From: Paractinoplanes ferrugineus | GTDB taxonomy: Bacteria > Actinomycetota > Actinomycetes > Mycobacteriales > Micromonosporaceae | Assembly (NCBI RefSeq): GCF_016862195.1 | Contig: NZ_BOMM01000047.1 | Coordinates: forward strand, 62,001 to 126,000 | Length of the DNA stretch: 64,000 bases | Direction of reading: 5' to 3' | Made by a program: the position numbers and the translations under genes | The notes under the pieces: model-generated | Databases searched by the model: none | Seen by the model: the letters and a program-made list of their open reading frames with translations, nothing else | Told to the model about the DNA's origin: nothing | Shown here: in pieces, positions 1 through 64,000 of the stretch | How positions within the stretch are numbered: position 1 is the stretch's first letter | Layout: each line of letters begins with the position of its first letter

Positions 1-57
1 TTGTCCACCCGCCTTGATGTGGATCGGCGGAATGGGCTGGGGGCCTGCGCGAGCCGC

Positions 58-1671
58 TTATCGCGGTTTGGTGGGCAACTCGATGGTGAAGGTGGTGCCG
101 GGGCCGGTGTGGTCGCTCAGGGTGATGGTGCCGTGGTGGCGTTCGATGATGGTGCGGGCGATGACCAGGCCAAGGCCGGTGCCGGGGATGCGGTGCTCGA
201 GGGCGGTGGAGGCGCGGTAGAAGCGGCGGAACAGCCGGGGGCGTTCGGCGGCGGGGATACCGATGCCGGTGTCGGCGACGGTCCAGGTGATGTGGTGGTC
301 GTTGTCGTCGGTGGTGACGGTTATGGTGACGGTTCCCCCGGCGGGGGTGTATTTGATGGCGTTGGAGAGCAGGTTGTCGGCGACTTGACGCAGCCGGGCG
401 GGGTCGGCGTAGAGCTGGAGGCGCTCCGGCAGGCTTACTGTGATGGTGAGGTTCTTGTCCGGTGGTGGTGCGGCGGCGTTCAGCGCTTGGTGGATGATTT
501 CGCACAGGTCGGTGCTGGTGGGGTTGATGGCCAGGTGCCCGGATTCGAGCCGGGCCAGGTCGAGCAGGTCTTCGGCCATGATCGAGAGGCGTTCGGCGTT
601 GCGGACGATGATCCTCAGGTAGTGCCGCCGCTCGTCGGTGGGTAGGTCTTCGATGTCCTCGTCGAGCAGGGCCGTAGTCCCGGTGATCACCATCAGGGGA
701 TTGCGTAGTTCGTGGGTGACCATGGCGAGGAACTCGTCTTTGGTGCGGGCCAGTTCGATGGCGAGTTCCTCGGCGCGGCGCCGTTCCACGTATTGCCCGA
801 TCTGCGCTGCGAGGCCGCTGAGCAGGCCGAGCAACGTGTCTTCGGGATCTTCGACGCGGTCGCCGTAGACGCACAGCGCCCCCAGGACGTGTCTGCCGGT
901 GCACAGCGGGACACCGACGGCGACGTGCAGCCCGAGCCGGGCGGCGGCGCGGCTGCGGAGCGATCCGGCGTCGGTGCCCAGGTCGGGAATCCAGTGCGGG
1001 GTGCCGTCGGCGCAGACCCGGCCGGGAAGGGCGACGCCGGGTTCGAGGACATCGATGCAGAAGTCGCGTAGTTGCCGGCCGGGCTCGACGTGGCGGGCGG
1101 CGCAGATCAGTATCTGCCGGTCCTCGTCGACGACCCATAGTTCGGTCACCGGCCAGCCCATCTTCACGCCGACGGCCTCGACCACCCGGGCCGCGGCGGA
1201 GGTGCTGGAGTCCGCCTCGGCCAAGCCACGGGCGACCGCTGCCTCCACGGCGATGAATCTGCTGGCGCGTTGCGCAGTGGTGACGTCGTGGGCGAAGACG
1301 TGGAACACCCGACCGCCGTTGTTGTCGGTAGCGGTCAGCGTCATTTCGATGGGCAGGTCGTGGCCGTCGGCGTGCCGGGCGGTCCACTGCAACCGCCGGC
1401 CCAAGGTGTGCCCCGAAAGACCGCCGGCCAACGACGCCAGTTCGGCGCGTGCCGCCTGCCGGGCCTGGGGTGGCACGATCAGCTCCTCGACCGATCGGCC
1501 GTACGCATGCTTGTGGGTGTATCCGAAGGTCGCCTCCGCGGCGGGGTTCCAGGCCACCACACGTCCGCTGGTGTCGAAGGCGAGGTACGCGTCCATCGCG
1601 GCGGCGAGCACGGCCGGTTGCTCGGGCAGCAGCGCGCCGGTACCACTGAACCGTTCGGGTTCTGCCAACAC
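58..1671 (-). CDS. PAS-GAF hybrid sensor histidine kinase
   Basis: Predicted soluble signal-sensing histidine kinase of 537 residues. A PAS domain spans about residues 15-135 (AFDTSGRVVAWNPAAEATFGY), a GAF domain about 145-300, then a HisKA dimerisation box with the phospho-acceptor His in MVTHELRNPL near residue 320, and a C-terminal HATPase with N-box NLLSNAIKYTPAGG and G-boxes DTGIGIP and GTGLGLV. No membrane segment is visible, so it probably acts in the cytoplasm. The GTG start at 1671 is preceded by a purine-rich GGGGGAAA. No response regulator gene is adjacent, so it looks like an orphan kinase; its partner and ligand cannot be read from the sequence. Confidence 0.93.
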   Translation of the reverse strand: MLAEPERFSGTGALLPEQPAVLAAAMDAYLAFDTSGRVVAWNPAAEATFGYTHKHAYGRSVEELIVPPQARQAARAELASLAGGLSGHTLGRRLQWTARHADGHDLPIEMTLTATDNNGGRVFHVFAHDVTTAQRASRFIAVEAAVARGLAEADSSTSAAARVVEAVGVKMGWPVTELWVVDEDRQILICAARHVEPGRQLRDFCIDVLEPGVALPGRVCADGTPHWIPDLGTDAGSLRSRAAARLGLHVAVGVPLCTGRHVLGALCVYGDRVEDPEDTLLGLLSGLAAQIGQYVERRRAEELAIELARTKDEFLAMVTHELRNPLMVITGTTALLDEDIEDLPTDERRHYLRIIVRNAERLSIMAEDLLDLARLESGHLAINPTSTDLCEIIHQALNAAAPPPDKNLTITVSLPERLQLYADPARLRQVADNLLSNAIKYTPAGGTVTITVTTDDNDHHITWTVADTGIGIPAAERPRLFRRFYRASTALEHRIPGTGLGLVIARTIIERHHGTITLSDHTGPGTTFTIELPTKPR

Positions 1672-2708
1672 AATTTCCCCCGGTGGATACGGCGTGATCA
1701 GTCAATCAGCGCCTACTCGGGGGACGGGGTAGCGCAGCTGATGTCAGGTTACCTCCGGACGCGCGCTGAGCATCTGAAATGTCAGGACTGCTGTGTCCCG
1801 GCAACCCGTACTCGGCTCAACGCCTGGCTGGCGCGCCCGCCGGTCCTGCTGATCGGGATCGACTTTCTCTGTCCGGCTGGTCTTCACGACCATCAAGCTC
1901 AGGCCCCCCCGATGTACCGGCCATTTACCTGTGGCAGGGTCATTACCTGCTTCGCGGTCTCGCGGGGCATCCTCGCAACCCCGACGCGCAAGCCCCGGGT
2001 TGCTGCGCAGCACTGACCGCGCTGCGGTGCTGACCGTCGGGCGATTGTCATCATGGGTCGGTCGCTGATCATGGAACGTGTGCGGTGATCCGCCGGCGGT
2101 TCGATGACGACGGAGTTCGCCGCGAAGGATGGCGGTCAGCAGACCGTTCACGATGATCGGACATCGGACGGGTGACCGGGCCGCTGTCGATGGGCAGGCC
2201 CCGACCTACGCCGGGCCTGGCGCCACCGTGGTGATCATCAACGCGGTCGTGAACAGGGTGACCGTCTTGAGCTTCCAGTGCTTTGCGTTCGCCCCCTGTC
2301 GGAGGGGGGAAGGAAGTCAAGCCGTGACGGTGATGAAACCTTAGACCACACCTGACTCTTTACGCACAACTGACCCGCAAGAAAGGCCAGAAACAGCTGT
2401 CGGCGAAGTCCGTGTCACCCGCATCATCCATGTTCGCTTGAGACTGACAAGTCGCCTACCAGTCCATGATGAATGGCCGCGATTCGCCTTAAGGTATCGT
2501 TCTGATCGGCTTTCTGGCCGAATACGGACAGCGCCGCGCCGGAAATCCGACGATTGGCGCACAACCGGGCGGGGCCGAGGTCGGCCAGTTACTAACCCGG
2601 GTTTCCGCCATTGCGGCTTGGGGATTGGCCGAATATCTTTGCTCAGACTTCGCGGACCGGAGGCACAATGCCCCGGGGATTAAGCGTGGTCGGGAGGAAT
2701 TCAGCAAC
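1672..2708. other. Long intergenic stretch with no supported gene
   Basis: About 1 kb without a convincing coding region. Short open frames occur on both strands but none shows a family motif, good ribosome site or typical actinomycete codon pattern. A small inverted repeat CCCCCT/AGGGGG with a 5-nt loop sits at 2292-2308 and could be a weak terminator. The right part should contain the promoter of the secreted protein that starts at 2709. Confidence 0.5.
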
Positions 2709-3161
2709 GTGAAAAGGGCAATAACTGCAAAGGTGGCCGCCGTGACGGCGATGGCTGTTGCGGTGGTGGGTTACGCGACGCCGGCGTTTGCGATCCAGTG
2801 GGGTTCGCAGTCCTCGCCGTATATCGCCTACGACAACAAGGTCGCACAGGCAAAGGGTTGGGGCGATTACGGGAACTACAACAACCAGTACGCTCGGGAC
2901 AATTCCTACCAGTACGACCCGAAGGCCGGCGGGGAAGGCGTGTACGTCCACGTCGAGTTCGGTTTCTTCCCGAGCACCGGATATACCGGGTCATACAAGG
3001 AAACGGCACGAACGACCACGTCGTCGTGGGTTTTCAAGCAGTTGCAGGTGAACTTGTCGTCGAGTTCGGAGAAGGCTCGCGGGACCCTTACGGTTTGCGA
3101 GGATAATTCGTTCTCCTGGGACCCCTGCTCCGCCGCCGGGTACGTCACTTTCAGCTACTGA
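2709..3161 (+). CDS. Small secreted protein, possible bacteriocin-like peptide
   Basis: A 150-residue exported protein of unrecognised family. The GTG start at 2709 is preceded by GGGAGGAATTC, a strong ribosome site; an upstream in-frame extension to 2625 lacks one. Residues 1-28 form a signal peptide (basic KRAITAK, hydrophobic core, cleavage likely after TPAFA). The mature part is rich in Tyr, Asn, Ser and Gly and contains only two Cys, near the C terminus (CEDNSFSWDPC), suggesting one disulfide loop. It is followed 68 bp later by an ABC ATPase and two membrane proteins on the same strand. That arrangement recalls lactococcin-972-type loci, in which a secreted peptide precedes an ABC exporter, but I see no diagnostic family motif, so function is an inference from context. 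Confidence 0.75.
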   Translation: MKRAITAKVAAVTAMAVAVVGYATPAFAIQWGSQSSPYIAYDNKVAQAKGWGDYGNYNNQYARDNSYQYDPKAGGEGVYVHVEFGFFPSTGYTGSYKETARTTTSSWVFKQLQVNLSSSSEKARGTLTVCEDNSFSWDPCSAAGYVTFSY

Positions 3162-3166
3162 TATTC

Positions 3167-3197
3167 CAGGGACAGGTCATGTTGTCCGTGATCCCTG
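3167..3197 (+). terminator. Hairpin between secreted protein and ABC genes
   Basis: Nested inverted repeats CAGGGA/TCCCTG (3167-3172, 3192-3197) and GGACA/TGTCC (3170-3174, 3183-3187) could form a stem-loop just after the secreted protein gene. There is no U-tract. It may act as a leaky attenuator that lowers expression of the downstream transporter relative to the peptide. Confidence 0.3.
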
Positions 3198-3229
3198 ATG
3201 GCGGGCAATATGACCACCGGAGAGATATG

Positions 3230-3985
3230 ATGGGGAACATGTTAGAGCTCCGCGAGGTCTCACACGAGTACGGAAGAAAGACCGCACTCAACACTATTTC
3301 GCTAAGCGCGTCCGGCGGTGTCGTGGCCCTCGTCGGCGTCAACGGAGCCGGCAAATCAACCCTGATGTCTATCGCGGGTGGGGCACTGAGGCCTGCACAC
3401 GGGAGTGTTCTCGTTGACGGAGATGATCTCTACCGGCGCGGGAGCCGCCGGCATGCGCTGCCCAGGTTGTCGATCATGCCGCAACGTTTCTCATTTTCGC
3501 CGCGCCTGCGCACGCATGAGTTCGTGAACTATCTCGCCTACCTCAAGGGTATGAGCTGGCGGGCGGCGTTCGTCTCCGCTCACGAGGCACTCGAACTGGT
3601 AGGCCTTGCTGATCGCAAGAACTCGCGCCTGGGATCGCTGTCCGGAGGGATGCTGCGCCGGGTCGCCTTGGCGCAGGCCATCGCGTCGAATCCGCAGATA
3701 CTGATCTTGGATGAGCCGACCACCGGCCTCGATCCCGCGCAGCGGGCCGGAGTAAGACGATTGGTCAAGACGGTCTCCGCCGACCGGCTTGTCGTCCTCA
3801 GCAGCCATGTCATGGAAGACGTAGAAGCCGTCGCGGATCGAGTCGTCATCCTGCACGAAGGATCCTTCGTATTCGACGGCGATCTCACCGAGTTGAAGGC
3901 GCGTGCGCCGCAGGCGGACTCACCAACCGCTGCCGAGGACAGCTTCCTCAGTTTGATCGAGTCTGCCGTGGAGGGCATTAGATGA
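3230..3985 (+). CDS. ABC transporter ATP-binding protein
   Basis: ATPase subunit of an ABC transporter, about 251 residues from the ATG at 3230 (GGAGAG at 3219-3224 is well spaced; ATG 3227 and 3239 are alternatives). Walker A is GVNGAGKST, the signature LSGGMLRRVALAQAI, Walker B ILILDEPTTGLD, and the switch His lies in VVLSSHVMEDVEAV. The layout matches the CcmA/drug and peptide export ATPase group. Its TGA overlaps the ATG of the next membrane protein (ATGA), so the two are translationally coupled and probably form one transporter. It may export or give immunity to the upstream secreted protein. Confidence 0.92.
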   Translation: MGNMLELREVSHEYGRKTALNTISLSASGGVVALVGVNGAGKSTLMSIAGGALRPAHGSVLVDGDDLYRRGSRRHALPRLSIMPQRFSFSPRLRTHEFVNYLAYLKGMSWRAAFVSAHEALELVGLADRKNSRLGSLSGGMLRRVALAQAIASNPQILILDEPTTGLDPAQRAGVRRLVKTVSADRLVVLSSHVMEDVEAVADRVVILHEGSFVFDGDLTELKARAPQADSPTAAEDSFLSLIESAVEGIR

Positions 3986-5244
3986 AACCCGTCCTCCTGT
4001 GGATCCGCCGGGACGCCGGCTGGTGGACCCCCGCCCTGCTCCTCACGGTAGAGCTCGCGGGTCTGTTCAGCCGGGGAACGCCCTGGCGGGGTGAGTGGGC
4101 ATGGACCGTCGACTGGGCCAACGGCATGACGATACTCGCCGGTCCATTACTCGCCGGCATCGTGGCCTACCACGTCCACAAGACCGCACGAAGAGACTGG
4201 AACCCCATCGCCTACCCGGCTGTGCGAACCGGGCAACCTATCCTCCATCAAGCACTTGCTGACTGGATCGTCGCCTGCACGGTTCATCTTGTGGTCCTGC
4301 TGTTCGCCATTGGGCTCACGGCAACAACCAGGCCGACGGGCCTGATTCCGTGGTCTCTGCTACCCCTAGGACCGGTCGTGCTTGTCGCGTTCGCGGGCAT
4401 AGGGGCGCTGTGCGGGACCCTGATTCGATCTCTCGTCGCGGCGCCGATCGCCGCGGCCGGGGCGTTCGGATTGACCTACCTAGGTGCCACCGGGGCCATC
4501 CCCGCCGCTTTCCGTGTCGGTGGCGCGACCGGCTCCCTCGTTGGGCTCACTCTCGACCGAAGAGTCGGCGGCGCGATGGCGATCTTCCTCGTCGCCGTCG
4601 CTCTGCTGTGCGCAGCCGTTGTTGCCGTGCGCCGCTCACCGATGTTGCCCCCGCGCTCTACCGCCGCCGCAGGTGTGGCGCTGGCGTTACTCGCTACCGG
4701 CTACTTCACGCTGCAGCACACCGGTAGTGACAAGTACGTCGTTGACGCAAAACCACTGAAGTACACGTGCGAGGGTCAGACTCCCCGGGTCTGCATGGCG
4801 ACGGGCACCACTCGCCAACTCGATGCTCTGACGAACGCCATGCACACGCAGGCACAAGTGTTGACTGCAGCCGGGATCGACATCCCAGATACCTTTTATC
4901 AAGATGTCCCCAACCGGCAAGCCGATCCCACGCAGGGCCTCATCATCATGACCACCGACAGCGTCAACGCGGCAAATCCAAATCCGCAGGACGTCGCCGA
5001 CTACCTATCATTTCCGGCAGCATGCAAAGCCTTCTTCGGTGAGTTCCCCCCCGAAACCGCCCTGCAAGCCCGAGCAGCCGTCGCTGATCTCATTAGACAT
5101 GGGAACAAGCTGCAACCCATGGTCCTAGGCAACGACCAGGCGATTAGAGACTGGATGGACAGCAGCGCAGCGTCAGTTTGGCTGAAATCGACCTACGACA
5201 AGCTGAGGACATGCGATCTTGCGAAGATCAGCCTACCGGCTTAA
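3982..5244 (+). CDS. ABC transporter permease-like membrane protein
   Basis: A 420-residue integral membrane protein coupled by a 4-bp overlap to the ATPase upstream. Several hydrophobic segments lie between about residues 10 and 240 (for example LLLTVELAGLF, LVVLLFAIGLT, AIFLVAVALLCAAVVAV and VALALLATGYF), followed by a hydrophilic C-terminal domain of about 170 residues that contains several Cys (YTCEGQTPRVCM, PAACKAF, RTCDLA) and is probably extracytoplasmic. I do not recognise a named permease family. Position indicates that it is the membrane half of the transporter; the large Cys-bearing outer domain is unusual for a simple permease and might bind the exported protein. Confidence 0.8.
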   Translation: MKPVLLWIRRDAGWWTPALLLTVELAGLFSRGTPWRGEWAWTVDWANGMTILAGPLLAGIVAYHVHKTARRDWNPIAYPAVRTGQPILHQALADWIVACTVHLVVLLFAIGLTATTRPTGLIPWSLLPLGPVVLVAFAGIGALCGTLIRSLVAAPIAAAGAFGLTYLGATGAIPAAFRVGGATGSLVGLTLDRRVGGAMAIFLVAVALLCAAVVAVRRSPMLPPRSTAAAGVALALLATGYFTLQHTGSDKYVVDAKPLKYTCEGQTPRVCMATGTTRQLDALTNAMHTQAQVLTAAGIDIPDTFYQDVPNRQADPTQGLIIMTTDSVNAANPNPQDVADYLSFPAACKAFFGEFPPETALQARAAVADLIRHGNKLQPMVLGNDQAIRDWMDSSAASVWLKSTYDKLRTCDLAKISLPA

Positions 5245-5818
5245 GGTCCAGCTCCGCGCCCACCGCTTCGACACGGCGATCCTTCTATCCGCGATTTCGA
5301 CCGCCTTCATGCTGCACTGGGGTCACGTCTCCGTGGGGTTGCCGTTCGGCGAAAGACCCCTTCCTCTCACCTTCTGCCTTCCCGCGCTACTCGCCTTGCT
5401 GCACGGACTCACGCTCGTCGACTGGTGGCCCAGCTTCTCCAGCGCGGCCGTCAGAATCGGATTTCGATCGAGAATATTGACGGCCACTCTATCCACGTGC
5501 ATCTCCCTCGGCTTCGCCGCCCTCGGATACATTTCCGAATCAGGAAACAGTGTCATGTCACACGGTATGGTCCTCATTTCTGTCGCGCAAACATCGGTTC
5601 TCCTTCTTGCCGACCGATATTGGGCACCCGTGATCGTCATCGGATTCGCGTTGTTCAGCCTGCAGATGTCGAACGGAGAGGCCGGAATCGCATACCGTGA
5701 GTTCATGGGGAGTTCCACAGGGCTACTGCTCGGCGCGACCTTCCTGGTCTCATCCATACTCGCCTACTCTCTAGCCGGCCCCGGCAGAGGTGGAACTGTC
5801 TTAGGCGACGAGACCTAG
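5219..5818 (+). CDS. Small polytopic membrane protein of the ABC locus
   Basis: A 199-residue protein with about five hydrophobic segments (ILLSAISTAFML, LPALLALLHGL, ISLGFAALGYI, VIVIGFALFSLQM and GLLLGATFLVSSILAYSL). It begins with TTG at 5219, overlapping the end of the preceding permease gene by 26 bp, with GAGGA at 5205-5209 as ribosome site. No family is recognised. The overlap places it in the same operon as the ATPase and permease, where it could be a second transporter subunit or an immunity protein. Confidence 0.7.
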   Translation: MRRSAYRLKVQLRAHRFDTAILLSAISTAFMLHWGHVSVGLPFGERPLPLTFCLPALLALLHGLTLVDWWPSFSSAAVRIGFRSRILTATLSTCISLGFAALGYISESGNSVMSHGMVLISVAQTSVLLLADRYWAPVIVIGFALFSLQMSNGEAGIAYREFMGSSTGLLLGATFLVSSILAYSLAGPGRGGTVLGDET

Positions 5819-6424
5819 TCCAGTCATTGCCAGAAGCGCCGCGATCACCGCGGAAACGGGTCCGCCGTTACCTCGACGAGCGGGCCAGTCCGGACATCTA
5901 TCTCTACGGCTGATGCGGCTCCATCTCTGCTCCGCCCTGTCAGTGAGCGTGGCGCTGCTGGACCAGAACTCCAGCCTCTCGAAGCAGCGGATCAGGCTCT
6001 CGTCGCGCAGGCCGCGGATCAGATCCCGCCAAAGCACCTCCGGGTGTCCGGAAGGTGGCCCATCGCCGCGAGTACTCCGCCACCGCTACCAGCCGGCCGG
6101 CAGTCCACTGCGTGCCTTGCGCCGCAGCCGCAGCCGCAGCCGCAGGGATCAGCTGATCGGGGAAGTCCTCTGCGATAACACTCAATGCCCTTTCGCGAAA
6201 CACCGGCTGTACGACTATGTCGACCGCGCCGAGATGTTATCGGTGCCGCGGTGCCGCGCCGATGCTGCTGACCCCGGACGGCGCTCGAGCCGAGATCGAA
6301 TGCATACATCGGACTGCTGTTCAGTAAGGATCGACGACGGTAACGTCCATTGTGTCGGGCACATCGGGAGCAGACCTTGCCAGGCTTTGCCCTGCCCACG
6401 CCCCACACAACAGAGGAGCCGTAA
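5819..6424. other. Intergenic region with possible degraded coding remnants
   Basis: About 600 bp with no intact gene. Two overlapping minus-strand frames (roughly 5801-6037 and 5940-6203) read as helical protein-like sequence (EFWSSSATLTDRAEQRW; AEYSRRWATF) but are out of frame with each other and match no family I know, so they could be a decayed gene or chance. A short GCCGCA tandem repeat lies near 6118-6144. The right end must hold the promoter of the gene at 6425. Confidence 0.35.
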
Positions 6425-6919
6425 GTGAGCCGGATCAGGAAAGCACTGGCGGGACTGGCAGTGATCATCATGACTGTCGCCGGGGCCGCGTTCGCCGGGG
6501 CCACGCCGGCGCAGGCGGCGAGCTGGACCGACTGCCCGTCGTCTGATTCCAACTCGAGCGGGTACGTCTGCCTGTGGGAGAACGCGAACTACACCGGTGG
6601 CCGCTGGCAAGCCGCCAAGTTGACCCTCGAGGGCGGCTTCTCCGCCGGAGTGGACGGATGTTACAACCTGGACGGCTCGTCGTACACCAACGGCCACGCC
6701 GTTCGCGACACGGCCAGTTCCTGGGCCATCCGGAACGCTCAGGACAACTACCCCGGCGCGTGGAACTACAAGGTGTATTTCTTCGAGTGGGTCAACTGCA
6801 ACTTCAATGGCAATTATCGCTTCTACACGGGCAACAACAACTACGCGGTCAGCGACCTGAGCACATTGACCCCGAACTGGGACAACACGGTAGCCTCGAT
6901 CCTGGTCACCAAGTTTTAG
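6425..6919 (+). CDS. Secreted peptidase inhibitor family I36 / crystallin-like protein
   Basis: A 164-residue exported protein. The GTG start at 6425 follows AGAGGAG. Residues 1-31 form a signal peptide with cleavage after TPAQA. The mature part has the Streptomyces metalloproteinase inhibitor / beta-gamma-crystallin pattern: VCLWENANYTGGRWQAA, then DTASSWAIRNAQDN, then VYFFEWVNCNFNGNYRFYTGNNNYAVSDL and the closing NWDNTVASILV. Such proteins inhibit metallopeptidases or bind calcium; the exact target is not evident here. It appears monocistronic. Confidence 0.85.
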   Translation: MSRIRKALAGLAVIIMTVAGAAFAGATPAQAASWTDCPSSDSNSSGYVCLWENANYTGGRWQAAKLTLEGGFSAGVDGCYNLDGSSYTNGHAVRDTASSWAIRNAQDNYPGAWNYKVYFFEWVNCNFNGNYRFYTGNNNYAVSDLSTLTPNWDNTVASILVTKF

Positions 6920-7300
6920 CTACGGATCGGATGCTCGATCGGGCCCGGCCATGGAACGACTTTCCGGCCTCGTGCGGGCGCCACGCACGATCGACGGCGG
7001 ATCCGTGCATCCATCGTCCGTCGGTGTGCTCCGCCTGTTCGTGGGGTTGGTTGCGCACGGGTCGTACGCACGGTCGCCACTCTCGCCGGCCCCATCTTGG
7101 TCGCGGTCTAGCTGGATCAGGCTGGTGGACCATGAGCCGGCTCGTCCTCCGGACCCTCGCTACGGTCCCCACCGTCGTCGGCGGCGCCACCGTGCTCGCG
7201 GGAGCGGGCGGGGGCCGTTACTCCGCGAGCAGGACACCGAGGTCGTGGCAGCGGCGGGACGAGCGGGGCGACCAGCGGACATCGACGTCGATCAGTAGAG
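6920..7300. other. Intergenic region, no supported gene
   Basis: About 380 bp. A short plus-strand frame from 7133 starts with a signal-like sequence (MSRLVLRTLATVPTVVGG) but runs into the next gene in another frame without a recognisable domain, so it is not called. No clear terminator was found. Confidence 0.4.
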
Positions 7301-7309
7301 TTGGGTTCT

Positions 7310-7795
7310 GTGACCCGACTGACGATCTCCTCGGCCGTGTGCGCGGTCGCCCTCGCGCTGCTCAGCGGATGCTCCTCGAACGAATCCAGCGAAGCGGACA
7401 CGGCCACGCCCACCGCATCTGTGGTGTCCGCCGCTCCCAGCTCTGCTCCCACTGATGGGCCTGCGGCGTCGGCGTCGGCCACCGCGAAGGGAGGTGGCGC
7501 GGCGTTGTGCGACGAGGTAGCCGCAGCGAAGAGGGCATTGAACGAGGAGCTCAGACGGGTGGCCGGCCCCGACGGTAAAGTGCCGCCGGCCGAGGGGAAG
7601 AGGTTGATGACCGGTCTGGCCTCGGCGTTGAGCGATCTCGCCGCGGCCGGCGACGGTGAGCTGGCCGACGCGCTGGACGCACTCGCGGCCGAGGCTTCGA
7701 AGGCCGCCAAGGCCACCGACCCGCTACAGGCAGCGACGAGTGGCTCCTTCGACGCAGCGGGCCGGAAGCTCGACGACGCCTGCACCAACGCCTGA
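7310..7795 (+). CDS. Small lipoprotein of unknown function
   Basis: About 161 residues from GTG 7310 (an in-frame TTG at 7301 is also possible). The N terminus is a lipoprotein signal with lipobox LLSGC, followed by a Ser/Thr/Ala-rich linker of about 45 residues and a helical Ala-rich domain beginning at ALCDEVAAAKRALNEELRRV, with a single further Cys close to the C terminus (DDACTNA). It should be anchored to the outer face of the membrane. No family is recognised; the two Cys of the mature domain may pair. Confidence 0.75.
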   Translation: MTRLTISSAVCAVALALLSGCSSNESSEADTATPTASVVSAAPSSAPTDGPAASASATAKGGGAALCDEVAAAKRALNEELRRVAGPDGKVPPAEGKRLMTGLASALSDLAAAGDGELADALDALAAEASKAAKATDPLQAATSGSFDAAGRKLDDACTNA

Positions 7796-7984
7796 CGACG
7801 GCCCGACGCCGGTGCGCCCGGCTCCATCACTGCCGGCGGCCGCGGCAACCGGCCCGCCCACCGCCACCGGTGCCGGACCAGCGCCGGACGCGCGGAGGAG
7901 CCGCACAGGCACCGGCTCTCCGCGCGGCCCGCGCCGGCGAGACGGTCGACGGCCCTGAGGTCGCTGACCACCTCGCCCGGCTCC

Positions 7985-8740
7985 TCACCCCAGTCGGCCG
8001 CCGCCGGGCCGACCGGCCCGGCCTGCGGTGTCGATGCGGCCGGCGGAGGAATACATCCGGTACGTGTACGCCGCCTGCAGCGTCAGCGTGTTACCGGCTG
8101 CGGAGGGCAACCCGAACCGCGTGTCGAGTCGGTGATCGTGCCCGGCGCAGCCGCCGGCCGACGGCACCGTGAATGCGGTGTCCTGCAGAGTGAACTGCTT
8201 GATCGGCGGCACGGTCGGGACGGTGGTGGTGGCACCGACCCGGGCGGTGTGTGTCCTGATCGGGTCGGCCAGGGTGCCGATCGTGCAGTGCTCGCCCAGA
8301 CCCGGCCCGCGGACGGCCAGCATCAGGTAGAGGCCGCCCGGGTCGGTGCCGTTGCCGACGAGGTCGGCGTACCCGGCGTAGCGCACCCGCACTATGAGCC
8401 CGCGCTCCCCCTCGCCGCGGGGCACGGCCGTCGGGCGGGATTGCAGCGTGCCGAAGACCTGGCCGGTGGTGCCGTCCGGCAGCGGTCCTTCGGCGTGGAC
8501 GAGCCGCATCGGGATGCCGCTGAGCCGGGTGCGGCCGATGGTGATCTCGCCGGTGGCCAGGTGCACCTCGCACCGCCAGGTGGTCGGGTCGAGGCCGGGC
8601 GGCGGCGCCGGGCAGTCGGCGAAGTCGTACGAGGCCGGGTCAGCCGGATCCGGCGTCGTGTGCGCGGAGGCCACAGAGGCGGGTGCGACCGTGGCCACGC
8701 TCGCCACTGCCGCGACCAACAGCGTTCGGAGGGTTCTCAT
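7985..8740 (-). CDS. Secreted hypothetical protein
   Basis: A 251-residue protein with a signal peptide (MRTLRTLLVAAVASVATVAPASVASA) from ATG 8740; a longer in-frame reading to 9016 has no support. The mature domain contains four Cys (DFADC, WRCEV, EHCTI and GGCAGHD) and a stretch resembling a cell-surface beta domain (GLIVRVRYAGYADLVGNGTDPGGLYLML). No family is recognised. It stands alone, transcribed in the same direction as the catabolic block at 8.8-22.4 kb but separated from it by about 110 bp. Confidence 0.7.
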   Translation of the reverse strand: MRTLRTLLVAAVASVATVAPASVASAHTTPDPADPASYDFADCPAPPPGLDPTTWRCEVHLATGEITIGRTRLSGIPMRLVHAEGPLPDGTTGQVFGTLQSRPTAVPRGEGERGLIVRVRYAGYADLVGNGTDPGGLYLMLAVRGPGLGEHCTIGTLADPIRTHTARVGATTTVPTVPPIKQFTLQDTAFTVPSAGGCAGHDHRLDTRFGLPSAAGNTLTLQAAYTYRMYSSAGRIDTAGRAGRPGGGRLG

Positions 8741-8850
8741 GGGGCATGAGTCTGGTCCGGCGGGGGTGTCCTTCAGATCAGGCGAATCCCCGAGATACCC
8801 CCGATTTGCGGCAGATCGGGGTCGAGGGGTCAGCGCCTTCTCCGCCGCGG

Positions 8851-9579
8851 TCAGATGGCGCGATTCTCCAGTCCACCGTCGACCACGATGGTCTGGCCGG
8901 TGAGGTACGAGGCGGCGTCGCTGATCAGGAACGTCAGGACGCCGGCGATCTCCTGCGGCTGGGCGGCCCGGCCGAGCAGGTTGCGGCCCACCTCGGCGTG
9001 GACCGCGTCGGTCCACGTCCGCGACATGTCGGTGAGCACGAAACCCGGAGCTACCGCGTTGACGGTGACGGCCGGGGCGAGTTCCTTGGCGTAGCTGACG
9101 GTCATGTTCTCCAGGGCGGCTTTGGCCGCGCTGTAGCCGGTGACGTCGCTGCCGGCCAGGCTGTTGCGGCCGCGGATCGATGACACCGTGGCGATGCGAC
9201 CGTAGCCGCGCCGCCGCATGGCTGGTGCGACGGCCCTGATGAAATGGGCCGGCGCGAGCACGTTGGCGCGGAATTCGCTTACCCAGTCCTCGGTGTCACC
9301 GTCGAGCGCCGGGGTCGGCTGCACCGAGCCGAGGGTGCAGATCAACGCGTCCACCCGCAGCCCGGCGACCGCGTGGCGGACCGCGGCCTCGTCGCGCCCG
9401 TCGCACGCGATCGCCGTCGCGTCCAGCGAACGAGCGAGCAGCCGGAGGGATTCGCTGCGTGTGCGGCCGTGCACGATCACCCGCGCGCCGGCTTCGGCGG
9501 CCAGCCGGGCGGTGGCGGCTCCGATGCCTCGCGAAGCACCGGCGATCAGGACCGTCCGGCCGTGCAGGTCGACGATCAT
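8851..9579 (-). CDS. SDR family oxidoreductase (last gene of catabolic operon)
   Basis: Classical short-chain dehydrogenase/reductase of 242 residues. It has the NAD(P) motif GASRGIGAAT near the N terminus, TLGSVQP in the place of NNAG, Ser in ATVSSIRGRN, and the catalytic YSAAK. C-terminal GQTIVVDGGLENRAI is typical. Its ATG overlaps the stop of the glycerate kinase gene (ATGA), so it is translationally coupled to it. In this operon it may interconvert a hydroxy acid and a keto acid or semialdehyde, but substrate cannot be deduced. Confidence 0.9.
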   Translation of the reverse strand: MIVDLHGRTVLIAGASRGIGAATARLAAEAGARVIVHGRTRSESLRLLARSLDATAIACDGRDEAAVRHAVAGLRVDALICTLGSVQPTPALDGDTEDWVSEFRANVLAPAHFIRAVAPAMRRRGYGRIATVSSIRGRNSLAGSDVTGYSAAKAALENMTVSYAKELAPAVTVNAVAPGFVLTDMSRTWTDAVHAEVGRNLLGRAAQPQEIAGVLTFLISDAASYLTGQTIVVDGGLENRAI

Positions 9580-10553
9580 CGGCGGCCCGCCACGATCTGG
9601 ATGGCGGCCGCGCGCAGGGAGGCCGGGTCACCGGCCTCGATCACGGTGGTCAGGCCCAGGTCGGCTCGTCCTCGCGGGTCCAGCCGGCTGCGGCCGACCA
9701 CGGCCACGACCGGCACGCCGGCAGCGGCGCACCGCCGGGCGACCCCCGACACCACTTTGCCCTGGGCGGTCTGGGCGTCGAGGCAACCCTCGCCGGTCAC
9801 CACGAGATCGGCGCGCCGGAGCAGGGCCTCGAAGTCGACCTCCGCCAGCACGGCGTCGATGCCGGAGACGAGCGAGGCGTGGTGGACCGCCCACAACGCA
9901 CCCGACAGGCCACCTGCCGCCCCGGTTCGGGCGACGCCGCGCGGATCTCGGGGCAGCGAGCCGGCGACGTGGTGCAGGCGGGCGGTGAGTCGCTCGACGG
10001 CGGCCGGTCCGGCTCCCTTCTGCGGGGCGTAGACGATCGCCGCGTCCTCGAAGGCCGTCCGCACGTCGCACAGCACGATCAGCTCGGCCGTGCCGAGGCC
10101 ACCGCCGGCCGCGATGGCTTGCAGCGCGCCGGCTCCACCGTCGGTGCACGCGCTGCCACCCACCCCGAGCAGGATGCGTTCCGCGCCGGCCCGCGCCGCC
10201 GCCACCAGCAGTTCCCCGGTTCCCGTGCTGGTCGCTGCCTCCGCGTCGCGGCGGTCCGGCGGGACGAGACCCAGACCACTGGCGGCAGCGGTGGCCACCA
10301 CGGCCGTGCGGCCGTCCGGTGTGAGGAGGAACCGCCCGCGTACGGGTTGCCCGAGCGGCCCGCTGACCGTCGTCTCGGTGAGGGTGCCGCCGAGCGCCGC
10401 GTGCAGCACCGAATCCGTGCCCTCGCCGCCGTCGGCCAGCGGGCAGGGCAGGGGGGTGCCACCGGCGGCGGTGACGCCGTCGGCCAGAGCGGTGGCCACC
10501 GTCTCGGCGCTCATGGTGCCCTTGAACGAATCCGGCGCCAGCAGCAGGGTCAC
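9576..10553 (-). CDS. Glycerate kinase
   Basis: About 325 residues, starting at GTG 10553, which overlaps the stop of the gene upstream (GTGA). It begins LLLAPDSFKGTMSAETVATALADG and contains PLADGGEGTDSVL, GLGLVPPDRRDAEAATSTGTGELL, GVGGSACTDGGAGAL and GEGCLDAQTAQGKVVSGVARR, the full set of motifs of the GlxK/GarK-type glycerate kinase family. These enzymes phosphorylate D-glycerate to 2- or 3-phosphoglycerate, feeding lower glycolysis. It suggests the pathway of this operon releases a C3 glycerate or hydroxypyruvate unit. Confidence 0.93.
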   Translation of the reverse strand: MTLLLAPDSFKGTMSAETVATALADGVTAAGGTPLPCPLADGGEGTDSVLHAALGGTLTETTVSGPLGQPVRGRFLLTPDGRTAVVATAAASGLGLVPPDRRDAEAATSTGTGELLVAAARAGAERILLGVGGSACTDGGAGALQAIAAGGGLGTAELIVLCDVRTAFEDAAIVYAPQKGAGPAAVERLTARLHHVAGSLPRDPRGVARTGAAGGLSGALWAVHHASLVSGIDAVLAEVDFEALLRRADLVVTGEGCLDAQTAQGKVVSGVARRCAAAGVPVVAVVGRSRLDPRGRADLGLTTVIEAGDPASLRAAAIQIVAGRR

Positions 10554-11353
10554 CACAGCCGGGCCATCCGGTCCCGGACGTCGGCGGTCACCTCGGCGAC
10601 CGGGCGGGCCCAGACGTCCGGGTTGAGCACTTCGACCTCGACCGGGCCGGTGAAGCCGGTCGCCTCGATCCGGGTGAGCAGGTCGCCCAGCGGGATCACC
10701 CCGTCGCCGGGCAGGCCCCGGCCGGCCAGCATCGACGGTGTCGGGACCAGCCAGTCGGCGACGTGCACGGCGGCGATCCGGCCGGCCGCCCGGTCCAGAC
10801 CCGCCTGCAGCGCCGGGTCCCACCACACGTGATAGGTGTCGATCGCCAGGGCGAGGGCCGGGTCGGTGAGGTCGTCGAGCAGCCGGTGGGCCTGGGCCAG
10901 GGTGACGACGGCGCTGCGTTCGGCCAGGAACATCGGGTGGAACGGCTCCACCGCCAGGGTCACCCCGGCGTCCCCGGCGGCGGGCAGGATCCGTTCGATG
11001 CCGCGCCGGATCGCGGACTCGGCGGCCGCGATATCGCCGCCGACGGCCGGGCCGCAGACCAGGACCAGGATCGGTGAGCCCAGGATCACGGCTTCCTCGA
11101 TCGCGCGCCGGTTGTCCTCGTACGCCTCCTGCTCGGGGCGGGTGCCGGTGAAGAACCCGCCGCGGCAGAGGCTCGAGACCCGCAGGCCGTGCCCGCGCAG
11201 CGTGGCCGCGGTCCGGGCCGGGTCCTGGCCGAGGTATTTGTGTCGCCACAGGCTCACCTGGTCGATGCCGGCGGCCCGGCACGCGACGGCGAGGTCGTCG
11301 GTGCCGGACGTCTCGGCGGTGGCCTGGTTGATCGACAGCTGACCGGAGTGCAT
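10550..11353 (-). CDS. Sugar phosphate isomerase/epimerase family TIM-barrel protein
   Basis: A 267-residue xylose-isomerase-like TIM-barrel protein related to hydroxypyruvate isomerases and keto-sugar epimerases. Metal-binding and barrel motifs are visible: LAVEPFHPMF, LALAIDTYHVWWDP, IAAVHVADW and the closing GFTGPVEVEVLNPD. It lies between the DUF993 gene and glycerate kinase and overlaps the latter by 4 bp. A role in converting a keto sugar or hydroxypyruvate/tartronate semialdehyde intermediate before glycerate kinase is plausible but inferred from position only. Confidence 0.85.
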   Translation of the reverse strand: MHSGQLSINQATAETSGTDDLAVACRAAGIDQVSLWRHKYLGQDPARTAATLRGHGLRVSSLCRGGFFTGTRPEQEAYEDNRRAIEEAVILGSPILVLVCGPAVGGDIAAAESAIRRGIERILPAAGDAGVTLAVEPFHPMFLAERSAVVTLAQAHRLLDDLTDPALALAIDTYHVWWDPALQAGLDRAAGRIAAVHVADWLVPTPSMLAGRGLPGDGVIPLGDLLTRIEATGFTGPVEVEVLNPDVWARPVAEVTADVRDRMARLW

Positions 11354-11355
11354 GC

Positions 11356-12501
11356 TCAGCCCTCGAATCCGGCCACGGCCAGTAGTTGCCGCATGCGGTG
11401 CACGGCGAGGTCGGGGTCGGCCAGGGCGCCGGCCTCGTCGGCCAGTTCGAAGAGCCGCACGAGGTGGCTGACCGACCGGGCGCTCTGCGCGCCACCGAGC
11501 AGGTGGAAGTGCCGCTGGTGTCCGTTGAGCCAGGCGAGCAGGACCACCCCGGTCTTGTAGGCCGCGGTCGGTGCGGTGAACAGGTGGCGGGCCAGCGGGA
11601 CGGTCGGGGCGAGGACGGCCGAGAAGCCGTCCGGGTCACCGGCGTCGAGGCGGGCCAGGGCGGCCCGGGCGGGCGCGGCGATCGCGTCGAAGACCCCGAG
11701 CAGCGCCTCGCTGTGCCCGTGGTCGTCGCCGCGGATCAGGGTGTCGTAGTTGAAGTCGTCGCCGGTGAACATCCGGACACCGGCGGGCAGGCGGCGGCGC
11801 ATCGCGATCTCGCGCCCGGCGTCCAACAGGGACACCTTGATGCCGGTGACCTTGCCCGGGTGCAGGCCCATGACCTGCAGCACGGTGCCGGTGGCGGCGT
11901 CGAGGTCGCGGTCGCCCCAGTAGTCGTGCATCGCCGGGTCGAATGCCGCCCCGAGCCAGTGCAGCAGCACCGGTCCGTCGGTCTGGGCGAGCACCCGGTC
12001 GTAGACGTACAGGTAGTCGTCGGGGCCTTGGGCAGTCGCCGCCAGCAGGCGGCTGCCCATCAGCACGGGTGTGGCTCCGGCCTGCGCGATCAACGTCACC
12101 TGTTCCAGGTACGCGTCGGCCAGATCGTCCAGGCTCCACGCCGTCAGCGGGTCGAGCTGGTCGGTGGCCGCCCCGAAGGCCAGCGCCCCACCGGCGGCGG
12201 TGGCCTCGGCACCGGAGCGCACGACCAGCTCCCTGGCGTGCGGCCAGGTCAGGCCGCCGCCGCGTTGTGCGGTGTCCATGCCGTCCGCGACGCCCAGGCC
12301 CAGACTCCACAGGTGGCGGCGGAAGGCCAGCGTGGTGTCCCAGTCGATGGTGTCCGTCAGCGGGTCGACCACGACGTGGGCGGCCGCGTAGACGCTGCGG
12401 GACGTCGGCGCCGGGCCGGTGAAATCGTGCCACGCGAGCCGCTGCGCGGTGGTGTGCGCCCGGGTGCCGCCGCCGGGCACGGGCAGGGTGATCGACGGCA
12501 T
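11356..12501 (-). CDS. DUF993 family protein (dihydrodipicolinate synthase-like barrel)
   Basis: A 381-residue protein from ATG 12501, whose start overlaps the stop of the GMC oxidoreductase gene (ATGA). It has the recognisable DUF993 features: an N-terminal HDFTGPAPTSRSVYAAAHVV, the central STPVLMGSR-like segment here read as ATPVLMGSRLLA, VLLHWLGAAFDPAM, VTGIKVSLLD with the presumed Schiff-base Lys, and MFTGDDFNYDTLI. The family is related to class I aldolase barrels of the dihydrodipicolinate synthase group and its reaction is not established to my knowledge. Its place in a sugar import and oxidation operon suggests a retro-aldol or dehydration step. Confidence 0.85.
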   Translation of the reverse strand: MPSITLPVPGGGTRAHTTAQRLAWHDFTGPAPTSRSVYAAAHVVVDPLTDTIDWDTTLAFRRHLWSLGLGVADGMDTAQRGGGLTWPHARELVVRSGAEATAAGGALAFGAATDQLDPLTAWSLDDLADAYLEQVTLIAQAGATPVLMGSRLLAATAQGPDDYLYVYDRVLAQTDGPVLLHWLGAAFDPAMHDYWGDRDLDAATGTVLQVMGLHPGKVTGIKVSLLDAGREIAMRRRLPAGVRMFTGDDFNYDTLIRGDDHGHSEALLGVFDAIAAPARAALARLDAGDPDGFSAVLAPTVPLARHLFTAPTAAYKTGVVLLAWLNGHQRHFHLLGGAQSARSVSHLVRLFELADEAGALADPDLAVHRMRQLLAVAGFEG

Positions 12502-14108
12502 CAGACCGGCTCCCGGCCCAGCACCAGGGCGGCGCCCTTCTCCCCGATCATCATCGACGGCGCCTGGGTGTTGCCGCTGATGATGCTCGGCATGATCGAC
12601 GAGTCGATGACCCGCAGCCCGTCGATGCCGCGCACCCGAAGTTCCGGGTCGACGACCGCCAGCTCGTCGACCCCCATCTTGCAGCTGCCGACCGGGTGGT
12701 AGTCGGTCTTGCCCCACTGGATGATGAAGTCGCGGATCTCCTCGTCCGTCTCGACCTGGCGGCCGGGCAGCCGCTCCTGCTTCAGGTACGGCCGGAACGC
12801 CTCCGCCGCGAGCACCTTGCGGATCCAGCGGAAGCCTTTGACCGCCACGTCCAGGTCGTCGGGGTGGGACAGGTAGTTCGGGTTCACCGCCGGCGGCGCG
12901 GCCGGGTCGGCGCAGGTCAGCGTCACCTCGCCGCGGCTCTTGGGCCGGATGTGGCAGGCCAGGATCGTGATGCCGTGGCCGTCGACCTTGTCGGCGCTGC
13001 GAGCCAGATCCTTCCAGACGACGTACGCGGGGAGCATGTGCAGTTGGATGTCGGGGTAGGCGACGTCGTCGCTGCTGTGCACGAACGCACCGGCCTCGGT
13101 GATGGTGGCCGTCGCCGGTCCGGTCCGGTAGAGCAGGTACTGCAGCGCGTGCAGGGCGGCCCGGTGCGGGCGGTTCTCGCCGGAGTAGGTCACCGGCTCG
13201 GCCGCTTCGGCGGTGATGTAGACCTCGAGCTGGTCGTGCAGGTTCTTGCCGACGCCGGGCAGGTCGTGGACCGGTTCGATGCCGATCGCGCGCAGCTCGT
13301 CGGCCGGGCCGATGCCGGAGAGCAGCAGCAGCCGCGGGGAGTTGATGGCGCCCGCACTGAGGATGACCTCCCGGGTGGCCTCGACCTTGAACTGCTTGCC
13401 GCCGCTGGCGAAGACGACCCCGTGGGCCCGCTTGTCCGTGACCAGGATCCTGGTCACGTCGGCGCCGGTCCGGACGGTCAGGTTGCGGCGCTTGCGGACC
13501 GGATGCAGGAACGCGGTGGCCGCGCTCTCCCGCCGAGCCTTGCGCTGGGTCACCTGGTGGTAGAAGACGCCCTCCTGGGTGGCGCCGTTCGGGTCGGCGG
13601 TGTAGGGGATACCGGCCTCCTGCGCCGCCCGGACGAACGCGTTCGACATGGGGTTGTGCTGCACCTGATCGGCGACGTTGAGCTCGCCGTCGACGCCGTG
13701 GTACTCCCCCGCCAGTCGCTCGTTGCGCTCCTGGACCTTGAAGTACGGCAGGACGTCGTCATAACCCCAGCCTTTGTTGCCCAGGTCGCGCCAGCCGTCG
13801 TAGTCGCCGCGGTTGCCTCGCACGTAGAGCATCGCGTTGACGGCGGTGCTGCCGCCAAGAACCTTGCCCTGGGGCAGGAACATCCGGCGGCCCCGCATGA
13901 ATTTCTGCGGGACGGTGTCGAAGATCCAGTTGGCCTTGGTGCCCATCAGCATGCTGAACCCCGCCGGGATGTGCACCAGCGGCGACACGTCGCGCCCACC
14001 GGCTTCCAGCAGCAGCACCGAGGTGCCCGGGTCGGCGCTGAGCCGGTTCGCCAGCACGCAGCCGGCGGCGCCCGCACCGATGACGATGTAGTCGTAGGTC
14101 TTCGCCAT
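12501..14108 (-). CDS. GMC family FAD-dependent oxidoreductase
   Basis: A 535-residue choline-dehydrogenase-like flavoprotein. The N-terminal Rossmann motif is YIVIGAGAAGCVLANRLS, GMC signature 1 is GKVLGGSTAVNAMLYVRG, signature 2 is GAINSPRLLLLSGIGP, and the C-terminal active-site segment is YHPVGSCKMG with conserved His and a later SGNTQAPSMMIGEKGA. It oxidises an alcohol or sugar hydroxyl to a carbonyl with reduction of FAD. No signal peptide is visible, so it is likely cytoplasmic. It is the first oxidative candidate after import in the operon. Confidence 0.93.
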   Translation of the reverse strand: MAKTYDYIVIGAGAAGCVLANRLSADPGTSVLLLEAGGRDVSPLVHIPAGFSMLMGTKANWIFDTVPQKFMRGRRMFLPQGKVLGGSTAVNAMLYVRGNRGDYDGWRDLGNKGWGYDDVLPYFKVQERNERLAGEYHGVDGELNVADQVQHNPMSNAFVRAAQEAGIPYTADPNGATQEGVFYHQVTQRKARRESAATAFLHPVRKRRNLTVRTGADVTRILVTDKRAHGVVFASGGKQFKVEATREVILSAGAINSPRLLLLSGIGPADELRAIGIEPVHDLPGVGKNLHDQLEVYITAEAAEPVTYSGENRPHRAALHALQYLLYRTGPATATITEAGAFVHSSDDVAYPDIQLHMLPAYVVWKDLARSADKVDGHGITILACHIRPKSRGEVTLTCADPAAPPAVNPNYLSHPDDLDVAVKGFRWIRKVLAAEAFRPYLKQERLPGRQVETDEEIRDFIIQWGKTDYHPVGSCKMGVDELAVVDPELRVRGIDGLRVIDSSIMPSIISGNTQAPSMMIGEKGAALVLGREPV

Positions 14109-14118
14109 GAGTTGCTCC

Positions 14119-15714
14119 CTATCCGGTCCGGCCGGGACGCCAGCTCGCGCCCAGCGCCCGTTCGTCGAAGATCGCCTGGTCCATGGTGCGCACGTCGGCG
14201 GCCACCTCGACCGGCCAGTCCAGCAGCTTCAGCACGTCGGTCTCCCGATCGACGCCGGGCGCCACCTCGATCAGCACCAGGCCGCGCGGACCCAGCTCGA
14301 AGACGGCGCGTTCGGTGACGTACAGAATTCGCTGCCCGCGCCGGCGCGCCTCGGCAGCGCTGAAGGTGATCTGGTCGACGGCCGCGACGAACTTGCGGTT
14401 GCGGCCCTCGTGCGACAGCACGAGGGCGCCATGGCCGGGGGTGGCGACCAGTCCCCCGGCGGTGAACGTCCCGCAGAACACCACGGTCGACGCGTTCTGG
14501 GAGATGTTGACGAAGCCGCCGGTGCCGATCACCCGGCTGCCGAACTTCGACACGTTGACGTTGCCCGCACGGTCGATCTGGGCGAAGCCGAGGAACGCGA
14601 TGTCGATGCCGCCGCCGTCGTAGAAGTCGAACTGCGACGGCTGGTCCAGGATGGCGTCCGGGTTGGTGGCCACACCGAAGATGACGCCGCGGGCCGGGAC
14701 CCCGCCGACCAGGCCCTGCTCGATGGTCAGCGTGAAGTGGTCGGACCAGCCCTCCTCGGCGGCGACCGCGGCCACCCCGTCGGCGATGCCGACGCCGAGG
14801 TTGACCACGTCGCCGTCGCGGATCTCGGCCAGCGCCCGGCGGGCGACCACCTTGCGCTGGTCCAGGGGGAAGACCTCCAGCGAGCTCAGCGCCGCCTTGA
14901 GCTCGCCCGAGAACGCCGGGTTGTACGCGTGGGTGACGACCTGGCGCTGCTGGGGGTTCACCACCACCACGTCGACGCAGATCCCCGGCACCACGACCAG
15001 CCGCGGGTCCAGCGAGCCGCCCCGGGCGACCTGCTTGACCTGGGCGATCACCAGCCCGCCGCGGTTGCGGGTGGCCTGGGCGATGGCCAGCATCTCCAGT
15101 CGGGCGCCCTCCTGCTCGAGGGAGATGTTGCCGTTCTCGTCCGCGGTGGTGCCCCGGATGAAGCAGACGTCGAGCCCGAACGAGGGGTAGAAGAGCCACT
15201 CCTGACCGCCGAGTTCGACGACCTGGACGATGTCCTCGGTGGTGACGTGGTTGAGCTTGCCGCCCTCGACCCGGGGGTCGCAGAACGTGCCGATGCCGAC
15301 GTGGGTGACCACGCCCGGGCGCCCGGCGGCGATCTCCCGGAACAGCTGGCTGAGCACCCCCTGCGGGAAGTTGTACGCCTCGAACGCGCCCTGGTCGGCC
15401 AGCTCGCTCATCCGGGGTGCCATCCCCCAGTTACCGGCGATGATCCGCCGGGCCAGGCCCGGCTGGGCCAGGTGGTCCATGCCGCCACCGGCCCGGTCCC
15501 CGATACCGGTGGTGTGCACCAGCTGCAGCCCGGCCGGGCCGGCGGTCTCCCGGAACCGGCGGCCCAGCGCTTCGAGCAGCAGGTCGGGTTCGAGCAGCCC
15601 GCCACCGGAACCACCGATCGCGAGCGTGTCTCCCGGCTGGATCCGGGCCACCGCCTCGTCGGCGGTCATGAATGCCGGGCCGCCGCGGACCCGGCGCGAC
15701 GCGGTGCCGCTCAC
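14119..15714 (-). CDS. Acyl-CoA:acetate/keto-acid CoA-transferase
   Basis: A 531-residue fused two-domain family I CoA-transferase, similar in layout to YdiF/propionate CoA-transferase. The N-terminal domain shows GGSGGGLLEPDLLLEAL and GIGTFCDPRVEGGKLN; the C-terminal domain carries the catalytic Glu segment in TLTIEQGLVGG and GGGIDIAFLGFAQIDRAGNVNVSKF with GTGGFVNIS. It would move CoA between a short carboxylic acid and an acyl-CoA. Ten bases separate it from the downstream GMC gene and it overlaps the upstream SDR by 4 bp, so all are one transcription unit. Confidence 0.92.
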   Translation of the reverse strand: MSGTASRRVRGGPAFMTADEAVARIQPGDTLAIGGSGGGLLEPDLLLEALGRRFRETAGPAGLQLVHTTGIGDRAGGGMDHLAQPGLARRIIAGNWGMAPRMSELADQGAFEAYNFPQGVLSQLFREIAAGRPGVVTHVGIGTFCDPRVEGGKLNHVTTEDIVQVVELGGQEWLFYPSFGLDVCFIRGTTADENGNISLEQEGARLEMLAIAQATRNRGGLVIAQVKQVARGGSLDPRLVVVPGICVDVVVVNPQQRQVVTHAYNPAFSGELKAALSSLEVFPLDQRKVVARRALAEIRDGDVVNLGVGIADGVAAVAAEEGWSDHFTLTIEQGLVGGVPARGVIFGVATNPDAILDQPSQFDFYDGGGIDIAFLGFAQIDRAGNVNVSKFGSRVIGTGGFVNISQNASTVVFCGTFTAGGLVATPGHGALVLSHEGRNRKFVAAVDQITFSAAEARRRGQRILYVTERAVFELGPRGLVLIEVAPGVDRETDVLKLLDWPVEVAADVRTMDQAIFDERALGASWRPGRTG

Positions 15715-16451
15715 AACATCACCCCGCCCCCGTTGAGGTGCATCGTCTGCCCGTGCATCAGTGCCGCTCCCGGGCCGGCCAGGAAGACCACGGCCGGGGC
15801 GATCTCGTGTGCCTCGCCGAGCCGGCGGGTGACCAGGTCCCGGGTTCGGGCGTCGACCCAGTCCGGGGTCTTGTCCGGGGCGATGAACGGGGTGTCCACC
15901 GGGCCCGGCGCGATGGCGTTGACCCGGATCGCCGGGCCGACCTCGCGGGCCAGCGCCCGGGTCAGACCGACCACGCCGGCCTTGGCCGCGCAGTAGCTGA
16001 CGAAGTCGTGTGCGCCCTTGAAGGCGAGCTGGCTGGACATGTTGATGATGACTCCCTCGCCACGGTCGAGCATGCCGGGCAGGACGTGCCGGCAGGTCAG
16101 GAAGACACCGGTCAGGTCGGGTTCGACGGTGCGCCGCCAGTCGTCCAGCGTCATCTCGACGAAGGCGGTGGCCTTCTGGTAGCCGGCGTTGTTGACCAGG
16201 ACGTCGACCCGGCCGACGGCGGCCACCATGGCTTCGACCTGGGCCCAGTCGGTGACGTCGGCGTCGACGGCGAGCGCGTCGACGTCCTGCCGGCGCAGCG
16301 TTTCCACCGCTTCGGCGGCCTGTTGCGGCTGGCCGAGGTGGTGCAGGGCGACCCGGGCCCCCGCGGCGGCGACGGCGGCGACGATGTGGCTGCCGAGTCC
16401 GCCGAGGGCGCCGGTGACCAGTACGGTCCGGCCGGCCAGGACGCCGGTCAC
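15711..16451 (-). CDS. SDR family oxidoreductase
   Basis: A 246-residue classical SDR starting at GTG 16451 (GTGA overlap with the aldehyde dehydrogenase stop). Motifs: VTGALGGLGSH for nucleotide binding, VNNAGYQKAT, the catalytic Ser in IINMSSQLAF and YCAAKAGVVGLTRAL, and the C-terminal MHGQTMHLNGGGVML. Fits a 3-oxoacyl-reductase or sugar-dehydrogenase-like enzyme; the specific substrate is not evident. Confidence 0.9.
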   Translation of the reverse strand: MTGVLAGRTVLVTGALGGLGSHIVAAVAAAGARVALHHLGQPQQAAEAVETLRRQDVDALAVDADVTDWAQVEAMVAAVGRVDVLVNNAGYQKATAFVEMTLDDWRRTVEPDLTGVFLTCRHVLPGMLDRGEGVIINMSSQLAFKGAHDFVSYCAAKAGVVGLTRALAREVGPAIRVNAIAPGPVDTPFIAPDKTPDWVDARTRDLVTRRLGEAHEIAPAVVFLAGPGAALMHGQTMHLNGGGVML

Positions 16452-17971
16452 CGGGCGTACCAGGCGGCCGCCGCGGTGCGGCTCAGCTGCACGGTCTTGA
16501 GTTCGGTGAAGAACTCCATGCCCTCGCGGCCGAACTCCGCCGCGTAACCGCTGTCGCGGCGCCCGCCGAGCGGGATCTCCGGGAACGCGTCGGTGGAACC
16601 GTTGATCCAGACCGTGCCGGTGCGCAGGGCGAAGGTCAGATCGAACGCCTCGGTCACGTCGTTGGTCCAGACCGAGGCGGCCAGACCGAACTGCGAACGG
16701 TTCGCCCGGCGGACGACCTCTTGCAGGTCCGTGTACGGCTGGACGACAGTGACCGGGCCGAACAGCTCCTCGCGTACTCCGTGATTGGTGTCCTGGTCGG
16801 TCCAGAGGACCGTGGGGGCCAGGAAGGGGGCAGCGACCGTGCCGGGCACCTGTGCCGCCCGGCCGCCGGCGACGATGCTCGCGCCTTCCGCGACCGCCCG
16901 GCCGACGCCGGCGAGGACACCGTCGTAGTGTGCCGCCGAGACCAGCGGTCCCATCTCGGTGCCGGCGTCGTAGGGGTCGCCGAGTTTGAGCGTCGCGGCC
17001 CGCGCGGCCAGCCGGGCGGTGAGGTCCTCGGCGACGGTCGCGTCGGCGAGGATGCGCGATCCGGCCACGCAGACCTGGCCCTGGTTGAAGAAGGACGCGA
17101 ACAGCAGGCCCTCGACGGCCTGGTCGAGGTCGGCGTGGCGGGTGACGATCACCGGGGTCTTGCCGCCGGCCTCCATCGCGACCCGCTTGAGCCGCTGGGA
17201 GCCGGCCGTCGCGGCGATCCGGCGGCCGGTGGTGGTGGACCCGGTGAAGCTGATGACGTCGCTGTCCGGATGGGCCACCAGGGCGGCGCCCGCGAGACCG
17301 TCGGCGACGACCACCGACAGGACGGACGGGTCGAGGCCGGCCTCGTAGAGCAGGTTCGCCACGGCCAGGGTGCTCAGCGGGGTGAGCGGGCTGGGCTTGG
17401 CGACGACCGTGCACCCGGCCGCCAGGGCCGGCGGGAGCTTCTGGCCGAGGATCCCCATCGGGAAGTTCCACGGGATGATCAGCCCGGCGACCCCGGCCGG
17501 CTCCCGCACCGTGAAGGCGAACACCTGCGGACCGATGTCGCGCAGCGTCCGGCCGTTGATGTCGCGGGCCAGCCCGGAGAAGTACTCGAACGCGTTGACC
17601 GTGGCGGCCACCTCGCCGCGGGCCTCCCGGATCGGTTTGCCGGTCTCCAGCACCAGCATCTCGGCGAACTGCTCGGCGCGCTGCTCCAGCAACAGGGCCG
17701 TGCGGGCCAGGACCCGGGCGCGGTCCCGGCCGCCGGCCCGGCCCCAGGCACCGTCGTCGAAGGCGGAGCGGGCGGTGGCGACGGCCGCCTCGACGGTGCC
17801 CTCGCCGGCGTCGCCGCCGTGGAAGAGCACGGTGCCGGTGGCGGGGCTGATCCGGGAGCTCATCTCGGTGTCGGCGGCGACGCCCTTGCCGGCGATGAGC
17901 GAGCCGATCACCGGCACGTGGTCGCGTTCGGCGACGACGGCGGCTCCGATCAGGTCGGTCCAGCTGGTCAT
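16448..17971 (-). CDS. NAD(P)-dependent aldehyde dehydrogenase
   Basis: A 507-residue aldehyde dehydrogenase of the betaine/5-carboxymethyl type. Visible are PWNFPMGILGQKLPPALAAG, the coenzyme loop SFTGSTTTGRRIA, the catalytic Glu in MEAGGKTPVIV and the catalytic Cys in FFNQGQVCVAGSRI. The C-terminal oligomerisation segment is present (GRREDSGYAAEFGREGMEFFTELKT, slightly variant as GGRRDSGY). It oxidises an aldehyde intermediate of the pathway to the acid. Its ATG overlaps the stop of the enoyl-CoA hydratase gene. Confidence 0.94.
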   Translation of the reverse strand: MTSWTDLIGAAVVAERDHVPVIGSLIAGKGVAADTEMSSRISPATGTVLFHGGDAGEGTVEAAVATARSAFDDGAWGRAGGRDRARVLARTALLLEQRAEQFAEMLVLETGKPIREARGEVAATVNAFEYFSGLARDINGRTLRDIGPQVFAFTVREPAGVAGLIIPWNFPMGILGQKLPPALAAGCTVVAKPSPLTPLSTLAVANLLYEAGLDPSVLSVVVADGLAGAALVAHPDSDVISFTGSTTTGRRIAATAGSQRLKRVAMEAGGKTPVIVTRHADLDQAVEGLLFASFFNQGQVCVAGSRILADATVAEDLTARLAARAATLKLGDPYDAGTEMGPLVSAAHYDGVLAGVGRAVAEGASIVAGGRAAQVPGTVAAPFLAPTVLWTDQDTNHGVREELFGPVTVVQPYTDLQEVVRRANRSQFGLAASVWTNDVTEAFDLTFALRTGTVWINGSTDAFPEIPLGGRRDSGYAAEFGREGMEFFTELKTVQLSRTAAAAWYAR

Positions 17972-18732
17972 GACGAGACTCCGATCTTGCGGGCGGCTTG
18001 ACGGTCGAGGAAGTCCTGTTTGCGGCGGCGGGAGGAGTCGAGGCCGGCGGTGTAGGAGGCCATCGCGGGCTCCAGCGGCAGATCGCTGTCGAAGCCCGAC
18101 AGGACCTGCTTGGCCAGGGCCAGGGCGGCGGGTTCGCAGGCGGTGAAGCAGTCGACGACCCGGGAGAGCTCGGCGCTCAGGTCGCCGTCGGCGGCGACGG
18201 CGGTGACCGCCCCGAGGGCGGCCGCCCGGACACCGTCGATCAGTTCGCCGGTCAGCAGCAGGTGCCGGGCGGTGCCCAGGCCGGCCACGTCGATCAGCCG
18301 GGCCAGCCCACCCCAGGCGGGCAGGTTGCCCAGCCGCAGCTCGGGGAAGCCGATCAGCGCGTCGCCGGCGGCGATCCGCAGGTCGCAGGCCAGGGCCAGC
18401 TCGAAGCCGCCGCCGATCGCGGTGCCCTCGATCAGCGCGACGCTCGGCACGTCCAGCGCGGCGACCGCGGCGAACGCGTCACGGCCCAGCTTCGACAGCT
18501 CCGCGGCCAGCGGGGCGCTGGGCGCGACCCAGTCGCCGATGTCGGCTCCGGCGCAGAACGTGCCGCCGGCCCCGCGGACCACCACGGCCCGGACGTCGGT
18601 GCGGCCGGCGAGTCGCCCGGTCGCGTCGAGCAGCGACTCGAGCATCTCGCGGTCCAGGGCGTTGCGTTTGCGCGGGCGGTCCAGCAGCAGGGTGGCCACT
18701 GAGCGGTCGTCGACATCCAGGGTCACTGGCAT
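17968..18732 (-). CDS. Enoyl-CoA hydratase/isomerase family protein
   Basis: A 254-residue crotonase-fold protein. The oxyanion-hole segments are AGGTFCAGADIGDWV and EGTAIGGGFELALACDLRIA; the second catalytic Glu position of hydratases is read as FPELRLGNLPAWGGLARL. It is the first metabolic gene after the transporter genes and overlaps the aldehyde dehydrogenase by 4 bp. Together with the CoA-transferase it indicates that one branch of the pathway runs through CoA esters. Confidence 0.92.
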   Translation of the reverse strand: MPVTLDVDDRSVATLLLDRPRKRNALDREMLESLLDATGRLAGRTDVRAVVVRGAGGTFCAGADIGDWVAPSAPLAAELSKLGRDAFAAVAALDVPSVALIEGTAIGGGFELALACDLRIAAGDALIGFPELRLGNLPAWGGLARLIDVAGLGTARHLLLTGELIDGVRAAALGAVTAVAADGDLSAELSRVVDCFTACEPAALALAKQVLSGFDSDLPLEPAMASYTAGLDSSRRRKQDFLDRQAARKIGVSS

Positions 18733-18763
18733 GACGTCCTCCTCTTGGTGGGGGTGGGTGGGG

Positions 18764-19756
18764 TCAGGCCCGGCGTTTGGTCAGCTGGTCCACGACCAGG
18801 GCCAGGATGATCGCGGCACCGACCGCGACCTGCTGGTAGAACGCCTGCACGTTGAGCGTGGTGAGGCCGGCGGTGAGGGTGGCGATCAGCACGGCCCCGA
18901 AGGCGGCGCCGACCATGCTGGCCTCGCCGCCGGCGAGCTTCGTGCCACCCATCACCGTCGCGGCGATCGCGGTCAGCAGCAGGTCGCCACCGAGCGTCGG
19001 GTCGGCCGCGCCGAGGCGGGCGGTCAGGATCGCGCCCGCCAGTCCGGCGGTGCCACCGGCGACGACGTACGCGAGAGCGGTGTTGCGGCCCACCGCGATG
19101 CCGGCCAGCCGGGCCACCTCGGAGTTGCCGCCGATGGCGGTCAGGTATTCGCCGAAGGTGGTGAACTTCAGCACCAGCGCGGCGACGACGGTCAGGAGGA
19201 TGAACAGCAGCACCGGGATCGGGATGCCGGCCACGCCCCCGGCGAGCACGTCGGAGAACGGCACGGGGATGCCGTAGACGGCCTGCCCGCCCGCGATGAT
19301 CAGGGCCAGGCCGGCGAAGATGCCCATGGTGCCCAGCGTGATGATGAACGGGGTGATCTTCGTGATGGTGATCAGCAGGCCGTTGACCAGACCGCAGAGC
19401 GCACCGATCGCGATGCCGCCCAGCACCGCGACCACAGCCGGCAGGGAGTGCGACAGCAGACCGCTGCACACCGCGGCGACCGCGACGACCGAGCCGATGG
19501 ATAGGTCGATGCCGCCGGTCAACAGGACGAAGGTCTGCCCCAGGGCGAGGATGCCCACCACGGCCGCCTGCAGCAACACGTTGATCATGTTGCCGCCGTC
19601 CAGGAAGAACGGGCGGGCGATGCCGAACCCGATGCCCAGCACGACGATCACGCCGAGCAGGCCGGCCTGCCGGGCGATCCGGCCGGCGAAGTCACGGGCC
19701 CCCGGGCCACGCCCGGCGGGCGGCAGGGTCTCGGTCACCTTCTCGAGCGTGCTCAT
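18764..19756 (-). CDS. Sugar ABC transporter permease (RbsC-like)
   Basis: A 330-residue membrane permease of the ribose/xylose/autoinducer-2 type importer family, starting at ATG 19756. It has eight to ten hydrophobic segments and the family motifs GQTFVLLTGGIDLSIGSVVAV and AILTARLGAADPTLGGDLLLTAIAATVMGGT. It works with the ATPase and lipoprotein encoded just upstream to import a monosaccharide or polyol. Confidence 0.93.
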   Translation of the reverse strand: MSTLEKVTETLPPAGRGPGARDFAGRIARQAGLLGVIVVLGIGFGIARPFFLDGGNMINVLLQAAVVGILALGQTFVLLTGGIDLSIGSVVAVAAVCSGLLSHSLPAVVAVLGGIAIGALCGLVNGLLITITKITPFIITLGTMGIFAGLALIIAGGQAVYGIPVPFSDVLAGGVAGIPIPVLLFILLTVVAALVLKFTTFGEYLTAIGGNSEVARLAGIAVGRNTALAYVVAGGTAGLAGAILTARLGAADPTLGGDLLLTAIAATVMGGTKLAGGEASMVGAAFGAVLIATLTAGLTTLNVQAFYQQVAVGAAIILALVVDQLTKRRA

Positions 19757-19772
19757 CGACGAGCTCCTTTTC

Positions 19773-21260
19773 TCATTCAGCGGCGGCATGGTGAACCACG
19801 GCCTCTTCGGTGGCGTCTTCGCGTGGTAGCTCGGCGACGATCCGGCCGCGGCGCATGACAAGCACCCGGTCGCTCATGCCGAGCACCTCAGGCAGGTCGG
19901 AGGAGATCATCAGAATGGCTTTGCCCTGGTCGGCGAGGTCTCGCATCAGCGTATGGATCTCGCCCTTGGCGCCGACGTCGATGCCCCGGGTCGGTTCGTC
20001 GAAGATGAAGATCTCGCTGTCGGAGAGCAGCCAGCGGCCGAGGACGACCTTCTGCTGCGTGCCGCCGGACAGCTTGCCGACGACCATCTCCGCCCGCATC
20101 TTGGTGTTCAGCGGGCGCAGCACGTCCTCGGTCATCGTGTTCTGGCGTCGGCGATCCAGGAAACCGAACCGGGTCGGCGGCTTCAGCAGGGTGGCGTTCG
20201 AGGCGGTGGTCATCCCGAGCACCAGGCTCTGGTGCTTGCGGTCCTCGGTCAGCAGCGCGATCCCGGCCGCGATCGCATCGCCGGGCGTGCGGATGGCGGC
20301 CGGTTTCCCGGCCACGTGGATGGTGCCCGAGCTGGCCCGGTCCGCGCCGAAGATCACCCGGGCCAGTTCGGTGCGCCCGGCGCCGACCATCCCGGCCATC
20401 CCGACGATCTCGCCCCGGCGCAGGGTCAGCGACACGTCGTGCAGCACGCCCGGCCGGCAGATGTTCGCCACCCGCAGGATCTCCTCGCCGGCCGGCTTGG
20501 CCGAGGGCGGCACGCCGATGGCGGCCAGGTCCCGGCCCACCATCAGCCGGATCAGATCCGGTTCGCCGGTGACCTCGGCGCGGGTCCGGGAGGCGACGAG
20601 CCTGCCGTCGCGCAGCACGGTGATCCGGTCGGAGAGCTCGAGCACCTCCTTGAGCCGGTGCGAGACGTAGATGATCGCCTTGCCGGCAGTCCGCAGGCCC
20701 TCGATGATCCGGAAGAGCCGCTCGCTCTCCTGCGTGGTCAGCGAGGCGGTCGGTTCGTCCATGATGATGATCCGGGCGTCCACGCTCAGGGCGCGGGCCA
20801 GCTCCACCATCTGCTGATGGGCGACGCTGAGCTGCCGCACCGGGACGTCGGCACGGGCATCGAAGCCCAGCCGGGCCAGGGATTCCCTGGCCCGGCGGCG
20901 CGCTTCGGCCCAGTCGATGACCCCGGCGGTGGTCCGCTCCCGGCCCAGCACCACGTTCTGCACCGCGGTCATCTGGGGCACCAGGTTCAGCTCCTGATGC
21001 ACCATGGCGATGCCCGCCCGCATCGCGTCGGCCGGCTGGGCGAAACGGGCCGGCTCGCCGTCGATCCGGATCTCGCCCGAGTCGGCCGGCTGCACCCCGA
21101 ACATGATCTTCAGCAGGGTGGACTTGCCGGCGCCGTTCTCGCCCAGCAGGGTGTGCACCTCACCGGGGAACACCGTCATGGCGACGTCCTGCAGCGCGTT
21201 GACCCCGGGGAAGGTCTTCGTGATCGCGTTCAGTTCGAGGACCGGTGAGCGGTCGGACAT
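19773..21260 (-). CDS. Sugar ABC transporter ATP-binding protein (RbsA-like, double ATPase)
   Basis: A 495-residue tandem ABC ATPase. The first cassette has Walker A GENGAGKST, signature LSVAHQQMVELARAL and Walker B IIIMDEPTASL; the second has degenerate Walker A (GMVGAGRTE), signature LSGGTQQKVVLGRWL and IFIFDEPTRGIDVG. This double arrangement is typical of RbsA/XylG/MglA. It energises the permease downstream. Confidence 0.95.
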   Translation of the reverse strand: MSDRSPVLELNAITKTFPGVNALQDVAMTVFPGEVHTLLGENGAGKSTLLKIMFGVQPADSGEIRIDGEPARFAQPADAMRAGIAMVHQELNLVPQMTAVQNVVLGRERTTAGVIDWAEARRRARESLARLGFDARADVPVRQLSVAHQQMVELARALSVDARIIIMDEPTASLTTQESERLFRIIEGLRTAGKAIIYVSHRLKEVLELSDRITVLRDGRLVASRTRAEVTGEPDLIRLMVGRDLAAIGVPPSAKPAGEEILRVANICRPGVLHDVSLTLRRGEIVGMAGMVGAGRTELARVIFGADRASSGTIHVAGKPAAIRTPGDAIAAGIALLTEDRKHQSLVLGMTTASNATLLKPPTRFGFLDRRRQNTMTEDVLRPLNTKMRAEMVVGKLSGGTQQKVVLGRWLLSDSEIFIFDEPTRGIDVGAKGEIHTLMRDLADQGKAILMISSDLPEVLGMSDRVLVMRRGRIVAELPREDATEEAVVHHAAAE

Positions 21261-21273
21261 CTCGTGCTCCCGC

Positions 21274-22356
21274 CTACTTGTAGAGGGTGGTCAGGACCTG
21301 GCCCTGCGGGTCGTAGAACTGGTCGACCGTGTCCTTGGTGATCAACTGGGCCGGGGCGACGACCCACTGCGGGACCTTCTGTCCTTCGAGCAGGCGGACG
21401 GCGGACTCGACCGCCCAGAAGCCCTCGTAGTACGGCAGCGGGCTGACGGTGGCGGTCATCGAGCCCGAACGCACGCCGGCGACGGCCTCCGGGACCCCGT
21501 CGGTGCCGACCACGGCGATCTTCTTGCCGGACGCCTGGACCGCCTTGGCCACCCCGATCGCCATGGTGTCGTTGTTGGCGTAGATGCCCTTGAGTTCCGG
21601 GTACTGCCGGATGATCTGCTGGGCGGCGGCGTAGGCCTTGTCCGCGTCCCAGTCACCCGGGACACTCGCGACGAGCTTGAGTTTGGTGTCCTTGGCGACA
21701 CCCTCCTTGAAGCCCTTGATCCGCAGGATGGCGGCGCTGGAGCCGGCCTGGCCCTCGATCTGGGCGACCTGCCCGCCGTCCGGGAAGAGCTTGGTGAACT
21801 CGGTGGCCGCCTGTTCCCCGTCGAGGGCGTGGTCCGGCCCGACGTAGGTGGTCGCCGCGATCCGGGCATCGTCGACGTTGACGATCGGCGCGCCCTGACC
21901 CTGCATCTGGCCCAGCGCCGGGGTCAGGTTGGAAGTGCTCTCCGGGGCGACCACGTACGCGTCGTACTTCTGCCCGACCATGGTCTGCGCGATCGTCAGC
22001 TGCTCGGTCTGGGCGGCCTCACTGCTGGCGGCCTGCACCGTGATCTCGACGCCGAGCTGGGAGCCGGCCGCCTGGGCGCCTTTCTGGATGCCCTGCCAGT
22101 ACTGGTTGGTCAGCGACTTGAGGATGATCGCGATCCGGTACTTTTTGGCCGGCTTCACCTCACCGCCGAGCGAGGTGTTCAACTGCACGCCCTCGACCTG
22201 GGTGACGCCGTCCTTGTCACTGCCGTAGGTGTATTTGGCGCTGCTCGGGTCGACCTGGCCGCCGGTGGCCACCTCGCTGGCCGAGCTGCACGCGTTCAAG
22301 GTCAGGGCGGCGGTCGTCGCCAGGGCGACGGCGGCGGCACCACGGGAGATCCTCAT
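21274..22356 (-). CDS. Sugar-binding lipoprotein of ABC importer
   Basis: A 360-residue periplasmic-binding-protein-type lipoprotein. The signal ends in the lipobox LTLNACSS. The mature protein shows a type I binding fold of the RbsB class: KYRIAIILKSLTNQYWQGIQKGAQAAGSQLGVEI, YDAYVVAPES, IVNVDDARIAATTYVGPDH, GIYANNDTMAIGVAKAVQ and VVGTDGVPEAVAGVRSG. It is the first gene of the catabolic operon, preceded by AGAGAGGACC and, 61 bp upstream, by a LacI-type operator. Confidence 0.94.
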   Translation of the reverse strand: MRISRGAAAVALATTAALTLNACSSASEVATGGQVDPSSAKYTYGSDKDGVTQVEGVQLNTSLGGEVKPAKKYRIAIILKSLTNQYWQGIQKGAQAAGSQLGVEITVQAASSEAAQTEQLTIAQTMVGQKYDAYVVAPESTSNLTPALGQMQGQGAPIVNVDDARIAATTYVGPDHALDGEQAATEFTKLFPDGGQVAQIEGQAGSSAAILRIKGFKEGVAKDTKLKLVASVPGDWDADKAYAAAQQIIRQYPELKGIYANNDTMAIGVAKAVQASGKKIAVVGTDGVPEAVAGVRSGSMTATVSPLPYYEGFWAVESAVRLLEGQKVPQWVVAPAQLITKDTVDQFYDPQGQVLTTLYK

Positions 22357-22416
22357 TGTCCGGGGTCCTCTCTACTGATGGTTCCGGAGGTGTGGGGGGA
22401 ACGTCGAGAATGGTGT

Positions 22417-22428
22417 GAAACCGGTTTC
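22417..22428. promoter_or_regulatory. LacI-family operator upstream of the catabolic operon
   Basis: The perfect palindrome GAAACCGGTTTC with central CG, typical for LacI-family repressors, lies 61 bp upstream of the binding-protein start codon. The identical 12-mer occurs once more at 23513-23524, at the start of the LacI gene itself, which argues that this regulator controls both. Confidence 0.8.
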
Positions 22429-22436
22429 CTATGTGG

Positions 22437-23528
22437 TCAAAAAAAAGATCGATCCGGTGCGTCGTCGTCTTTTTCGCCAGCCACGCAGCCGCAGGAACGG
22501 CGGATGACGAGTTCGGGTTGCAGGACAGTCCGCTCCGGCGGAGCGGGAAGCTGGACGGTGTCGGCGTGCCGGGCCCGGATCCGGCCGGCCAGCACCTCGG
22601 CCGCTTTCCGGCCCACCGCCCGCGCCTTGCTGTCCACAGAGGTCAGCCCGACACCGGAGAGCCGGCCGACCCAGACGTTGTCGAAGCCGACCACGGCCAG
22701 CTCCTGCGGCACCTCGATCCCGCGGCCGGCGCAGAACTCCAGGACCTCGATCGCCATCCGGTCGTTGGCCACGAAGACCGCGGTCGGCGGATCCGGCAGA
22801 GTCAGCAACGCGGTCATCGCCTCGGCGGGGTTCCCGCTCGCCACCAGCCGCTCGTCGCCGTCCAGACCGGCATCCGCCATCGCCTCGCGGTAGCCCTCGA
22901 TGCGGTACCGGAACGGCACGACGTCGGCCGGCCCGGCCAGGTGGGCGATCCGGCGGTGCCCGTGGCCGAGAAGGTGCTCGACCGCCTGCCGCGCGCCCGT
23001 CAGATTGTCGATCACGACGGTGTCGGCGAGGGTGGTGTCCAGGCCGCGGCTGGCCAGCACGACGTCGACGTCGGTGTCGACCAGGCGCGAGACCTCGGCG
23101 TCGTCCATCGTCACCGCGGCCATGATCAGCCCGTCCACCCGGCGCTGCAGCATCGACCGGACCAGGGCGGCCTCCTTGGCCGGCTGCTCGTCGGTGCTGC
23201 CGAGCAACAACGTGTACTCACTGCCGCCGAGGGCCTCCTCGACCCCGGCGATCAGCTCGGGATAGAACGGGTTGGTGATGCTGGCGACGATGACCCCGAT
23301 GGTGTCGGTGCGGCGGTTCGACAGCCCCTGCGCGATCGCGTTGGGTGCGAACTGAAGATCCTCGATGGCCTTGGCGATCCGCTCCCGGGTCTCGCTGGCG
23401 ATGTAGTAGTTCTTGTTGCCGCCCAGGAACTTGGAAACGGTCGCCTTCGACACGCCGGCGGCGGCGGCGACGTCACTGATCGTGGCGCGCTGCCCTGCAG
23501 GCCGGGACGACGGAAACCGGTTTCTCAT
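22437..23528 (-). CDS. LacI family transcriptional regulator
   Basis: About 363 residues from ATG 23528 (a longer frame begins at GTG 23558). The N-terminal HTH and hinge read ATISDVAAAAGVSKATVSKFLGGNKNYYIASETRERIAKAIEDL, followed by a sugar-binding regulatory domain (DTIGVIVASITNPFYPELIAGVEEAL, AVFVANDRMAIEVLEFC, VVGFDNVWVGRLSGVGLTSVD). A C-terminal CGC (RRSCGCVAGE) is an oddity for the family. It is encoded immediately upstream of, and in the same direction as, the importer and catabolic genes, and is the presumed local repressor responding to the imported sugar. Confidence 0.93.
   Translation of the reverse strand: MRNRFPSSRPAGQRATISDVAAAAGVSKATVSKFLGGNKNYYIASETRERIAKAIEDLQFAPNAIAQGLSNRRTDTIGVIVASITNPFYPELIAGVEEALGGSEYTLLLGSTDEQPAKEAALVRSMLQRRVDGLIMAAVTMDDAEVSRLVDTDVDVVLASRGLDTTLADTVVIDNLTGARQAVEHLLGHGHRRIAHLAGPADVVPFRYRIEGYREAMADAGLDGDERLVASGNPAEAMTALLTLPDPPTAVFVANDRMAIEVLEFCAGRGIEVPQELAVVGFDNVWVGRLSGVGLTSVDSKARAVGRKAAEVLAGRIRARHADTVQLPAPPERTVLQPELVIRRSCGCVAGEKDDDAPDRSFF
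23513..23524. promoter_or_regulatory. LacI-type operator overlapping the regulator start
   Basis: Second exact copy of GAAACCGGTTTC. It covers codons 2-5 of the LacI reading frame when translated from ATG 23528 (Met-Arg-Asn-Arg-Phe-Pro). Binding here would block transcription of the regulator gene, consistent with autoregulation. Confidence 0.75.
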
Positions 23529-23730
23529 GGGCCGAAGTATTGCCGTCATGTAAATCACATGTCAAGAGCGTTGCGGAAAAGTTTCGGCGCTCCCCGGTAA
23601 CCCTCGCCGGGCCGCCACTCGGCCGCGAGCGGCGGCCCGGCGCGCGTTCGCCCGCGCAGCCCACCACGAGTGTAATTTTGCACTCCCTGTGCACTTGTTT
23701 GGGCTGACCGATGACCCTAGCGTCGGGACC

Positions 23731-24798
23731 ATGTCACGACCATGGACGCTCGCCGTCGCCCGAGACGATCTGCGACAGACCACGATCGCCGCCGGCGACC
23801 CGCCGCAGCTCAGTGACGGCGAGGTTCTGCTCCGCGTCGCCCGCGTCGGTCTCACCGCCAACAACGTGACCTACGCGGTGCTGGGCGAGGCGATGAGGTA
23901 CTGGGAGTTCTTCCCGCCCGAGCCGCGAGGGCTGAGCCGCCGATGGGGTCTGCCGCCACTGTGGGGTTTCGCCGACGTGGCCGCCTCAGCGGTCTCCGAG
24001 GTACCGGTGGGACTGCGCGTCTACGGCTACCTCCCACCCGCCAGCCATCTGGTGGTTCGGCCGGCCCGGGTGGACGGCTCCGGTTTCCGGGACGCCAGCA
24101 CCCACCGGGCCAATCTGCCGACGCCCTACAACGCCTACCGGTCGACCAGCGGCGACCCGGTCTACCGGGCCGACCAGGAGGACTTGCTCGTGCTCTTCCG
24201 GCCGCTGTTCTACACCGCGTTCATGCTGGCCGACCAGCTGACCGACAACGACTTCTACGGCGCCGGACAACTGGTCTTCTCGTCGGCATCGAGCAAGACC
24301 GCCTACGCCGCGGCGCTGCAGTTGCACGGACGAGGCCCGCGCGTGGTGGCACTCACCTCACCCGGGAACGTCGCGTTCACCCGATCGCTCGGCTGCTACG
24401 ACGAAGTTCTTCCCTATGCCGACGCCGGTGACCTCGCCGTGCTGCCGACCGTCTATCTCGACCTGTCCGGCGCGCCGGCGACCAGGGCGACGCTCCGCGA
24501 ACGACTCGCTGACCAACTGATCCGCGACATCGCGGTCGGCCTGACCACTCAGGTCTCGAACGCCGCCACGGCGGGCGAGGTGTTCTTCGCCCCGGTCCAG
24601 ATCCGTAAACGCCGCCTCGAATGGGGTAACGACGGCCTGGAGCAACGATTCGCCGAGGCGTGGCGCCACTTCACCGTCGCGGTCCTCCCCCGGCTCGAAG
24701 TCCATACCGAAGACGGGCCCGACGCTCTGCGGCAGGCGTGGCAGGAGGTTCTGGCCGGCCGCACCCCCGCCCACGTCGGGCGCGTCGTGACCATGTGA
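23731..24798 (+). CDS. DUF2855 family protein
   Basis: A 355-residue protein from ATG 23731 that matches the DUF2855 pattern: VARVGLTANNVTYAVLGEAMRYWEFFP, PLWGFADVAASAVSEVPVGLRVYGYLP, PTPYNAYRST and VFSSASSKTAYAAALQL. The family resembles a medium-chain dehydrogenase/reductase fold without zinc ligands; its reaction is unknown to me. It stands alone between a divergent LacI gene and a convergent PAP2 gene. Confidence 0.85.
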   Translation: MSRPWTLAVARDDLRQTTIAAGDPPQLSDGEVLLRVARVGLTANNVTYAVLGEAMRYWEFFPPEPRGLSRRWGLPPLWGFADVAASAVSEVPVGLRVYGYLPPASHLVVRPARVDGSGFRDASTHRANLPTPYNAYRSTSGDPVYRADQEDLLVLFRPLFYTAFMLADQLTDNDFYGAGQLVFSSASSKTAYAAALQLHGRGPRVVALTSPGNVAFTRSLGCYDEVLPYADAGDLAVLPTVYLDLSGAPATRATLRERLADQLIRDIAVGLTTQVSNAATAGEVFFAPVQIRKRRLEWGNDGLEQRFAEAWRHFTVAVLPRLEVHTEDGPDALRQAWQEVLAGRTPAHVGRVVTM

Positions 24799-24809
24799 GC
24801 AGTCGCCCG

Positions 24810-24832
24810 GCGGCCGGTCACCCACCGGCCGC
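24810..24832. terminator. Hairpin between convergent genes
   Basis: Perfect 9-bp stem GCGGCCGGT/ACCGGCCGC with a 5-nt loop just after the DUF2855 stop and before the end of the convergent PAP2 gene. No U-tract; probably a bidirectional, GC-type actinobacterial terminator. Confidence 0.55.
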
Positions 24833-24922
24833 AAGTCGCCGCACAGCTCCAGAGACCAGTCAAACCGGTGGTCGGGCTCGTGGTCGTCGCACTGGACGCC
24901 AGGTCCGGTACAGGCACGCTGA

Positions 24923-26263
24923 TCAGTTCTCCAGGCTGGAACGTGGAATCCAACCCGTTACCGACGGCGCCGACTCCCATGATCGAGTGGTCCGCCGATA
25001 GTGGCGAATCACGGAAATCATGAGAATGATGACGGCCGGCCCGAAGATCCAAGGAAGTCGGGCCATGTGCAGGGGCAGGAAACGGTAGGTCAGCAAGAGC
25101 GCGGCGAAGACGAGCGCACCATGGACGGCCGTCTGCATTCCCGATCGGTCCCAGCCGCGAGCCTGCGAGTGCAGAAAGATCTCGATGGTGAGGGCGAATA
25201 CCACACCGGCGACGATGTCCACACCGTAGTGATAGCCGAACCCCAGGGTCGCACCGAGCGTGGCGATCAGCCAGAAGGTCCCGGCGAATCGTAGAGCGCG
25301 TGGGCTTCGACGAGAATGAATGAAGATCGCGGTGGCCCATGCGGTGTGCAGACTGGGCATGCAGTTGCGGGGAGTGATCTCGTCGAACGGCATGTGACGC
25401 GGAGGGCCGATCGATGGTGGGACGTCCGGCCAGAGGTTGGCCATGGCCCAGTGCCCGCCGTGCACGCCGTACGCGAACACTGGTCCGACCACAGGGAACA
25501 GCATGTAGATGCCGGGCCCGAGAAGTCCTATGACCAGAAACGTGCGCACCAGGTGATGGCGCGGGAACGCCCGCTCCTGCGCTACGCCACGAAGCTGGTA
25601 GATCGCGATGACAACCGCAGCCACCGCGAGTTGTGTGTAGACGCCGTTGAGCAAGTGGGTGCCGACCGTACCCGTGGCCCGGACGATCCGGCCCACCACC
25701 CAGGACGGATTGCCCAGCGCGTGGTCGGCGGTCGCCACGTACTGGTCGAGCACTGCGGGGCGGGTCTTCGCCGTGATGAGCAACCAGGTTTCCCCGGTTT
25801 TCCGGGCCGCCGCCAGCAGCAGAGCCAGCCCGACGCCTTTCAGCAGCAGGATTCGTTCCTGGCCGGTGCGTCGGGTCAGGGCGATGAACGCGTGGGCCGC
25901 GATCACCCACAGCGCACCGTTTCCGAAGGTGAGCCTGGCGTCGGCGAACCAACGAACCAGGAGGAAGGCGGCATCTATCCCGATTGCCGCGCCCAGTGAG
26001 ATGACTCTTTGGCGTCGGGTGAGCACCACCATCATCAAGGCCAGACTGGCGTACAGCGGGAAGCCCGACTTAGGGGGGAATATGAACTCTTCCGCCTGCT
26101 TGGTGACGGGTCCGGGCAGGCTGTAACGACGTGCCGTGAACTCCAGCGCGGCAAGAAAGCCGAGACCCACGATGCCCCAGATGACCCACTGAAAAAATGG
26201 GCGTCGGCGCCACGGAGTCTGGTCATCTGTTCGGGAAAGTTCCCGCGATGTCATGAGTTTCAA
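24923..26263 (-). CDS. PAP2 superfamily integral membrane phosphatase
   Basis: A 446-residue polytopic membrane protein with about ten hydrophobic segments. Near the C-terminal third it carries the PAP2 motifs RNCMPSLHTAWA and GFGYHYGVDIVAG, matching the inositol-phosphotransferase-like PAP2 branch, with catalytic His residues predicted on the outer side of the membrane. It probably acts on lipid phosphates or transfers phospho-head groups. No operon partner is evident. Confidence 0.85.
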   Translation of the reverse strand: MKLMTSRELSRTDDQTPWRRRPFFQWVIWGIVGLGFLAALEFTARRYSLPGPVTKQAEEFIFPPKSGFPLYASLALMMVVLTRRQRVISLGAAIGIDAAFLLVRWFADARLTFGNGALWVIAAHAFIALTRRTGQERILLLKGVGLALLLAAARKTGETWLLITAKTRPAVLDQYVATADHALGNPSWVVGRIVRATGTVGTHLLNGVYTQLAVAAVVIAIYQLRGVAQERAFPRHHLVRTFLVIGLLGPGIYMLFPVVGPVFAYGVHGGHWAMANLWPDVPPSIGPPRHMPFDEITPRNCMPSLHTAWATAIFIHSRRSPRALRFAGTFWLIATLGATLGFGYHYGVDIVAGVVFALTIEIFLHSQARGWDRSGMQTAVHGALVFAALLLTYRFLPLHMARLPWIFGPAVIILMISVIRHYRRTTRSWESAPSVTGWIPRSSLEN

Positions 26264-27037
26264 GATCTTACCGATTGCTAGTTTCCGGTCGATGGGTTGC
26301 TTCTCGTGCCACGGCAGCGGTTTGCCGTGACCCGCCGGCGATCTGCGGGACTGTTCAGGTGGTTTCCGCCCGGCACCCGGCTCAGGTCAGCCTTGTCCCC
26401 GAGCAGTCGGAGCCTGGGGCGGCGACGATGCGGCCGCGTCCGCACGCACCTGAACGGTCACGATCCAAGGTCATCGCCATAAGGCCGGTCATCGTAGCCG
26501 AGTGCTGCACCCGGCGGCGACGGTTCTCTCGCTCGCAGCGCCTGCCCCGGGGACCCGGCGGGACTTCAGGACGACGGCAGTCGTCGGCGCCGGCCCGGCG
26601 GGCCTGGTCGCCGCGCTCGGGGCAGCAGGCTCGCGGGCGAACATCACCCGGCGCTCGTCGCGTCCTTCGCCGCCGGCCCCGGGCGGGACGCCGCGTTCAG
26701 TCAGCTGAGGGAACTGACTTCGCAGGTCGGCGAAGACCTGGCGGTAGCCGTCACGGCCGTGCACGAAAGCGCGGCAGACCGGCACTTCCAGCACGGCCAC
26801 CAGGGAGTCCTCCTCGGCCGAGAGGAACAGGCCGCTGGTGGCCCAGTCGTGGGGCGACTGCTCGTAGTCGCCGTCCGGAGGCGCCGGCACCTCGGTGCGG
26901 GATGGCCGCGCCCCGGTCGAGCACGCTCCACCAGTGGCCGGAGTCGTCGAAGGGCGGTGGAGCGATCGGGCCCGGTGATCTGGCCGCTCGACCCGTTGTT
27001 GTCGAGCGGACCCGCGCCGCCGCTGTGGGACGAGCTG
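26264..27037. other. Intergenic region with coding-like fragments
   Basis: About 770 bp between PAP2 and the E2 gene. A minus-strand frame at 26489-26890 reads SPHDWATSGLFLSAEEDSL and then VAVLEVPVCRAFVHGRDGY, which looks protein-like for about 60 residues and then becomes low-complexity. It may be a small gene or a decayed one; see the separate entry. Nothing else is supported. Confidence 0.4.
26489..26890 (-). pseudogene. Possible small or degraded hypothetical gene
   Basis: A 133-residue frame whose first half (to FADLRSQFPQLTE) has balanced amino-acid use and hydrophobic patterning, while the second half is Arg/Ala/Pro-rich with no pattern. A protein-like segment (FDDSGHWWSVLDRG) continues upstream in another frame, which would fit a frameshifted relic. 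No family is recognised and it may simply be chance open reading in GC-rich DNA. Confidence 0.25.
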
Positions 27038-28312
27038 TCAGAGTCGGGCGATGGCCGAGGCCGGGTCCTCGATCGCGTCGGCGACGCCACGCATGAAGCC
27101 GGCCGCGACGCCGCCGTCGCAGACGCGGTGGTCGAACACGAAGCTCATCTGCGTGATCTTCCGGACGCACAGTTCGCCGCCGACCACCCACGGGCGATCC
27201 AGGATGCGGCCGAAGCCGAGGATAGCCACCTGCGGATGGTTGATGATCGCGGCGCTGCCGTCGACGCCGAAACCGCCGTAGTTGTTGAGCGTGAACGTGC
27301 CCGCCGACAGTTCTCGTGCGCTGGTGCGGCCGGCCCGGGCGGTGGCGGTGAGCCGGCGGATCTCGTCGCCGAGGCGGGCCGTGGTCATCGACTCGGCACC
27401 GAGCACCGCCGGCACCACCAGACCGCGCTCGCCCTGCACGGCGATACCGAGGTCGATGTGGTCGAACTCGATGATCTCCTGCCGCTCGGCGTCGAACCGG
27501 GCGTTGAGCACGGGGTACTCGCGCAGCGCGGCCACCGTGAAACGGGCCAGGTAGGCGAGCAGGCCCGGACCGCCCGGGTTGCTCTCGCGCAGCTGCCACA
27601 GCCTCGTCGCGTCCACATCGACCCACACTGTCGCTTCCGGGATCTCGGCACGGCTGCGGCTCAGCGCGGCCGTCGCGGCCTTGCGAAAACCACTGAGCGG
27701 GGTACGCCGTTCGCCCGCCCGTGGTGCGGAGGTCCGCGCCGGCGCGGAGGCGGCAACCGCGCGCTCGACGTCGGCCCGGACGATCACGCCACCGCGACCG
27801 GTCGCCTCGATCGAGGCCAGGTCGATGCCGTTGGCGCGGGCCAGGTTGCGCACCAGCGGTGAGGTGACTCGCGGCGCCGGCCGCGCTCCGGCGTCCGGGT
27901 GGGCGGGGGCAGCCGAGTGGGCGGGGGCAGACGGGTGAGCGGCGACGGGCGTGCCGGGAGTGCTCCGGGGGCGGCGACGACGAGCGGCGGCCGGGGCGGC
28001 GGAGGTGCCGTAGCCGATCAGGACGTTGCCGGAGCCGGCCTTCTCCTCCGCGCGGTAGGTGTCGGCCGGGGTCAGTGGCTCCACAGTGATCAGTGGCTCG
28101 CCGACGGCCAGCGTGGTGCCGGCGGTCGCGTGCAGGGTTGCCACCCGGCCGGCATAGGGCGACGGCACCTCGACCATCGACTTGGCCGTCTCCACCTCGG
28201 CGATGCCTTGGTCGACCTCGACGACGTCGCCCTCGGCCACGAGCCATTGCACGAGCTCCGCCTCGGTCAGGCCCTCGCCGAGGTCGGGCAGGCGAAACGT
28301 CTGAGCGGTCAT
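27038..28312 (-). CDS. bkdC: Branched-chain 2-oxoacid dehydrogenase E2 (dihydrolipoamide acyltransferase)
   Basis: About 424 residues from ATG 28312, overlapping the E1 beta stop (ATGA). The lipoyl domain occupies residues 1-80 with the lipoylated Lys in EVETAKSMVEVPS. A Pro/Ala-rich linker follows, then a subunit-binding domain (SPLVRNLARANGIDLASIEATGRGG) and a catalytic acyltransferase domain with the active-site DHRVCDGGVAAGFM. It transfers acyl groups from lipoate to CoA. Third gene of the dehydrogenase operon; no E3 gene is adjacent, so a shared lipoamide dehydrogenase from elsewhere is likely used. Confidence 0.94.
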   Translation of the reverse strand: MTAQTFRLPDLGEGLTEAELVQWLVAEGDVVEVDQGIAEVETAKSMVEVPSPYAGRVATLHATAGTTLAVGEPLITVEPLTPADTYRAEEKAGSGNVLIGYGTSAAPAAARRRRPRSTPGTPVAAHPSAPAHSAAPAHPDAGARPAPRVTSPLVRNLARANGIDLASIEATGRGGVIVRADVERAVAASAPARTSAPRAGERRTPLSGFRKAATAALSRSRAEIPEATVWVDVDATRLWQLRESNPGGPGLLAYLARFTVAALREYPVLNARFDAERQEIIEFDHIDLGIAVQGERGLVVPAVLGAESMTTARLGDEIRRLTATARAGRTSARELSAGTFTLNNYGGFGVDGSAAIINHPQVAILGFGRILDRPWVVGGELCVRKITQMSFVFDHRVCDGGVAAGFMRGVADAIEDPASAIARL

Positions 28313-29310
28313 CACTGCTCCCATTGCAGGTCGTCGACGGCGTCGAGCACCCGGTCCACGCCGGGCAGCTGGAAGTGCTCGAGTTTCGGCGGCGGGTAGG
28401 GGATGTCGAAGCCGCTGACCCGGCGGATCGGGGCGGCCAGCGAGGAGAAGCACCGTTCGGTGGTCCGGGCGACGATCTCCGAGGCGACGCTGGCGAACCC
28501 GGCCGCCTCGGCCACGACCACGGCGCGGCCGGTGGAGCGGACCGCGGCGCAGACGGTCTCGTCGTCGAACGGCACGATCGAGCGCAGGTCGACGACCTGC
28601 AGGCTCCGGCCCTCGCCGGCGGCCACCTCGGCCGCTTCGAGCGCCACCGGGACGGCCGGTCCGTACGCCAGCAGCGTGGCGTCGGTGCCGTGGCGGCGGA
28701 CCACCGCCGTACCGATGCCGGGTCCGGACGCCGGGAGGGTGACCTCCTGCTTGCTCCAGTACAGCTTCTTGGGTTCCAGGAAGACGACCGGGTCGGGCGC
28801 GTCGATGGCCGCGCGCAGCAACGTGTACGCGTCGGCCGGGGTGGACGGCGCGACGACGTGCAGGCCCGGGGTATGGGCGTAGTACGCCTCGGAGGAGTCG
28901 CAGTGATGTTCCACCCCGCCGATGCCGCCGGCGTAGGGCACCCGGATCACCATGGGCAGCGCGACCCGGCCGCGGGTGCGGTTGCGCATCTTCGCGACGT
29001 GGCTGACGATCTGCTCGAACGCGGGGTAGGCGAACGCGTCGAACTGCATCTCGACGACCGGGCGCATTCCGTTCATGGCCATCCCGACCGCCATGCCGAC
29101 GATGCCGGACTCCGCCAGCGGGGTGTCGAAGCAGCGGTTCTCGCCGAACTCGGCGGTCAGCCCGTCGGTGATCCGGAAGACCCCGCCGAGGGCGCCGACG
29201 TCCTCGCCGAACAGCACCACCGCCGGGTCGGCGGCCATGGCGTCGCGCAGAGCCTGGTTGAGTGCCTGCGCCATGGACATGGTGCGCATCTCGGCATCGA
29301 GCACCGTCAT
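28312..29310 (-). CDS. bkdB: Branched-chain 2-oxoacid dehydrogenase E1 beta subunit
   Basis: A 332-residue transketolase-type subunit from ATG 29310. Motifs include VVLFGEDVGALGGVFRIT, FDTPLAESGIVGMAVGMAMNGMRPVVEMQFDAFAYPAFEQIVSH and RVPYAGGIGGVEHHCDSSEAYYAHTPGLHVVAPS. It pairs with the alpha subunit to decarboxylate branched-chain 2-oxoacids derived from Val, Leu and Ile, giving acyl-CoA primers for fatty acids and secondary metabolites. Both neighbours overlap it by 4 bp. Confidence 0.94.
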   Translation of the reverse strand: MTVLDAEMRTMSMAQALNQALRDAMAADPAVVLFGEDVGALGGVFRITDGLTAEFGENRCFDTPLAESGIVGMAVGMAMNGMRPVVEMQFDAFAYPAFEQIVSHVAKMRNRTRGRVALPMVIRVPYAGGIGGVEHHCDSSEAYYAHTPGLHVVAPSTPADAYTLLRAAIDAPDPVVFLEPKKLYWSKQEVTLPASGPGIGTAVVRRHGTDATLLAYGPAVPVALEAAEVAAGEGRSLQVVDLRSIVPFDDETVCAAVRSTGRAVVVAEAAGFASVASEIVARTTERCFSSLAAPIRRVSGFDIPYPPPKLEHFQLPGVDRVLDAVDDLQWEQ

Positions 29311-30401
29311 CAGGACGTTCCTTCCCGGCTGAGTTCGTCGCTGAGCAGGGCGGCTTGCTCGCGCAACTGGGGCGTCGAGTGGGCGTACACGTAGGTGAAA
29401 AGGTCTTGGGGGTCGGGTTCGATGTCGGTGTTGAGGCCGGCGCGCAGGTGCTCGGCCACCCGGTCGGCCTCGGCGTCGAATCGGGCGCGGGTCTCGTCGG
29501 TCAACACGCCGCGATCGCGCAGGTAGGTCTCCAGGCGGCGGATCGGGTCGCGGTCCAGCCATTCCTTGACCTCGGCCTCGTCGCGGTAGCGGGTCGCGTC
29601 GTCGGCGTTGGTGTGCGCCTGCATCCGATAGGTGTGCGCCTCGATCAGCTGCGGCCCCTGCCCCGCCCGGGCCCGGTCCACGGCTTCGCCGAGCACGGCG
29701 AGCAGCGCGGCCATGTCGTTGCCGTCGACACGTTCGGCGGCGATGCCGTAGCCGATGCCCTTGTGCGCGAGTGACGGCGCCGCCGACTGGCGGGCCAGCG
29801 GGACGCTGATCGCGTACTCGTTGTTCTGCACGAGGAAGACGACCGGGGCGCGGAAGACGGCGGCGAAGTTCAACGCCTCGTGGAAGTCGCCCTCGCTGGT
29901 GCCGCCGTCGCCGCACATCGCCATGACGACCGTCGGTTCGCCGCGCAGCCGGGCGGCGTGGGCGACGCCCACCGCGTGCGGCAGCTGGGTCGCGAGCGGC
30001 GTGGCGTGCGGGGCGACGTGATGCTCGTACGGGTCGTAGCCGCAGTGCCAGTCGCCTTTCAGCAGGCTCAGCGCCTCGACCGGGTCGACGCCCTTGACCA
30101 CGGCGGCGACCGTGTCGCGGTAGGTGGGGAACAGCCAGTCGTCGGCGGTCAGCACCCGGGCGGCCGCGACCTGACACGCTTCCTGACCGTGCGAGGACGG
30201 GTAGACCGCCAGCCGGCCCTGGCGGACCAGCGCGTACGCCTGGTCGTTGAGCCGGCGGGCGGTGATCAGCGCGGCGAGGGACGCGAGCAGCTCGACGTCG
30301 TCCGGGACGGTGTGCGCCACGATGCCGGCCGGCTGTCCCTGGGCGTCGATCAGGGTGACCGGGTCCGCGGACGGCAGCAGCCGACGGGGGTCAGGTGTCA
30401 T
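29310..30401 (-). CDS. bkdA: Branched-chain 2-oxoacid dehydrogenase E1 alpha subunit
   Basis: About 363 residues from ATG 30401 (an in-frame ATG at 30437 is an alternative). The thiamine-diphosphate motif is AMCGDGGTSEGDFHEALNFAAVFRAPVVFLVQNNEYAIS, and the region RLAVYPSSHGQEACQVAAARVL is typical of E1 alpha. The conserved phosphorylation-loop-like segment THTNADDATRYR (read as AHTNADDATRYRDEAEV) is present. First gene of the operon, divergent from an Lrp-type regulator. Confidence 0.94.
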   Translation of the reverse strand: MTPDPRRLLPSADPVTLIDAQGQPAGIVAHTVPDDVELLASLAALITARRLNDQAYALVRQGRLAVYPSSHGQEACQVAAARVLTADDWLFPTYRDTVAAVVKGVDPVEALSLLKGDWHCGYDPYEHHVAPHATPLATQLPHAVGVAHAARLRGEPTVVMAMCGDGGTSEGDFHEALNFAAVFRAPVVFLVQNNEYAISVPLARQSAAPSLAHKGIGYGIAAERVDGNDMAALLAVLGEAVDRARAGQGPQLIEAHTYRMQAHTNADDATRYRDEAEVKEWLDRDPIRRLETYLRDRGVLTDETRARFDAEADRVAEHLRAGLNTDIEPDPQDLFTYVYAHSTPQLREQAALLSDELSREGTS

Positions 30402-30532
30402 GGGGTAATGGTGTGGGCGTCCCCACTTGTGTTCCACATCTGGCCGAAGAACGAGAGAATGACGCTCCTGAACGATCGTTCAACGGCCAAACGTCCAGCC
30501 GGAGCGGCGGGCGCGAAGGGAGACGGAGACAG

Positions 30533-31000
30533 GTGGCCAGCACCCTCGACGACATCGACCGGCAGATCCTCGACGCGTTCCGGCGCGACGGGCGGATGTC
30601 GATCCGGACGCTGTCCGAGACACTGCACATCTCGCGGGCCAACGCCTACTCCCGCGTCCAGCGGCTCCGCGACGACGGCGTGATCAAGGGCTTCCGCGCC
30701 GATGTCGACCACGTCGCGGCCGGGCTGGGAACATCGGCGTACGTGACGGTGAACCTGCACCAGGCCGAGTGGCGCACGGTCGGCGAACGGCTGCGCACGC
30801 TGCCCGGAGTGGTGCACATCGCCCTGGTCGGCGGCGACTTCGACGTGATCCTGCTGGTCCGGGCCCGCGACAACGCCGACCTGCGACGCCTGGTCCTCGA
30901 CGAGATCCAGGGCATGCCGGGGGTGGTGAACACCCGCACCTCCCTGGTGTTCGAGGAATTCGAGCCCAAGCCCGCCCAGCCGGCCGCGCCCGCGGGTTGA
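30533..31000 (+). CDS. bkdR: Lrp/AsnC family transcriptional regulator
   Basis: A 155-residue feast/famine regulator from GTG 30533, preceded by GGGAGACGGAGA. The N-terminal HTH reads LDDIDRQILDAFRRDGRMSIRTLSETLHISRANAYSRVQRLRDDGVIKGF; the C-terminal RAM domain begins LGTSAYVTVNLHQ and contains GDFDVILLVRARDNADLRRLV. Divergent placement, with about 130 bp to the E1 alpha start, makes it the likely regulator of the dehydrogenase operon in response to branched-chain amino acids. The symbol is by analogy with BkdR. Confidence 0.85.
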   Translation: MASTLDDIDRQILDAFRRDGRMSIRTLSETLHISRANAYSRVQRLRDDGVIKGFRADVDHVAAGLGTSAYVTVNLHQAEWRTVGERLRTLPGVVHIALVGGDFDVILLVRARDNADLRRLVLDEIQGMPGVVNTRTSLVFEEFEPKPAQPAAPAG

Positions 31001-31020
31001 CCGGGGCGGGCGTCCTTCGC

Positions 31021-31117
31021 GAAAACGTTTGTCATGGCAGTTGAGCTGCGCCGACGCCGCCGTTGAAATCCGGACAACGACATGCTTCAATCGGCTGGGG
31101 TGCTGGGAGCGCTCCCA
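31021..31117 (+). promoter_or_regulatory. Conserved promoter region of GH62 gene with CebR-type box
   Basis: Contains GAAAACGTTTGTCATG at 31021-31036, GACATGCTTCAAT at 31079-31091 and the perfect palindrome TGGGAGCGCTCCCA at 31104-31117. The last is the known operator sequence of the LacI-family cellulose regulators CebR/CelR. The same three elements in the same order and spacing precede the GH54 gene at 35403-35496. Confidence 0.8.
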
Positions 31118-31236
31118 AAGACGTCGGAGCCGGGCCGCCGGCCGCCCGCGTCGCACCTCCCCGCACCACGCCGAGCCGCGGGCCGGTCACCTCCGACCTG
31201 GCTTCGCGGGCATCCCCGCCCTTCAGGAGCATCCTC

Positions 31237-32679
31237 ATGACCCGAGCAAGAACGAGAAACATCGGATTGGTGTCGGCGAGCCTCGCGTTGGTGGCAGGTG
31301 CGGCGGTCGTCGCCGCCCGGCCCGCGGACGCGGCAGCCGCCGGATGTTCGGTGACCTACGCCGTCTCGTCGCAGTGGCAGGGCGGGTTCGGCGCAAGCGT
31401 GGCGATCACCAACCTGGGTGATCCGTTGACCGGCTGGAACCTCACATGGTCGTTCGGGGCCGGGCAGACGGTGACGCAAGCGTGGAACACGACGCTGACC
31501 CAGAGCGGTTCCGCGGTGACGGCGGCAAACGTCGGCTACAACGGCGCGGTCGGCACCAACGGGACAGTCTCCTTCGGTTTCAACGGGTCGTGGACCGGCA
31601 GCAACCCGACGCCGTCGAGCTTCGCGCTGAACGGGGTGACCTGCACCGGCGGCACGACGACGACCCCGCCGACCACGGAGCCCACGACCGGACCCACCAC
31701 CGGGCCCACGACCGGACCCACGACGGGCCCGACCACCGGACCCACGACGGGCCCGACCACGCCGCCCGCGACGTGCACGCTCCCGTCGTCGTATCGGTGG
31801 ACGTCCACCGGACCGCTCGCCACCCCACGGTCGGGCTGGGTCTCGCTCAAGGACTTCACCGCCGTGCCCTACAACGGCAAGCACCTGGTCTACGCGACGA
31901 CCCACGACACCGGCTCGACGTACAGCTCGATGAACTTCGGCCTTTTCACCAACTGGTCGGACATGGCTTCGGCCAGCCAGAACGCGATGTCCTCGGGCAC
32001 CGTCGCGCCGACGCTGTTCTACTTCGCACCGAAGAACATCTGGGTGTTGACCTATCAGTGGGGAGCGACCGCGTTCTCCTACCGCACCTCGAGCGACCCG
32101 ACCAACGCCAACGGCTGGTCGGCGGCGAAGCCGCTGTTCTCCGGCAGCATCACCGGTTCCGGCACCGGCCCCATCGACCAGACCATCATCGGTGACAGCC
32201 AGAACATGTACCTGTTCTTCGCCGGGGACAACGGCAAGATCTACCGAGCGAGCATGCCGATCGGGAACTTCCCCGGCAACTTCGGTACCAGCTACACCAC
32301 GATCATGAGCGACACCCAGGCCAACCTGTTCGAGGCGGTCCAGGTCTACAAGGTGCAGGGCCAGAACCAGTACTTGATGATCGTCGAGGCGATGGGCCGC
32401 AACGGCCGATACTTCCGGTCGTTCACCGCCACCAGCCTGTCCGGCAACTGGACCCCACAGGCGGCCACCGAGAGCAACCCGTTCGCGGGCAAGGCCAACA
32501 GCGGTGCCACCTGGACCAACGACATCAGCCACGGCGACCTCGTCCGGGCCACCGCCGATCAGACCATGACCGTCGACCCCTGCAACCTGCAACTGCTCTA
32601 CCAGGGGTACGCCCCCGGCTCGTACCCCGACTACGGCAAGCTGCCCTACCGCCCCGGTGTCCTGACGCTGCGGCGCTGA
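31237..32679 (+). CDS. Secreted CBM2-GH62 alpha-L-arabinofuranosidase
   Basis: 480 residues from ATG 31237 with AGGAG at 31225-31229. Residues 1-35 form a signal peptide. A CBM2 module follows ([15 protein letters not shown] to GVTC, with Trp in NLTWSF and TQAWN), then a Thr/Pro/Gly repeat linker and a GH62 catalytic domain from about residue 185 ([25 protein letters not shown]). The presumed general base is Asp in SLKDF, the acid is Glu in [10 protein letters not shown], and [10 protein letters not shown] holds another conserved Asp. GH62 enzymes release arabinose side groups from arabinoxylan outside the cell; the CBM2 would bind cellulose or xylan. Expression is probably controlled by the upstream CebR-type box. 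Confidence 0.94.
31678..31764 (+). repeat. Tandem Thr-Gly-Pro-Thr linker repeat
   Basis: Near-identical 12-bp units encode a repeated TTGP linker joining the CBM2 and GH62 modules. Such repeats flex the enzyme and vary in copy number; this is coding sequence, not a regulatory array. Confidence 0.85.
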
Positions 32680-32690
32680 CCAACGAGAAC

Positions 32691-32722
32691 CGATGGGCTG
32701 CCACCGAAGTGGCAGCCCATCG
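32691..32722 (+). terminator. Strong hairpin terminator after GH62 gene
   Basis: Perfect 14-bp stem CGATGGGCTGCCAC/GTGGCAGCCCATCG with a CGAA tetraloop, 12 bp after the GH62 stop codon and followed by TTCGGG. A classical stem-loop terminator lacking a long U-tract. Confidence 0.85.
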
Positions 32723-33010
32723 TTCGGGCCGGCCGCCCGAGCACTTCGGCTTGTTCGAGGCGTTCGCCGGGGCGCAGGGCTCCGCCCGGGCCGGAGCAGG
32801 AGTGACCGAACCCTCCTCCTCGGATGAAGACCGAGGTCGGCCGGGCTCGCGGCGCGGATCGGCCGAGTCGTCGGCACGACCGCGCCCGGGGTCTCGTTCC
32901 GGTCGGGTGAATGCCGACATTGAGGTACGACATTGCGGAAAGTCACCGGTCCGTCAGGCGATGCGGACGACTCACCTCGCCGCGGGCGCGGGAACCTCTA
33001 CCCTGGCCGG

Positions 33011-33610
33011 ATGACTCAGGCCAGTCCCGCCGGCGCCAACGCGCGCGGCCGGGCGCGTCGCGAAGCACTCCTCACGGCGGTGACGGCGGATCTCGCCGCC
33101 AACGGGCTGGTCGACTTCTCGATGCGCCGGGCGGCGAGGGCCGCGGGCACCACCCACAAGGTACTGATCTATCACTTCCAGACCAGCGAGCTTCTTCTCG
33201 AGGAGGCCATGCGCCGGCTTCGGATGCGGCGCATCGAGGGCGCACTGACCGGCGCCGGGGCCGGCGGGACGCTGGCGGAGCGCGTACGGGCGCTGTGGCC
33301 GTCGCTGGCCGCGGACGACACCGGCCTCCGGGTCATCGACCAGGCCATCGGCCTGGCCATGTACGACCCGCAACGGTACGTCCATCTGGCGGCGGACGCC
33401 TCCGACCTCTACGTCGGACCGCTCGTCTCGCTGTGTCCGCCGGATTGGCGGGCGGAACGCAAGCGCCAGGTGGCCGAGATGGTCATGGCAACGATGCGCG
33501 GGTTCCTGATGGAGTGGCGCACCACCCGCGACGAGTCGCGGATCGAGGCCGGGCTGGCGGCTCTTACCCGCGCGCTGGACAGCGAGGAGGCCCGGGCCGA
33601 CCACGAATGA
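33011..33610 (+). CDS. TetR family transcriptional regulator
   Basis: A 199-residue regulator from ATG 33011; the frame upstream to 32933 lacks a ribosome site. The N-terminal HTH reads RREALLTAVTADLAANGLVDFSMRRAARAAGTTHKVLIYHF. The C-terminal ligand domain is helical and not assignable. The following alpha/beta hydrolase gene starts 55 bp downstream on the same strand and may be its target or partner. Confidence 0.88.
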   Translation: MTQASPAGANARGRARREALLTAVTADLAANGLVDFSMRRAARAAGTTHKVLIYHFQTSELLLEEAMRRLRMRRIEGALTGAGAGGTLAERVRALWPSLAADDTGLRVIDQAIGLAMYDPQRYVHLAADASDLYVGPLVSLCPPDWRAERKRQVAEMVMATMRGFLMEWRTTRDESRIEAGLAALTRALDSEEARADHE

Positions 33611-33665
33611 CCACGGCGTTGACCGCAAGTGAGCCAGGTGGTTCACTTGTGTCGGGGGGTGCCTG

Positions 33666-34568
33666 ATGACTGTCCGGGCTCGCGTCAAGGTGCGGTTCAG
33701 CAGCGGTTCCGACGAGTGCGTCGCATACCACTACCCCGGCACGAACGGCGCCTGTGTGGTGATGGGCCCGGGCGGCGGGATCACGAAGGAGCCGGGCACC
33801 GACCGGTTCGCCACCCGTTTCCATCGCGCCGGCTACAGCGTCCTCGCCTTCGATCATCGGCACTGGGGGGAGAGCGGCGGGACGCCCCGTCAGGTCATCC
33901 GGGTGGGCTCCCAGCTGGCGGACTGGAAAGCGGCAGTGCGCACCGCCGCTCGACTTCCCGAGGTCGACGCCACCCGGATCGCGCTCTGGGGGTTCTCACT
34001 CTCCGGTGGTCACGTCGTCAAGGTCGCCGCCGACAGGGCGCTCGGAGTCGCGGCGGTGATCGCGCAGACCCCGTTCAGCGACGGGCTCGCGCTCTTCCCG
34101 AACGCCCTGCGACACGAGACGCTCGGCGTGGTGGCGCGATTCCCGCTCATCGCCGCCGGTGACCTGCTCCGCGGCGCCCTCGGACGCGAGCCCCGACTCA
34201 TCCCGCTCGCCGGCCCGAAGGGGACGGTGGCGATGCTGACCACGCCCGACGCTCAACTGGGCGACCGCGCACTCGACCCGGACGGCGCCTACCCGGACTG
34301 GACCCGGTCGGTGGCGGCGCGTTCGGTGCTGCCGCTCGGCTCCTACCGCCCGACCCGGTCCGCTCGCAAGCTCACCGCCCCGCTGCTGGTGGTGGTGGCG
34401 CGCGCCGATCAGACGAACCTGCCCGGTCCCGCTGTCAAGATGGCCCGCCGAGCTCCCCGCCACGAACTCCTGGAGCTGTCCGGCCACCACTACGCCCCGT
34501 TCCTGGACGAACATGACACCGTCGTCGCCGCCGAGCTCGACTTCCTCGAGCGCCATCTGAGCACGTGA
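33666..34568 (+). CDS. Alpha/beta hydrolase
   Basis: A 300-residue alpha/beta-hydrolase-fold protein. VVMGPGGGITKEPGTDRFATRF holds the oxyanion region, the nucleophile elbow is IALWGFSLSGGHV, and the C-terminal catalytic residues fit Asp in VVARADQTN and His in LSGHHYAPFLDEHD. It resembles the YcjY/acetyl-xylan-esterase-like group of serine hydrolases. No signal peptide is present, so the substrate is intracellular; it is unknown. Confidence 0.87.
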   Translation: MTVRARVKVRFSSGSDECVAYHYPGTNGACVVMGPGGGITKEPGTDRFATRFHRAGYSVLAFDHRHWGESGGTPRQVIRVGSQLADWKAAVRTAARLPEVDATRIALWGFSLSGGHVVKVAADRALGVAAVIAQTPFSDGLALFPNALRHETLGVVARFPLIAAGDLLRGALGREPRLIPLAGPKGTVAMLTTPDAQLGDRALDPDGAYPDWTRSVAARSVLPLGSYRPTRSARKLTAPLLVVVARADQTNLPGPAVKMARRAPRHELLELSGHHYAPFLDEHDTVVAAELDFLERHLST

Positions 34569-34604
34569 CGACGATCAGCCCCGTGGCAACGCCGGGCCGA
34601 CGAC

Positions 34605-35267
34605 TCATGGAGCGGGCACGTCGTCGAACGTCGGCGGCACGGTCAGCCACGTCACCCGGTCGACGGGCCAGAACAACGTGAAGGCCCGCCCCACGATCGA
34701 GTCGGCCGGAATGGTCGCCTTCTCGATGTCCTGATCGGTCAGCCAGTGTTCGAGCGAGTCCGCGGAAGCTGAGCGGTGATCGCCCATCACCCAGATCCGG
34801 CCCGGCGGGACCGTGACGTCGAAGGGCTTGCCGGCCGCTTCATCGGCCACGCCGTCAAGATCCTTGAAGACGTACGGCTCGTCGAGAGCGTGGCCGTTGA
34901 CCGTGATGCGGTGCGTGGCGTCGCAGCACTGGACACGGTCGCCGCCGACCCCGATGACACGCTTGATGAAGTCCTTGTCCTTGCTGCTCTTACGCCATTG
35001 CCGCGGAGCCTCGAAGACGATGATCTCGCCGCGCCGGGGGTCGCGGAAATTGTAGGTCAGCTTGTTGACCAGCACCTTGTCGTTGATGTCGAGGGTGTGC
35101 TCCATCGAGGGCGAAGGGATGAAGAACGTCTGCACCACGAACGCCCGCACCAGGAGGGCGACCAATACCGCCACCCCGAGGAGGATCGGCAACTCGCGCC
35201 AGAACGAACCCCGACGCTTATCGATCTGCTCGTCCACCATGAACGGATCGTACGCATCAGTCGCCAA
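34605..35267 (-). CDS. lepB: Signal peptidase I
   Basis: A 220-residue S26 family signal peptidase with one N-terminal membrane anchor (LPILLGVAVLVALLVRAFVV). The catalytic Ser is in IPSPSMEHTLD (about residue 54) and the catalytic Lys in FIKRVIGVGGD (about residue 102); box E is WVMGDHRSASADS. ATG 35267 or ATG 35240 may be the start. It removes signal peptides from exported proteins such as the secreted enzymes encoded on either side. Confidence 0.94.
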   Translation of the reverse strand: MATDAYDPFMVDEQIDKRRGSFWRELPILLGVAVLVALLVRAFVVQTFFIPSPSMEHTLDINDKVLVNKLTYNFRDPRRGEIIVFEAPRQWRKSSKDKDFIKRVIGVGGDRVQCCDATHRITVNGHALDEPYVFKDLDGVADEAAGKPFDVTVPPGRIWVMGDHRSASADSLEHWLTDQDIEKATIPADSIVGRAFTLFWPVDRVTWLTVPPTFDDVPAP

Positions 35268-35402
35268 CCACGGGCCCGGTGATCACGTGCACCGGCCCGC
35301 AGCATCCCGGGCTCCGTTCCGGGCTCCGGCAGCCGCCGGTCTCTAACCTGACACCGACCAGCACCACCGGCACGATGGGCGGGCTCGGCCGCGCGCTCCA
35401 GG

Positions 35403-35496
35403 GAAAACGTTTGTCATGCCGCCTGAACTGCGGTGATGTTTCCATTGAGTTGCAGGACAGTGACATGTTTCAATGTGTTGGCTGGGAGCGCTCCCG
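35403..35496 (+). promoter_or_regulatory. Conserved promoter region of GH54 gene with CebR-type box
   Basis: Repeats the GH62 promoter plan: GAAAACGTTTGTCATG at 35403-35418 (identical 16-mer), GACATGTTTCAAT at 35462-35474 and TGGGAGCGCTCCCG at 35483-35496, one base off the perfect CebR/CelR operator. It lies about 95 bp upstream of the GH54 start and would co-regulate GH54 and the following GH5 gene with GH62. Confidence 0.78.
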
Positions 35497-35591
35497 CGCC
35501 CCCGCGATGCCGCCGTCCGGCCGCGCCGCGAGCGAGATCGCTGGGCCGGCCAACATCATCGCCGCCGCTGTCGCTGCACCCGGAGGAGACC

Positions 35592-37028
35592 ATGAGACGT
35601 ACGCATCGCGTGCCCCGAGCGCTGCTCGCCGGCCTGGCCGGGGTGGCGTTACTCGGCACCACCGCCGTGCTGACCGCGAATCCGGCCGCGGCGGCGGCCG
35701 GCTGCCGGGTCGACTACACCATCAGTTCGTCGTGGCCCGGCGGGTTCGGCGCGACCGTCGCGGTCACGAACCTCGGCGACCCCGTCGACGGGTGGCGGCT
35801 CACCTGGTCGTTCACCGCGGGGCAATCGATCACCCAGCTGTGGAACGGCTCGTACACCCAGACGGGCGCCGCGGTCACCGTCACCAACGCCGCCTACAAC
35901 GCGTCGATCGCTTCCGGCGCGACGGCAAGCGTCGGCTTCAACGGCAGCTCGACCGGGACGAACCCGATCCCGGCCGCGTTCAGCCTCAACGGCACCAGTT
36001 GCACCGGCGGCGTCGTCAGCCCGCCGACCAGCCCGCCGGTCACACCGACCACGCCGCCGACCACGCCGCCGCCGGCGCGGCAGGGCCCCTGTGACATCTA
36101 CTCGGCCGGCGGCACCCCCTGCGTGGCGGCGCACAGCACCACCCGCGCGCTGTACGGCGCCTACAACGGCCCGCTCTACCAGGTGCGCCGCTCGTCCGAC
36201 AACACCACCCGGGACATCGGCTTGCAAACCGCCGGCGGGGTCGTCAACGCCGCCACCCAGGACTCGTTCTGCGCCGGCACCAACTGCGTCATCACCATCC
36301 TGTACGACCAGTCCGGCCGCAACAACCGCCTCACCCAGGCCCCGCCCGGATATTGGAAGGGCCCGGCCGCCGGCGGCTACGACAACCTCGCCGACGCGAA
36401 AGCCGCACCGATCACCGTCGGCGGCCAGAAGGCGTACGGCGTCTACATCGCCCCCGGCACCGGCTACCGCAACAACAACACCAACGGCGTGGCCAAGGGT
36501 GACCAGCCGGAGGGGATCTACGCGATCGTCGACGGCACGCACTACAACCAGTGGTGCTGCTTCGACTACGGCAACGCCCAGACCGACGGCATAGCCGACG
36601 CCCCCGCCATCATGGAAACCGTCTACTTCGGTGCCGACAAGCAATGGGGCTGGGGTGCCGGCAACGGCCCCTGGATCATGGGCGACCTGGAATGGGGACT
36701 CTTCTCCGGGGACAAGGCCGGGTACAACAACCTCGCCTCGATCAACCACCGTTTCGTCACCGCCATGGTCAAGGGCGAACCGAACCACTGGGCGATCCGC
36801 GGCGGCGACGCGCAGTCCGGCGATCTCACCAACTACTTCGACGGCAAACGGCCCAGCGGCTACAACCCGATGAAGAAGGAAGGCGCCATCCTGCTCGGCA
36901 TCGGCGGCGACAACAGCGTGAGCGGCCGCGGCACCTTCTACGAAGGCGTACTGACCAGCGGCTACCCGACGGCCGCGACCGAGAACGCCGTACAGGCGAA
37001 CATCACCACCGCCCGCTACCACCAATAG
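35592..37028 (+). CDS. Secreted CBM2-GH54 alpha-L-arabinofuranosidase
   Basis: 478 residues from ATG 35592 (GGAGGAG just upstream). Signal peptide 1-36, then a CBM2 (CRVDYTISSSWPGGF to GTSC), a Pro/Thr linker, and a GH54 catalytic domain from about residue 155 (GPCDIYSAGGTPCVAAHSTTRALY). The catalytic Glu is expected in WIMGDLEWGLF and the acid/base Asp in GIGGDNSVSGRGTFYEG, by comparison with the fungal AbfB family. The AbfB-type CBM42 of fungal enzymes is absent and replaced by N-terminal CBM2. It releases arabinofuranose from arabinan and arabinoxylan outside the cell. Confidence 0.93.
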   Translation: MRRTHRVPRALLAGLAGVALLGTTAVLTANPAAAAAGCRVDYTISSSWPGGFGATVAVTNLGDPVDGWRLTWSFTAGQSITQLWNGSYTQTGAAVTVTNAAYNASIASGATASVGFNGSSTGTNPIPAAFSLNGTSCTGGVVSPPTSPPVTPTTPPTTPPPARQGPCDIYSAGGTPCVAAHSTTRALYGAYNGPLYQVRRSSDNTTRDIGLQTAGGVVNAATQDSFCAGTNCVITILYDQSGRNNRLTQAPPGYWKGPAAGGYDNLADAKAAPITVGGQKAYGVYIAPGTGYRNNNTNGVAKGDQPEGIYAIVDGTHYNQWCCFDYGNAQTDGIADAPAIMETVYFGADKQWGWGAGNGPWIMGDLEWGLFSGDKAGYNNLASINHRFVTAMVKGEPNHWAIRGGDAQSGDLTNYFDGKRPSGYNPMKKEGAILLGIGGDNSVSGRGTFYEGVLTSGYPTAATENAVQANITTARYHQ

Positions 37029-37051
37029 CCCGGTCTCCGCGGCAACGGGCG

Positions 37052-37075
37052 GGGCGCCTGGACGTCCGGGCGCCC
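37052..37075 (+). terminator. Intergenic hairpin between GH54 and GH5
   Basis: Inverted repeat GGGCGCC/GGCGCCC around a 10-nt loop that itself pairs (GGACGTCC). It may partly terminate or protect the upstream transcript, while GH5 could still be read through as the gap is only 66 bp. Confidence 0.4.
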
Positions 37076-37094
37076 GCTCAACGAGAGGAAACTA

Positions 37095-38585
37095 ATGCAG
37101 ATCGCTCATCCCCCGCGCGCCCTGGTCCGGGCGATGGTCGGCGCCGCCGTGGCCATCAGCGCGGTGTCGCTCAGCGCCGTCTCCGGCGTGTCGCGGGCCG
37201 CCGCGGCCGACCTCGACCCCAGCCAGTTCCACGGCGTCAACTGGGCCCGCCTGGGCGACAACTTCTACGGCGGCAACCTGGTCCTGCACGGATTGAGCGG
37301 ATCGGACAGCTACGCGACGGTCAAGGCCAAGGCGGACGCCGTCTACAACGGCTTCCGAACCAATCTCGGCGCCAACACCGTCCGACTGCCGATCAACACC
37401 TATACCACCGGTTCCGCCTGGTGGAACTCCTACACCGGCGCCATCGACTCGGCTCTCGGCAACGGTTTCAAGGTCGTCCTCTCCTACTGGGACGACGGCG
37501 TCGCCTCAAAGAACAGCAAGATCGTCAACAAGGCGGCCTTCGACGCGATGTGGAACACCGCCGTCGCCAAATACGGCGCCAACAACCAGGTCTACTTCGA
37601 GCCGATGAACGAACCCGGCGGGCACAGCACCAGCGAGTGGGCCAACGTCGCCGCGACCTGGATATCCGACCGCCCGTCGGTGCCCCGGAACCGCATCTTC
37701 GTGAGCGGTTCCGGGCTCAACGCCGACATCAAATCCATGTGTGCCGACCACCGGCTCGACGGAACCTACCTGTCCTGGCACACCTACACGTTCTTCACCG
37801 GCGCGAAGAGCTACGACGAGTGGGTCCGCTACACCCAGAACGCGGTGGGCAACTGCGCCGGCCGGACGGTCGTCGACGAATTCGGCGCCCCGATGGACAC
37901 CGGCCTGAACTACAACGACGCCAACAGCACGGACAACTTCGTACGCTATTTCAGGGCGACCACGCAGGTGATCCACGACCTGCACATGGGCGCCGTCTAT
38001 TGGCCCGGTCTCGGCGGCAAGAACCACAACAATCAGGGCGACGACTGGTACGCCATGCAGAAACTGCACGGCACCGGCACCGGTCTCACTCTCACCACGC
38101 CCAGCACCACCGGCGCCGGACGCCTCCGGTACGCCTGGACCGCCACCGTGCCGCCCAGCAGCACCACGCCGTCGCCCAGTCCCAGCTCGCCGTCGCCCAG
38201 CCCCAGCTCGCCGTCGCCCAGCCCGACCACCCCGCCGGCCAGCCCGTCCACCCCGCCGCCGGCCACCTCGGCCTGCCGCGTCGGCGCCGCCGTCAACGCC
38301 TGGAACAGCGGCCTCACCGAAACCATCACGATCACGAACGCCGGCGCCGCCGCGATAAACGGCTGGAGCCTCACGTTCGACCTGCCCGCCGGCCAGACCA
38401 TCACCTCGGGCTGGAACGCCACCTACACGCCCACGACGGGCCGAGTCGCCGCCACCAACGCGTCCTACAACGCCGCCATCGCCCCCGGCGCCTCGGTGAG
38501 CATCGGGTTCCAGGCCAGTCACACCGGCAACGCCGGCAACCCGGCGTCCTTCACGCTCAACGGCACCACCTGCGACAACAGCTGA
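37095..38585 (+). CDS. Secreted GH5-CBM2 glycoside hydrolase
   Basis: 496 residues from ATG 37095 with GAGAGGAA at 37083-37090. Signal peptide to about residue 37. The catalytic domain starts LDPSQFHGVNWARLGDNFYGG; acid/base Glu173 lies in EPMNEPGGH and nucleophile Glu262 in VVDEFGAP, diagnostic of GH5 (clan A). A Pro/Ser repeat linker (about 360-390) leads to a C-terminal CBM2 (CRVGAAVNAWNSGLTETITITN). It is an endo-acting or exo-acting enzyme on beta-glucan, mannan or a related polymer; the GH5 subfamily cannot be decided by eye. Probably co-transcribed with GH54. Confidence 0.92.
   Translation: MQIAHPPRALVRAMVGAAVAISAVSLSAVSGVSRAAAADLDPSQFHGVNWARLGDNFYGGNLVLHGLSGSDSYATVKAKADAVYNGFRTNLGANTVRLPINTYTTGSAWWNSYTGAIDSALGNGFKVVLSYWDDGVASKNSKIVNKAAFDAMWNTAVAKYGANNQVYFEPMNEPGGHSTSEWANVAATWISDRPSVPRNRIFVSGSGLNADIKSMCADHRLDGTYLSWHTYTFFTGAKSYDEWVRYTQNAVGNCAGRTVVDEFGAPMDTGLNYNDANSTDNFVRYFRATTQVIHDLHMGAVYWPGLGGKNHNNQGDDWYAMQKLHGTGTGLTLTTPSTTGAGRLRYAWTATVPPSSTTPSPSPSSPSPSPSSPSPSPTTPPASPSTPPPATSACRVGAAVNAWNSGLTETITITNAGAAAINGWSLTFDLPAGQTITSGWNATYTPTTGRVAATNASYNAAIAPGASVSIGFQASHTGNAGNPASFTLNGTTCDNS
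38158..38235 (+). repeat. Pro-Ser linker repeat in GH5 enzyme
   Basis: Tandem copies of a unit coding for PSPSS/PSPSP form the linker between catalytic domain and CBM2. Coding repeat typical for secreted actinomycete glycosidases. Confidence 0.8.
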
Positions 38586-38618
38586 CAAGCCGGCCTCGGC
38601 GGAACGTCGCCGGCGGGC

Positions 38619-38652
38619 GGGAGACGGTCTCGTCGGAGTGCGGCCGTCTCCC
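38619..38652 (+). terminator. Hairpin after GH5 gene
   Basis: Inverted repeat GGGAGACGG/CCGTCTCCC with a 16-nt loop, 34 bp after the GH5 stop. Weak evidence for termination of the GH54-GH5 transcript. Confidence 0.45.
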
Positions 38653-38711
38653 CGCGCGTCGAGGACACCGTAGCCGCATGACGTCGATGTCCGTCGTTTG
38701 ACGGGCGCATC

Positions 38712-38756
38712 GGAAAACGTTAGCTTGGCGACAGCTATCCATAGACACTGATGGAT
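38712..38756 (+). promoter_or_regulatory. Putative promoter element of GH59 gene
   Basis: GGAAAACGTT at 38712-38721 matches the start of the conserved element before GH62 and GH54 (GAAAACGTTT). It is followed by an inverted repeat ATCCAT/ATGGAT at 38737-38742 and 38751-38756. There is no TGGGAGCGCTCCCA box here, so GH59 may share only part of the regulation. Confidence 0.5.
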
Positions 38757-38939
38757 TTCCGAGCCGGGTCGCGAGTCGTCGGCGCCCGGCCATCACCCCC
38801 TCTCCGGCCGCAGCGCCGCCCGACGTCCGTGCGTCCCGCGCCGCCGGTATCCCCCGCTCGCCGCCACCGGTCGACGGGACCACGCTCCGCCGAGCCGCCA
38901 CCCGCCTCGGTCCCCTCGGCAGAAAAGGAATCAGCCTTG

Positions 38940-41360
38940 ATGACAACACGCAGGGACGGCGGAGCGAGCCGCCGACCGACCGACCCACCACCGCGGCGGT
39001 TCCGTCGCTGGGCCGCGGCCGCAGGTCTACTGCTGGCGGCGGCGGGCATACAGGTCGTCTCCCCCGAGCCGGCGCAGGCCGCCACCGGGATCACCATCAA
39101 CGGGTCGTCCGGCGGCCGCACGCTCGACGGCGTCGGAGCCATCAGCGGCGGCGGCGGCAACAGCCGGCTGCTGATCGACTACCCCGAACCGCAGCGCAGT
39201 GACATCCTCGACTACCTGTTCAAGCCGGGCTACGGCGCGGCCATGCAGATCATGAAGACGGAGATCGGCGGGGACACCAACTCGACCTCCGGCGCCGAAC
39301 CGAGCCACGAGCACACCCGCGGGGCGATCAACTGCAACCGGGGCTACGAGTGGTGGCTGATGGGTGAGGCGAAGGCCCGCAACCCCAACATCAAGCTCGT
39401 CGGGCTGGCCTGGGGCGCGCCGGGCTGGATCGGCAACAACACGTTCTTCACCAACGACGCGATCGACTATCTGGTGGCGTGGCTCGGGTGCGCCACCTCG
39501 CACGGGCTGACGATCGACTACCTCGGCGGCTGGAACGAGAAGGGCCGCGACCTCACCTGGTACAAGAACCTGCGGTCGGCGCTGAACTCGCGCGGCTACG
39601 CCGCCGTCAAGATCGTCGCCTCGGACGACTTCGGCTGGGGACCGGCCGACGACGCGCAACGCGACCCCGCGTTCGGCAACGCCATCGCGGTGTACGGCAG
39701 CCACTACGTCTGCGGCTATCGCAGCGCCCAGAGCAGCTGCCCGAGTTCGACCAACGCCATCAACTCCGGCAAGTCGCTGTGGGCGAGCGAGAACGGCTCG
39801 GACGACTACAACGCCGGCGCCAATGCCCTGGCCCGCGGGATCAACCGCGGCTACATCGACGGCAAGATGACCGGTTACCTCAACTGGCCGGTCATCGCCG
39901 CCATCACCCCGAACGTCCCCTGGTCCACCACCGGCCTGGCGGTCGCTCAGCAACCCTGGTCGGGTAACTACTCGATCGGCAAGAACGCCTGGGTGATGGG
40001 CCAGACGACCCAGTTCAGCGCGCCCGGCTGGAAGTACCTCGACAGTTCCTCCGGGTACATCGGCGGCAACCGCAACAACGGCAGCTTCGTCTCCCTGAAG
40101 TCGCCCAACAACAGCAACTACAGCACCGTCATCGAGACGATGGACGCCGGGTCGGCCCAGGATCTGCAGTTCAACGTCACCGGCGGGCTGTCGACCGGCA
40201 CCGTGCACGTGTGGTCCACCAACGTGCGGTCCAACAACCAGGCCGACTTCTTCGTCAAGCGCAGCGACATCACGCCGTCCAACGGCTCGTTCTCGCTGAC
40301 CGTCCAGCCCGGCTACGTCTACAGCATCACCACCACCACCGGGCAGGGCAAGGGCACCGCGACGAGTCCGGCGCAGCGCTCGCTCGCCCTGCCGTACACC
40401 GACACCTTCGACAGCTACCAGACCGGCCGGGAGGCGAAATACCTCTCCGATCACCAGGGCTCGTTCGAGGTGGTCGCCTGCGGCGCAAGCCGGACCGGGC
40501 AGTGCGTACGCCAGATGTCCGAACAGGCGCCGATCTACTGGACCGACGGTCACGCCGAGCCGTTCACCCTGCTCGGCGACCTCGGCTGGCGGGACTACAC
40601 GGTCTCGTCCGACGTCATGCTGGAGAAGAGCGGCTACGCCCAGCTCATCGGCCGGGCCGGCAACTACAACCACCAGGGCCCGCAGAACCTCAACGGGTAC
40701 TACCTGCGGGTGGCCGACAACGGCTCGTGGTCGATCCGCAGCAACAACACCAGCGGCAACCAGCGGACCCTGGCCAGCGGAACGACGGCGGCGCTGGGCA
40801 CCGGCCGCTGGCACAACGTGGCCCTCACGATGAGCGGCAGCAGCCTGACCGCGACCATCGACGGCACCATCGTGGGCCGCGCCACGGACTCGGCCTTCAG
40901 CGCCGGTCAGATCGGCTACGCCACCGGGCAGGGCGTGACCGCACAGTTCGACAACCTCAAGATTTACAGCGGCAGCGTGCCGCCGGACCCGACCCCGACC
41001 CCGTCGCCGTCGGTGAGCCCGTCGGTTCCGGTCAGCCCGAGTCCGTCCGGTCCGGGCGGGTGCACCGCCACCTACAAGGTGGTGTCCGAGTGGTCCGGCG
41101 GCTTCCAGAGTGAAATCACCGTCACCAACGCCTCGTCCGGGGCGTCGACCGGCTGGCAGGCCGCCTTCACCTTGGCCGACGGGCAACAGGTGAGCCAGTC
41201 CTGGAACGCCGACGTCAAGCAGAGCGGGTCGACGGTGACCGCCACCAACGTCAGTTACAACGGCACTCTCGCCCCCGGCGCCTCGGCGACCTTCGGCTTC
41301 CTCGGTTCCCGTACCGGCAACTCCACCTCCGCACCGACGGTGAGCTGCACACTGAGCTGA
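38940..41360 (+). CDS. Secreted GH59-CBM2 enzyme (galactocerebrosidase-family beta-galactosidase)
   Basis: 806 residues from ATG 38940 with AAGGA at 38925-38930. Signal peptide ends near PAQAA (residue 48). The catalytic domain (about 50-500) has the GH59 pattern: GRTLDGVGAISGGGGNSRLLIDYPEPQRSDIL, acid/base Glu200 in YLGGWNEKG and nucleophile Glu284 in LWASENGSDD. A concanavalin-like domain (about 510-690; FDSYQTGREAKYL, WHNVALTMSG, IGYATGQGVTAQFDNLKIY) matches the lectin-like domain of the family. A Pro/Ser linker and a C-terminal CBM2 (CTATYKVVSEWSGGF) follow. Family members hydrolyse terminal beta-galactosides; with a CBM2 the target is likely a plant galactan rather than a lipid. Confidence 0.9.
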   Translation: MTTRRDGGASRRPTDPPPRRFRRWAAAAGLLLAAAGIQVVSPEPAQAATGITINGSSGGRTLDGVGAISGGGGNSRLLIDYPEPQRSDILDYLFKPGYGAAMQIMKTEIGGDTNSTSGAEPSHEHTRGAINCNRGYEWWLMGEAKARNPNIKLVGLAWGAPGWIGNNTFFTNDAIDYLVAWLGCATSHGLTIDYLGGWNEKGRDLTWYKNLRSALNSRGYAAVKIVASDDFGWGPADDAQRDPAFGNAIAVYGSHYVCGYRSAQSSCPSSTNAINSGKSLWASENGSDDYNAGANALARGINRGYIDGKMTGYLNWPVIAAITPNVPWSTTGLAVAQQPWSGNYSIGKNAWVMGQTTQFSAPGWKYLDSSSGYIGGNRNNGSFVSLKSPNNSNYSTVIETMDAGSAQDLQFNVTGGLSTGTVHVWSTNVRSNNQADFFVKRSDITPSNGSFSLTVQPGYVYSITTTTGQGKGTATSPAQRSLALPYTDTFDSYQTGREAKYLSDHQGSFEVVACGASRTGQCVRQMSEQAPIYWTDGHAEPFTLLGDLGWRDYTVSSDVMLEKSGYAQLIGRAGNYNHQGPQNLNGYYLRVADNGSWSIRSNNTSGNQRTLASGTTAALGTGRWHNVALTMSGSSLTATIDGTIVGRATDSAFSAGQIGYATGQGVTAQFDNLKIYSGSVPPDPTPTPSPSVSPSVPVSPSPSGPGGCTATYKVVSEWSGGFQSEITVTNASSGASTGWQAAFTLADGQQVSQSWNADVKQSGSTVTATNVSYNGTLAPGASATFGFLGSRTGNSTSAPTVSCTLS

Positions 41361-41371
41361 TCCACGCAGCA

Positions 41372-41413
41372 CCGCGGTGGCGGGCCCGGCAGTCGCCGGG
41401 CCCGCCACCGCGG
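41372..41413 (+). terminator. Strong hairpin terminator after GH59 gene
   Basis: Perfect 19-bp stem from CCGCGGTGGCGGGCCCGGC around an AGTC loop, 11 bp after the GH59 stop. Very stable GC-rich terminator. Confidence 0.88.
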
Positions 41414-41549
41414 CATCGGTCGCCCCTGGTCGGGCGCCGGCGCCCGCTCATCGGGGCCGGCCAGGCGCAAGGGGCCGCTGAATTCCTCAAGCGCACCGGC
41501 CGCCGTCCGATGGAATCCTCAGGGTCGCGTCGCGACCGCGGAGAGGGCG

Positions 41550-43073
41550 GTGTCCGTGGCGAGGCTGTCCACCGCCGGCCGGAAGATCCTGGCCGACGTC
41601 CCGACCCGGATCGCGGTGCTCGCCGGAGTCGGCTGGCTGATCTGCTACGCCATTCTCACCGTGCTCAGCGAGGACAACCCGAGCCGGGCGAAGTTCGTCG
41701 GCGACGTCCTCTACCTGCTGCCGATCGCCGCCGGCGCGATCGCCGCCGCGGTCGCCGCACGCCGCCTGACCGGGCGACACCGGGCGTTGTGGCGGCTGCT
41801 CGCCATCGCCTACGGCGCTCAGCTGGCCGGGGAGCTCATCTGGACCGGCTACGACTACCTGACGCCGAGCGGGCCACCCGACCCGTCCTTCGCCGACGTC
41901 TGCTATCTGACCGCGTCGGTGGTGACCGTCGCGGCGGTCCTGGTCGGGTTCGGCGGGGGCGGCCGGCTGCGGCAGCTGCGCGGCCTGCTGGACACCCTGC
42001 TGCTGATCGCCAGTGCGGGCGCGATGGGCTGGCAGATCCTCATCCGGCCCCAACTGTCCGACGGCATGGCGCTGTCGAACCTGTTCACCGTCGCCTACCC
42101 GCTGCTGGACATCGCCCTGATCTGCTGTCTCGGCATCGTGGGGATCGGCGGCCACCGCCAACTTCCCCTTTCGGTACGCCTCGTCGGCTATGCCGGCGGA
42201 CTCAACGCGATCAGCGACATGCTCTACACGTACCAGCTGGTCTTCAGCACCTACGCCAGTGGCAGCTGGGTCGATGTGGCCTTCGAAGCCAGCGCGACCT
42301 GTTCCTTCGTCGCCGCCGTGGTGGCGATCCGGTTCCGAGAGCCCGCGGCGCGACGCCGCACCTTCGACCGCGGCTTCACGGTGCTGCCGGTCCTCACCGC
42401 CACCCTGGCCTCCTGCACACTCGTCGTCGTCGAGCGGGTGACCAGCGGCACGACCAGCGTCCTGACGCTGATCATCGTCGGCGTGCTCATCCTGGCGATG
42501 CTGACCCGGCAGTATCTGTTCGCCGCCGACCGGGCGAGCCTGGCCACGGAGCTGCGCCATGCCGTCCAGGAGCAGCAGCGCCTGGCCGTCACCGATGGAT
42601 TGACCGGCCTGCACAACCGTCGCTTCCTCACCGAGCGGATGGCCGCCGAGGCGGGTTCCGCACCGGACGGCCACCCGGTCAGCCTGCTCGTGATCGACCT
42701 CGACCATTTCAAGACGGTCAACGACACGTACGGCCATCCCGTCGGCGACGTGGTGTTGCGCGAGTCCGCCGGGCGCATCGCCGCGGTCTGCCGGACGGAC
42801 GACGTCGTGGCCCGGTACGGCGGCGAGGAGTTCGTCGTGTTCTGCCCGGCCGCCGACGAGTCGCAGGCGCGGGCCCTGGCCGAGCGCATCCGGCAGAGCA
42901 TCACCGGGACCCCGATCGTGGCCGGTGGCACACGGATCCCGGTCTCCGCGTCGATCGGCGTGGCCACCCGCCCGGCCGGCGCGGCGGACTCCCTGATGAC
43001 CGCGGCCGACCAGGCGCTCTACCGGGCGAAGACGACCGGCCGCGATCGGGTCGCCGTCGCGGCGGCCGGCTGA
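41550..43073 (+). CDS. Membrane-bound diguanylate cyclase (GGDEF)
   Basis: 507 residues from GTG 41550. About nine to ten hydrophobic segments occupy residues 20-325 (for example VLAGVGWLICYAILTVL, PIAAGAIAAAVAA, LLIASAGAMGWQI, SVLTLIIVGVLILAML), followed by a GGDEF domain: LTGLHNRRFLTERM, DLDHFKTVNDTYGHPVGD and the active-site RYGGEEFVVF. The inhibitory RxxD site (RTDD) sits five residues before GGEEF, so product feedback is expected. It should make cyclic di-GMP in response to a membrane signal. No EAL domain is present. Confidence 0.93.
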   Translation: MSVARLSTAGRKILADVPTRIAVLAGVGWLICYAILTVLSEDNPSRAKFVGDVLYLLPIAAGAIAAAVAARRLTGRHRALWRLLAIAYGAQLAGELIWTGYDYLTPSGPPDPSFADVCYLTASVVTVAAVLVGFGGGGRLRQLRGLLDTLLLIASAGAMGWQILIRPQLSDGMALSNLFTVAYPLLDIALICCLGIVGIGGHRQLPLSVRLVGYAGGLNAISDMLYTYQLVFSTYASGSWVDVAFEASATCSFVAAVVAIRFREPAARRRTFDRGFTVLPVLTATLASCTLVVVERVTSGTTSVLTLIIVGVLILAMLTRQYLFAADRASLATELRHAVQEQQRLAVTDGLTGLHNRRFLTERMAAEAGSAPDGHPVSLLVIDLDHFKTVNDTYGHPVGDVVLRESAGRIAAVCRTDDVVARYGGEEFVVFCPAADESQARALAERIRQSITGTPIVAGGTRIPVSASIGVATRPAGAADSLMTAADQALYRAKTTGRDRVAVAAAG

Positions 43074-43145
43074 GAATCGGGTCCGCGGCGTGCGTGCACA
43101 GCCGCCGGCTCGAGCCGTCCCGGGGATGCGCGGGAGGGTCGCGCG

Positions 43146-43691
43146 ATGGATCATGGAAGCATGCCAGTCGTCGAAGCCGCGGTCGTGGTGCTGGTACCGC
43201 CGGATGTGGCGTTCGCGGTGTCCCAGACCACCGCACCGCTCCGGTACCGATGGGACCCCTTCGTACGCGAACAGCGGCTGCTCGACGGCGCCACCAGGCC
43301 CGGCAAGGGCGTACGGACGTTCACCAGGTCCCGCCACGGCCTCACCATGATCAGCCAGTACGTGTCGTTCGCCCCACCGACCAACGTCGGCATGAAAATG
43401 CTCCGAGGCCCCTGGTTCTTCGAGATGTTCGCCGGAGGATGGCGGTTCGCCGCGGCCGAGGGAACCCCCGGCCACACCGTCGCGACATGGCGGTACAGCT
43501 TCCGCTGCCGCCCCGCGCTTCTGCGTCCGGTGGCCGAGCGCCTCGGCCGCCGGCTGCTCCAACACGACATCAACCGGCGGATCCGCGCCTACGCGCGCGG
43601 CTGTACCGACCCGGTCGTCCTGGCAGCGGCGACGCAGGCGCTGAAGGACACCCACGGAACCCGGGGTGATGGCGCGAGTACGCCGCCTTGA
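43146..43691 (+). CDS. SRPBCC (START-like) family protein
   Basis: About 181 residues, start at ATG 43146 or ATG 43161. Sequence pattern VVVLVPPDVAFAVSQTTAPLRYRWDPFVREQRLLDG ... TRSRHGLTMISQYVSFAPP ... GGWRFAAAEGTPGHTVATWRYSFR fits the polyketide cyclase/RatA-like helix-grip fold, which binds hydrophobic ligands. Partner and ligand are unknown. It follows the GGDEF gene by about 70 bp. Confidence 0.75.
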   Translation: MDHGSMPVVEAAVVVLVPPDVAFAVSQTTAPLRYRWDPFVREQRLLDGATRPGKGVRTFTRSRHGLTMISQYVSFAPPTNVGMKMLRGPWFFEMFAGGWRFAAAEGTPGHTVATWRYSFRCRPALLRPVAERLGRRLLQHDINRRIRAYARGCTDPVVLAAATQALKDTHGTRGDGASTPP

Positions 43692-43700
43692 CGGCGGCGT
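43680..43700. terminator. Hairpin between convergent genes
   Basis: ACGCCGCC/GGCGGCGT with a 5-nt loop overlaps the end of the SRPBCC gene and lies 21 bp before the end of the convergent MFS gene. Likely a shared bidirectional terminator. Confidence 0.55.
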
Positions 43701-43720
43701 CCTCGTCGGCAGCGGATGAG

Positions 43721-45283
43721 TCAGGCCGGCTCCACCGCGGCGGCCGGCTCCTCGGTCGCATCGGCCCCGCCCTGCGCGGGCCGCCCGCCCGGGTGGGCGA
43801 GCGACACGAGGAAGGAAATTCCCAGGGCGATCGCCATCCCGCCCAGGACCCAGCCGGTGGCGACCGCGAAGTCGTGCCGGATGGTGTCGGCCACCGCGGC
43901 CGGGATGGTGCCGCCGCTGCCGCCCCGTTGCCCGCCCGCCGAGTCGGCGAGGCTCTCGGCCTGTGTCCGCGGCACCCCGAGGCCGACCAGCGAGGACACC
44001 AGCCGGTGGGCGAAGACCGTCGACAGGACCGTGCCGAGCACCGCGACCCCGAGCGCCGAGGCGTAGTTGCGCACGGTCTGGGTGATGCCGGTGACCTCGC
44101 CGTACGAGGCGCCGATCGCCCGGTTGACCGCGTCGGTGCTGGCCGGTCCGAGCAGGAGGCCGATCCCGGCACCGGCGATGACGATGTAGGGCCACTGCGC
44201 TCCCAGGCTGAGGTCGGTGATCTTCCAGGCCCACAGCGCGAAGCCGATGGCCGCCACCGCCGACCCGGCGATCACCGGTAGCCGGGCGCCGCGCGCGTCC
44301 AGCAGCCGGCCGCCGACCTGTGCCGCCGGGGCGAAGCCGCCGAAGAAGACGAGCAGGTAGAGGCCGGCCTCGTTGGCGTCGAAGCCGAGCGAGAACTGGG
44401 CGTACACGCTGGCGAAGAAGAACACCGGGATGAACGCGATCATCGCGAGGAACAGCACCGCGTTGTCGACGACGAAGGCACGATCGCGGAAGATCCGTAC
44501 CTTGATCAGCGGGCTGCTGGTACGGGCCTCGACGACCACGAAGGCCACGATGACGGCCAGGCCGCCGACGATGCACAGCCAGGTGCCGGGGTTGCCCCAG
44601 CCCCATACCGGGGCCTGCTCGAAGCCGAGTACGGACAAGCCCATGCCGGCCGCGGCGAGCAGGGCGCCGATGTAGTCGATCCGTTCCCGGCGCCGGGTCG
44701 GCGCGATGTGCGCGACGGCCAGCAGGATGAGCGCCAGCACGGCGATCGGCACGTTGATCCAGAAGATCGCCCGCCAGGTCCACTGGGTGAGGAAGCCGCC
44801 CGCGATCGGGCCGATCGCGGTCAGCCCGCCGCTGACCCCGAAGAAGATCGCCATCGCCCGGCCGCGCTCGCGGATCGGGAACGCCGAGACCACCACCGCG
44901 AGGGCGGCCGGGATCATGATCGCGCCGGAGACGCCCTGCGCCGCACGGAAGATGATGATCCACGCTTCGGCCGCGCCGTTGCTCGGGGTGAGCCCGCACA
45001 GCAGCGAGGACGCGGCGAATCCGAGGATGCCGATCGTCGCCATCCGGCGATGACCCAGCACGTCGGCGAGCCGGCCGCCGAAGGCGAAGGTCGCCGCCAG
45101 GGCCAGCAGGTAGGCGTTGATGACCCAGCGTGAGCCCTCCGCGCTCAGCGACAGCTCGGACTGGATGTTCGGGGCGGCGATCGCCACGATGGTCTGGTCG
45201 ATGAAGGTCATCGCCACCGCGAGGAGCATCGCGATGAGAGCGATGTTCTTCGATCTGGTGGCGGGCGCGTCAGGCTGAGGCAT
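43721..45283 (-). CDS. MFS transporter, DHA2 (14-TM) drug-exporter family
   Basis: A 520-residue major facilitator with about 14 hydrophobic segments. Family motifs: IDQTIVAIAAPNIQSELSLSAEGSRWVINAYLLALAATFAFGGRLADVLGHRR (motifs D1 and A) and PIAGGFLTQWTWRAIFWINVPIAV (motif C-like). Such proteins export drugs and peptides using the proton gradient. It begins 106 bp downstream of the last gene of the ATP-grasp/oxygenase operon on the same strand, so it may export that pathway's product or provide self-resistance; this link is inferred only from position. Confidence 0.92.
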   Translation of the reverse strand: MPQPDAPATRSKNIALIAMLLAVAMTFIDQTIVAIAAPNIQSELSLSAEGSRWVINAYLLALAATFAFGGRLADVLGHRRMATIGILGFAASSLLCGLTPSNGAAEAWIIIFRAAQGVSGAIMIPAALAVVVSAFPIRERGRAMAIFFGVSGGLTAIGPIAGGFLTQWTWRAIFWINVPIAVLALILLAVAHIAPTRRRERIDYIGALLAAAGMGLSVLGFEQAPVWGWGNPGTWLCIVGGLAVIVAFVVVEARTSSPLIKVRIFRDRAFVVDNAVLFLAMIAFIPVFFFASVYAQFSLGFDANEAGLYLLVFFGGFAPAAQVGGRLLDARGARLPVIAGSAVAAIGFALWAWKITDLSLGAQWPYIVIAGAGIGLLLGPASTDAVNRAIGASYGEVTGITQTVRNYASALGVAVLGTVLSTVFAHRLVSSLVGLGVPRTQAESLADSAGGQRGGSGGTIPAAVADTIRHDFAVATGWVLGGMAIALGISFLVSLAHPGGRPAQGGADATEEPAAAVEPA

Positions 45284-45388
45284 GCGTCGATCGTTGCATC
45301 GTCAGTGGCCTGCGGATATCCGTCGAGGACCCGACCCGGTTGTCCATCGGACGACGGACAGGCCGGGGCACCCGCCGCGCTGCCTCGG

Positions 45389-46111
45389 TCATGAGACGAA
45401 GTACGCGCACGACATCCGGGCGAGCTGCGGGTCGCCGGGTTCGGGGTTGCGAACGCGGTGGACGGTGGCCGGCCAGCGCCGGCCGCTGCGGTCCTCCATC
45501 TCCTGGCCGGTGTGCACGATGAGTTCGTTGCCGGCGTCATGCACCTCGGCCCAGCCGTCGGGACCCTCGATCTGCAGGCCCGGCAGCGATGCCGGGGCGA
45601 GGATCGTCAGGGCGTTCAGGTCCTTGTGCGCGGGTGACCGCGGCGTCCCCCGCTGGGCCCGTTGCCGCACCATCGCCGAGTCGATGTCGCCCTCGAACGG
45701 GGGGTAGCGCATGACGCGCAGGCACCCTCGATCGGTACGGCGCAGCAGCCTCGGGCCGCCCCGCGCCGCGATCTGCTCGCCGATCTTCCGGGCGACCGGG
45801 GCGAGCAGGGCGATCAGTGCGTCGGTCTGGTCGCACAGCGCCTGGGGCAGGCGTACGCCTCTGCGGTAGTAGTAGCTGTCCTTCATCTCGGCGGTGAATG
45901 CCGGTTGCAACGGGAGGAAGCCGATCGGCCGGTGCCGGTTGCCGGGCAGGGTTTTCCGCAGCGGGCCGGTCAACGTCCGCTCCCACGCCGCGTAGGTAAC
46001 GTGCACCAACTCGACCTGGGCCGGGGTCAGGGGCAGGCGGAGGAAGGTGCGCGATTCCAGCTCGGCGGCCGCGGTGTCGGGGACGGGCACGGGCAGCGGT
46101 TCGGTTGTCAC
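45389..46111 (-). CDS. Fe(II)/2-oxoglutarate-dependent oxygenase of RiPP-like operon
   Basis: 240 residues from GTG 46111 (GTGA overlap with upstream gene). The C-terminal half has the isopenicillin-N-synthase-type double-stranded beta-helix: iron ligands His162 and Asp164 in PAHKDLNALTIL, the segment GNELIVHTGQEMEDRSGRRWPATVHRVRNP with His218 as third ligand, and Arg232 (ARMSCAYFV) for 2-oxoglutarate. The enzyme would hydroxylate or desaturate a substrate. In this operon the substrate could be the Lys/Asp-rich protein encoded at 49921-50451. It is last of the coupled genes. Confidence 0.85.
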   Translation of the reverse strand: MTTEPLPVPVPDTAAAELESRTFLRLPLTPAQVELVHVTYAAWERTLTGPLRKTLPGNRHRPIGFLPLQPAFTAEMKDSYYYRRGVRLPQALCDQTDALIALLAPVARKIGEQIAARGGPRLLRRTDRGCLRVMRYPPFEGDIDSAMVRQRAQRGTPRSPAHKDLNALTILAPASLPGLQIEGPDGWAEVHDAGNELIVHTGQEMEDRSGRRWPATVHRVRNPEPGDPQLARMSCAYFVS

Positions 46112-46812
46112 AGCGCCGCCACCGCCCGCGGCAGGTGCCGACCGTCGATCGGCCGCGCGTAGAGTCGCAACGCCAGCCCGTGCTCGCTCAGGGTGAATCC
46201 GGCGTAACCGGCCGGCAGGCGCAGGCGGCGGAATCGGGTCAACAGCGGGTCGGCGGCCCCGTCGAGCACCTCGGCCGCGCGCCGGGCGCCGGGCGCGGCG
46301 TGTTGAAGCTTGAGTCGCGGGCTGTCACCGGCGACCGCGAGCGAGAGCAGTCGGGGCCACCCGGCCGTCGCCGAGCGCCGGACGAGGTCGGGGATCGCGT
46401 CGACCACGCCGGGGGCGAGCCCGCCCGATCGAGCCGCCGCCATGGCGACGTCGACGAGCCGGGTGCCGCGCAGGGCAGCGACGTCGAAGTAGACCGATCG
46501 CTCGTCGGGACGTCCGGACCGCCAGCGCTCGGCGACCATCGTGGCGGGCACGGTGCCCGCGAGTCCGTGGTGCTCGTCCCGGCGCGCGGACCGGTACCAG
46601 GTGACGGCGCGCAGCTGATGTTGCGAGAGGTCACAGCGCACGAATCGAGGGCTCGGTCCGGACCACGGCCGGTTCCAGTGCCCGCCGATCCAGTGCACGA
46701 GAGGGGCTTGGTTTCCCGCTACCAGCACGCCCACGGCGCCGGTGTCCGAGGCGATACTGAGTTCCGCGGCGGCGACGCCGGCGAGCCGGTTCAGGATCTC
46801 GGTGTGGTTCAC
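46108..46812 (-). CDS. Unrecognised protein of RiPP-like operon
   Basis: 234 residues from GTG 46812, overlapping neighbours by 4 bp on both sides. No family is recognised. It begins HTEILNRLAGVAAAELSIASDTGAVGVLV, contains a His/Trp-rich stretch (LVHWIGGHWNRPW), a middle part with YFDVAALRGTRLVDVAMAAARSGG, SPRLKLQHAAPGARR, and a C-terminal GFTLSEHGLALRLYARPIDGRHLP. The SPRLKL and LRLYARP segments faintly recall aromatic prenyltransferase strands, but similarity is too weak for a call. The complete translational coupling implies a role in the same pathway. Confidence 0.7.
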   Translation of the reverse strand: MNHTEILNRLAGVAAAELSIASDTGAVGVLVAGNQAPLVHWIGGHWNRPWSGPSPRFVRCDLSQHQLRAVTWYRSARRDEHHGLAGTVPATMVAERWRSGRPDERSVYFDVAALRGTRLVDVAMAAARSGGLAPGVVDAIPDLVRRSATAGWPRLLSLAVAGDSPRLKLQHAAPGARRAAEVLDGAADPLLTRFRRLRLPAGYAGFTLSEHGLALRLYARPIDGRHLPRAVAAL

Positions 46813-47528
46813 CAGTACAACACCCACCCCGCGGTGTCGCGGATTCCGTGCCCCTGCAACGTGATCCGCTGGTCGCCGGGCCACAGCCGCGGGACCGCTC
46901 CGATGCGGTGCAGGACCGACCGCATCTGCACCGCCATGACACCGACCTGGTAGGGATGGCGGGTCGGCGGCTTCGTCTCGGCGATCCGGCGGATGTCGCC
47001 GGCGCGGCCCATCCGGCGCCGGCGCCGGCTCTCCTCGACGGTGAAGTTCCAGTACTCCAGGGCCGCGCCCTCGTGCGGCAGCCGGATCGCCAGGGTGAAG
47101 GAGATGTGCTGCCTCGGGTGGACGATCTCCGCCGCCCACGGCAGCGCCTCGTACTGCAGGTCGAAGTGCTCGTTGGGCACTCCCCCGGTCGAGATGCCGA
47201 GCTCCTCGAAGATGTGGAAGCCGGGCAGGGCCGCCCTGCCGCTGTCGAACCGGGTGGGCGCACCGAGATGCTCGGCCAGCGCGGCGCCAACCGCGGTGTG
47301 CACGTCCCCGAAGTGCTCGGTGAGCAGCGCGTTCTGCGACTCGAACCGCTCGTGGTAAGCACGGACCGGATCGGCCGAGTGAGCGAGGTCGAGGTAGGTC
47401 GCCACGCCCAGGGTCCAGAAATGCTCGGCCCGCTCGATCCACCGCGGGCGCAGTGCCCGGACCCGGTCGGCCACGTCGGCCGCCCCGGCGGGGTCGAGCA
47501 CCACGAGGTCGGCCATGACCGGGTTCAC
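46809..47528 (-). CDS. Fe(II)/2OG oxygenase-like protein, paralogue B
   Basis: 239 residues from GTG 47528 (GTGA overlap). It is a clear paralogue of the gene encoded just upstream: both share RxxALRPRWxERxxxFxxLG near residue 30, ALPGFHxF, H-x-D-L-Q and a C terminus R-I-T-L-Q-G-H ending in LYW. The likely iron ligands are His121 and Asp123 (EHFDLQYEALPW) and His207 (VLHRIG), with Arg221 in DQRITLQGH as the 2-oxoglutarate contact, 14 residues after the His. These spacings suit a 2OG oxygenase but no named family is recognised. Probably a tailoring enzyme. Confidence 0.72.
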   Translation of the reverse strand: MNPVMADLVVLDPAGAADVADRVRALRPRWIERAEHFWTLGVATYLDLAHSADPVRAYHERFESQNALLTEHFGDVHTAVGAALAEHLGAPTRFDSGRAALPGFHIFEELGISTGGVPNEHFDLQYEALPWAAEIVHPRQHISFTLAIRLPHEGAALEYWNFTVEESRRRRRMGRAGDIRRIAETKPPTRHPYQVGVMAVQMRSVLHRIGAVPRLWPGDQRITLQGHGIRDTAGWVLYW

Positions 47529-48193
47529 CAGTAGAGAAGCCATCGGTTCTCCTCGATCGCGAGCGCGTGACCCTGCAGAGTGATCCGCCGGCCGGCGTTT
47601 CCACCCGGGTAACAGGCCCGGCGGTGCAGGGTCCGACCGGTGTGCACGAACAGCTCGCCCAGCCGGTAGTCCTCGCGCTCGATGTACGGGCGCCCCGAGC
47701 CACCGCGGGAGAACTCGATCCCGCCCCCGGCCGGCGGCAGCTCGACGGGCAGGGTGAAGGTCCGGGTCGGCGTGTCCAGCCGGGTGGCCGGCCCCAGGTG
47801 CCGGAACTGCAGATCGAGGTGCAGGCGGTCACGGGCGGCGCCGGTCAGCGACCGGGCCAGGAACAGGTGGAAACCAGGCAGAGCCGTCGCCCCGGAAGCC
47901 AGCGTGCACGGCGCGTTCAGCTCGTCCTCCAGGGCCAGGCGGCAGCTCTCCAGCAGGTCCGGGAACTCCCCCGCGAGCAGCTCGTTGTCGGCGGCCGCGC
48001 GGTGGGCGTACCCGTCGAGGTTCCGCTGCGGGCCCACGTCGAGGTAGACCGAGGCACCCAGGCTGTAGAAGTCCCGGCCGCGCTCGCGCCAGCGAGGGCG
48101 CAGTGCGTCGATTCGTCCCACGACGTCGGCGCAGGCCCGCGAGGTCAACAGAGTGCGGCGTACGACCGGGGTGTCGTCCACGACGGCGCTCAT
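47525..48193 (-). CDS. Fe(II)/2OG oxygenase-like protein, paralogue A
   Basis: 222 residues from ATG 48193 (ATGA overlap with the ATP-grasp gene). Candidate iron ligands are His125 and Asp127 (RLHLDLQFRHLG) and His190 (VHTGRTLHRR), followed 13 residues later by Arg203 in RRITLQGH. FVHTGRTLH resembles IVHTGQEM plus the distal His of the third oxygenase of this operon, supporting a common fold. Ends WLLYW, as the paralogue ends WVLYW. The tandem pair probably arose by duplication and may act on different residues or as a heteromer. Confidence 0.72.
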   Translation of the reverse strand: MSAVVDDTPVVRRTLLTSRACADVVGRIDALRPRWRERGRDFYSLGASVYLDVGPQRNLDGYAHRAAADNELLAGEFPDLLESCRLALEDELNAPCTLASGATALPGFHLFLARSLTGAARDRLHLDLQFRHLGPATRLDTPTRTFTLPVELPPAGGGIEFSRGGSGRPYIEREDYRLGELFVHTGRTLHRRACYPGGNAGRRITLQGHALAIEENRWLLYW

Positions 48194-49080
48194 GGCGCCA
48201 GCACCCGGCAGAGCGCTGCGGAGATGGCCCCGTCACAGCGGCGGTCGTACCAGTCGTAACCGGGCATCGGATTCGCCTCCAGGCACCACCAGCGGTCCTG
48301 TGCGTCGACGCGGAAGTCCCATCCGGTGAACGCCAGGCCCATCGTCTCGGCCGCCGACCGCATCCGTACGACCAGTTCGTCGGGGACCTCGACAGGTCGG
48401 TGAGTGATGTCGGCCCCGCGGGTCCGGTAGTCCACCACCGCGCCGTCGATCCGCTCGGCGAAGGCTTCCCCACCCACAAGATGCACGCGTACGTCGAAAC
48501 CCTCGATCCGGCGTTGCAGGTGCACCGGCCCCTGGCTCGCGTCGAAGGAAGCGAAGCGGCCGGCGTCGACGAGTTGCGCCGCCCCCCGTACCCCGGTGAT
48601 CGTCTTGACGATCACCGGTCCGTGCCGGTCGAGGAAGTCGAGGATGCGTTCGCGGTCGGACGTCGTCCGGCTGGGCGGGACCAGGAAACCCTGGCGGGCC
48701 AGCCACCATTCGTGCAACGGTTTGGAGCCGTTGTGCGCCTGCCCGCTGGGCCGGTTCACCACCGTGCCGCGGGCCGCGTCGAGGAAGGCCGTGAGGCCCA
48801 TGACGAGGCGCGTCCAGGCCGGCCCCTCGTCCGGGTCGAGCACTGGCGAGAGGTCGACCACGCGTGCGTAGTAGCTCCCGTCGCCGGGCAGGTGATGCTC
48901 GACTCCCGCCCTGCTGCGCAGGTGGGCGACCCCGTTCCACCCGTCGAGCTCGAAGTGCCACGGATGGCGCACGACGGCGCGGAGGTTGACGAACTCGACG
49001 CGGTGACCCGCGGCGTGGGCGCGTTGGGCGAAGTGGACCGTGGTGGTGTCGGTGTCCGTGCCGATCACGTGAATGGTCAC
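48190..49080 (-). CDS. ATP-grasp ligase of RiPP-like operon
   Basis: 296 residues from GTG 49080 (GTGA overlap). A RimK/graspetide-type ATP-grasp fold: N-terminal IHVIGTDTDTTTVHFAQRA, central NRPSGQAHNGSKPLHEWWLARQGFLVPPSRTT, nucleotide-binding Lys in VIVKTITGVRGA, PVHLQRRIEGFDVRVHLVGGEAFAERI, and the metal-binding end FTGWDFRVDAQDRWWCLEANPMPGYDWYD with Asp, Glu and Asn. Such ligases activate carboxylates by phosphorylation and join them to amines or hydroxyls; in graspetides they cross-link Asp/Glu with Lys/Ser/Thr of a precursor. The Lys/Asp-rich protein encoded upstream is an obvious candidate substrate. Confidence 0.88.
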   Translation of the reverse strand: MTIHVIGTDTDTTTVHFAQRAHAAGHRVEFVNLRAVVRHPWHFELDGWNGVAHLRSRAGVEHHLPGDGSYYARVVDLSPVLDPDEGPAWTRLVMGLTAFLDAARGTVVNRPSGQAHNGSKPLHEWWLARQGFLVPPSRTTSDRERILDFLDRHGPVIVKTITGVRGAAQLVDAGRFASFDASQGPVHLQRRIEGFDVRVHLVGGEAFAERIDGAVVDYRTRGADITHRPVEVPDELVVRMRSAAETMGLAFTGWDFRVDAQDRWWCLEANPMPGYDWYDRRCDGAISAALCRVLAP

Positions 49081-49901
49081 GGCAGCAACAGCTCCAGCAG
49101 CGTCGTGAAGACCTCGCGGAGGACGGGGCGGCACTCCTCGAGACCGGGGAACGGGTTGACCCGGGCCAGCACGGCCGGTCCGTCTCCGGCCGGGATCGCC
49201 CACGAGACGGTGGCGAACTGCAGTCCCAGCGCGGCCACGGCGGCCACGCTCTGCGCCTCGACGTCCCGTGGCCCGATGTCGGCCGTTGTCACGCGGAACC
49301 CGGCGGAGCCCACGACGACGACCTGTTCCCAGCCCTGGGTAGCGGTCCGCTCGCGGGACCGGCCGAACGTGATCCCGGCCGGGCTGTCGGAGACCGCGAA
49401 CGAGCCGAGGTCTTGATGGAACCACCGATCGGGGTCGGGCGGGGGCCGGTCGTTCCAGAAATTCTCGCGCAGAACCGGGACCCGACCGGCCCGGCGTTCG
49501 GTCACGACGGCCGACAACACGCTCCGCGAGACGCCGCCCCACTCGTTCGGCCGGTTGACCACGGGCCGCGGCGACAGCGCTGCCGCGGACCAGAACGTGG
49601 AGTAACACTCGGTCCAGGCGAAGCGCTCGTCTTCGGTGGCGTCCGGCAGCGGGGGCCGAGCCGGCCGGACGAGGACGGACGGCGCCGGGTCGACGGTGAC
49701 CTCGCAGCCGGCGATGTCGAGCGTCGTCCGGCGGGCCGCCACCGGCAGCCGGCACCGGTCGACCGCAACGCCGCGGGCGGTGGCGAACGAGGAGAACGCA
49801 TGGCCGAACGGGTCGTCGGCCTCGTCCACGATCAGCAGGTCGATCGGGCGGTCCGCGCGGCCCGGCTCGGCCGACGGGCGGGCAGCTGTCGTCTCGGGCA
49901 C
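49077..49901 (-). CDS. Second ATP-grasp-like protein, possibly degenerate
   Basis: 274 residues from GTG 49901, preceded by a strong GGAGG at 49906-49910. Layout parallels the ATP-grasp gene downstream: N-terminal LLIVDEADDPFGHAFSSFATARGVAVDRCRL, PRPVVNRPNEWGGVSRSVLSAVV, and C-terminal AAVAALGLQFATVSWAIPAGDGPAVLARVNPFPGLEECRPV. The middle is shorter, a clear ATP-binding Lys motif is not seen, and only the NPFP part of the metal site is retained, so it may be a non-catalytic partner or substrate-binding subunit. It initiates the coupled run of enzymes. Confidence 0.7.
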   Translation of the reverse strand: MPETTAARPSAEPGRADRPIDLLIVDEADDPFGHAFSSFATARGVAVDRCRLPVAARRTTLDIAGCEVTVDPAPSVLVRPARPPLPDATEDERFAWTECYSTFWSAAALSPRPVVNRPNEWGGVSRSVLSAVVTERRAGRVPVLRENFWNDRPPPDPDRWFHQDLGSFAVSDSPAGITFGRSRERTATQGWEQVVVVGSAGFRVTTADIGPRDVEAQSVAAVAALGLQFATVSWAIPAGDGPAVLARVNPFPGLEECRPVLREVFTTLLELLLP

Positions 49902-49920
49902 GGAACCTCCTGCGGCGGGT

Positions 49921-50451
49921 TCAGATGATCGGTTGGCTCAGCAACGCCGTCAGCCGGGCCTCATGGAGGTCCTGGATCTGCTCGGTGATGTCCACCGGGA
50001 TCGTCACGAAGTCGAGGTCGTGGATGATCAGCTCGTTCTCCGCGGCGAGGAGTTTGTCGCCGTCGATCCCTTCTTTCGAGCCGTCCTTGCTGCCGTCCTT
50101 GGAATGACCCTTGTCCGACGTGTCCTTGCCTTTGTCGGAGGTTTCCTTACCGCCTTTGTCGGAGCTTTCCTTACCGCCTTTGTCGCCGCCGTCCTTCCCG
50201 CCGTCCTTGTCCTTGATCTTGTCGTTGCTTCCGCCGTCCTTCGCGCCGTCCTTCTTGTCCCAGAAGCCGGCCTCGCCGGCGTCCTTCGCGCCGTCCTTGC
50301 CGTCTTTCTTGGTCGACCCGAGGTCCAATCCGTTCGCGATGAGATCATCGACGACCACGGCGATGCGGTCGCTGTTCTCCCGGGCGAGCCGGCCCAGCAC
50401 GTCGACGCGCTCGGCCGCGCTGATGAACGGGCGTACGTCCTCCGTGCTCAC
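49921..50451 (-). CDS. Lys/Asp/Gly-repeat protein, candidate RiPP precursor
   Basis: 176 residues from GTG 50451, whose start overlaps the stop of the pentapeptide-repeat gene (GTGA). Residues 1-45 form a helical, leader-like segment (EDVRPFISAAERVDVLGRLA, then IAVVVDDLIANGLDLG). Residues 46-132 are a repeat core made almost only of Lys, Asp, Gly, Ser, Thr and Glu, with units such as KDG, GGKESSDK, GGKETSDK and SKDG. Residues 133-176 are again normal protein (LLAAENELIIHDLDFVTIPVDITEQIQDLHEARLTALL split between short blocks). There is no signal peptide and no Cys. Equal supply of Lys amines, Ser/Thr hydroxyls and Asp/Glu carboxylates, next to ATP-grasp genes, suggests a multiply cross-linked product. 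It could instead be a structural low-complexity protein. Confidence 0.8.
   Translation of the reverse strand: MSTEDVRPFISAAERVDVLGRLARENSDRIAVVVDDLIANGLDLGSTKKDGKDGAKDAGEAGFWDKKDGAKDGGSNDKIKDKDGGKDGGDKGGKESSDKGGKETSDKGKDTSDKGHSKDGSKDGSKEGIDGDKLLAAENELIIHDLDFVTIPVDITEQIQDLHEARLTALLSQPII
50131..50178 (-). repeat. 24-bp tandem repeat in the Lys/Asp-rich core
   Basis: Two nearly identical 24-bp units (50131-50154 and 50155-50178, one base different) continue into partial copies, coding for GGKE(S/T)SDK. The repeat has clearly expanded by duplication within the reading frame. Confidence 0.85.
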
Positions 50452-50825
50452 GGCTGGAACCGCCCTTCCTCGCCGAGCAGCAACCTCAGCAGGTTGCCGA
50501 CGTTGACGCCGTTGACCACCAGATGGTCCACGTCGCAGTTGATCAGCTCCACGCCCCGCATGCTGCAACCGGTGAAGGTGGCGCCGTCGAAGTCCCCCTC
50601 GTCGAACGCCGCCCCCTCGAAGCTGGACGCGTGGATCCGCGTGTTGAACGCCTCGATCTGCGTCATCACCGAATGCGAGAAGTCAACGTTGACGAACGTC
50701 GAACTGGCCGCGTTACCATTCGCCAGCAACATATTCGGGCGCAGAACGCGATCCTCGCCCTCGTTCTCTTGGACAACGGCGAACGTCCTCGGAGGATCCG
50801 GCTCACTGCGCGATGGTTCCGGCAT
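50448..50825 (-). CDS. Pentapeptide-repeat protein, first gene of RiPP-like operon
   Basis: 125 residues from ATG 50825 with GAGG at about 50831-50834 (GTG 50852 is a weaker alternative). The body is made of pentapeptide repeats with central Phe/Leu/Met/Val (STFVN VDFSH SVMTQ, SSFEG AAFDE GDFDG ATFTG CSMRG VELIN), predicted to form a short right-handed beta-helix, ending VNGVNVGNLLRLLLGEEGRF. Function is unknown: it might scaffold the repeat protein, provide immunity, or be a second substrate. Coupled by 4 bp to the Lys/Asp-rich gene. Confidence 0.82.
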   Translation of the reverse strand: MPEPSRSEPDPPRTFAVVQENEGEDRVLRPNMLLANGNAASSTFVNVDFSHSVMTQIEAFNTRIHASSFEGAAFDEGDFDGATFTGCSMRGVELINCDVDHLVVNGVNVGNLLRLLLGEEGRFQP

Positions 50826-51144
50826 AACCAACCTCGACTCGAAGTGCGACACGGCTCGATGCGGGCACCAGACTCAGAAAGGCTATGCACCGGGCGGTCC
50901 CGCGAGCAAGAACGGCTGTCCACATTAACCTGTCCCTTCGTCGGGGCGCCCCTGGATGATCGGCCGGTGTGTCTGGTGGTTCGGCCGGCCGGGACGACTC
51001 GGAATCCGCCGATCGGTCGTTCCGGCAACCTCGCGGCCGGGCATCGTCGCGGTGGCACGAAGGCCGAACTGACGAAGGGTATGAAGAGCAGCGGAAGGGA
51101 GGCGGACGCGCCGGGGTCGGCTCGTCCGTGGGGTCAGGCTGGGG
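50826..51144. other. Intergenic region upstream of RiPP-like operon
   Basis: About 320 bp between the EXLDI gene and the pentapeptide gene, both on the minus strand. It must hold the promoter of the operon, but no consensus -35/-10 pair or operator stands out, and no gene is supported. Confidence 0.5.
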
Positions 51145-51675
51145 TCAGATGTCGAGGTCCTCGATCGTCGGTTCCCCGACCGCGTCGAGGACCAGCTCGA
51201 AGAGCTCGGTCGGGATGAGTTCGCGCAGCGCGTCGAGATCGTCGGCGAGGCGCAGGCTGGAGTCGGCGGGGATGCGCGTCCAGGTCTGGTCGGCGCTCCA
51301 GTCGCCGACCCAGGCCCGCCAGCCGGTGCGGTACTTCTCGGCGTCGGGTCCGGTGTTCACGTGGGCCTCGGAGCGCTCGAGGTGGACGACGTACTTCTCG
51401 GTGCGGGTGCGGTAGACCCGGTAGGTCTGGTCGCGTTCGTTGCCGGTCTGTTCCATCTCGGCCAGCAGCAGGCCGGAGAATCGCTGTTTGCGGCCGAGCC
51501 CGGGCCCGACGCGCACGATCACCTCGGCGTAGCCGTGTTGCTTGCCCTCCTCGACGTCGACGTAGCGGCGCAGGGCGGCGGCGATGGCCGTGGACAGTTT
51601 GCCCCCGGCGAGTTCCTGGGCGCGTTGGAACAGCGGCAGGTCGTCGTCGGACACGTAAATGGTCTTGTTGGGCAC
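51145..51675 (-). CDS. EXLDI family protein
   Basis: 176 residues from GTG 51675. N terminus NKTIYVSDDDLPLFQRAQELAGGKLSTAIAAALRRYV resembles a ribbon-helix-helix-like or DNA-binding segment, and the protein ends EPTIEDLDI, the defining C-terminal signature of the EXLDI family. The middle contains YRVYRTRTEKYVVHLERSE and WVGDWSADQTW. These proteins are commonly encoded with PadR-type regulators, as here; their function is not established. Last gene of a PadR/DUF1048 cluster, 35 bp after the previous gene. Confidence 0.85.
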   Translation of the reverse strand: MPNKTIYVSDDDLPLFQRAQELAGGKLSTAIAAALRRYVDVEEGKQHGYAEVIVRVGPGLGRKQRFSGLLLAEMEQTGNERDQTYRVYRTRTEKYVVHLERSEAHVNTGPDAEKYRTGWRAWVGDWSADQTWTRIPADSSLRLADDLDALRELIPTELFELVLDAVGEPTIEDLDI

Positions 51676-51710
51676 CGGCCCAATATACGCACACCTATAC
51701 GTACACGCAA

Positions 51711-51998
51711 TCAGTCGGCATCAGCGTAGGTCGGCGAGCCCTTGATCAGGCCGTCGACGAAGGCAGCCACATCAGCGCCGGTCACGTCGAGGACCCGCCG
51801 GCCGGCCGCGGCGCCCTCCTCGAAGAAGTCGAGCAGACCCGGAAGGACGCCACCGTCGATCAGGTCGACCGGGCCGACCTTGAACAGATAGCGCTGGATC
51901 TCGTCGTAGACGATCCGATAGTCGGGCGGGAGTGCCTTGACCCGGGCGACGTGCGCCCGCCACTGCTTCTTGCCCTCGATCAGGTCTCGAACACCCAT
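51711..51998 (-). CDS. DUF1048 family protein
   Basis: 95 residues. Pattern IEGKKQWRAHVARVKALPPDYRIVYDEIQRYLFKVG matches DUF1048, small helical proteins almost always encoded beside PadR-type regulators. It sits 1 bp from the second DUF1048 gene and is paralogous to it. Role unknown; presumed to work with the regulator. Confidence 0.88.
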   Translation of the reverse strand: MGVRDLIEGKKQWRAHVARVKALPPDYRIVYDEIQRYLFKVGPVDLIDGGVLPGLLDFFEEGAAAGRRVLDVTGADVAAFVDGLIKGSPTYADAD

Positions 51999-51999
51999 G

Positions 52000-52356
52000 T
52001 CAGCCTCCCAGCCGGGCCAGTTTGCGAGCGACGTTGCGGTTCAGCTGCTCGCGCCAGCGGTCGCGGTAGTTCCCGGCGCCCGCCTCGCCGGCCAGGGCCG
52101 CCGAGAAGCCGGCGATGTCGTCGCCGATCACCTCATGAACGCCCTGCCCCTCGGCCGAGGCTTCCTCGAGCAGCCCCAGCGCCGCATCGGCGATCGGCGT
52201 CAGGTTGCGCCCGGTGAAGCTTCCGTGCGAGAAAAGGTGCGTGCCGATCTGCTCCCACGCGACCCGATGATCGGCCGGTAGCGCCTGCGCCCGAGCCTCG
52301 AACGCCTTCCAGTCCCGGGTCAGATCACTACCCGTGATGGCTTCCCAGAAGCTCAT
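52000..52356 (-). CDS. DUF1048 family protein
   Basis: 118 residues from ATG 52356, overlapping the PadR stop (ATGA). Contains the family pattern RDWKAFEARAQALPADHRVAWEQIGTHLFSHG and a helical C terminus (YRDRWREQLNRNVARKLARLGG). A longer paralogue of the following gene. Probably part of the same regulatory unit as PadR. Confidence 0.88.
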   Translation of the reverse strand: MSFWEAITGSDLTRDWKAFEARAQALPADHRVAWEQIGTHLFSHGSFTGRNLTPIADAALGLLEEASAEGQGVHEVIGDDIAGFSAALAGEAGAGNYRDRWREQLNRNVARKLARLGG

Positions 52357-52691
52357 GCGTCACCCTCCTTGAGTTTGTCGATCCGCGACGAGACGTACCG
52401 CCATTTGGTCCAGAACGTCGCGAGGTTCTGGCGACCGGCGTCGGTGAGCGCATAGAACTTGCGCGGCGGGCCCACTTCGGACGGCCGCTTCGTCACCTGG
52501 ACGAGCTGGTTGCGTTCCAGGCGCAGCAGAATCGTGTAGACCGTGCCGTCGATGACGTCGGTGAAGCCGAGGTCGTTCAGCCGGCGCGTGATGGCGTACC
52601 CGTAGGTCTCCTCGCGGCTGATGATCTCGAGCACGCAGCCTTCGAGCGTGCCCTTCAACATCTCCGTCAGATCATCCACCGCGAGCCCCAC
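52353..52691 (-). CDS. PadR family transcriptional regulator
   Basis: 112 residues; GTG 52691 starts the frame and ATG 52658 is an alternative. Winged-helix motifs LKGTLEGCVLEIISREETYGYAITRRLNDLGFTDVIDGTVYTILLRLERNQLVQVTKRPSEVGPPRKFYALTDAG are spread over the whole protein and are textbook PadR. No ribosome site precedes GTG 52691, and operator-like repeats begin 8 bp upstream, so either the mRNA is leaderless or the start is at 52658. Likely represses its own operon. Confidence 0.93.
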   Translation of the reverse strand: MGLAVDDLTEMLKGTLEGCVLEIISREETYGYAITRRLNDLGFTDVIDGTVYTILLRLERNQLVQVTKRPSEVGPPRKFYALTDAGRQNLATFWTKWRYVSSRIDKLKEGDA

Positions 52692-52698
52692 GATCCGA

Positions 52699-52786
52699 TA
52701 CTCAGTAGCACCAGGTAATCAGTACTCAGTAGCACCAGGTACCGGTACACGGTATCACCGAGTACCGGTATTCGGTAGTACCGGAT
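52699..52786. promoter_or_regulatory. Array of repeated operator-like sites upstream of PadR operon
   Basis: A 19-bp direct repeat TACTCAGTAGCACCAGGTA occurs at 52699-52717 and 52723-52741 (24-bp period). It is followed by two TACCGGTA palindromes at 52740-52747 and 52763-52770 and further GGTA/TACC half-sites. TACT-C-AGTA is itself near-palindromic. The arrangement suits cooperative binding of a PadR dimer and probably overlaps the operon promoter. Confidence 0.7.
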
Positions 52787-52926
52787 ACCGGGCCGATCAG
52801 GGGCGGAACCGGTAGCCTATGCCGGGCTCGGGCCCGTCCGACGGTCACGGTGGAACCCTGGTCGTCCGGCTGGTGGCCGCGCCGGGTGACCGCGCGGATG
52901 CGGGGCCGGCCGCCGGATCAGCTCTG

Positions 52927-54387
52927 TCAACGTCGCCCACCGGGGCTGCCTCGTGGGCGTTGCATGGATCCGTTGTCCGTTGGCGCCGGGCCCGGGTGCG
53001 AACTCGCCGGGGCGGCCGCCGCCGGCAGGTCCAGCCGGAAGCACGCGCCCGCCGGGCGGTCGACGTAGGTCAGGTCGCCGCCGTGCGCCCGGGCCAGGCC
53101 GCGGGCGATCGGCAGGCCCAGGCCGGCGCCGCCGGTGTTGCGCGACCGCGAGGCGTCGCCGCGGCCGAAGCGTTCGAAGATCACGTCGCGTTCCCCGGGT
53201 GGGACCCCGGGACCGGTGTCGCCGACGGTGAGGACGGCGCGGCCGTCCCGGCGTTCGGCGGTGACGGTCACACTGCCGCCGGCCGGGGTGGCATGGCGGG
53301 CGTTGTCGAGCAGGTTGCCGAGAATCTGGCCGAGCCGTAGCGGGTCGCCGACCACGGGACATTGCTCGTCCCCCTCGACCAGGAAGGTCAGTGCGGGGGC
53401 CAGGGCCTGCGCCCGGGCGGTCTCGGTCCGGGCGATCTCGATCAGGTCCAGACGTTCCTGGGCCAGGTCGATGCCCTCACCGGCACGGGTCATGGTGAGC
53501 AGATCGTCGACCAGCCGCGCGGCCCGGCGGCTCTCCCGGACCAGGGCGACCGCCACGCGTTCCCGCTCGGCACGGTCCGGGTTCTCGCGCAGCAACAGCT
53601 CGGCGTTGGCCTGCAGACCGGCCATCGGCGTACGCAGCTCGTGGGAGGCGTCGGCCAGGAACGTCCGCATCCGGGTCTCCGCCGCCTCCAACTCGTCGAG
53701 CATGGCGTCGAAGGCCGCCGCCATGCGGCGCAGCTCCGAGTCGGGGCCGGCGGTGCCGAGGCGCCGGCCCCGGTCCCCGGCGGCGATCTGGCGGGCCAGC
53801 GTGGTCATCTGCTCCAGCGGGCGCAGCGCGGTGCGCGACAAACGGGCCGCGGCCAGCCCGGCCAGTAACAGCGCGACCGCCCCGCCGATGATCTGCAGAA
53901 CGACGAGCCGGGCCAGCGCCTCGGTGATCTGGGTGGTGTCCAGGCTGAGCGTCAGCACCTGGGCGCCGTTCAGCTGGGTACGCACGAACAGCACGCTGCC
54001 GGCGGTCTCGACGGGCACGTCGGCGTTCGCCCGGACCGGCTTGGGTCGCGGACCCCTCGGGTCACCCGCTCCCGGCCGGGGCGGCGCGGGATTGGGTACG
54101 GTCGTGGCACATCCCGACCCGTCCGTGCGGCACAACTGCACGGTGACGCCGTCGCCGCCCAGCCGGTCCACCAACTGTTCCGCACTGAGCTGCCCGTCGA
54201 GCTGCTGGGCGAGACCGACCCGGTCGGTCAGCCGCGTTCGCGCGTCGTCGTGCAGCCGGTCGGACAGGGCCAGGTCGACGACGACGAACAGCACCACGAG
54301 CACCGAGGTGAGCAGGGCGAGCACGATCCACGCGACCCGGGCGCGCAACGACGCCGGCCGCAGCCGGGCCGTCCACCGGCGGATCAC
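52927..54387 (-). CDS. Sensor histidine kinase of two-component system
   Basis: 486 residues from GTG 54387 (GTGA overlap with the response regulator). Two membrane segments (about 12-36 VAWIVLALLTSVLVVLFVVVDLAL and about 165-190 LVVLQIIGGAVALLLAGLAAA) flank an extracytoplasmic domain with two Cys (LCRTDGSGCATT). A HAMP region follows, then HisKA with DASHELRTPMAGLQ and HATPase with NLLDNARHATPAGG and DTGPGVPPGERD/GAGLGLPIARGL. It phosphorylates the response regulator encoded upstream in response to an external signal. Confidence 0.95.
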   Translation of the reverse strand: MIRRWTARLRPASLRARVAWIVLALLTSVLVVLFVVVDLALSDRLHDDARTRLTDRVGLAQQLDGQLSAEQLVDRLGGDGVTVQLCRTDGSGCATTVPNPAPPRPGAGDPRGPRPKPVRANADVPVETAGSVLFVRTQLNGAQVLTLSLDTTQITEALARLVVLQIIGGAVALLLAGLAAARLSRTALRPLEQMTTLARQIAAGDRGRRLGTAGPDSELRRMAAAFDAMLDELEAAETRMRTFLADASHELRTPMAGLQANAELLLRENPDRAERERVAVALVRESRRAARLVDDLLTMTRAGEGIDLAQERLDLIEIARTETARAQALAPALTFLVEGDEQCPVVGDPLRLGQILGNLLDNARHATPAGGSVTVTAERRDGRAVLTVGDTGPGVPPGERDVIFERFGRGDASRSRNTGGAGLGLPIARGLARAHGGDLTYVDRPAGACFRLDLPAAAAPASSHPGPAPTDNGSMQRPRGSPGGRR

Positions 54388-55049
54388 GGCCGCAACACGT
54401 AACCCAGGCCGCGGGCGGTGTGGATCAGCCGCGGCCCGTGCTGCTCCAGCTTGCGGCGCAGAGCGCTGACGTGCACCTCGACCAGGTTGGGGTCGTACTC
54501 CTCGTAGCCCCACACCTGGGTCAGCAGCTGGGTTTTGGACAGGATCCGGCCGCGGTGCGCGATCAGGTACGCCAGGATGCGGAACTCCGTGCCGGTCAGG
54601 TCCAGTGTCGTCCCGGCCCGGACGGCAACCTTGGCCTCCTCGTCCACGATCAGATCGCCGACCTGCACGGTGGCCGGCACCCGGCCGAGGCGCCGGAGGA
54701 TGGCCGTGACCCGGGCGAGGACCTCGACGATCGCGAACGGTTTGACCACGTAGTCGTCGGCACCGGCGTCGAAACCCCGGATCCGGTCGGTGAGCGCGTC
54801 GCGGGCGGTGAGCATCAGCACCGCGCAGTCGCTGCGATCCCGCAGTACCCGGGTCAGGGCGTACCCGTCGCGGCCACCCGGCAGGTTCAGGTCGAGCAGG
54901 GCCACATCCGGGCGGAACGCATCGACCAGGCCCTCGAATCCGGCGCCGTCCGCGCACTCGTGCACCTGGTGACCCGCGCTGCGCAGCGCCGTGGCCAGCG
55001 GGGCGCGTATCGATTCCTCGTCCTCGACCACCAGCACTCTCGCAACCAT
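54384..55049 (-). CDS. OmpR-family response regulator
   Basis: 221 residues. Receiver domain with acidic pair EDEES near the N terminus, phospho-acceptor Asp in PDVALLDLNLPG, conserved Thr/Ser in VLMLTARD and Lys in DYVVKPF. The C-terminal winged helix reads EFRILAYLIAHRGRILSKTQLLTQVWGYEEYDPNLVEVHVSALRRKL. It is divergent from a secreted DUF5666 protein gene, and the shared intergenic region carries paired hexamer sites fitting an OmpR-type dimer. Confidence 0.95.
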   Translation of the reverse strand: MVARVLVVEDEESIRAPLATALRSAGHQVHECADGAGFEGLVDAFRPDVALLDLNLPGGRDGYALTRVLRDRSDCAVLMLTARDALTDRIRGFDAGADDYVVKPFAIVEVLARVTAILRRLGRVPATVQVGDLIVDEEAKVAVRAGTTLDLTGTEFRILAYLIAHRGRILSKTQLLTQVWGYEEYDPNLVEVHVSALRRKLEQHGPRLIHTARGLGYVLRP

Positions 55050-55070
55050 GTGCCCAGTATTCGCGGTCGC

Positions 55071-55115
55071 CTGAAGGCTTCCTGAAGAAGTGACCGGCCT
55101 TCAGGCCCGCTTCAG
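55071..55115. promoter_or_regulatory. Inverted pair of 11-bp-spaced CTGAAG sites
   Basis: CTGAAG at 55071-55076 and 55082-55087, and its complement CTTCAG at 55099-55104 and 55110-55115. Each pair is spaced 11 bp, one DNA turn, as in OmpR-family direct-repeat sites, and the two pairs face each other about a central axis between the divergent genes. Likely target of the adjacent response regulator for autoregulation and control of the DUF5666 gene. Confidence 0.75.
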
Positions 55116-55182
55116 ATCCGGCTCACAGGGTGGTGCCAGCGGGCCGGGTCACGCGGCCCCGGAAATCGAGCAGGAGAATCAC

Positions 55183-55857
55183 GTGAAGCAAAGCGACCAG
55201 CCCACGATCATGCCGGGTCCGGCATCCGGTGTCCGGTCCCGCCGGGTCCGGCGGGCAGCGCTCGCCGTGGCCCTCGGCGGCGGCCTGGCGCTGGGGGCGA
55301 CCGGCCTGGCCTACGCCGACGACAACTCGACCGCCCCGTCCGCTCCGCCCGCCCCGGCGGCCGTCCCGTCCGGCCCGACTGCCGTCCCGTCCGGTGCGGC
55401 ACCGGCAGGCCCACCCGCCGGGCCGGAGGCCGACAACGTTCAACACCGGCCCCATCTGGACGGCACGGTGACGCAGCTCGGCTCCGGAAAAATCATGATC
55501 GTCGACCGCGAAGGCTTCACCCGGCAGATCAACATCAAGGCGGTCCCGGACGGGGTGGCGGTCGGTACCCGCGTCCACGCCGAGGGCACGGTGGACAAGG
55601 ACGGCGTTTCCCTGGACGCGGCCGAGGTCGGCGTAGCCCCGCAACCCGGACCGGGCGGACGGGGCGGGCCGGGCGAGCGCGGCCCCCGCGACGGCGGTCC
55701 CCGCGGCGGCGCCCACCAGGATCCCCGGCCTCCGGCGCCCGAAGGAAGCGGCGCTCCCGCCGCCCCGGCCCCGGAGGGGAGCGCGGCCCCGACGGCCCCC
55801 GCGGCGCCGGTGCCCAGCGGCAGCGCTGCCGCCCCGGCGCCGACCACGACCAGCTGA
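55183..55857 (+). CDS. Secreted/anchored DUF5666 domain protein
   Basis: 224 residues from GTG 55183 with AGGAGAATC. A long basic N terminus and hydrophobic stretch (RRAALAVALGGGLALGATGLAYADD) form a signal peptide. After a Pro/Ala/Ser linker comes a DUF5666 beta domain (HLDGTVTQLGSGKIMIVDREGFTRQINIKAVPDGVAVGTRVHAEGTVDKDGVSLDAAEVGV), then a Pro/Gly/Ala-rich tail to the end. Family members are cell-envelope proteins of unknown role. Divergent to the two-component system, hence a probable member of its regulon. Confidence 0.82.
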   Translation: MKQSDQPTIMPGPASGVRSRRVRRAALAVALGGGLALGATGLAYADDNSTAPSAPPAPAAVPSGPTAVPSGAAPAGPPAGPEADNVQHRPHLDGTVTQLGSGKIMIVDREGFTRQINIKAVPDGVAVGTRVHAEGTVDKDGVSLDAAEVGVAPQPGPGGRGGPGERGPRDGGPRGGAHQDPRPPAPEGSGAPAAPAPEGSAAPTAPAAPVPSGSAAAPAPTTTS

Positions 55858-55869
55858 CCGCACTCCCCC

Positions 55870-55912
55870 GGGTCCGGTGCCTGCCGATCAGCTCTCGGCC
55901 GGCACCGGACCC
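55870..55912. terminator. Hairpin between convergent DUF5666 and GH3 genes
   Basis: GGGTCCGGTGCC/GGCACCGGACCC, a 12-bp stem with an inner partial stem, starting 12 bp after the DUF5666 stop. Likely bidirectional terminator. Confidence 0.75.
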
Positions 55913-55963
55913 GGCCTTCACCTCGTAGGCAGCCGGGCGAGGCGGCGCCGGGCGGCGGCGGTC

Positions 55964-58900
55964 CTACCCACCGAACCGGCGACGGGGGGCGATCGTGACG
56001 AGGGCGGATTCCGACGTCTGCACGCCGGCATCGGTGGCTGTGACGGTGACCCGAACGTGCCCGGTCCTGGCCGCGGTCAGGACTCCGGCCGGGGTGACGC
56101 TCGCTCCGGCGGTGTTGGTGTCCATCGGGGCGATCTGGAAGCTGTACGTCGTGGTGGGGTTGGCCGGGACCACGCTCGCGGCCAGCTTCGTCCCCGAGGT
56201 TGCCTGGCGGAGCGTGACTTCCCGGTCCCCGAAGTCGACCCGCGACGTGTAGGCGTTCGGGAACGCCGAGCCGGTGGCGTCGGGTACGCCGGAGGTCACC
56301 ACCACCGGGAAGGTGGTCGACTTGCTCTCCCGGTCGGCGGTGGCCTTGGCCGTGATCAGGACGGCGCCGGTGGACACGGGCTTGACCGAGCCGCCGGCGT
56401 CGACCGTCGCGACCGCCGGGTCGGAGGAGGTGTACTGCACCCTGAGCGCCCGGTCGGAAAGATCCCAGAACGTCGTGTCGTGCTTGGTGACCGACAGTTG
56501 GGCGTTGATCCGGTTGTCGGGGGTGTCCAGGCTCAACTCGGTGGCGTCCGGCTGGGCCGAGACCACCTCGACGCCGGCCGTCCGGTGTCCGGTCACCCGC
56601 AGGCGCACCGGCTTCAGGTCCGCGTCGGCCGAGCTCGGGCCGGCCAGGATGGTCCAGTCGCCCGTGGGGAACACCTTCTTGTGCGTCACGTCGTCCCAGA
56701 ACCACAGGTCACCGGCGCCGATGGTGACCTTTACCGTTTTCGGCGTCCCGGCGATCAGGCCGCTCTTGACGAAACCCTTCAGCTGCTTGAGCGGGCGCTG
56801 GTTCCCATCGGCTCCCTTCGGAGCTCTGGCGTACACCTCCACGACAGCCTTGCCCGGCTTGTCGGCGACCCGGTTCCACACCGGCACCGAGACCGTCACC
56901 GACTCGTCGGGAGTGATCCTCGAGGAGGACAGTCGCGGGGTGCCGTAGACGAACGGTGAATATGACAGACCTTGGCCGAACACATAGTGCGGGGCCGCGC
57001 AGCCGGGACCGACCTGGTAGTAGAGGTACGTCCGGCCGCACCTGGCGCCTTCCGCCTTGGTCATCCGGTAGTCCTCGATCGCGCGGTCCGGGGCGGCGGC
57101 CGGGCCGAGTTGTGCGTCGACGTCGGAGTACCAGGTCAGCGGCAGCTTGCCGGAGAAGTTGGCCACCGCGGTACGCCCGTCCTCGAGCGTCACCCTGTCG
57201 TTGAAGAGCAGCTCGGCCATGGCCTTGCCCTGGTACATGCCGTTGAAGGACGACCAGACGATCGCCCCTACGCTCGGCAGGTCCCGGAACGCGGTGACGT
57301 CGACCATGGTCTTGGCCTGGATCCACACCACGATCTTCTTGCCGTACTTCTGGGCGAGCGGGGCGATCGAGTCCCGGATCAGCTCGGCCTGCTTGCGTGG
57401 CATGGCGACCGTGGAGCGGTCCGCGCCCTCGCCGCCGTCGTTGTTGCGGTGACCGACGGCCACAACGACGTTGTCGGCCTGGGAGATCTGATATTCGGCG
57501 GTTGCCGCGTCCGCCACGGGATCGCAGGGGCTGCTGGCGCACACAGAGGTGGTGATCGCGGTGCCGTCGGCGTCGAGGACGTCCGGGAACACCGCGAGGT
57601 GGCTGGACAGGAACGGCGTGCTGGAGCCCTCGGTGAGGGCCGAGGCGGATGACCCCGTCCGCTCCGCCAACGCCTGGGCGAAGGTGGTGTTGACAGCGGT
57701 GGGCCCGGAGTAGGAGCCCGACTGGAACCGGTTCAGGGAGTCCACGTGCCCCAGGGCGACGGTCTTGCCGGTCGCCGCGCCCGCGAACGGGAGCGTTCGG
57801 CCGGCGTTCTTCAGCAGTACGGGCGCCTCCAGGGCGGATTCGTGCGCGACCGCACGATGCGCCGGCGAAGCCAGCTTGACGTCAGGATCACCGGCCGCCG
57901 ACAGCGAGTAGGACTCGGTGTTCCACGGGACCGAGGCGACGGGATCGAACTCGCCCAGCTGGAACCGCGCGGTGAAGGCGCGGACGAGCGCCTTGTCGAC
58001 GTCGGCCTCGCTGATGAAGCCTTGGCTCTGGGCCGCCGGGAGGCCGGTCGCCGTGGGGTAGTCACCGCCCGAGCAGTCGAGATCGGTGCCGGCCTTGAGT
58101 GCCCAGGCGTTGCCCAGGGTCTTGCTGATCTGCGTCTGACCGCCGAGTTGGACGGGGTGCCAGGAGTGTCCTGCCGTCCCGGTCGCGTGCACACGGGTGA
58201 TCGCGTCGCAGTCCGAAACCACGTAACCGTCGAAGCCGTACGTCCTGCGCAGCATGGTCTCGATGGCGTACCGGCTCGCCGCGGCCGGTGTCCCGGGCGT
58301 ACCGCCGGGGGTGGCATTGTCGCGAGGGCTCCACAGGGTCGGGTAGCTCGAGGCCGACGGGTAGTCCGTCGTGTAGTTCTCCACCTCGGACAAGGCGTTG
58401 TAGGCGACCATCAGCGACCGCGCGCCCGCCTTGCCGGCCGAGGCCGCGAAGGGCGGCAGGAAATACTCGTGCATCGAACGCTCGGTGAAGTTCGACGTGC
58501 CGAAGTCGCGATTGGCCTCGGAATTGTTGGCCAGGTAATGCTTCGGCGTGGCGACCGCCTGCACGTAGTCGTGCGCCGCGGTCGGAATCGTGTCGGGACG
58601 CGATGCGGTGTCGCCCTGCAAACCGGTCACGAACGCGCCGGCCACCTGACCGGCCAGGAAGGGATCCTCGGTGTACGACTCGTCCGCCCGCCCCCACCGG
58701 GGATCGCGGTTGAGGTTCTGGTTCGGCGACCAATAGGTCAAGCCGTGACAGGCGCCACCGACGGGGTCGGGTTTTGCGACCCCCGGCGGACAGGACGTGT
58801 TGTAGGTGACGCGGGCCTCGTCAGCGATACCGCCGGCGACCTCCTGGGTGATGGCCGGATTCCAGGTCGACGCGATCGAGGTGCTCTGCGGATACTGCGT

Positions 58901-59257
58901 GTAGTTTCCGTTGCCGGGGATGGTCGGGAAATAGATCCCGTGGTTCGCCTCTCCCCAGTATCCGTACGGCTTCACGCCGAGCCGGTCGATCGCCTTCGGT
59001 TTCGGCCGCCAGGTCGCGTGCGGCTGCATCGCGATGAGCTGGTCGTACTTCTCCTCCAGCGTCATCCGCGAGACCAGGTCCGCCGCACGGACGCTGAATG
59101 GCAGCGCGGTGTTCTTGTACGCCGGCGGGTCATCGGCGGACGCCGGCGTCGGCCGTCCGAACGCGGTGAGTCCGCCCGCCGCCACAGCGCACGCCAGCCC
59201 GAGCGCCAGGAACCCGCGCCCCCTCCCCCGCGAGAGCACAGAAGCGGTCCTCACCAT
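55964..59257 (-). CDS. Secreted GH3 family glycosidase with Ig-like C-terminal domains
   Basis: 1097 residues from ATG 59257. Signal peptide ends near PASADD. The N-terminal GH3 barrel reads AADLVSRMTLEEKYDQLIAMQPHA, YWGEANHGIYF, GNYTQYPQSTSIASTWNP and the nucleophile Asp in DGYVVSDCDAITRVH, most like beta-xylosidase-type GH3 enzymes. The second GH3 domain (LLKNAGRTLPF to KLPLTWYSD) and fibronectin-like domain follow; after about residue 880 two bacterial Ig-like (BIG2) domains occur (VQYTSSDPAVATVDAGGSVKPVSTGAVLITAKA and VTPAGVLTAARTGHVRVTVTATD). It acts outside the cell on oligosaccharides, complementing the arabinofuranosidases at 31-37 kb. Direct repeats AACGGTT at 59354-59360 and 59366-59372 lie upstream. 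Confidence 0.92.
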   Translation of the reverse strand: MVRTASVLSRGRGRGFLALGLACAVAAGGLTAFGRPTPASADDPPAYKNTALPFSVRAADLVSRMTLEEKYDQLIAMQPHATWRPKPKAIDRLGVKPYGYWGEANHGIYFPTIPGNGNYTQYPQSTSIASTWNPAITQEVAGGIADEARVTYNTSCPPGVAKPDPVGGACHGLTYWSPNQNLNRDPRWGRADESYTEDPFLAGQVAGAFVTGLQGDTASRPDTIPTAAHDYVQAVATPKHYLANNSEANRDFGTSNFTERSMHEYFLPPFAASAGKAGARSLMVAYNALSEVENYTTDYPSASSYPTLWSPRDNATPGGTPGTPAAASRYAIETMLRRTYGFDGYVVSDCDAITRVHATGTAGHSWHPVQLGGQTQISKTLGNAWALKAGTDLDCSGGDYPTATGLPAAQSQGFISEADVDKALVRAFTARFQLGEFDPVASVPWNTESYSLSAAGDPDVKLASPAHRAVAHESALEAPVLLKNAGRTLPFAGAATGKTVALGHVDSLNRFQSGSYSGPTAVNTTFAQALAERTGSSASALTEGSSTPFLSSHLAVFPDVLDADGTAITTSVCASSPCDPVADAATAEYQISQADNVVVAVGHRNNDGGEGADRSTVAMPRKQAELIRDSIAPLAQKYGKKIVVWIQAKTMVDVTAFRDLPSVGAIVWSSFNGMYQGKAMAELLFNDRVTLEDGRTAVANFSGKLPLTWYSDVDAQLGPAAAPDRAIEDYRMTKAEGARCGRTYLYYQVGPGCAAPHYVFGQGLSYSPFVYGTPRLSSSRITPDESVTVSVPVWNRVADKPGKAVVEVYARAPKGADGNQRPLKQLKGFVKSGLIAGTPKTVKVTIGAGDLWFWDDVTHKKVFPTGDWTILAGPSSADADLKPVRLRVTGHRTAGVEVVSAQPDATELSLDTPDNRINAQLSVTKHDTTFWDLSDRALRVQYTSSDPAVATVDAGGSVKPVSTGAVLITAKATADRESKSTTFPVVVTSGVPDATGSAFPNAYTSRVDFGDREVTLRQATSGTKLAASVVPANPTTTYSFQIAPMDTNTAGASVTPAGVLTAARTGHVRVTVTATDAGVQTSESALVTIAPRRRFGG

Positions 59258-59353
59258 TTGACGAGCTCCCTTGTCCAAGGCGGCGAACTCCGATCCCCGG
59301 TCCACGACGATGCCGGCAAGCAATAGATGATCGTCGATTGACAGCAGAACTAT

Positions 59354-59373
59354 AACGGTTGGGCAAACGGTTT
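59354..59373. promoter_or_regulatory. Direct-repeat element upstream of GH3 gene
   Basis: AACGGTT occurs at 59354-59360 and 59366-59372, 12 bp apart, about 100 bp upstream of the GH3 start; the second lies in CAAACGGTTTG, a near-palindrome of LacI-operator style. Regulator unknown; it differs from the TGGGAGCGCTCCCA box of GH62/GH54. Confidence 0.45.
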
Positions 59374-59512
59374 GGAAGGAGCCACCCCCGGCACTCCGGC
59401 CAGGCGGCCGCGCTACGACCGCCGCCGGCCAGGCCGCATCGGAGCACGCGCACAGATGGCGGGAACAGGTCGGACGCGATGGGAGGTCCGATCAAGCCGG
59501 ACCGTCCTTGCC

Positions 59513-60181
59513 TCAGCTCGCGATGCCGATGATCTGTTTGACCGTGTGGGGTTGGCCGATCATCGCGAGCATGTGGTGGGCGACGTCGGCTCGCGGCACG
59601 GAGAATCCTCCTCGGATGTTGCGGTTGAGTGCGGTCCGGTACCGGCCGGTCAACGGCTTGTCGGTGAGTTTGGGCGGCCGGGAGACGGTCCATTCCAGGT
59701 CGCTGTCGCGCAGCAGTTGCTCGGTGACGGCGAGGTCCGCGTAGTGCCGGCTGAACACGGCGTGGGTCAGCGGGGCGCCCAGGTGGCGCATGAAGAAGCC
59801 GTCGCCGGGGTCGTGCCGGGGTGGCTCCGCTCGGCCGGGCACCGGCACCGGCCCCACCGGTGCGGCGCTGACGATGATGATCCGCCGGGCGTCGGCGGCC
59901 CGCATCGCGGCGATGATCGCGCGGGTGCCCTGGGAGGTGACGCCCGCTTCGGCGCGCGGGTTCCGGGGGCCGAGAGCCGACAGGACGGCATCGGCTCCGC
60001 GTACGGCCGAGGTCAGCGTGGGCAGGTCGGGCCGGGTGAGGTCGACGGCGACCGCGCGGACGTCGGTTGGCAGTTCCCGCGGGCGGCGGGCCACGGCGGT
60101 GACGTCGTGGCCGGCGGTGACCGCCTGCGCGACCAGGTGCCGTCCGATGCCGCCGGTGGCCGCGATGACAGTGAGTTTCAC
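59513..60181 (-). CDS. NAD(P)-binding atypical SDR family protein
   Basis: 222 residues from GTG 60181. N terminus LTVIAATGGIGRHLVAQAVTAGHDVTAVARRP is a Rossmann motif of NmrA/flavin-reductase-like atypical SDRs; further motifs are AVLSALGPRNPRAE, IIIVSAAPVGP and DLEWTVSRPPKLTD. Probably an NAD(P)H-dependent reductase or redox sensor. It is preceded, with a GTGA overlap, by a tiny open frame and lies divergent to a MarR regulator gene that probably controls it. Confidence 0.88.
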   Translation of the reverse strand: MKLTVIAATGGIGRHLVAQAVTAGHDVTAVARRPRELPTDVRAVAVDLTRPDLPTLTSAVRGADAVLSALGPRNPRAEAGVTSQGTRAIIAAMRAADARRIIIVSAAPVGPVPVPGRAEPPRHDPGDGFFMRHLGAPLTHAVFSRHYADLAVTEQLLRDSDLEWTVSRPPKLTDKPLTGRYRTALNRNIRGGFSVPRADVAHHMLAMIGQPHTVKQIIGIAS

Positions 60182-60291
60182 CGGCTTCCTCCGGCGGCGG
60201 GCATGTCGCGTCGGATCTCCTCGGCGGGGTGGACGAGCTCAGTCAGGCGCCGAACGGTCTGCCGGCCGACGACGCCGGTGATCAGAAACAT
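60178..60291 (-). CDS. 37-codon leader ORF coupled to the SDR gene
   Basis: A small frame from ATG 60291 (ribosome site GAGAGG at 60302-60307) encodes 37 residues starting MFLITGVVGRQTVRRLTEL, similar to the N-terminal Rossmann strand of NmrA-like proteins, and its TGA overlaps the GTG of the SDR gene (GTGA). It may be a relic of a second NmrA gene retained as a translational-coupling leader. Confidence 0.5.
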   Translation of the reverse strand: MFLITGVVGRQTVRRLTELVHPAEEIRRDMPAAGGSR

Positions 60292-60314
60292 GGAGAAACC
60301 TCTCGGAGTCGTAC

Positions 60315-60368
60315 CATACGGAAGTCATACGGAAGTGATACGAGGAAGATAACATATGAGTTCCGTAT
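60315..60368. promoter_or_regulatory. Repeated operator-like sites at MarR start
   Basis: CATACGGAAGT is directly repeated at 60315-60325 and 60326-60336, and the complement TTCCGTAT occurs at 60361-60368 inside the first codons of the MarR gene. The sites flank and overlap the ribosome site GAGGAAG (60342-60348), consistent with autorepression and control of the divergent SDR gene. Confidence 0.65.
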
Positions 60369-60871
60369 TATCCGGTGAGGCCGATGACCGCCGCGGTCTT
60401 ACGACGCAGATCAAGGCCGCGCTGCGAGACCTGCGTAACGAGCTGTCGATACTCAATCGGCAGGTCAGCGCTCGGATCGCCGTCAAGGACGGCGATCTGG
60501 ACTGCCTCGATCTGATCACTCGGCACGGTCCGCTGAGCCCCTCCGGTCTGGCCCGCCTGGCCGGGGTCCACCCCGCCACCCTGACCGGCATCCTCGACCG
60601 GCTCGAGCGCGCCGGCTGGGTGGCTCGCGAGCGGGACGTTCAGGACCGCCGTGCGGTGCTGGTCCGTGCGCTGCCACAGCGCAGCCGTGAGGTGTTCCAC
60701 CTGTACGCGGGGATGAACTCCGCGCTGGACGAGATCTGTGCCGGATACGACCAGAGCCAACTGGAAGTGGTCGCCGACTTCATGCGCCGGGCCGCCGACG
60801 CCGGGAAGAACGCGGCGCAGGAGCTTGCCGACGGCGAGCAAGCCGCTCACGGGAAGCCATCACCACCCTGA
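60356..60871 (+). CDS. MarR family transcriptional regulator
   Basis: 171 residues from ATG 60356. The winged helix is LDLITRHGPLSPSGLARLAGVHPATLTGILDRLERAGWVARERDVQDRRAVLVRAL, typical of MarR. Divergently transcribed from an NAD(P)-binding protein, a usual arrangement in which the regulator senses an electrophile or phenolic compound and derepresses its neighbour. Confidence 0.92.
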   Translation: MSSVLSGEADDRRGLTTQIKAALRDLRNELSILNRQVSARIAVKDGDLDCLDLITRHGPLSPSGLARLAGVHPATLTGILDRLERAGWVARERDVQDRRAVLVRALPQRSREVFHLYAGMNSALDEICAGYDQSQLEVVADFMRRAADAGKNAAQELADGEQAAHGKPSPP

Positions 60872-61092
60872 CCGCGCTCACGCCGGTGTCGCGGCCCCGA
60901 CCTGCGGCGAGCGCCGCGTTGATGACGTAGTTCGTGGGGCGCGAATCGGTTGTCCGCCGCGTCGTAGCTCCAGACGGTGAGCATGGGGCGGCCGGTCGGC
61001 CAGCACCGTCGGAAGGTCAAGGAAAGCCGTCTCTGGGCCGGCGGGGTTCGGGGGGTGCGTGCCCGGCTGACGGGACCGATCGGCGAGTCGGG
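60872..61092. other. Short intergenic region
   Basis: About 220 bp between the MarR gene and the convergent CoA-transferase. No gene or strong hairpin was identified. Confidence 0.5.
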
Positions 61093-62139
61093 TCATGACT
61101 TCCAGGTGAAGGAGTCGCCGGCGGTGTCGTGGATCGGGGTGGGGAGGGCGGGCGGGGTGCGGGAGAAGCGCGGCACCGCAGTGGGCTGACTGACGCCGGC
61201 GACCGAAGTGAAGGTGCCACGAGCGAGTGCCTGCGGGTGGCGGGCCGCTTCGTCGAGGTCGAGGACCGGGACCACACCGGCGTCGGTGTCCGCGAAGATC
61301 TTTGCCCACTCGTCGCGGTCGCGCGTGCGGAACGCGGCGGCCAGGCGGGCCTCCAACGCCGGCCAGGCGGCGAGGTCGTCGCGACCGGGCAAGGTGGCCG
61401 GGTCCAGGTCGAGGTTTTCCAGCAGTCGCGCATAGAGCGCGTCCTCGATGGCGCCGACCGCGACCCAGCCGCCGTCCGCACAGCGATAGGTGCGATAGAA
61501 CGGTGCGGCCGTCACAGTGTGCACGCCCGGCGTCTCGCGCCAGCGCCGGCTCAGGCCGGCCAGCACCGCTGTGCCCTCGACGGCCGATGCGTCGACGACC
61601 TGGCCGCGGTCCGAGATCGCGCGCTCCCACAGCGCGGACAGGATGCCCACGACGAGGAACGTCGCGCCGCCCACGAAACTGCCCGGGTAATAGGGCGGCG
61701 GGGTCGCGGGGTCTGCGGTGTCGGGGTCCAGCAGCGCGCCCGACAACGCCAGGAAGGTGATGTCGTGCCCGGCCCGCGCGGCCCACGGACCGTCCTGACC
61801 CCAGGCGGTGACCCGGGCGTACACGAGTCTGGGGTTGAGTTTGTGAAGTTCTTCGGGGCCGGCTCCGAGGCGTTCGGTGACGCCGGGGCGGAAGCCGTCG
61901 ATGACGACGTCGGCGGTCTCGGCCAGGCTCACCAGGGTGGCGAGGCCGGCGGGATCCTTGAGGTCGGCGGTGACGCGGCGGCGGTTGCGGCCGAGCGGAT
62001 CGGCGGCCACGGCGGGCCGGCCGGGGCGGTCCACTCGCACCACGTCGGCACCGAGGTCTCCGAGCAGGGTGCCGGCGAAGGCGGCGGGCGCGGTGCCGGC
62101 GAGCTCGATGACACGTAGTCCGTGCAGGGGTCCGGTCAA
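61093..62139 (-). CDS. Family III CoA-transferase (CaiB/BaiF, AMACR-like)
   Basis: 348 residues. N terminus GPLHGLRVIELAGTAPAAFAGTLLGDLGADVVRVDRPG is the family signature; the catalytic Asp is expected in LDPDTADPATPPPYYPGSFVGGATFLVVGILSALWERA or the preceding GHDITFLALSG segment. Such proteins transfer CoA between carboxylic acids or racemise 2-methylacyl-CoA. The GTG/ATG at 62139 follows GGAG. Followed in the opposite gap by an MFS gene 46 bp away on the same strand. Confidence 0.9.
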   Translation of the reverse strand: MTGPLHGLRVIELAGTAPAAFAGTLLGDLGADVVRVDRPGRPAVAADPLGRNRRRVTADLKDPAGLATLVSLAETADVVIDGFRPGVTERLGAGPEELHKLNPRLVYARVTAWGQDGPWAARAGHDITFLALSGALLDPDTADPATPPPYYPGSFVGGATFLVVGILSALWERAISDRGQVVDASAVEGTAVLAGLSRRWRETPGVHTVTAAPFYRTYRCADGGWVAVGAIEDALYARLLENLDLDPATLPGRDDLAAWPALEARLAAAFRTRDRDEWAKIFADTDAGVVPVLDLDEAARHPQALARGTFTSVAGVSQPTAVPRFSRTPPALPTPIHDTAGDSFTWKS

Positions 62140-62185
62140 GGCAGTCTCCTCGGGTCCGTCAGGCGTCTCGGCGACCTCACCGACG

Positions 62186-63358
62186 TTAGGGATTCACCGG
62201 CACCGGATCACTACGGGAATCCGTAGCCCCGGTGACGGCGAGGCCGAGCAGGGCGAGGGCGGCCGCCGCGACCGGAAGAAAGGTGACCGGGAGGCCGGCG
62301 GTGATGGCGGTGCCACCGAGTGCGGCACCGATCGCGGCGCCGAGATAGGTGGCGGAGCTGTTCGCGCCGACAGCGGCGGTGTCCGGGAGCAGCCGGTGCT
62401 GTTGCGGGACGACGAACGCCCATCCCGCCGCGCCCCACAATCCGCAGGCGACGAGGCCCCAGGGCGTACCGGCACCGGCGGCGAAGGCGACGAGCGCCGC
62501 CGCCAGCACGCCCAGCAGCAGCATCGCCAGCACCCGCGGGCGGCGCAAGCGGTCCGACACCGGACCGGCGGCGAGGCTTGCGGCCAGGCCACCGGCTCCC
62601 CAGACGCTCAGGTGCGCGACGGGATCACCGATCCCGCGGGTGGCGAGGACCGCCGCCAGGTAGGTGTAGGCGCCGAGGCTCGCCGTGGTCTGCAGCATCG
62701 TGGCGGCGACGACACGGGTCACCCGCCGGTCCCGCAGCACGGTCAACCGGGCTCGCAGTGGCGGCGGCACGTCCGGCCGCGCCGGCCGGCCGGCCGGGAG
62801 GACGAGCAGCAGCCCGGCCAGGGCCACCGCCCCGCAACCAGCGACCAGCCAGAACGCGGCCGACCAGGTGGAATGACGGCTGAGGAGCAGCCCGGCGGGG
62901 ACGCCGGCGACCGACCCGGCGCTCAGTCCGGCCAGGACCCAGGACAGGGCGGTCCCGCGCCGTTCGGCGGGAACGAGTTCGGCGGCCGTGCCGGCGGCCA
63001 GTGGGGAGAGGACCCCGGCGGCCGCGCCGGCCCCGATCCGCATGACGAAAAGCACGGCCAGCGACGGGGCGAGCGCTCCGGCGGCATTGGCCAGCACGAA
63101 CGCCGCCATGGCGCAGGCGAGGACCGTACGCCGCGGGCCGGTGAGCAGAACCGCGAAAGTGGGTGCGGCTACCGCGTAGGCGAGCGTGAACGCGGTCACC
63201 AACTGCCCGGCGGCAGCCGTCGAACTGCCGAACCGCGCGCTGATCGGCGCCAGCAGCCCGGCGGTCAGGTAGGCGTCGGCCCCGAGAGCGAACGTGCACA
63301 GCGCCAGTACGCCGATGCCCGCCACGGCACCGCCGGGCCGGTCAGCGGAGGGTGCCAC
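62186..63358 (-). CDS. MFS transporter (12-TM exporter)
   Basis: About 390 residues from GTG 63358, which overlaps the end of the LLM oxidoreductase gene by 17 bp; the longer frame to 63466 reads low-complexity sequence. Twelve hydrophobic segments are visible, with GALAPSLAVLFVMRIGAGAAAGVLSPLAAGTAAELVPAERRGTALSWVLAGLSAGSVAGVPAG (motifs A- and C-like) and a second half starting VLRDRRVTRVVAATMLQ. Probably a drug or metabolite exporter of the DHA1/arabinose-efflux type. Confidence 0.9.
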   Translation of the reverse strand: MAPSADRPGGAVAGIGVLALCTFALGADAYLTAGLLAPISARFGSSTAAAGQLVTAFTLAYAVAAPTFAVLLTGPRRTVLACAMAAFVLANAAGALAPSLAVLFVMRIGAGAAAGVLSPLAAGTAAELVPAERRGTALSWVLAGLSAGSVAGVPAGLLLSRHSTWSAAFWLVAGCGAVALAGLLLVLPAGRPARPDVPPPLRARLTVLRDRRVTRVVAATMLQTTASLGAYTYLAAVLATRGIGDPVAHLSVWGAGGLAASLAAGPVSDRLRRPRVLAMLLLGVLAAALVAFAAGAGTPWGLVACGLWGAAGWAFVVPQQHRLLPDTAAVGANSSATYLGAAIGAALGGTAITAGLPVTFLPVAAAALALLGLAVTGATDSRSDPVPVNP

Positions 63359-64000
63359 GGGCCAGGTCGACGAGTTGTTCGGTGAGGGTGGTGACCGCCT
63401 TCCAATGGGCGTTCTCGTCGAGCGGAACGCCCGGGTACGTCGTGTCCACGACGAGGTATTCGGCACCGAGGTCGCGCAGCCGCGCCAGGTCCTCGTAGAT
63501 CTGCGCGGGGGTGCCCTCCCCGGCGAGCCGGCCCGCCGGCAGGGCCGCGTCGGTGATCCGCAGTTTGATGCGCGGCGCCACCGGCGGGCCGCCCCGCGCC
63601 CGCAGGGCCGCCACCCCGGCGGCGATGGCCGGGACGGTCATCGAGGTCGGATGCCAGGCGGTGCCGTACCGCACCGCCCGCCGGAACGCGGCCCGGCTGG
63701 TTCCGCCGATCCACAGGGGCGGCCGCCGCAGCGGTACGGGCGCGGTGTGCACGTCGTGGAAGGTGAAGTGCTTTCCCTCGTACGTCGCGACCTCCCGCGT
63801 CCACAGCCGGGTCAGCGCCTCGAGGCCCTCGTCCATCAGCTCGCCTCGGCGCTCGTAGTCCAGGCCGAGCGCGGCGAATTCGCCGGGCGCCCAGCCGGCC
63901 GCGACGCCGAGGACGAGCCGGCCGCCGCTGAGCTGGTCCAGCGTCGCGGTGACACGGGCGGTCTGCAGCGGGTGCCGGTAGGGCAGGATCAGCACGGTGG
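63342..64000 (-). CDS. LLM-class F420/FMN-dependent oxidoreductase, partial
   Basis: At least 219 residues; the gene runs past the right window edge, so its start is outside. Family motifs: LPYRHPLQTARVTATLDQLSGGRLVLGVAAGWAPGEFAALGLDYERRGELMDEGLEALTRLWT and RPPLWIGGTSRAAFRRAVRYGTAWHP. These TIM-barrel enzymes use F420 or FMN for hydride transfer to varied substrates. It overlaps the MFS gene start, indicating an operon. Confidence 0.92.
   Translation of the reverse strand, partial: TVLILPYRHPLQTARVTATLDQLSGGRLVLGVAAGWAPGEFAALGLDYERRGELMDEGLEALTRLWTREVATYEGKHFTFHDVHTAPVPLRRPPLWIGGTSRAAFRRAVRYGTAWHPTSMTVPAIAAGVAALRARGGPPVAPRIKLRITDAALPAGRLAGEGTPAQIYEDLARLRDLGAEYLVVDTTYPGVPLDENAHWKAVTTLTEQLVDLARGTLR

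Follow-up and report, generated by a model that had tools for sequence, protein, structure and literature searches.

An operon of eight genes in Paractinoplanes ferrugineus, located at positions 45,389-50,825 of the minus strand of the window (the 64,000-nucleotide stretch of contig NZ_BOMM01000047.1 that was analysed), probably encodes a graspetide-type biosynthetic system, in which an ATP-grasp ligase (D) would link the core of a Lys/Asp-rich precursor-like protein (B), a degenerate copy of the ligase (C) would serve as its partner, and two tandem oxygenases (E and F) would oxidise the product. A RiPP of the graspetide kind had already been proposed in the initial annotation of the locus, and that reading is supported by the profile ranking of D, by the leader of B and by the occurrence of a B-like repeat protein next to the ligase in all 15 loci, in two of which the leader-like part lies on a separate small ORF.

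Results

Each of the eight minus-strand ORFs has a start codon and a single stop (the gene coordinates given here include stop codons). Four-base overlaps join A to B, C to D, D to E, F to G and G to H, the E/F junction is a 19-base overlap, and the 19-base gap between B and C contains an AGGAGG site. The entire A-H order is present in a locus of Streptomyces sp. F001 (L019) with 38-60% protein identity, and B, C and D are found together in 15 loci overall, which places the grouping of these genes beyond chance, the linkage of B to C and D being partly built in because the loci were collected via C or D. The eight coupled genes, the pentapeptide-repeat protein and the one unrecognised protein of the initial annotation were thus all recovered. 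The first of these proteins, A (125 aa, 50,448-50,825, minus strand, ATG start), matches PF00805 over the cut-off (E=1.3e-6), and its homologues lie immediately upstream of B in L019 (60-66% identity) and also in the locus L067 (26-29%). The unrecognised one, G (234 aa, 46,108-46,812, minus strand), is without a match in five libraries (Pfam, NCBIfam, PADLOC, PHROGs, or PDB below E=1); it has a homologue of 38-41% identity in the same place of L019 and partial matches in two of 394 genomes of the class other than the source genome. The last gene encodes H, a predicted 2OG-Fe(II) oxygenase (240 aa, 45,389-46,111, minus strand; PF03171, E=4e-9), whose top PDB sequence match is 3on7 (E=1.5e-17) and whose homologue in L019 is 44% identical.

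A role of the operon enzymes in primary metabolism was ruled out, as they have no Pfam or NCBIfam match to a family of that kind, and PADLOC gave no anti-phage system match for any of the eight proteins. No conserved protease or exporter gene was noticed by eye in the ORF lists of the loci, with searches covering part of the neighbours; a pyruvate-carboxylase-like gene adjoins the cluster in just two loci, the near-identical Streptomyces pair L012 and L022.

The protein D (296 aa, 48,190-49,080, minus strand) is, by its profile matches and invariant residues, an intact ATP-grasp ligase of the graspetide-synthetase type. It matches NCBIfam TIGR04187 with E=1e-29, under the curated cut-off (104 against 350 bits), and its best six PDB profile matches, 7drm, 9bou, CdnC, 5ig9, 5ig8 and AMdnB, are all graspetide-type peptide macrocyclases of solved structure, a class to which PruB, one of these matches, belongs. 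Across 11 sequences of D the residues K120, K159, D196-x-R198, D217-Y-R219, D255 and E268-x-N270 are invariant, and the D-Y-R motif aligns with the DFR of PsnB. In a plasmid collection 42 records hold a D-like protein, with the name tgmB at the match in 12 of the 20 listed, while the D profile pointed to seven stretches of viral contigs, none of which was confirmed.

The upstream neighbour of D, protein C (274 aa, 49,077-49,901, minus strand), has no match in Pfam and NCBIfam, and in profile comparison it is related to D at E=4e-4 with an HH probability of 35%. The AlphaFold2 model of C (pLDDT 80) has PsnB as its top Foldseek match (E=5e-11), and graspetide-type macrocyclases stand ahead of RimK. 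In all 11 C proteins K120, H123 and R198 (D numbering) are replaced by Ala, Thr and Val, the K159 and D217 columns are gaps, and the D255 column holds Ser, Thr, Val or Ile; E268 (in three) and N270 (in two) are never kept together. Sequence and model together indicate that C is a dead ligase copy with the fold of D and not a second ligase. The ATP-grasp pair proposed before thus stands as to the fold of both proteins but not as to two catalytic ligases, D alone keeping the catalytic residues, and two active ATP-grasps in the microviridin style are ruled out. C adjoins D in 15 of 15 loci, though one C sequence found no match at E<=1e-3 in the plasmid collection, with its 42 records of D-like proteins.

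It may be supposed that D is instead RimK/PGM1-like and attaches an amino acid or another small molecule, made by E-H or by other enzymes, to side chains of the core or to an end of B with no cross-links formed. RimK-family ligases and LysX are indeed the next-best matches of both D and C after the macrocyclases, the operon has many oxidative genes, and a repeated Asp/Lys polymer would fit repeated tagging. We find this unlikely, since graspetide-type macrocyclases outrank RimK for both proteins (for D, E=2e-32 to 7e-14 against 1.5e-9), B carries a leader of the graspetide type, and the nucleophile and the acid of the core are conserved jointly and change jointly, from K-D to S/T-E.

Protein B (176 aa, 49,921-50,451, minus strand, GTG start) gave no family over cut-off in Pfam and NCBIfam, and resembles, by its sequence, a graspetide precursor with a leader, a Lys/Asp repeat and a conserved tail. 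Its leader and tail align with those of 11 other precursors, the Lys-core precursors being 160-221 aa long. The leader motif PFISA (residues 8-12, 50,416-50,430, minus strand) takes the form PF[ILM]xA in 11 of 12 Lys-core precursors and PF[ILM] in all 12, the exception being the PFLTT of L021. The published graspetide leader motif Phhx(1,2)h (PMC8939145) is matched by 11 of the 12 leaders, PFISA included; among the three distant loci the leader Pro is kept only in L018. The C-terminal tail RLTALLSQPII (residues 166-176, 49,924-49,956, minus strand) aligns with conserved tails such as LRASRVNRYLRDAGIVI. The plasmid collection, the sole place where homologues of B without an ATP-grasp neighbour were sought, holds no match to it.

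Between the leader and the tail lies the core (residues 47-131, 50,059-50,313, minus strand) with 21 Lys, 18 Asp and 4 Glu. B is Lys/Asp-rich, as first described, but its repeat is not regular in the window: the longest run of [KST][DE]x triplets there is 2, and the other 11 Lys-core loci reach 13-25. The fraction of Lys with an acid at +1 is 0.67 (z +4.6 against shuffles) and at +4 it is 0.43 (9 of 21; z +2.0), so the +1 acid is better kept in the window and the corallotide spacing (see below) is not demanded by its sequence.

The relatives are more regular, with 12-24 consecutive K[D/E]x triplets in 11 of them, and 2000 shuffles of each precursor never exceeded a run of 5; the LLM-type precursor of Microtetraspora (L020) has 25 triplets. 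A scan of the 220 ORFs called in 14 loci gave runs of at least 6 in seven precursors and in nothing else, the ORF caller having missed further precursors in those loci. The KxxxD/E pattern, which in the window core covers 9 of 21 Lys, is found 12-24 times per relative, but there the strict triplet order also sets the residues at +1 and -2; in such triplets linkage at +1, +4, -2 or -5 cannot be told apart by sequence. The strict +4 spacing was accordingly dropped as a proof of Lys-Asp lactams, triplets fixing other spacings too and +1 being better kept. In two distant homologous loci (L018 and L066) the triplets are instead [S/T]Ex, in runs of 11 and 12 that use both Ser codon families, which indicates that the nucleophile-acid pattern is kept rather than a DNA repeat. 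This is the exchange that would be expected if nucleophile and acid were joined; the mixed core of L067 has a triplet run of 3, not above its shuffles.

Low-complexity Lys/Asp stretches drift easily, the core in the window is irregular, and it is the leader and the tail that are conserved family-wide, all of which would suit an unmodified charged linker or scaffold, with D modifying another target or the ends of B only. We regard such a role of the repeat as very improbable: the K and D/E positions persist through as many as 25 triplets in which the third residue varies among up to 9 kinds, synonymous codons are mixed along the runs, and pure charged disorder would need neither a strict period of three nor the S/T-E exchange.

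Downstream of D lie E (222 aa, 47,525-48,193, minus strand), 32% identical to F and with HxD...H...R kept, and F (244 aa, 46,809-47,543, minus strand), both classed as homologues of Fe(II)/2OG oxygenases of the WelO5 fold. The model of F, built from an alignment that included E and homologues, has pLDDT 89, and its 17 best Foldseek matches are all of the WelO5 type (E from 1e-8 to 2e-7). H126, D128, H212 and R226 are invariant in 12 sequences of the family, E included, and the model points to a double-stranded beta-helix with HxD...H and a distal Arg in both, which makes them predicted Fe(II)/2OG oxygenases. Three oxygenase-like proteins had been annotated, and all three hold up, H by PF03171, F by its predicted fold and E as an alignment row. 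Neither E nor F has a Pfam match at E<=1; their profile matches the WelO5-type family PF22814 weakly (E=0.006-0.03), one homologue reaches E=0.005, below the cut-off, and F matches the function-less entry PHROG 24927 (E=4e-18) and has no match in the plasmid collection.

Every one of the 12 Lys-core loci has an oxygenase of this type, and the three others have none, an association that, judged from the D tree, is one split and not independent repeats, and whose weight as independent support was lowered accordingly. We consider Lys to be the most likely site of oxidation. A serious possibility, albeit not the favoured one, is that E and F act away from the core Lys, on the beta-carbon of Asp, on the aromatic residue of the third position or on a free metabolite, producing for example a metal-binding hydroxy-Asp, and this would be compatible with cross-linking by D. 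The oxygenase pair SmaO/SmaX, as cited in PMC13097080, targets Asp in a graspetide precursor, LLM-type loci often have an aromatic residue as the third member of the triplet, and the WelO5-type relatives, judged by their titles, act on small molecules. Oxidation on Lys is favoured by the restriction of E and F to loci where Lys is the main nucleophile, yet this is a single evolutionary split, and by the mixed-core locus L067, which keeps Asp but is without E and F.

Discussion

We infer every chemical step of the following scheme, with its Lys(i)-Asp(i+4) spacing, order of steps, linkages, oxidised atom and partner role of C. B would be a large precursor whose PFISA leader is followed by the Lys/Asp-rich core and then by the conserved C-terminal tail. 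D would bind the leader, activate the Asp/Glu carboxylates of the core with ATP and couple these with the side chains of Lys as lactams, while its homologues in the distant Ser/Thr-Glu loci would form esters. C may hold the precursor or activate D. E and F would follow by hydroxylating the cross-linked units, with Lys as the most likely site; further changes would come from H and perhaps from G, and A would be a pentapeptide-repeat accessory.

Corallotide (CorA-D of Corallococcus, graspetide group 15), with five KxxxD lactams and Lys hydroxylated afterwards (PMC13097080), is the closest precedent, and by analogy it shows that the proposed chemistry exists. Both systems have a large precursor, repeated Lys/Asp sites, a ligase of the TIGR04187 type and a divergent 2OG oxygenase working alongside it, and in both, putatively here, the ligase relies on a partner protein. 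The five sites of CorA contrast with up to 25 contiguous triplets in the relatives described here and with the irregular core of the window; CorC belongs to PF13640, whereas E and F have no Pfam match and a WelO5-like predicted fold (the genome has a single PF13640 match, which lies on this contig but beyond the window, and H is PF03171); the corallotide partner is the oxygenase itself and not, as suggested here, a dead ligase copy; and the present operon has no beta-lactamase but has in addition the pentapeptide protein, G and H. The operon would thus be a new branch of graspetides, and the view of the initial annotation that the combination is an unfamiliar one was largely right, apart from this close published precedent (PMC13097080).

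Other known systems share single features. The ATP-grasp macrocyclase fold of MdnB and MdnC (microviridin) and PsnB (plesiocin) is found in both C and D, and the Phhx(1,2)h leader is common to them as well. Those systems have short precursors with cores of Thr/Ser/Lys and Glu/Asp, and both ligases are active; we know of no 2OG oxygenases in them. Two ATP-grasp genes are present in some microviridin loci, and in the branch 8 loci of Makarova an ATP-grasp ligase is accompanied by a second ATP-grasp protein that is catalytically inactive (PMC8939145). That companion is cut to the two N-terminal domains, whereas C keeps a C-terminal region and has lost catalytic residues; the passages on branch 8 mention neither such a repeat precursor nor oxygenases, and the word oxygenase does not occur in the main text of the survey. 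The MirB ligase of rosaritide requires a co-encoded partner, MirC, which unlike C is SurA-like/PPIase-type, in a system of three lactones and a short core, and of the 43 published graspetide groups, groups 34 and 35 often have long repeat precursors (PMC13097080). The open-licence literature yielded no paper for graspetide and phytanoyl-CoA together. As to the WelO5-type enzymes (PF22814), the predicted fold of F is alike, and the WelO5 rows show an identity of about 9-13%. In a halogenase of this kind the Asp of HxD is absent; E and F have HxD and presumably a peptide substrate.

We may even suggest, very tentatively and with some doubt of our own, that the product is a genetically encoded stapled rod. 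The pair of live and dead ligases would link every Lys with the acid at +4 (K[D/E]xK[D/E]) through an array as long as 25 triplets; the resulting continuous ladder of lactams, hydroxylated by E and F, would be a structural material and not a small antibiotic, and the Ser/Thr-Glu relatives would make an ester ladder with the leader supplied as a separate small protein. Helix staples are made by chemists through synthesis, and contiguous Lys/Asp lactams would be their enzyme-made counterpart.

If the proposed reading is true, the operon represents a new graspetide branch whose ligase is apparently paired with its own dead copy, and it ties an oxygenase family without a Pfam match to Lys cores. 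To our knowledge, the cores of this branch are the most repetitive among known graspetides. A published survey applied a limit of 150 aa to precursors (PMC8939145), which the Lys-core precursors of 160-221 aa exceed; the branch may thus have escaped notice on technical grounds. The natural swap of Lys-Asp for Ser/Thr-Glu among homologous loci would give a direct handle on what the ligase joins.

Results

The eight minus-strand genes of the initial annotation were confirmed as ORFs in the window sequence at 45389-50825, within a host genome of 9.4 Mb, and they are closely packed, with five four-base overlaps, a 19-base overlap between the oxygenase homologues E and F, and a 19-base gap between the precursor-like B and the ATP-grasp-like C. 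Pfam and NCBIfam name A as a pentapeptide repeat protein and H as PF03171, and give no family over cut-off for B, C, E, F and G. An MFS transporter gene (PF07690; 43721-45283, minus, the same strand as H) begins 105 bases beyond H and is a candidate exporter; in L019 of Streptomyces sp. F001 that position is taken by another gene. The gene directly following the operon there (L019:8771-9790) reads by eye like a DNA polymerase sliding clamp; in antibiotic clusters of other kinds an additional sliding clamp can provide self-resistance.

D matches TIGR04187, the ATP-grasp ribosomal peptide maturase of NCBIfam, with E=1e-29, but its 104 bits fall short of the 350-bit cut-off. Its profile ranks PsnB (7drm, 2e-32), PruB (9bou), CdnC, MdnC (5ig9), MdnB (5ig8) and AMdnB above RimK (1.5e-9) in the PDB, protein names being those of the entry titles. 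The ATP-grasp residues, including E-x-N and the D-Y-R motif, are kept in an alignment of 11 D proteins, and D-Y-R is placed opposite D-F-R of PsnB; PMC13097080 terms a DFR motif critical in graspetide synthetases. A plasmid collection holds 42 records matching D, with a tgmB annotation at the match in 12 of 20 among the matches listed.

C aligns with D by profile over 253 columns at 21% identity (E=4e-4), with an HH probability of only 35%. Its AlphaFold2 model, built from seven sequences and the best of five (pLDDT 80; weakest 61), is matched best by PsnB in Foldseek (E=5e-11), with PsnB, PruB and AMdnB making up the top 17 rows. In all 11 C proteins K120 of D is replaced by Ala, H123 by Thr and R198 by Val, the K159 and D217 columns are gaps, and the D255 column holds Ser, Thr, Val or Ile; E268 is retained in three and N270 in two, both at once in none. 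From its residues C is read as a dead partner protein devoid of D's catalytic set. The genome of L015 (G402) carries a second, decayed C stretch with three in-frame TGA (L068:6999-7220).

C itself was found in 8 of 394 class-sampled genomes, its own included, and its profile in 1 of 396 phylum-sampled genomes (its own only), 6 of the 35 genomes from the family that includes Frankia sp. AiPs1, and 3 of 295 of the genus Streptomyces. A wider C profile reached 19 of 340 genomes at E<=0.01, including two new loci (G387, G236); nine of these matches are short (E 5e-4 to 0.008) and are not among the compared loci. F was absent from 99 relatives, 59 of them of the same genus. Searching genome contigs with D gave seven loci, three of which repeat genome matches (L023=L015, L024=L017, L025=L012); L019 was recovered both there and by the Streptomyces C profile (identity checked). 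With duplicates removed, 15 loci were compared: the window, L012-L022 (11), L043, L066 and L067.

Three architectures are seen. The window and L019 share A-B-C-D-E-F-G-H. Ten loci have LLM oxidoreductase-B-C-D-E/F-PhyH. In eight of them the LLM gene is close to full length; in L014 and L015 it is a fragment, and a further LLM gene (35% identity) stands on the far side of PhyH. PhyH was present in eight of the ten, with none found in L016 or L043, and L043 carries a divergent F-like gene as a second one. No E/F-type gene was found in L018, L067 or L066, the last a contig of 7.5 kb.

Several details of these neighbourhoods may be added. The divergent L043 oxygenase (L043:4982-6589, 50% to window F) stands beside a DUF427 gene and adjoins an LLM-type cluster that has its own E/F gene. 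A compact, tightly packed A-B-C-D cassette without E/F in L067 (L067:5070-8764), flanked by what look by eye like transposase fragments, is possibly a mobile minimal version, and in genome G206 a transposase-like gene, also judged by eye, lies between the E/F oxygenase and PhyH (L013:5263-6465). Adjacent, frame-broken H and G remnants occur in G345, of the Frankia sp. AiPs1 family (L029:974-1982), with no A-F match in the 12 kb of sequence covered, and therefore G and H may travel as a pair.

Each of the 12 Lys-core precursors, which are 160-221 aa long, runs from a shared N-terminal motif through a Lys/acid core to a shared C-terminal tail. Their longest [KST][DE]x run is 2 triplets in the window, 15 in L019 and 13 to 25 in the remainder, against a maximum of 5 in 2000 shuffles of each, and, the window's precursor apart, 5 to 9 different residues occur at the third position of these runs. 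Among 220 called ORFs of 14 loci (without the precursors of L017, L020 and L022 and the L018 repeat ORF, and with L015 and L066 outside the set) seven have runs of at least 6, all seven being precursors; the other ORFs reach at most 4. In L018 and L066 the runs are of the [S/T]Ex type, 11 and 12 long with one Lys in each, Ser being encoded by AGY as well as TCN, and their leader-like sequence is on a separate small minus-strand ORF between the repeat ORF and C, immediately before the latter (L018:9250-9760, PFIPAEARP; L066:3340-3960, LFIPSASRPDV), which possibly acts in trans as a graspetide leader. The core of L067 is mixed; its longest run, 3, is also the maximum among its shuffles.

E and F have no Pfam match even at E<=1, and their profile gives weak matches to WelO5-type entries (E=0.006 to 0.03); one homologue matches PF22814 below cut-off (E=0.005). 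The F model (pLDDT 89; alignment rows F, E and homologues) gave 267 Foldseek matches at E<=0.001, of which the best 50 were inspected and the best 17 are WelO5-type. H126-x-D128, H212 and R226 (F numbering) are kept in the E/F-type alignment (n=12). A relative at about 32% to F, annotated hypothetical and belonging to the unknown-function family PHROG 24927, is present in the three Prochlorococcus phages P-HM1, P-HM2 and MED4-213 (6 records; for instance L069:3872-4645, GU071101.1 146825-147598), and in P-HM1 a gene annotated tlmH is a few genes away from it.

Discussion

An inactive ATP-grasp companion is as a principle not new, because PMC8939145 describes a truncated one in another graspetide branch; a dead ligase copy with a C-terminal region adjoining the live copy in 15/15 loci is, as far as our searches go, new. 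A graspetide with an oxygenase and a partner was reported in 2026, and in this graspetide, corallotide, KxxxD lactams are formed and Lys is then 5-hydroxylated, the ligase being activated by its partner (PMC13097080). The window branch has a core, a partner and an oxygenase that are unlike those of corallotide; it may be one of the 43 published graspetide groups.

Side-chain cross-linking of the B core is the best reading of these sequences, given the ligase clade, the leader, and a nucleophile and an acid that are conserved jointly and exchanged together between loci. A D-type ligase would join nucleophile and acid side chains of the precursor core. In the regular relatives the K[D/E]x array makes KxxxD/E available at nearly every Lys; for the window this spacing is only a candidate, since an acid follows at +4 for just 9 of its 21 Lys and +1 is the better conserved position. 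An E/F-type oxygenase accompanies 12/12 Lys-core loci vs 0/3 others, and a single branch of the D tree (support 100/99) separates the two sorts, with L067 on a long branch. The link between Lys core and oxygenase, which amounts to one tree split only, suggests that Lys is the residue oxidised by E/F.
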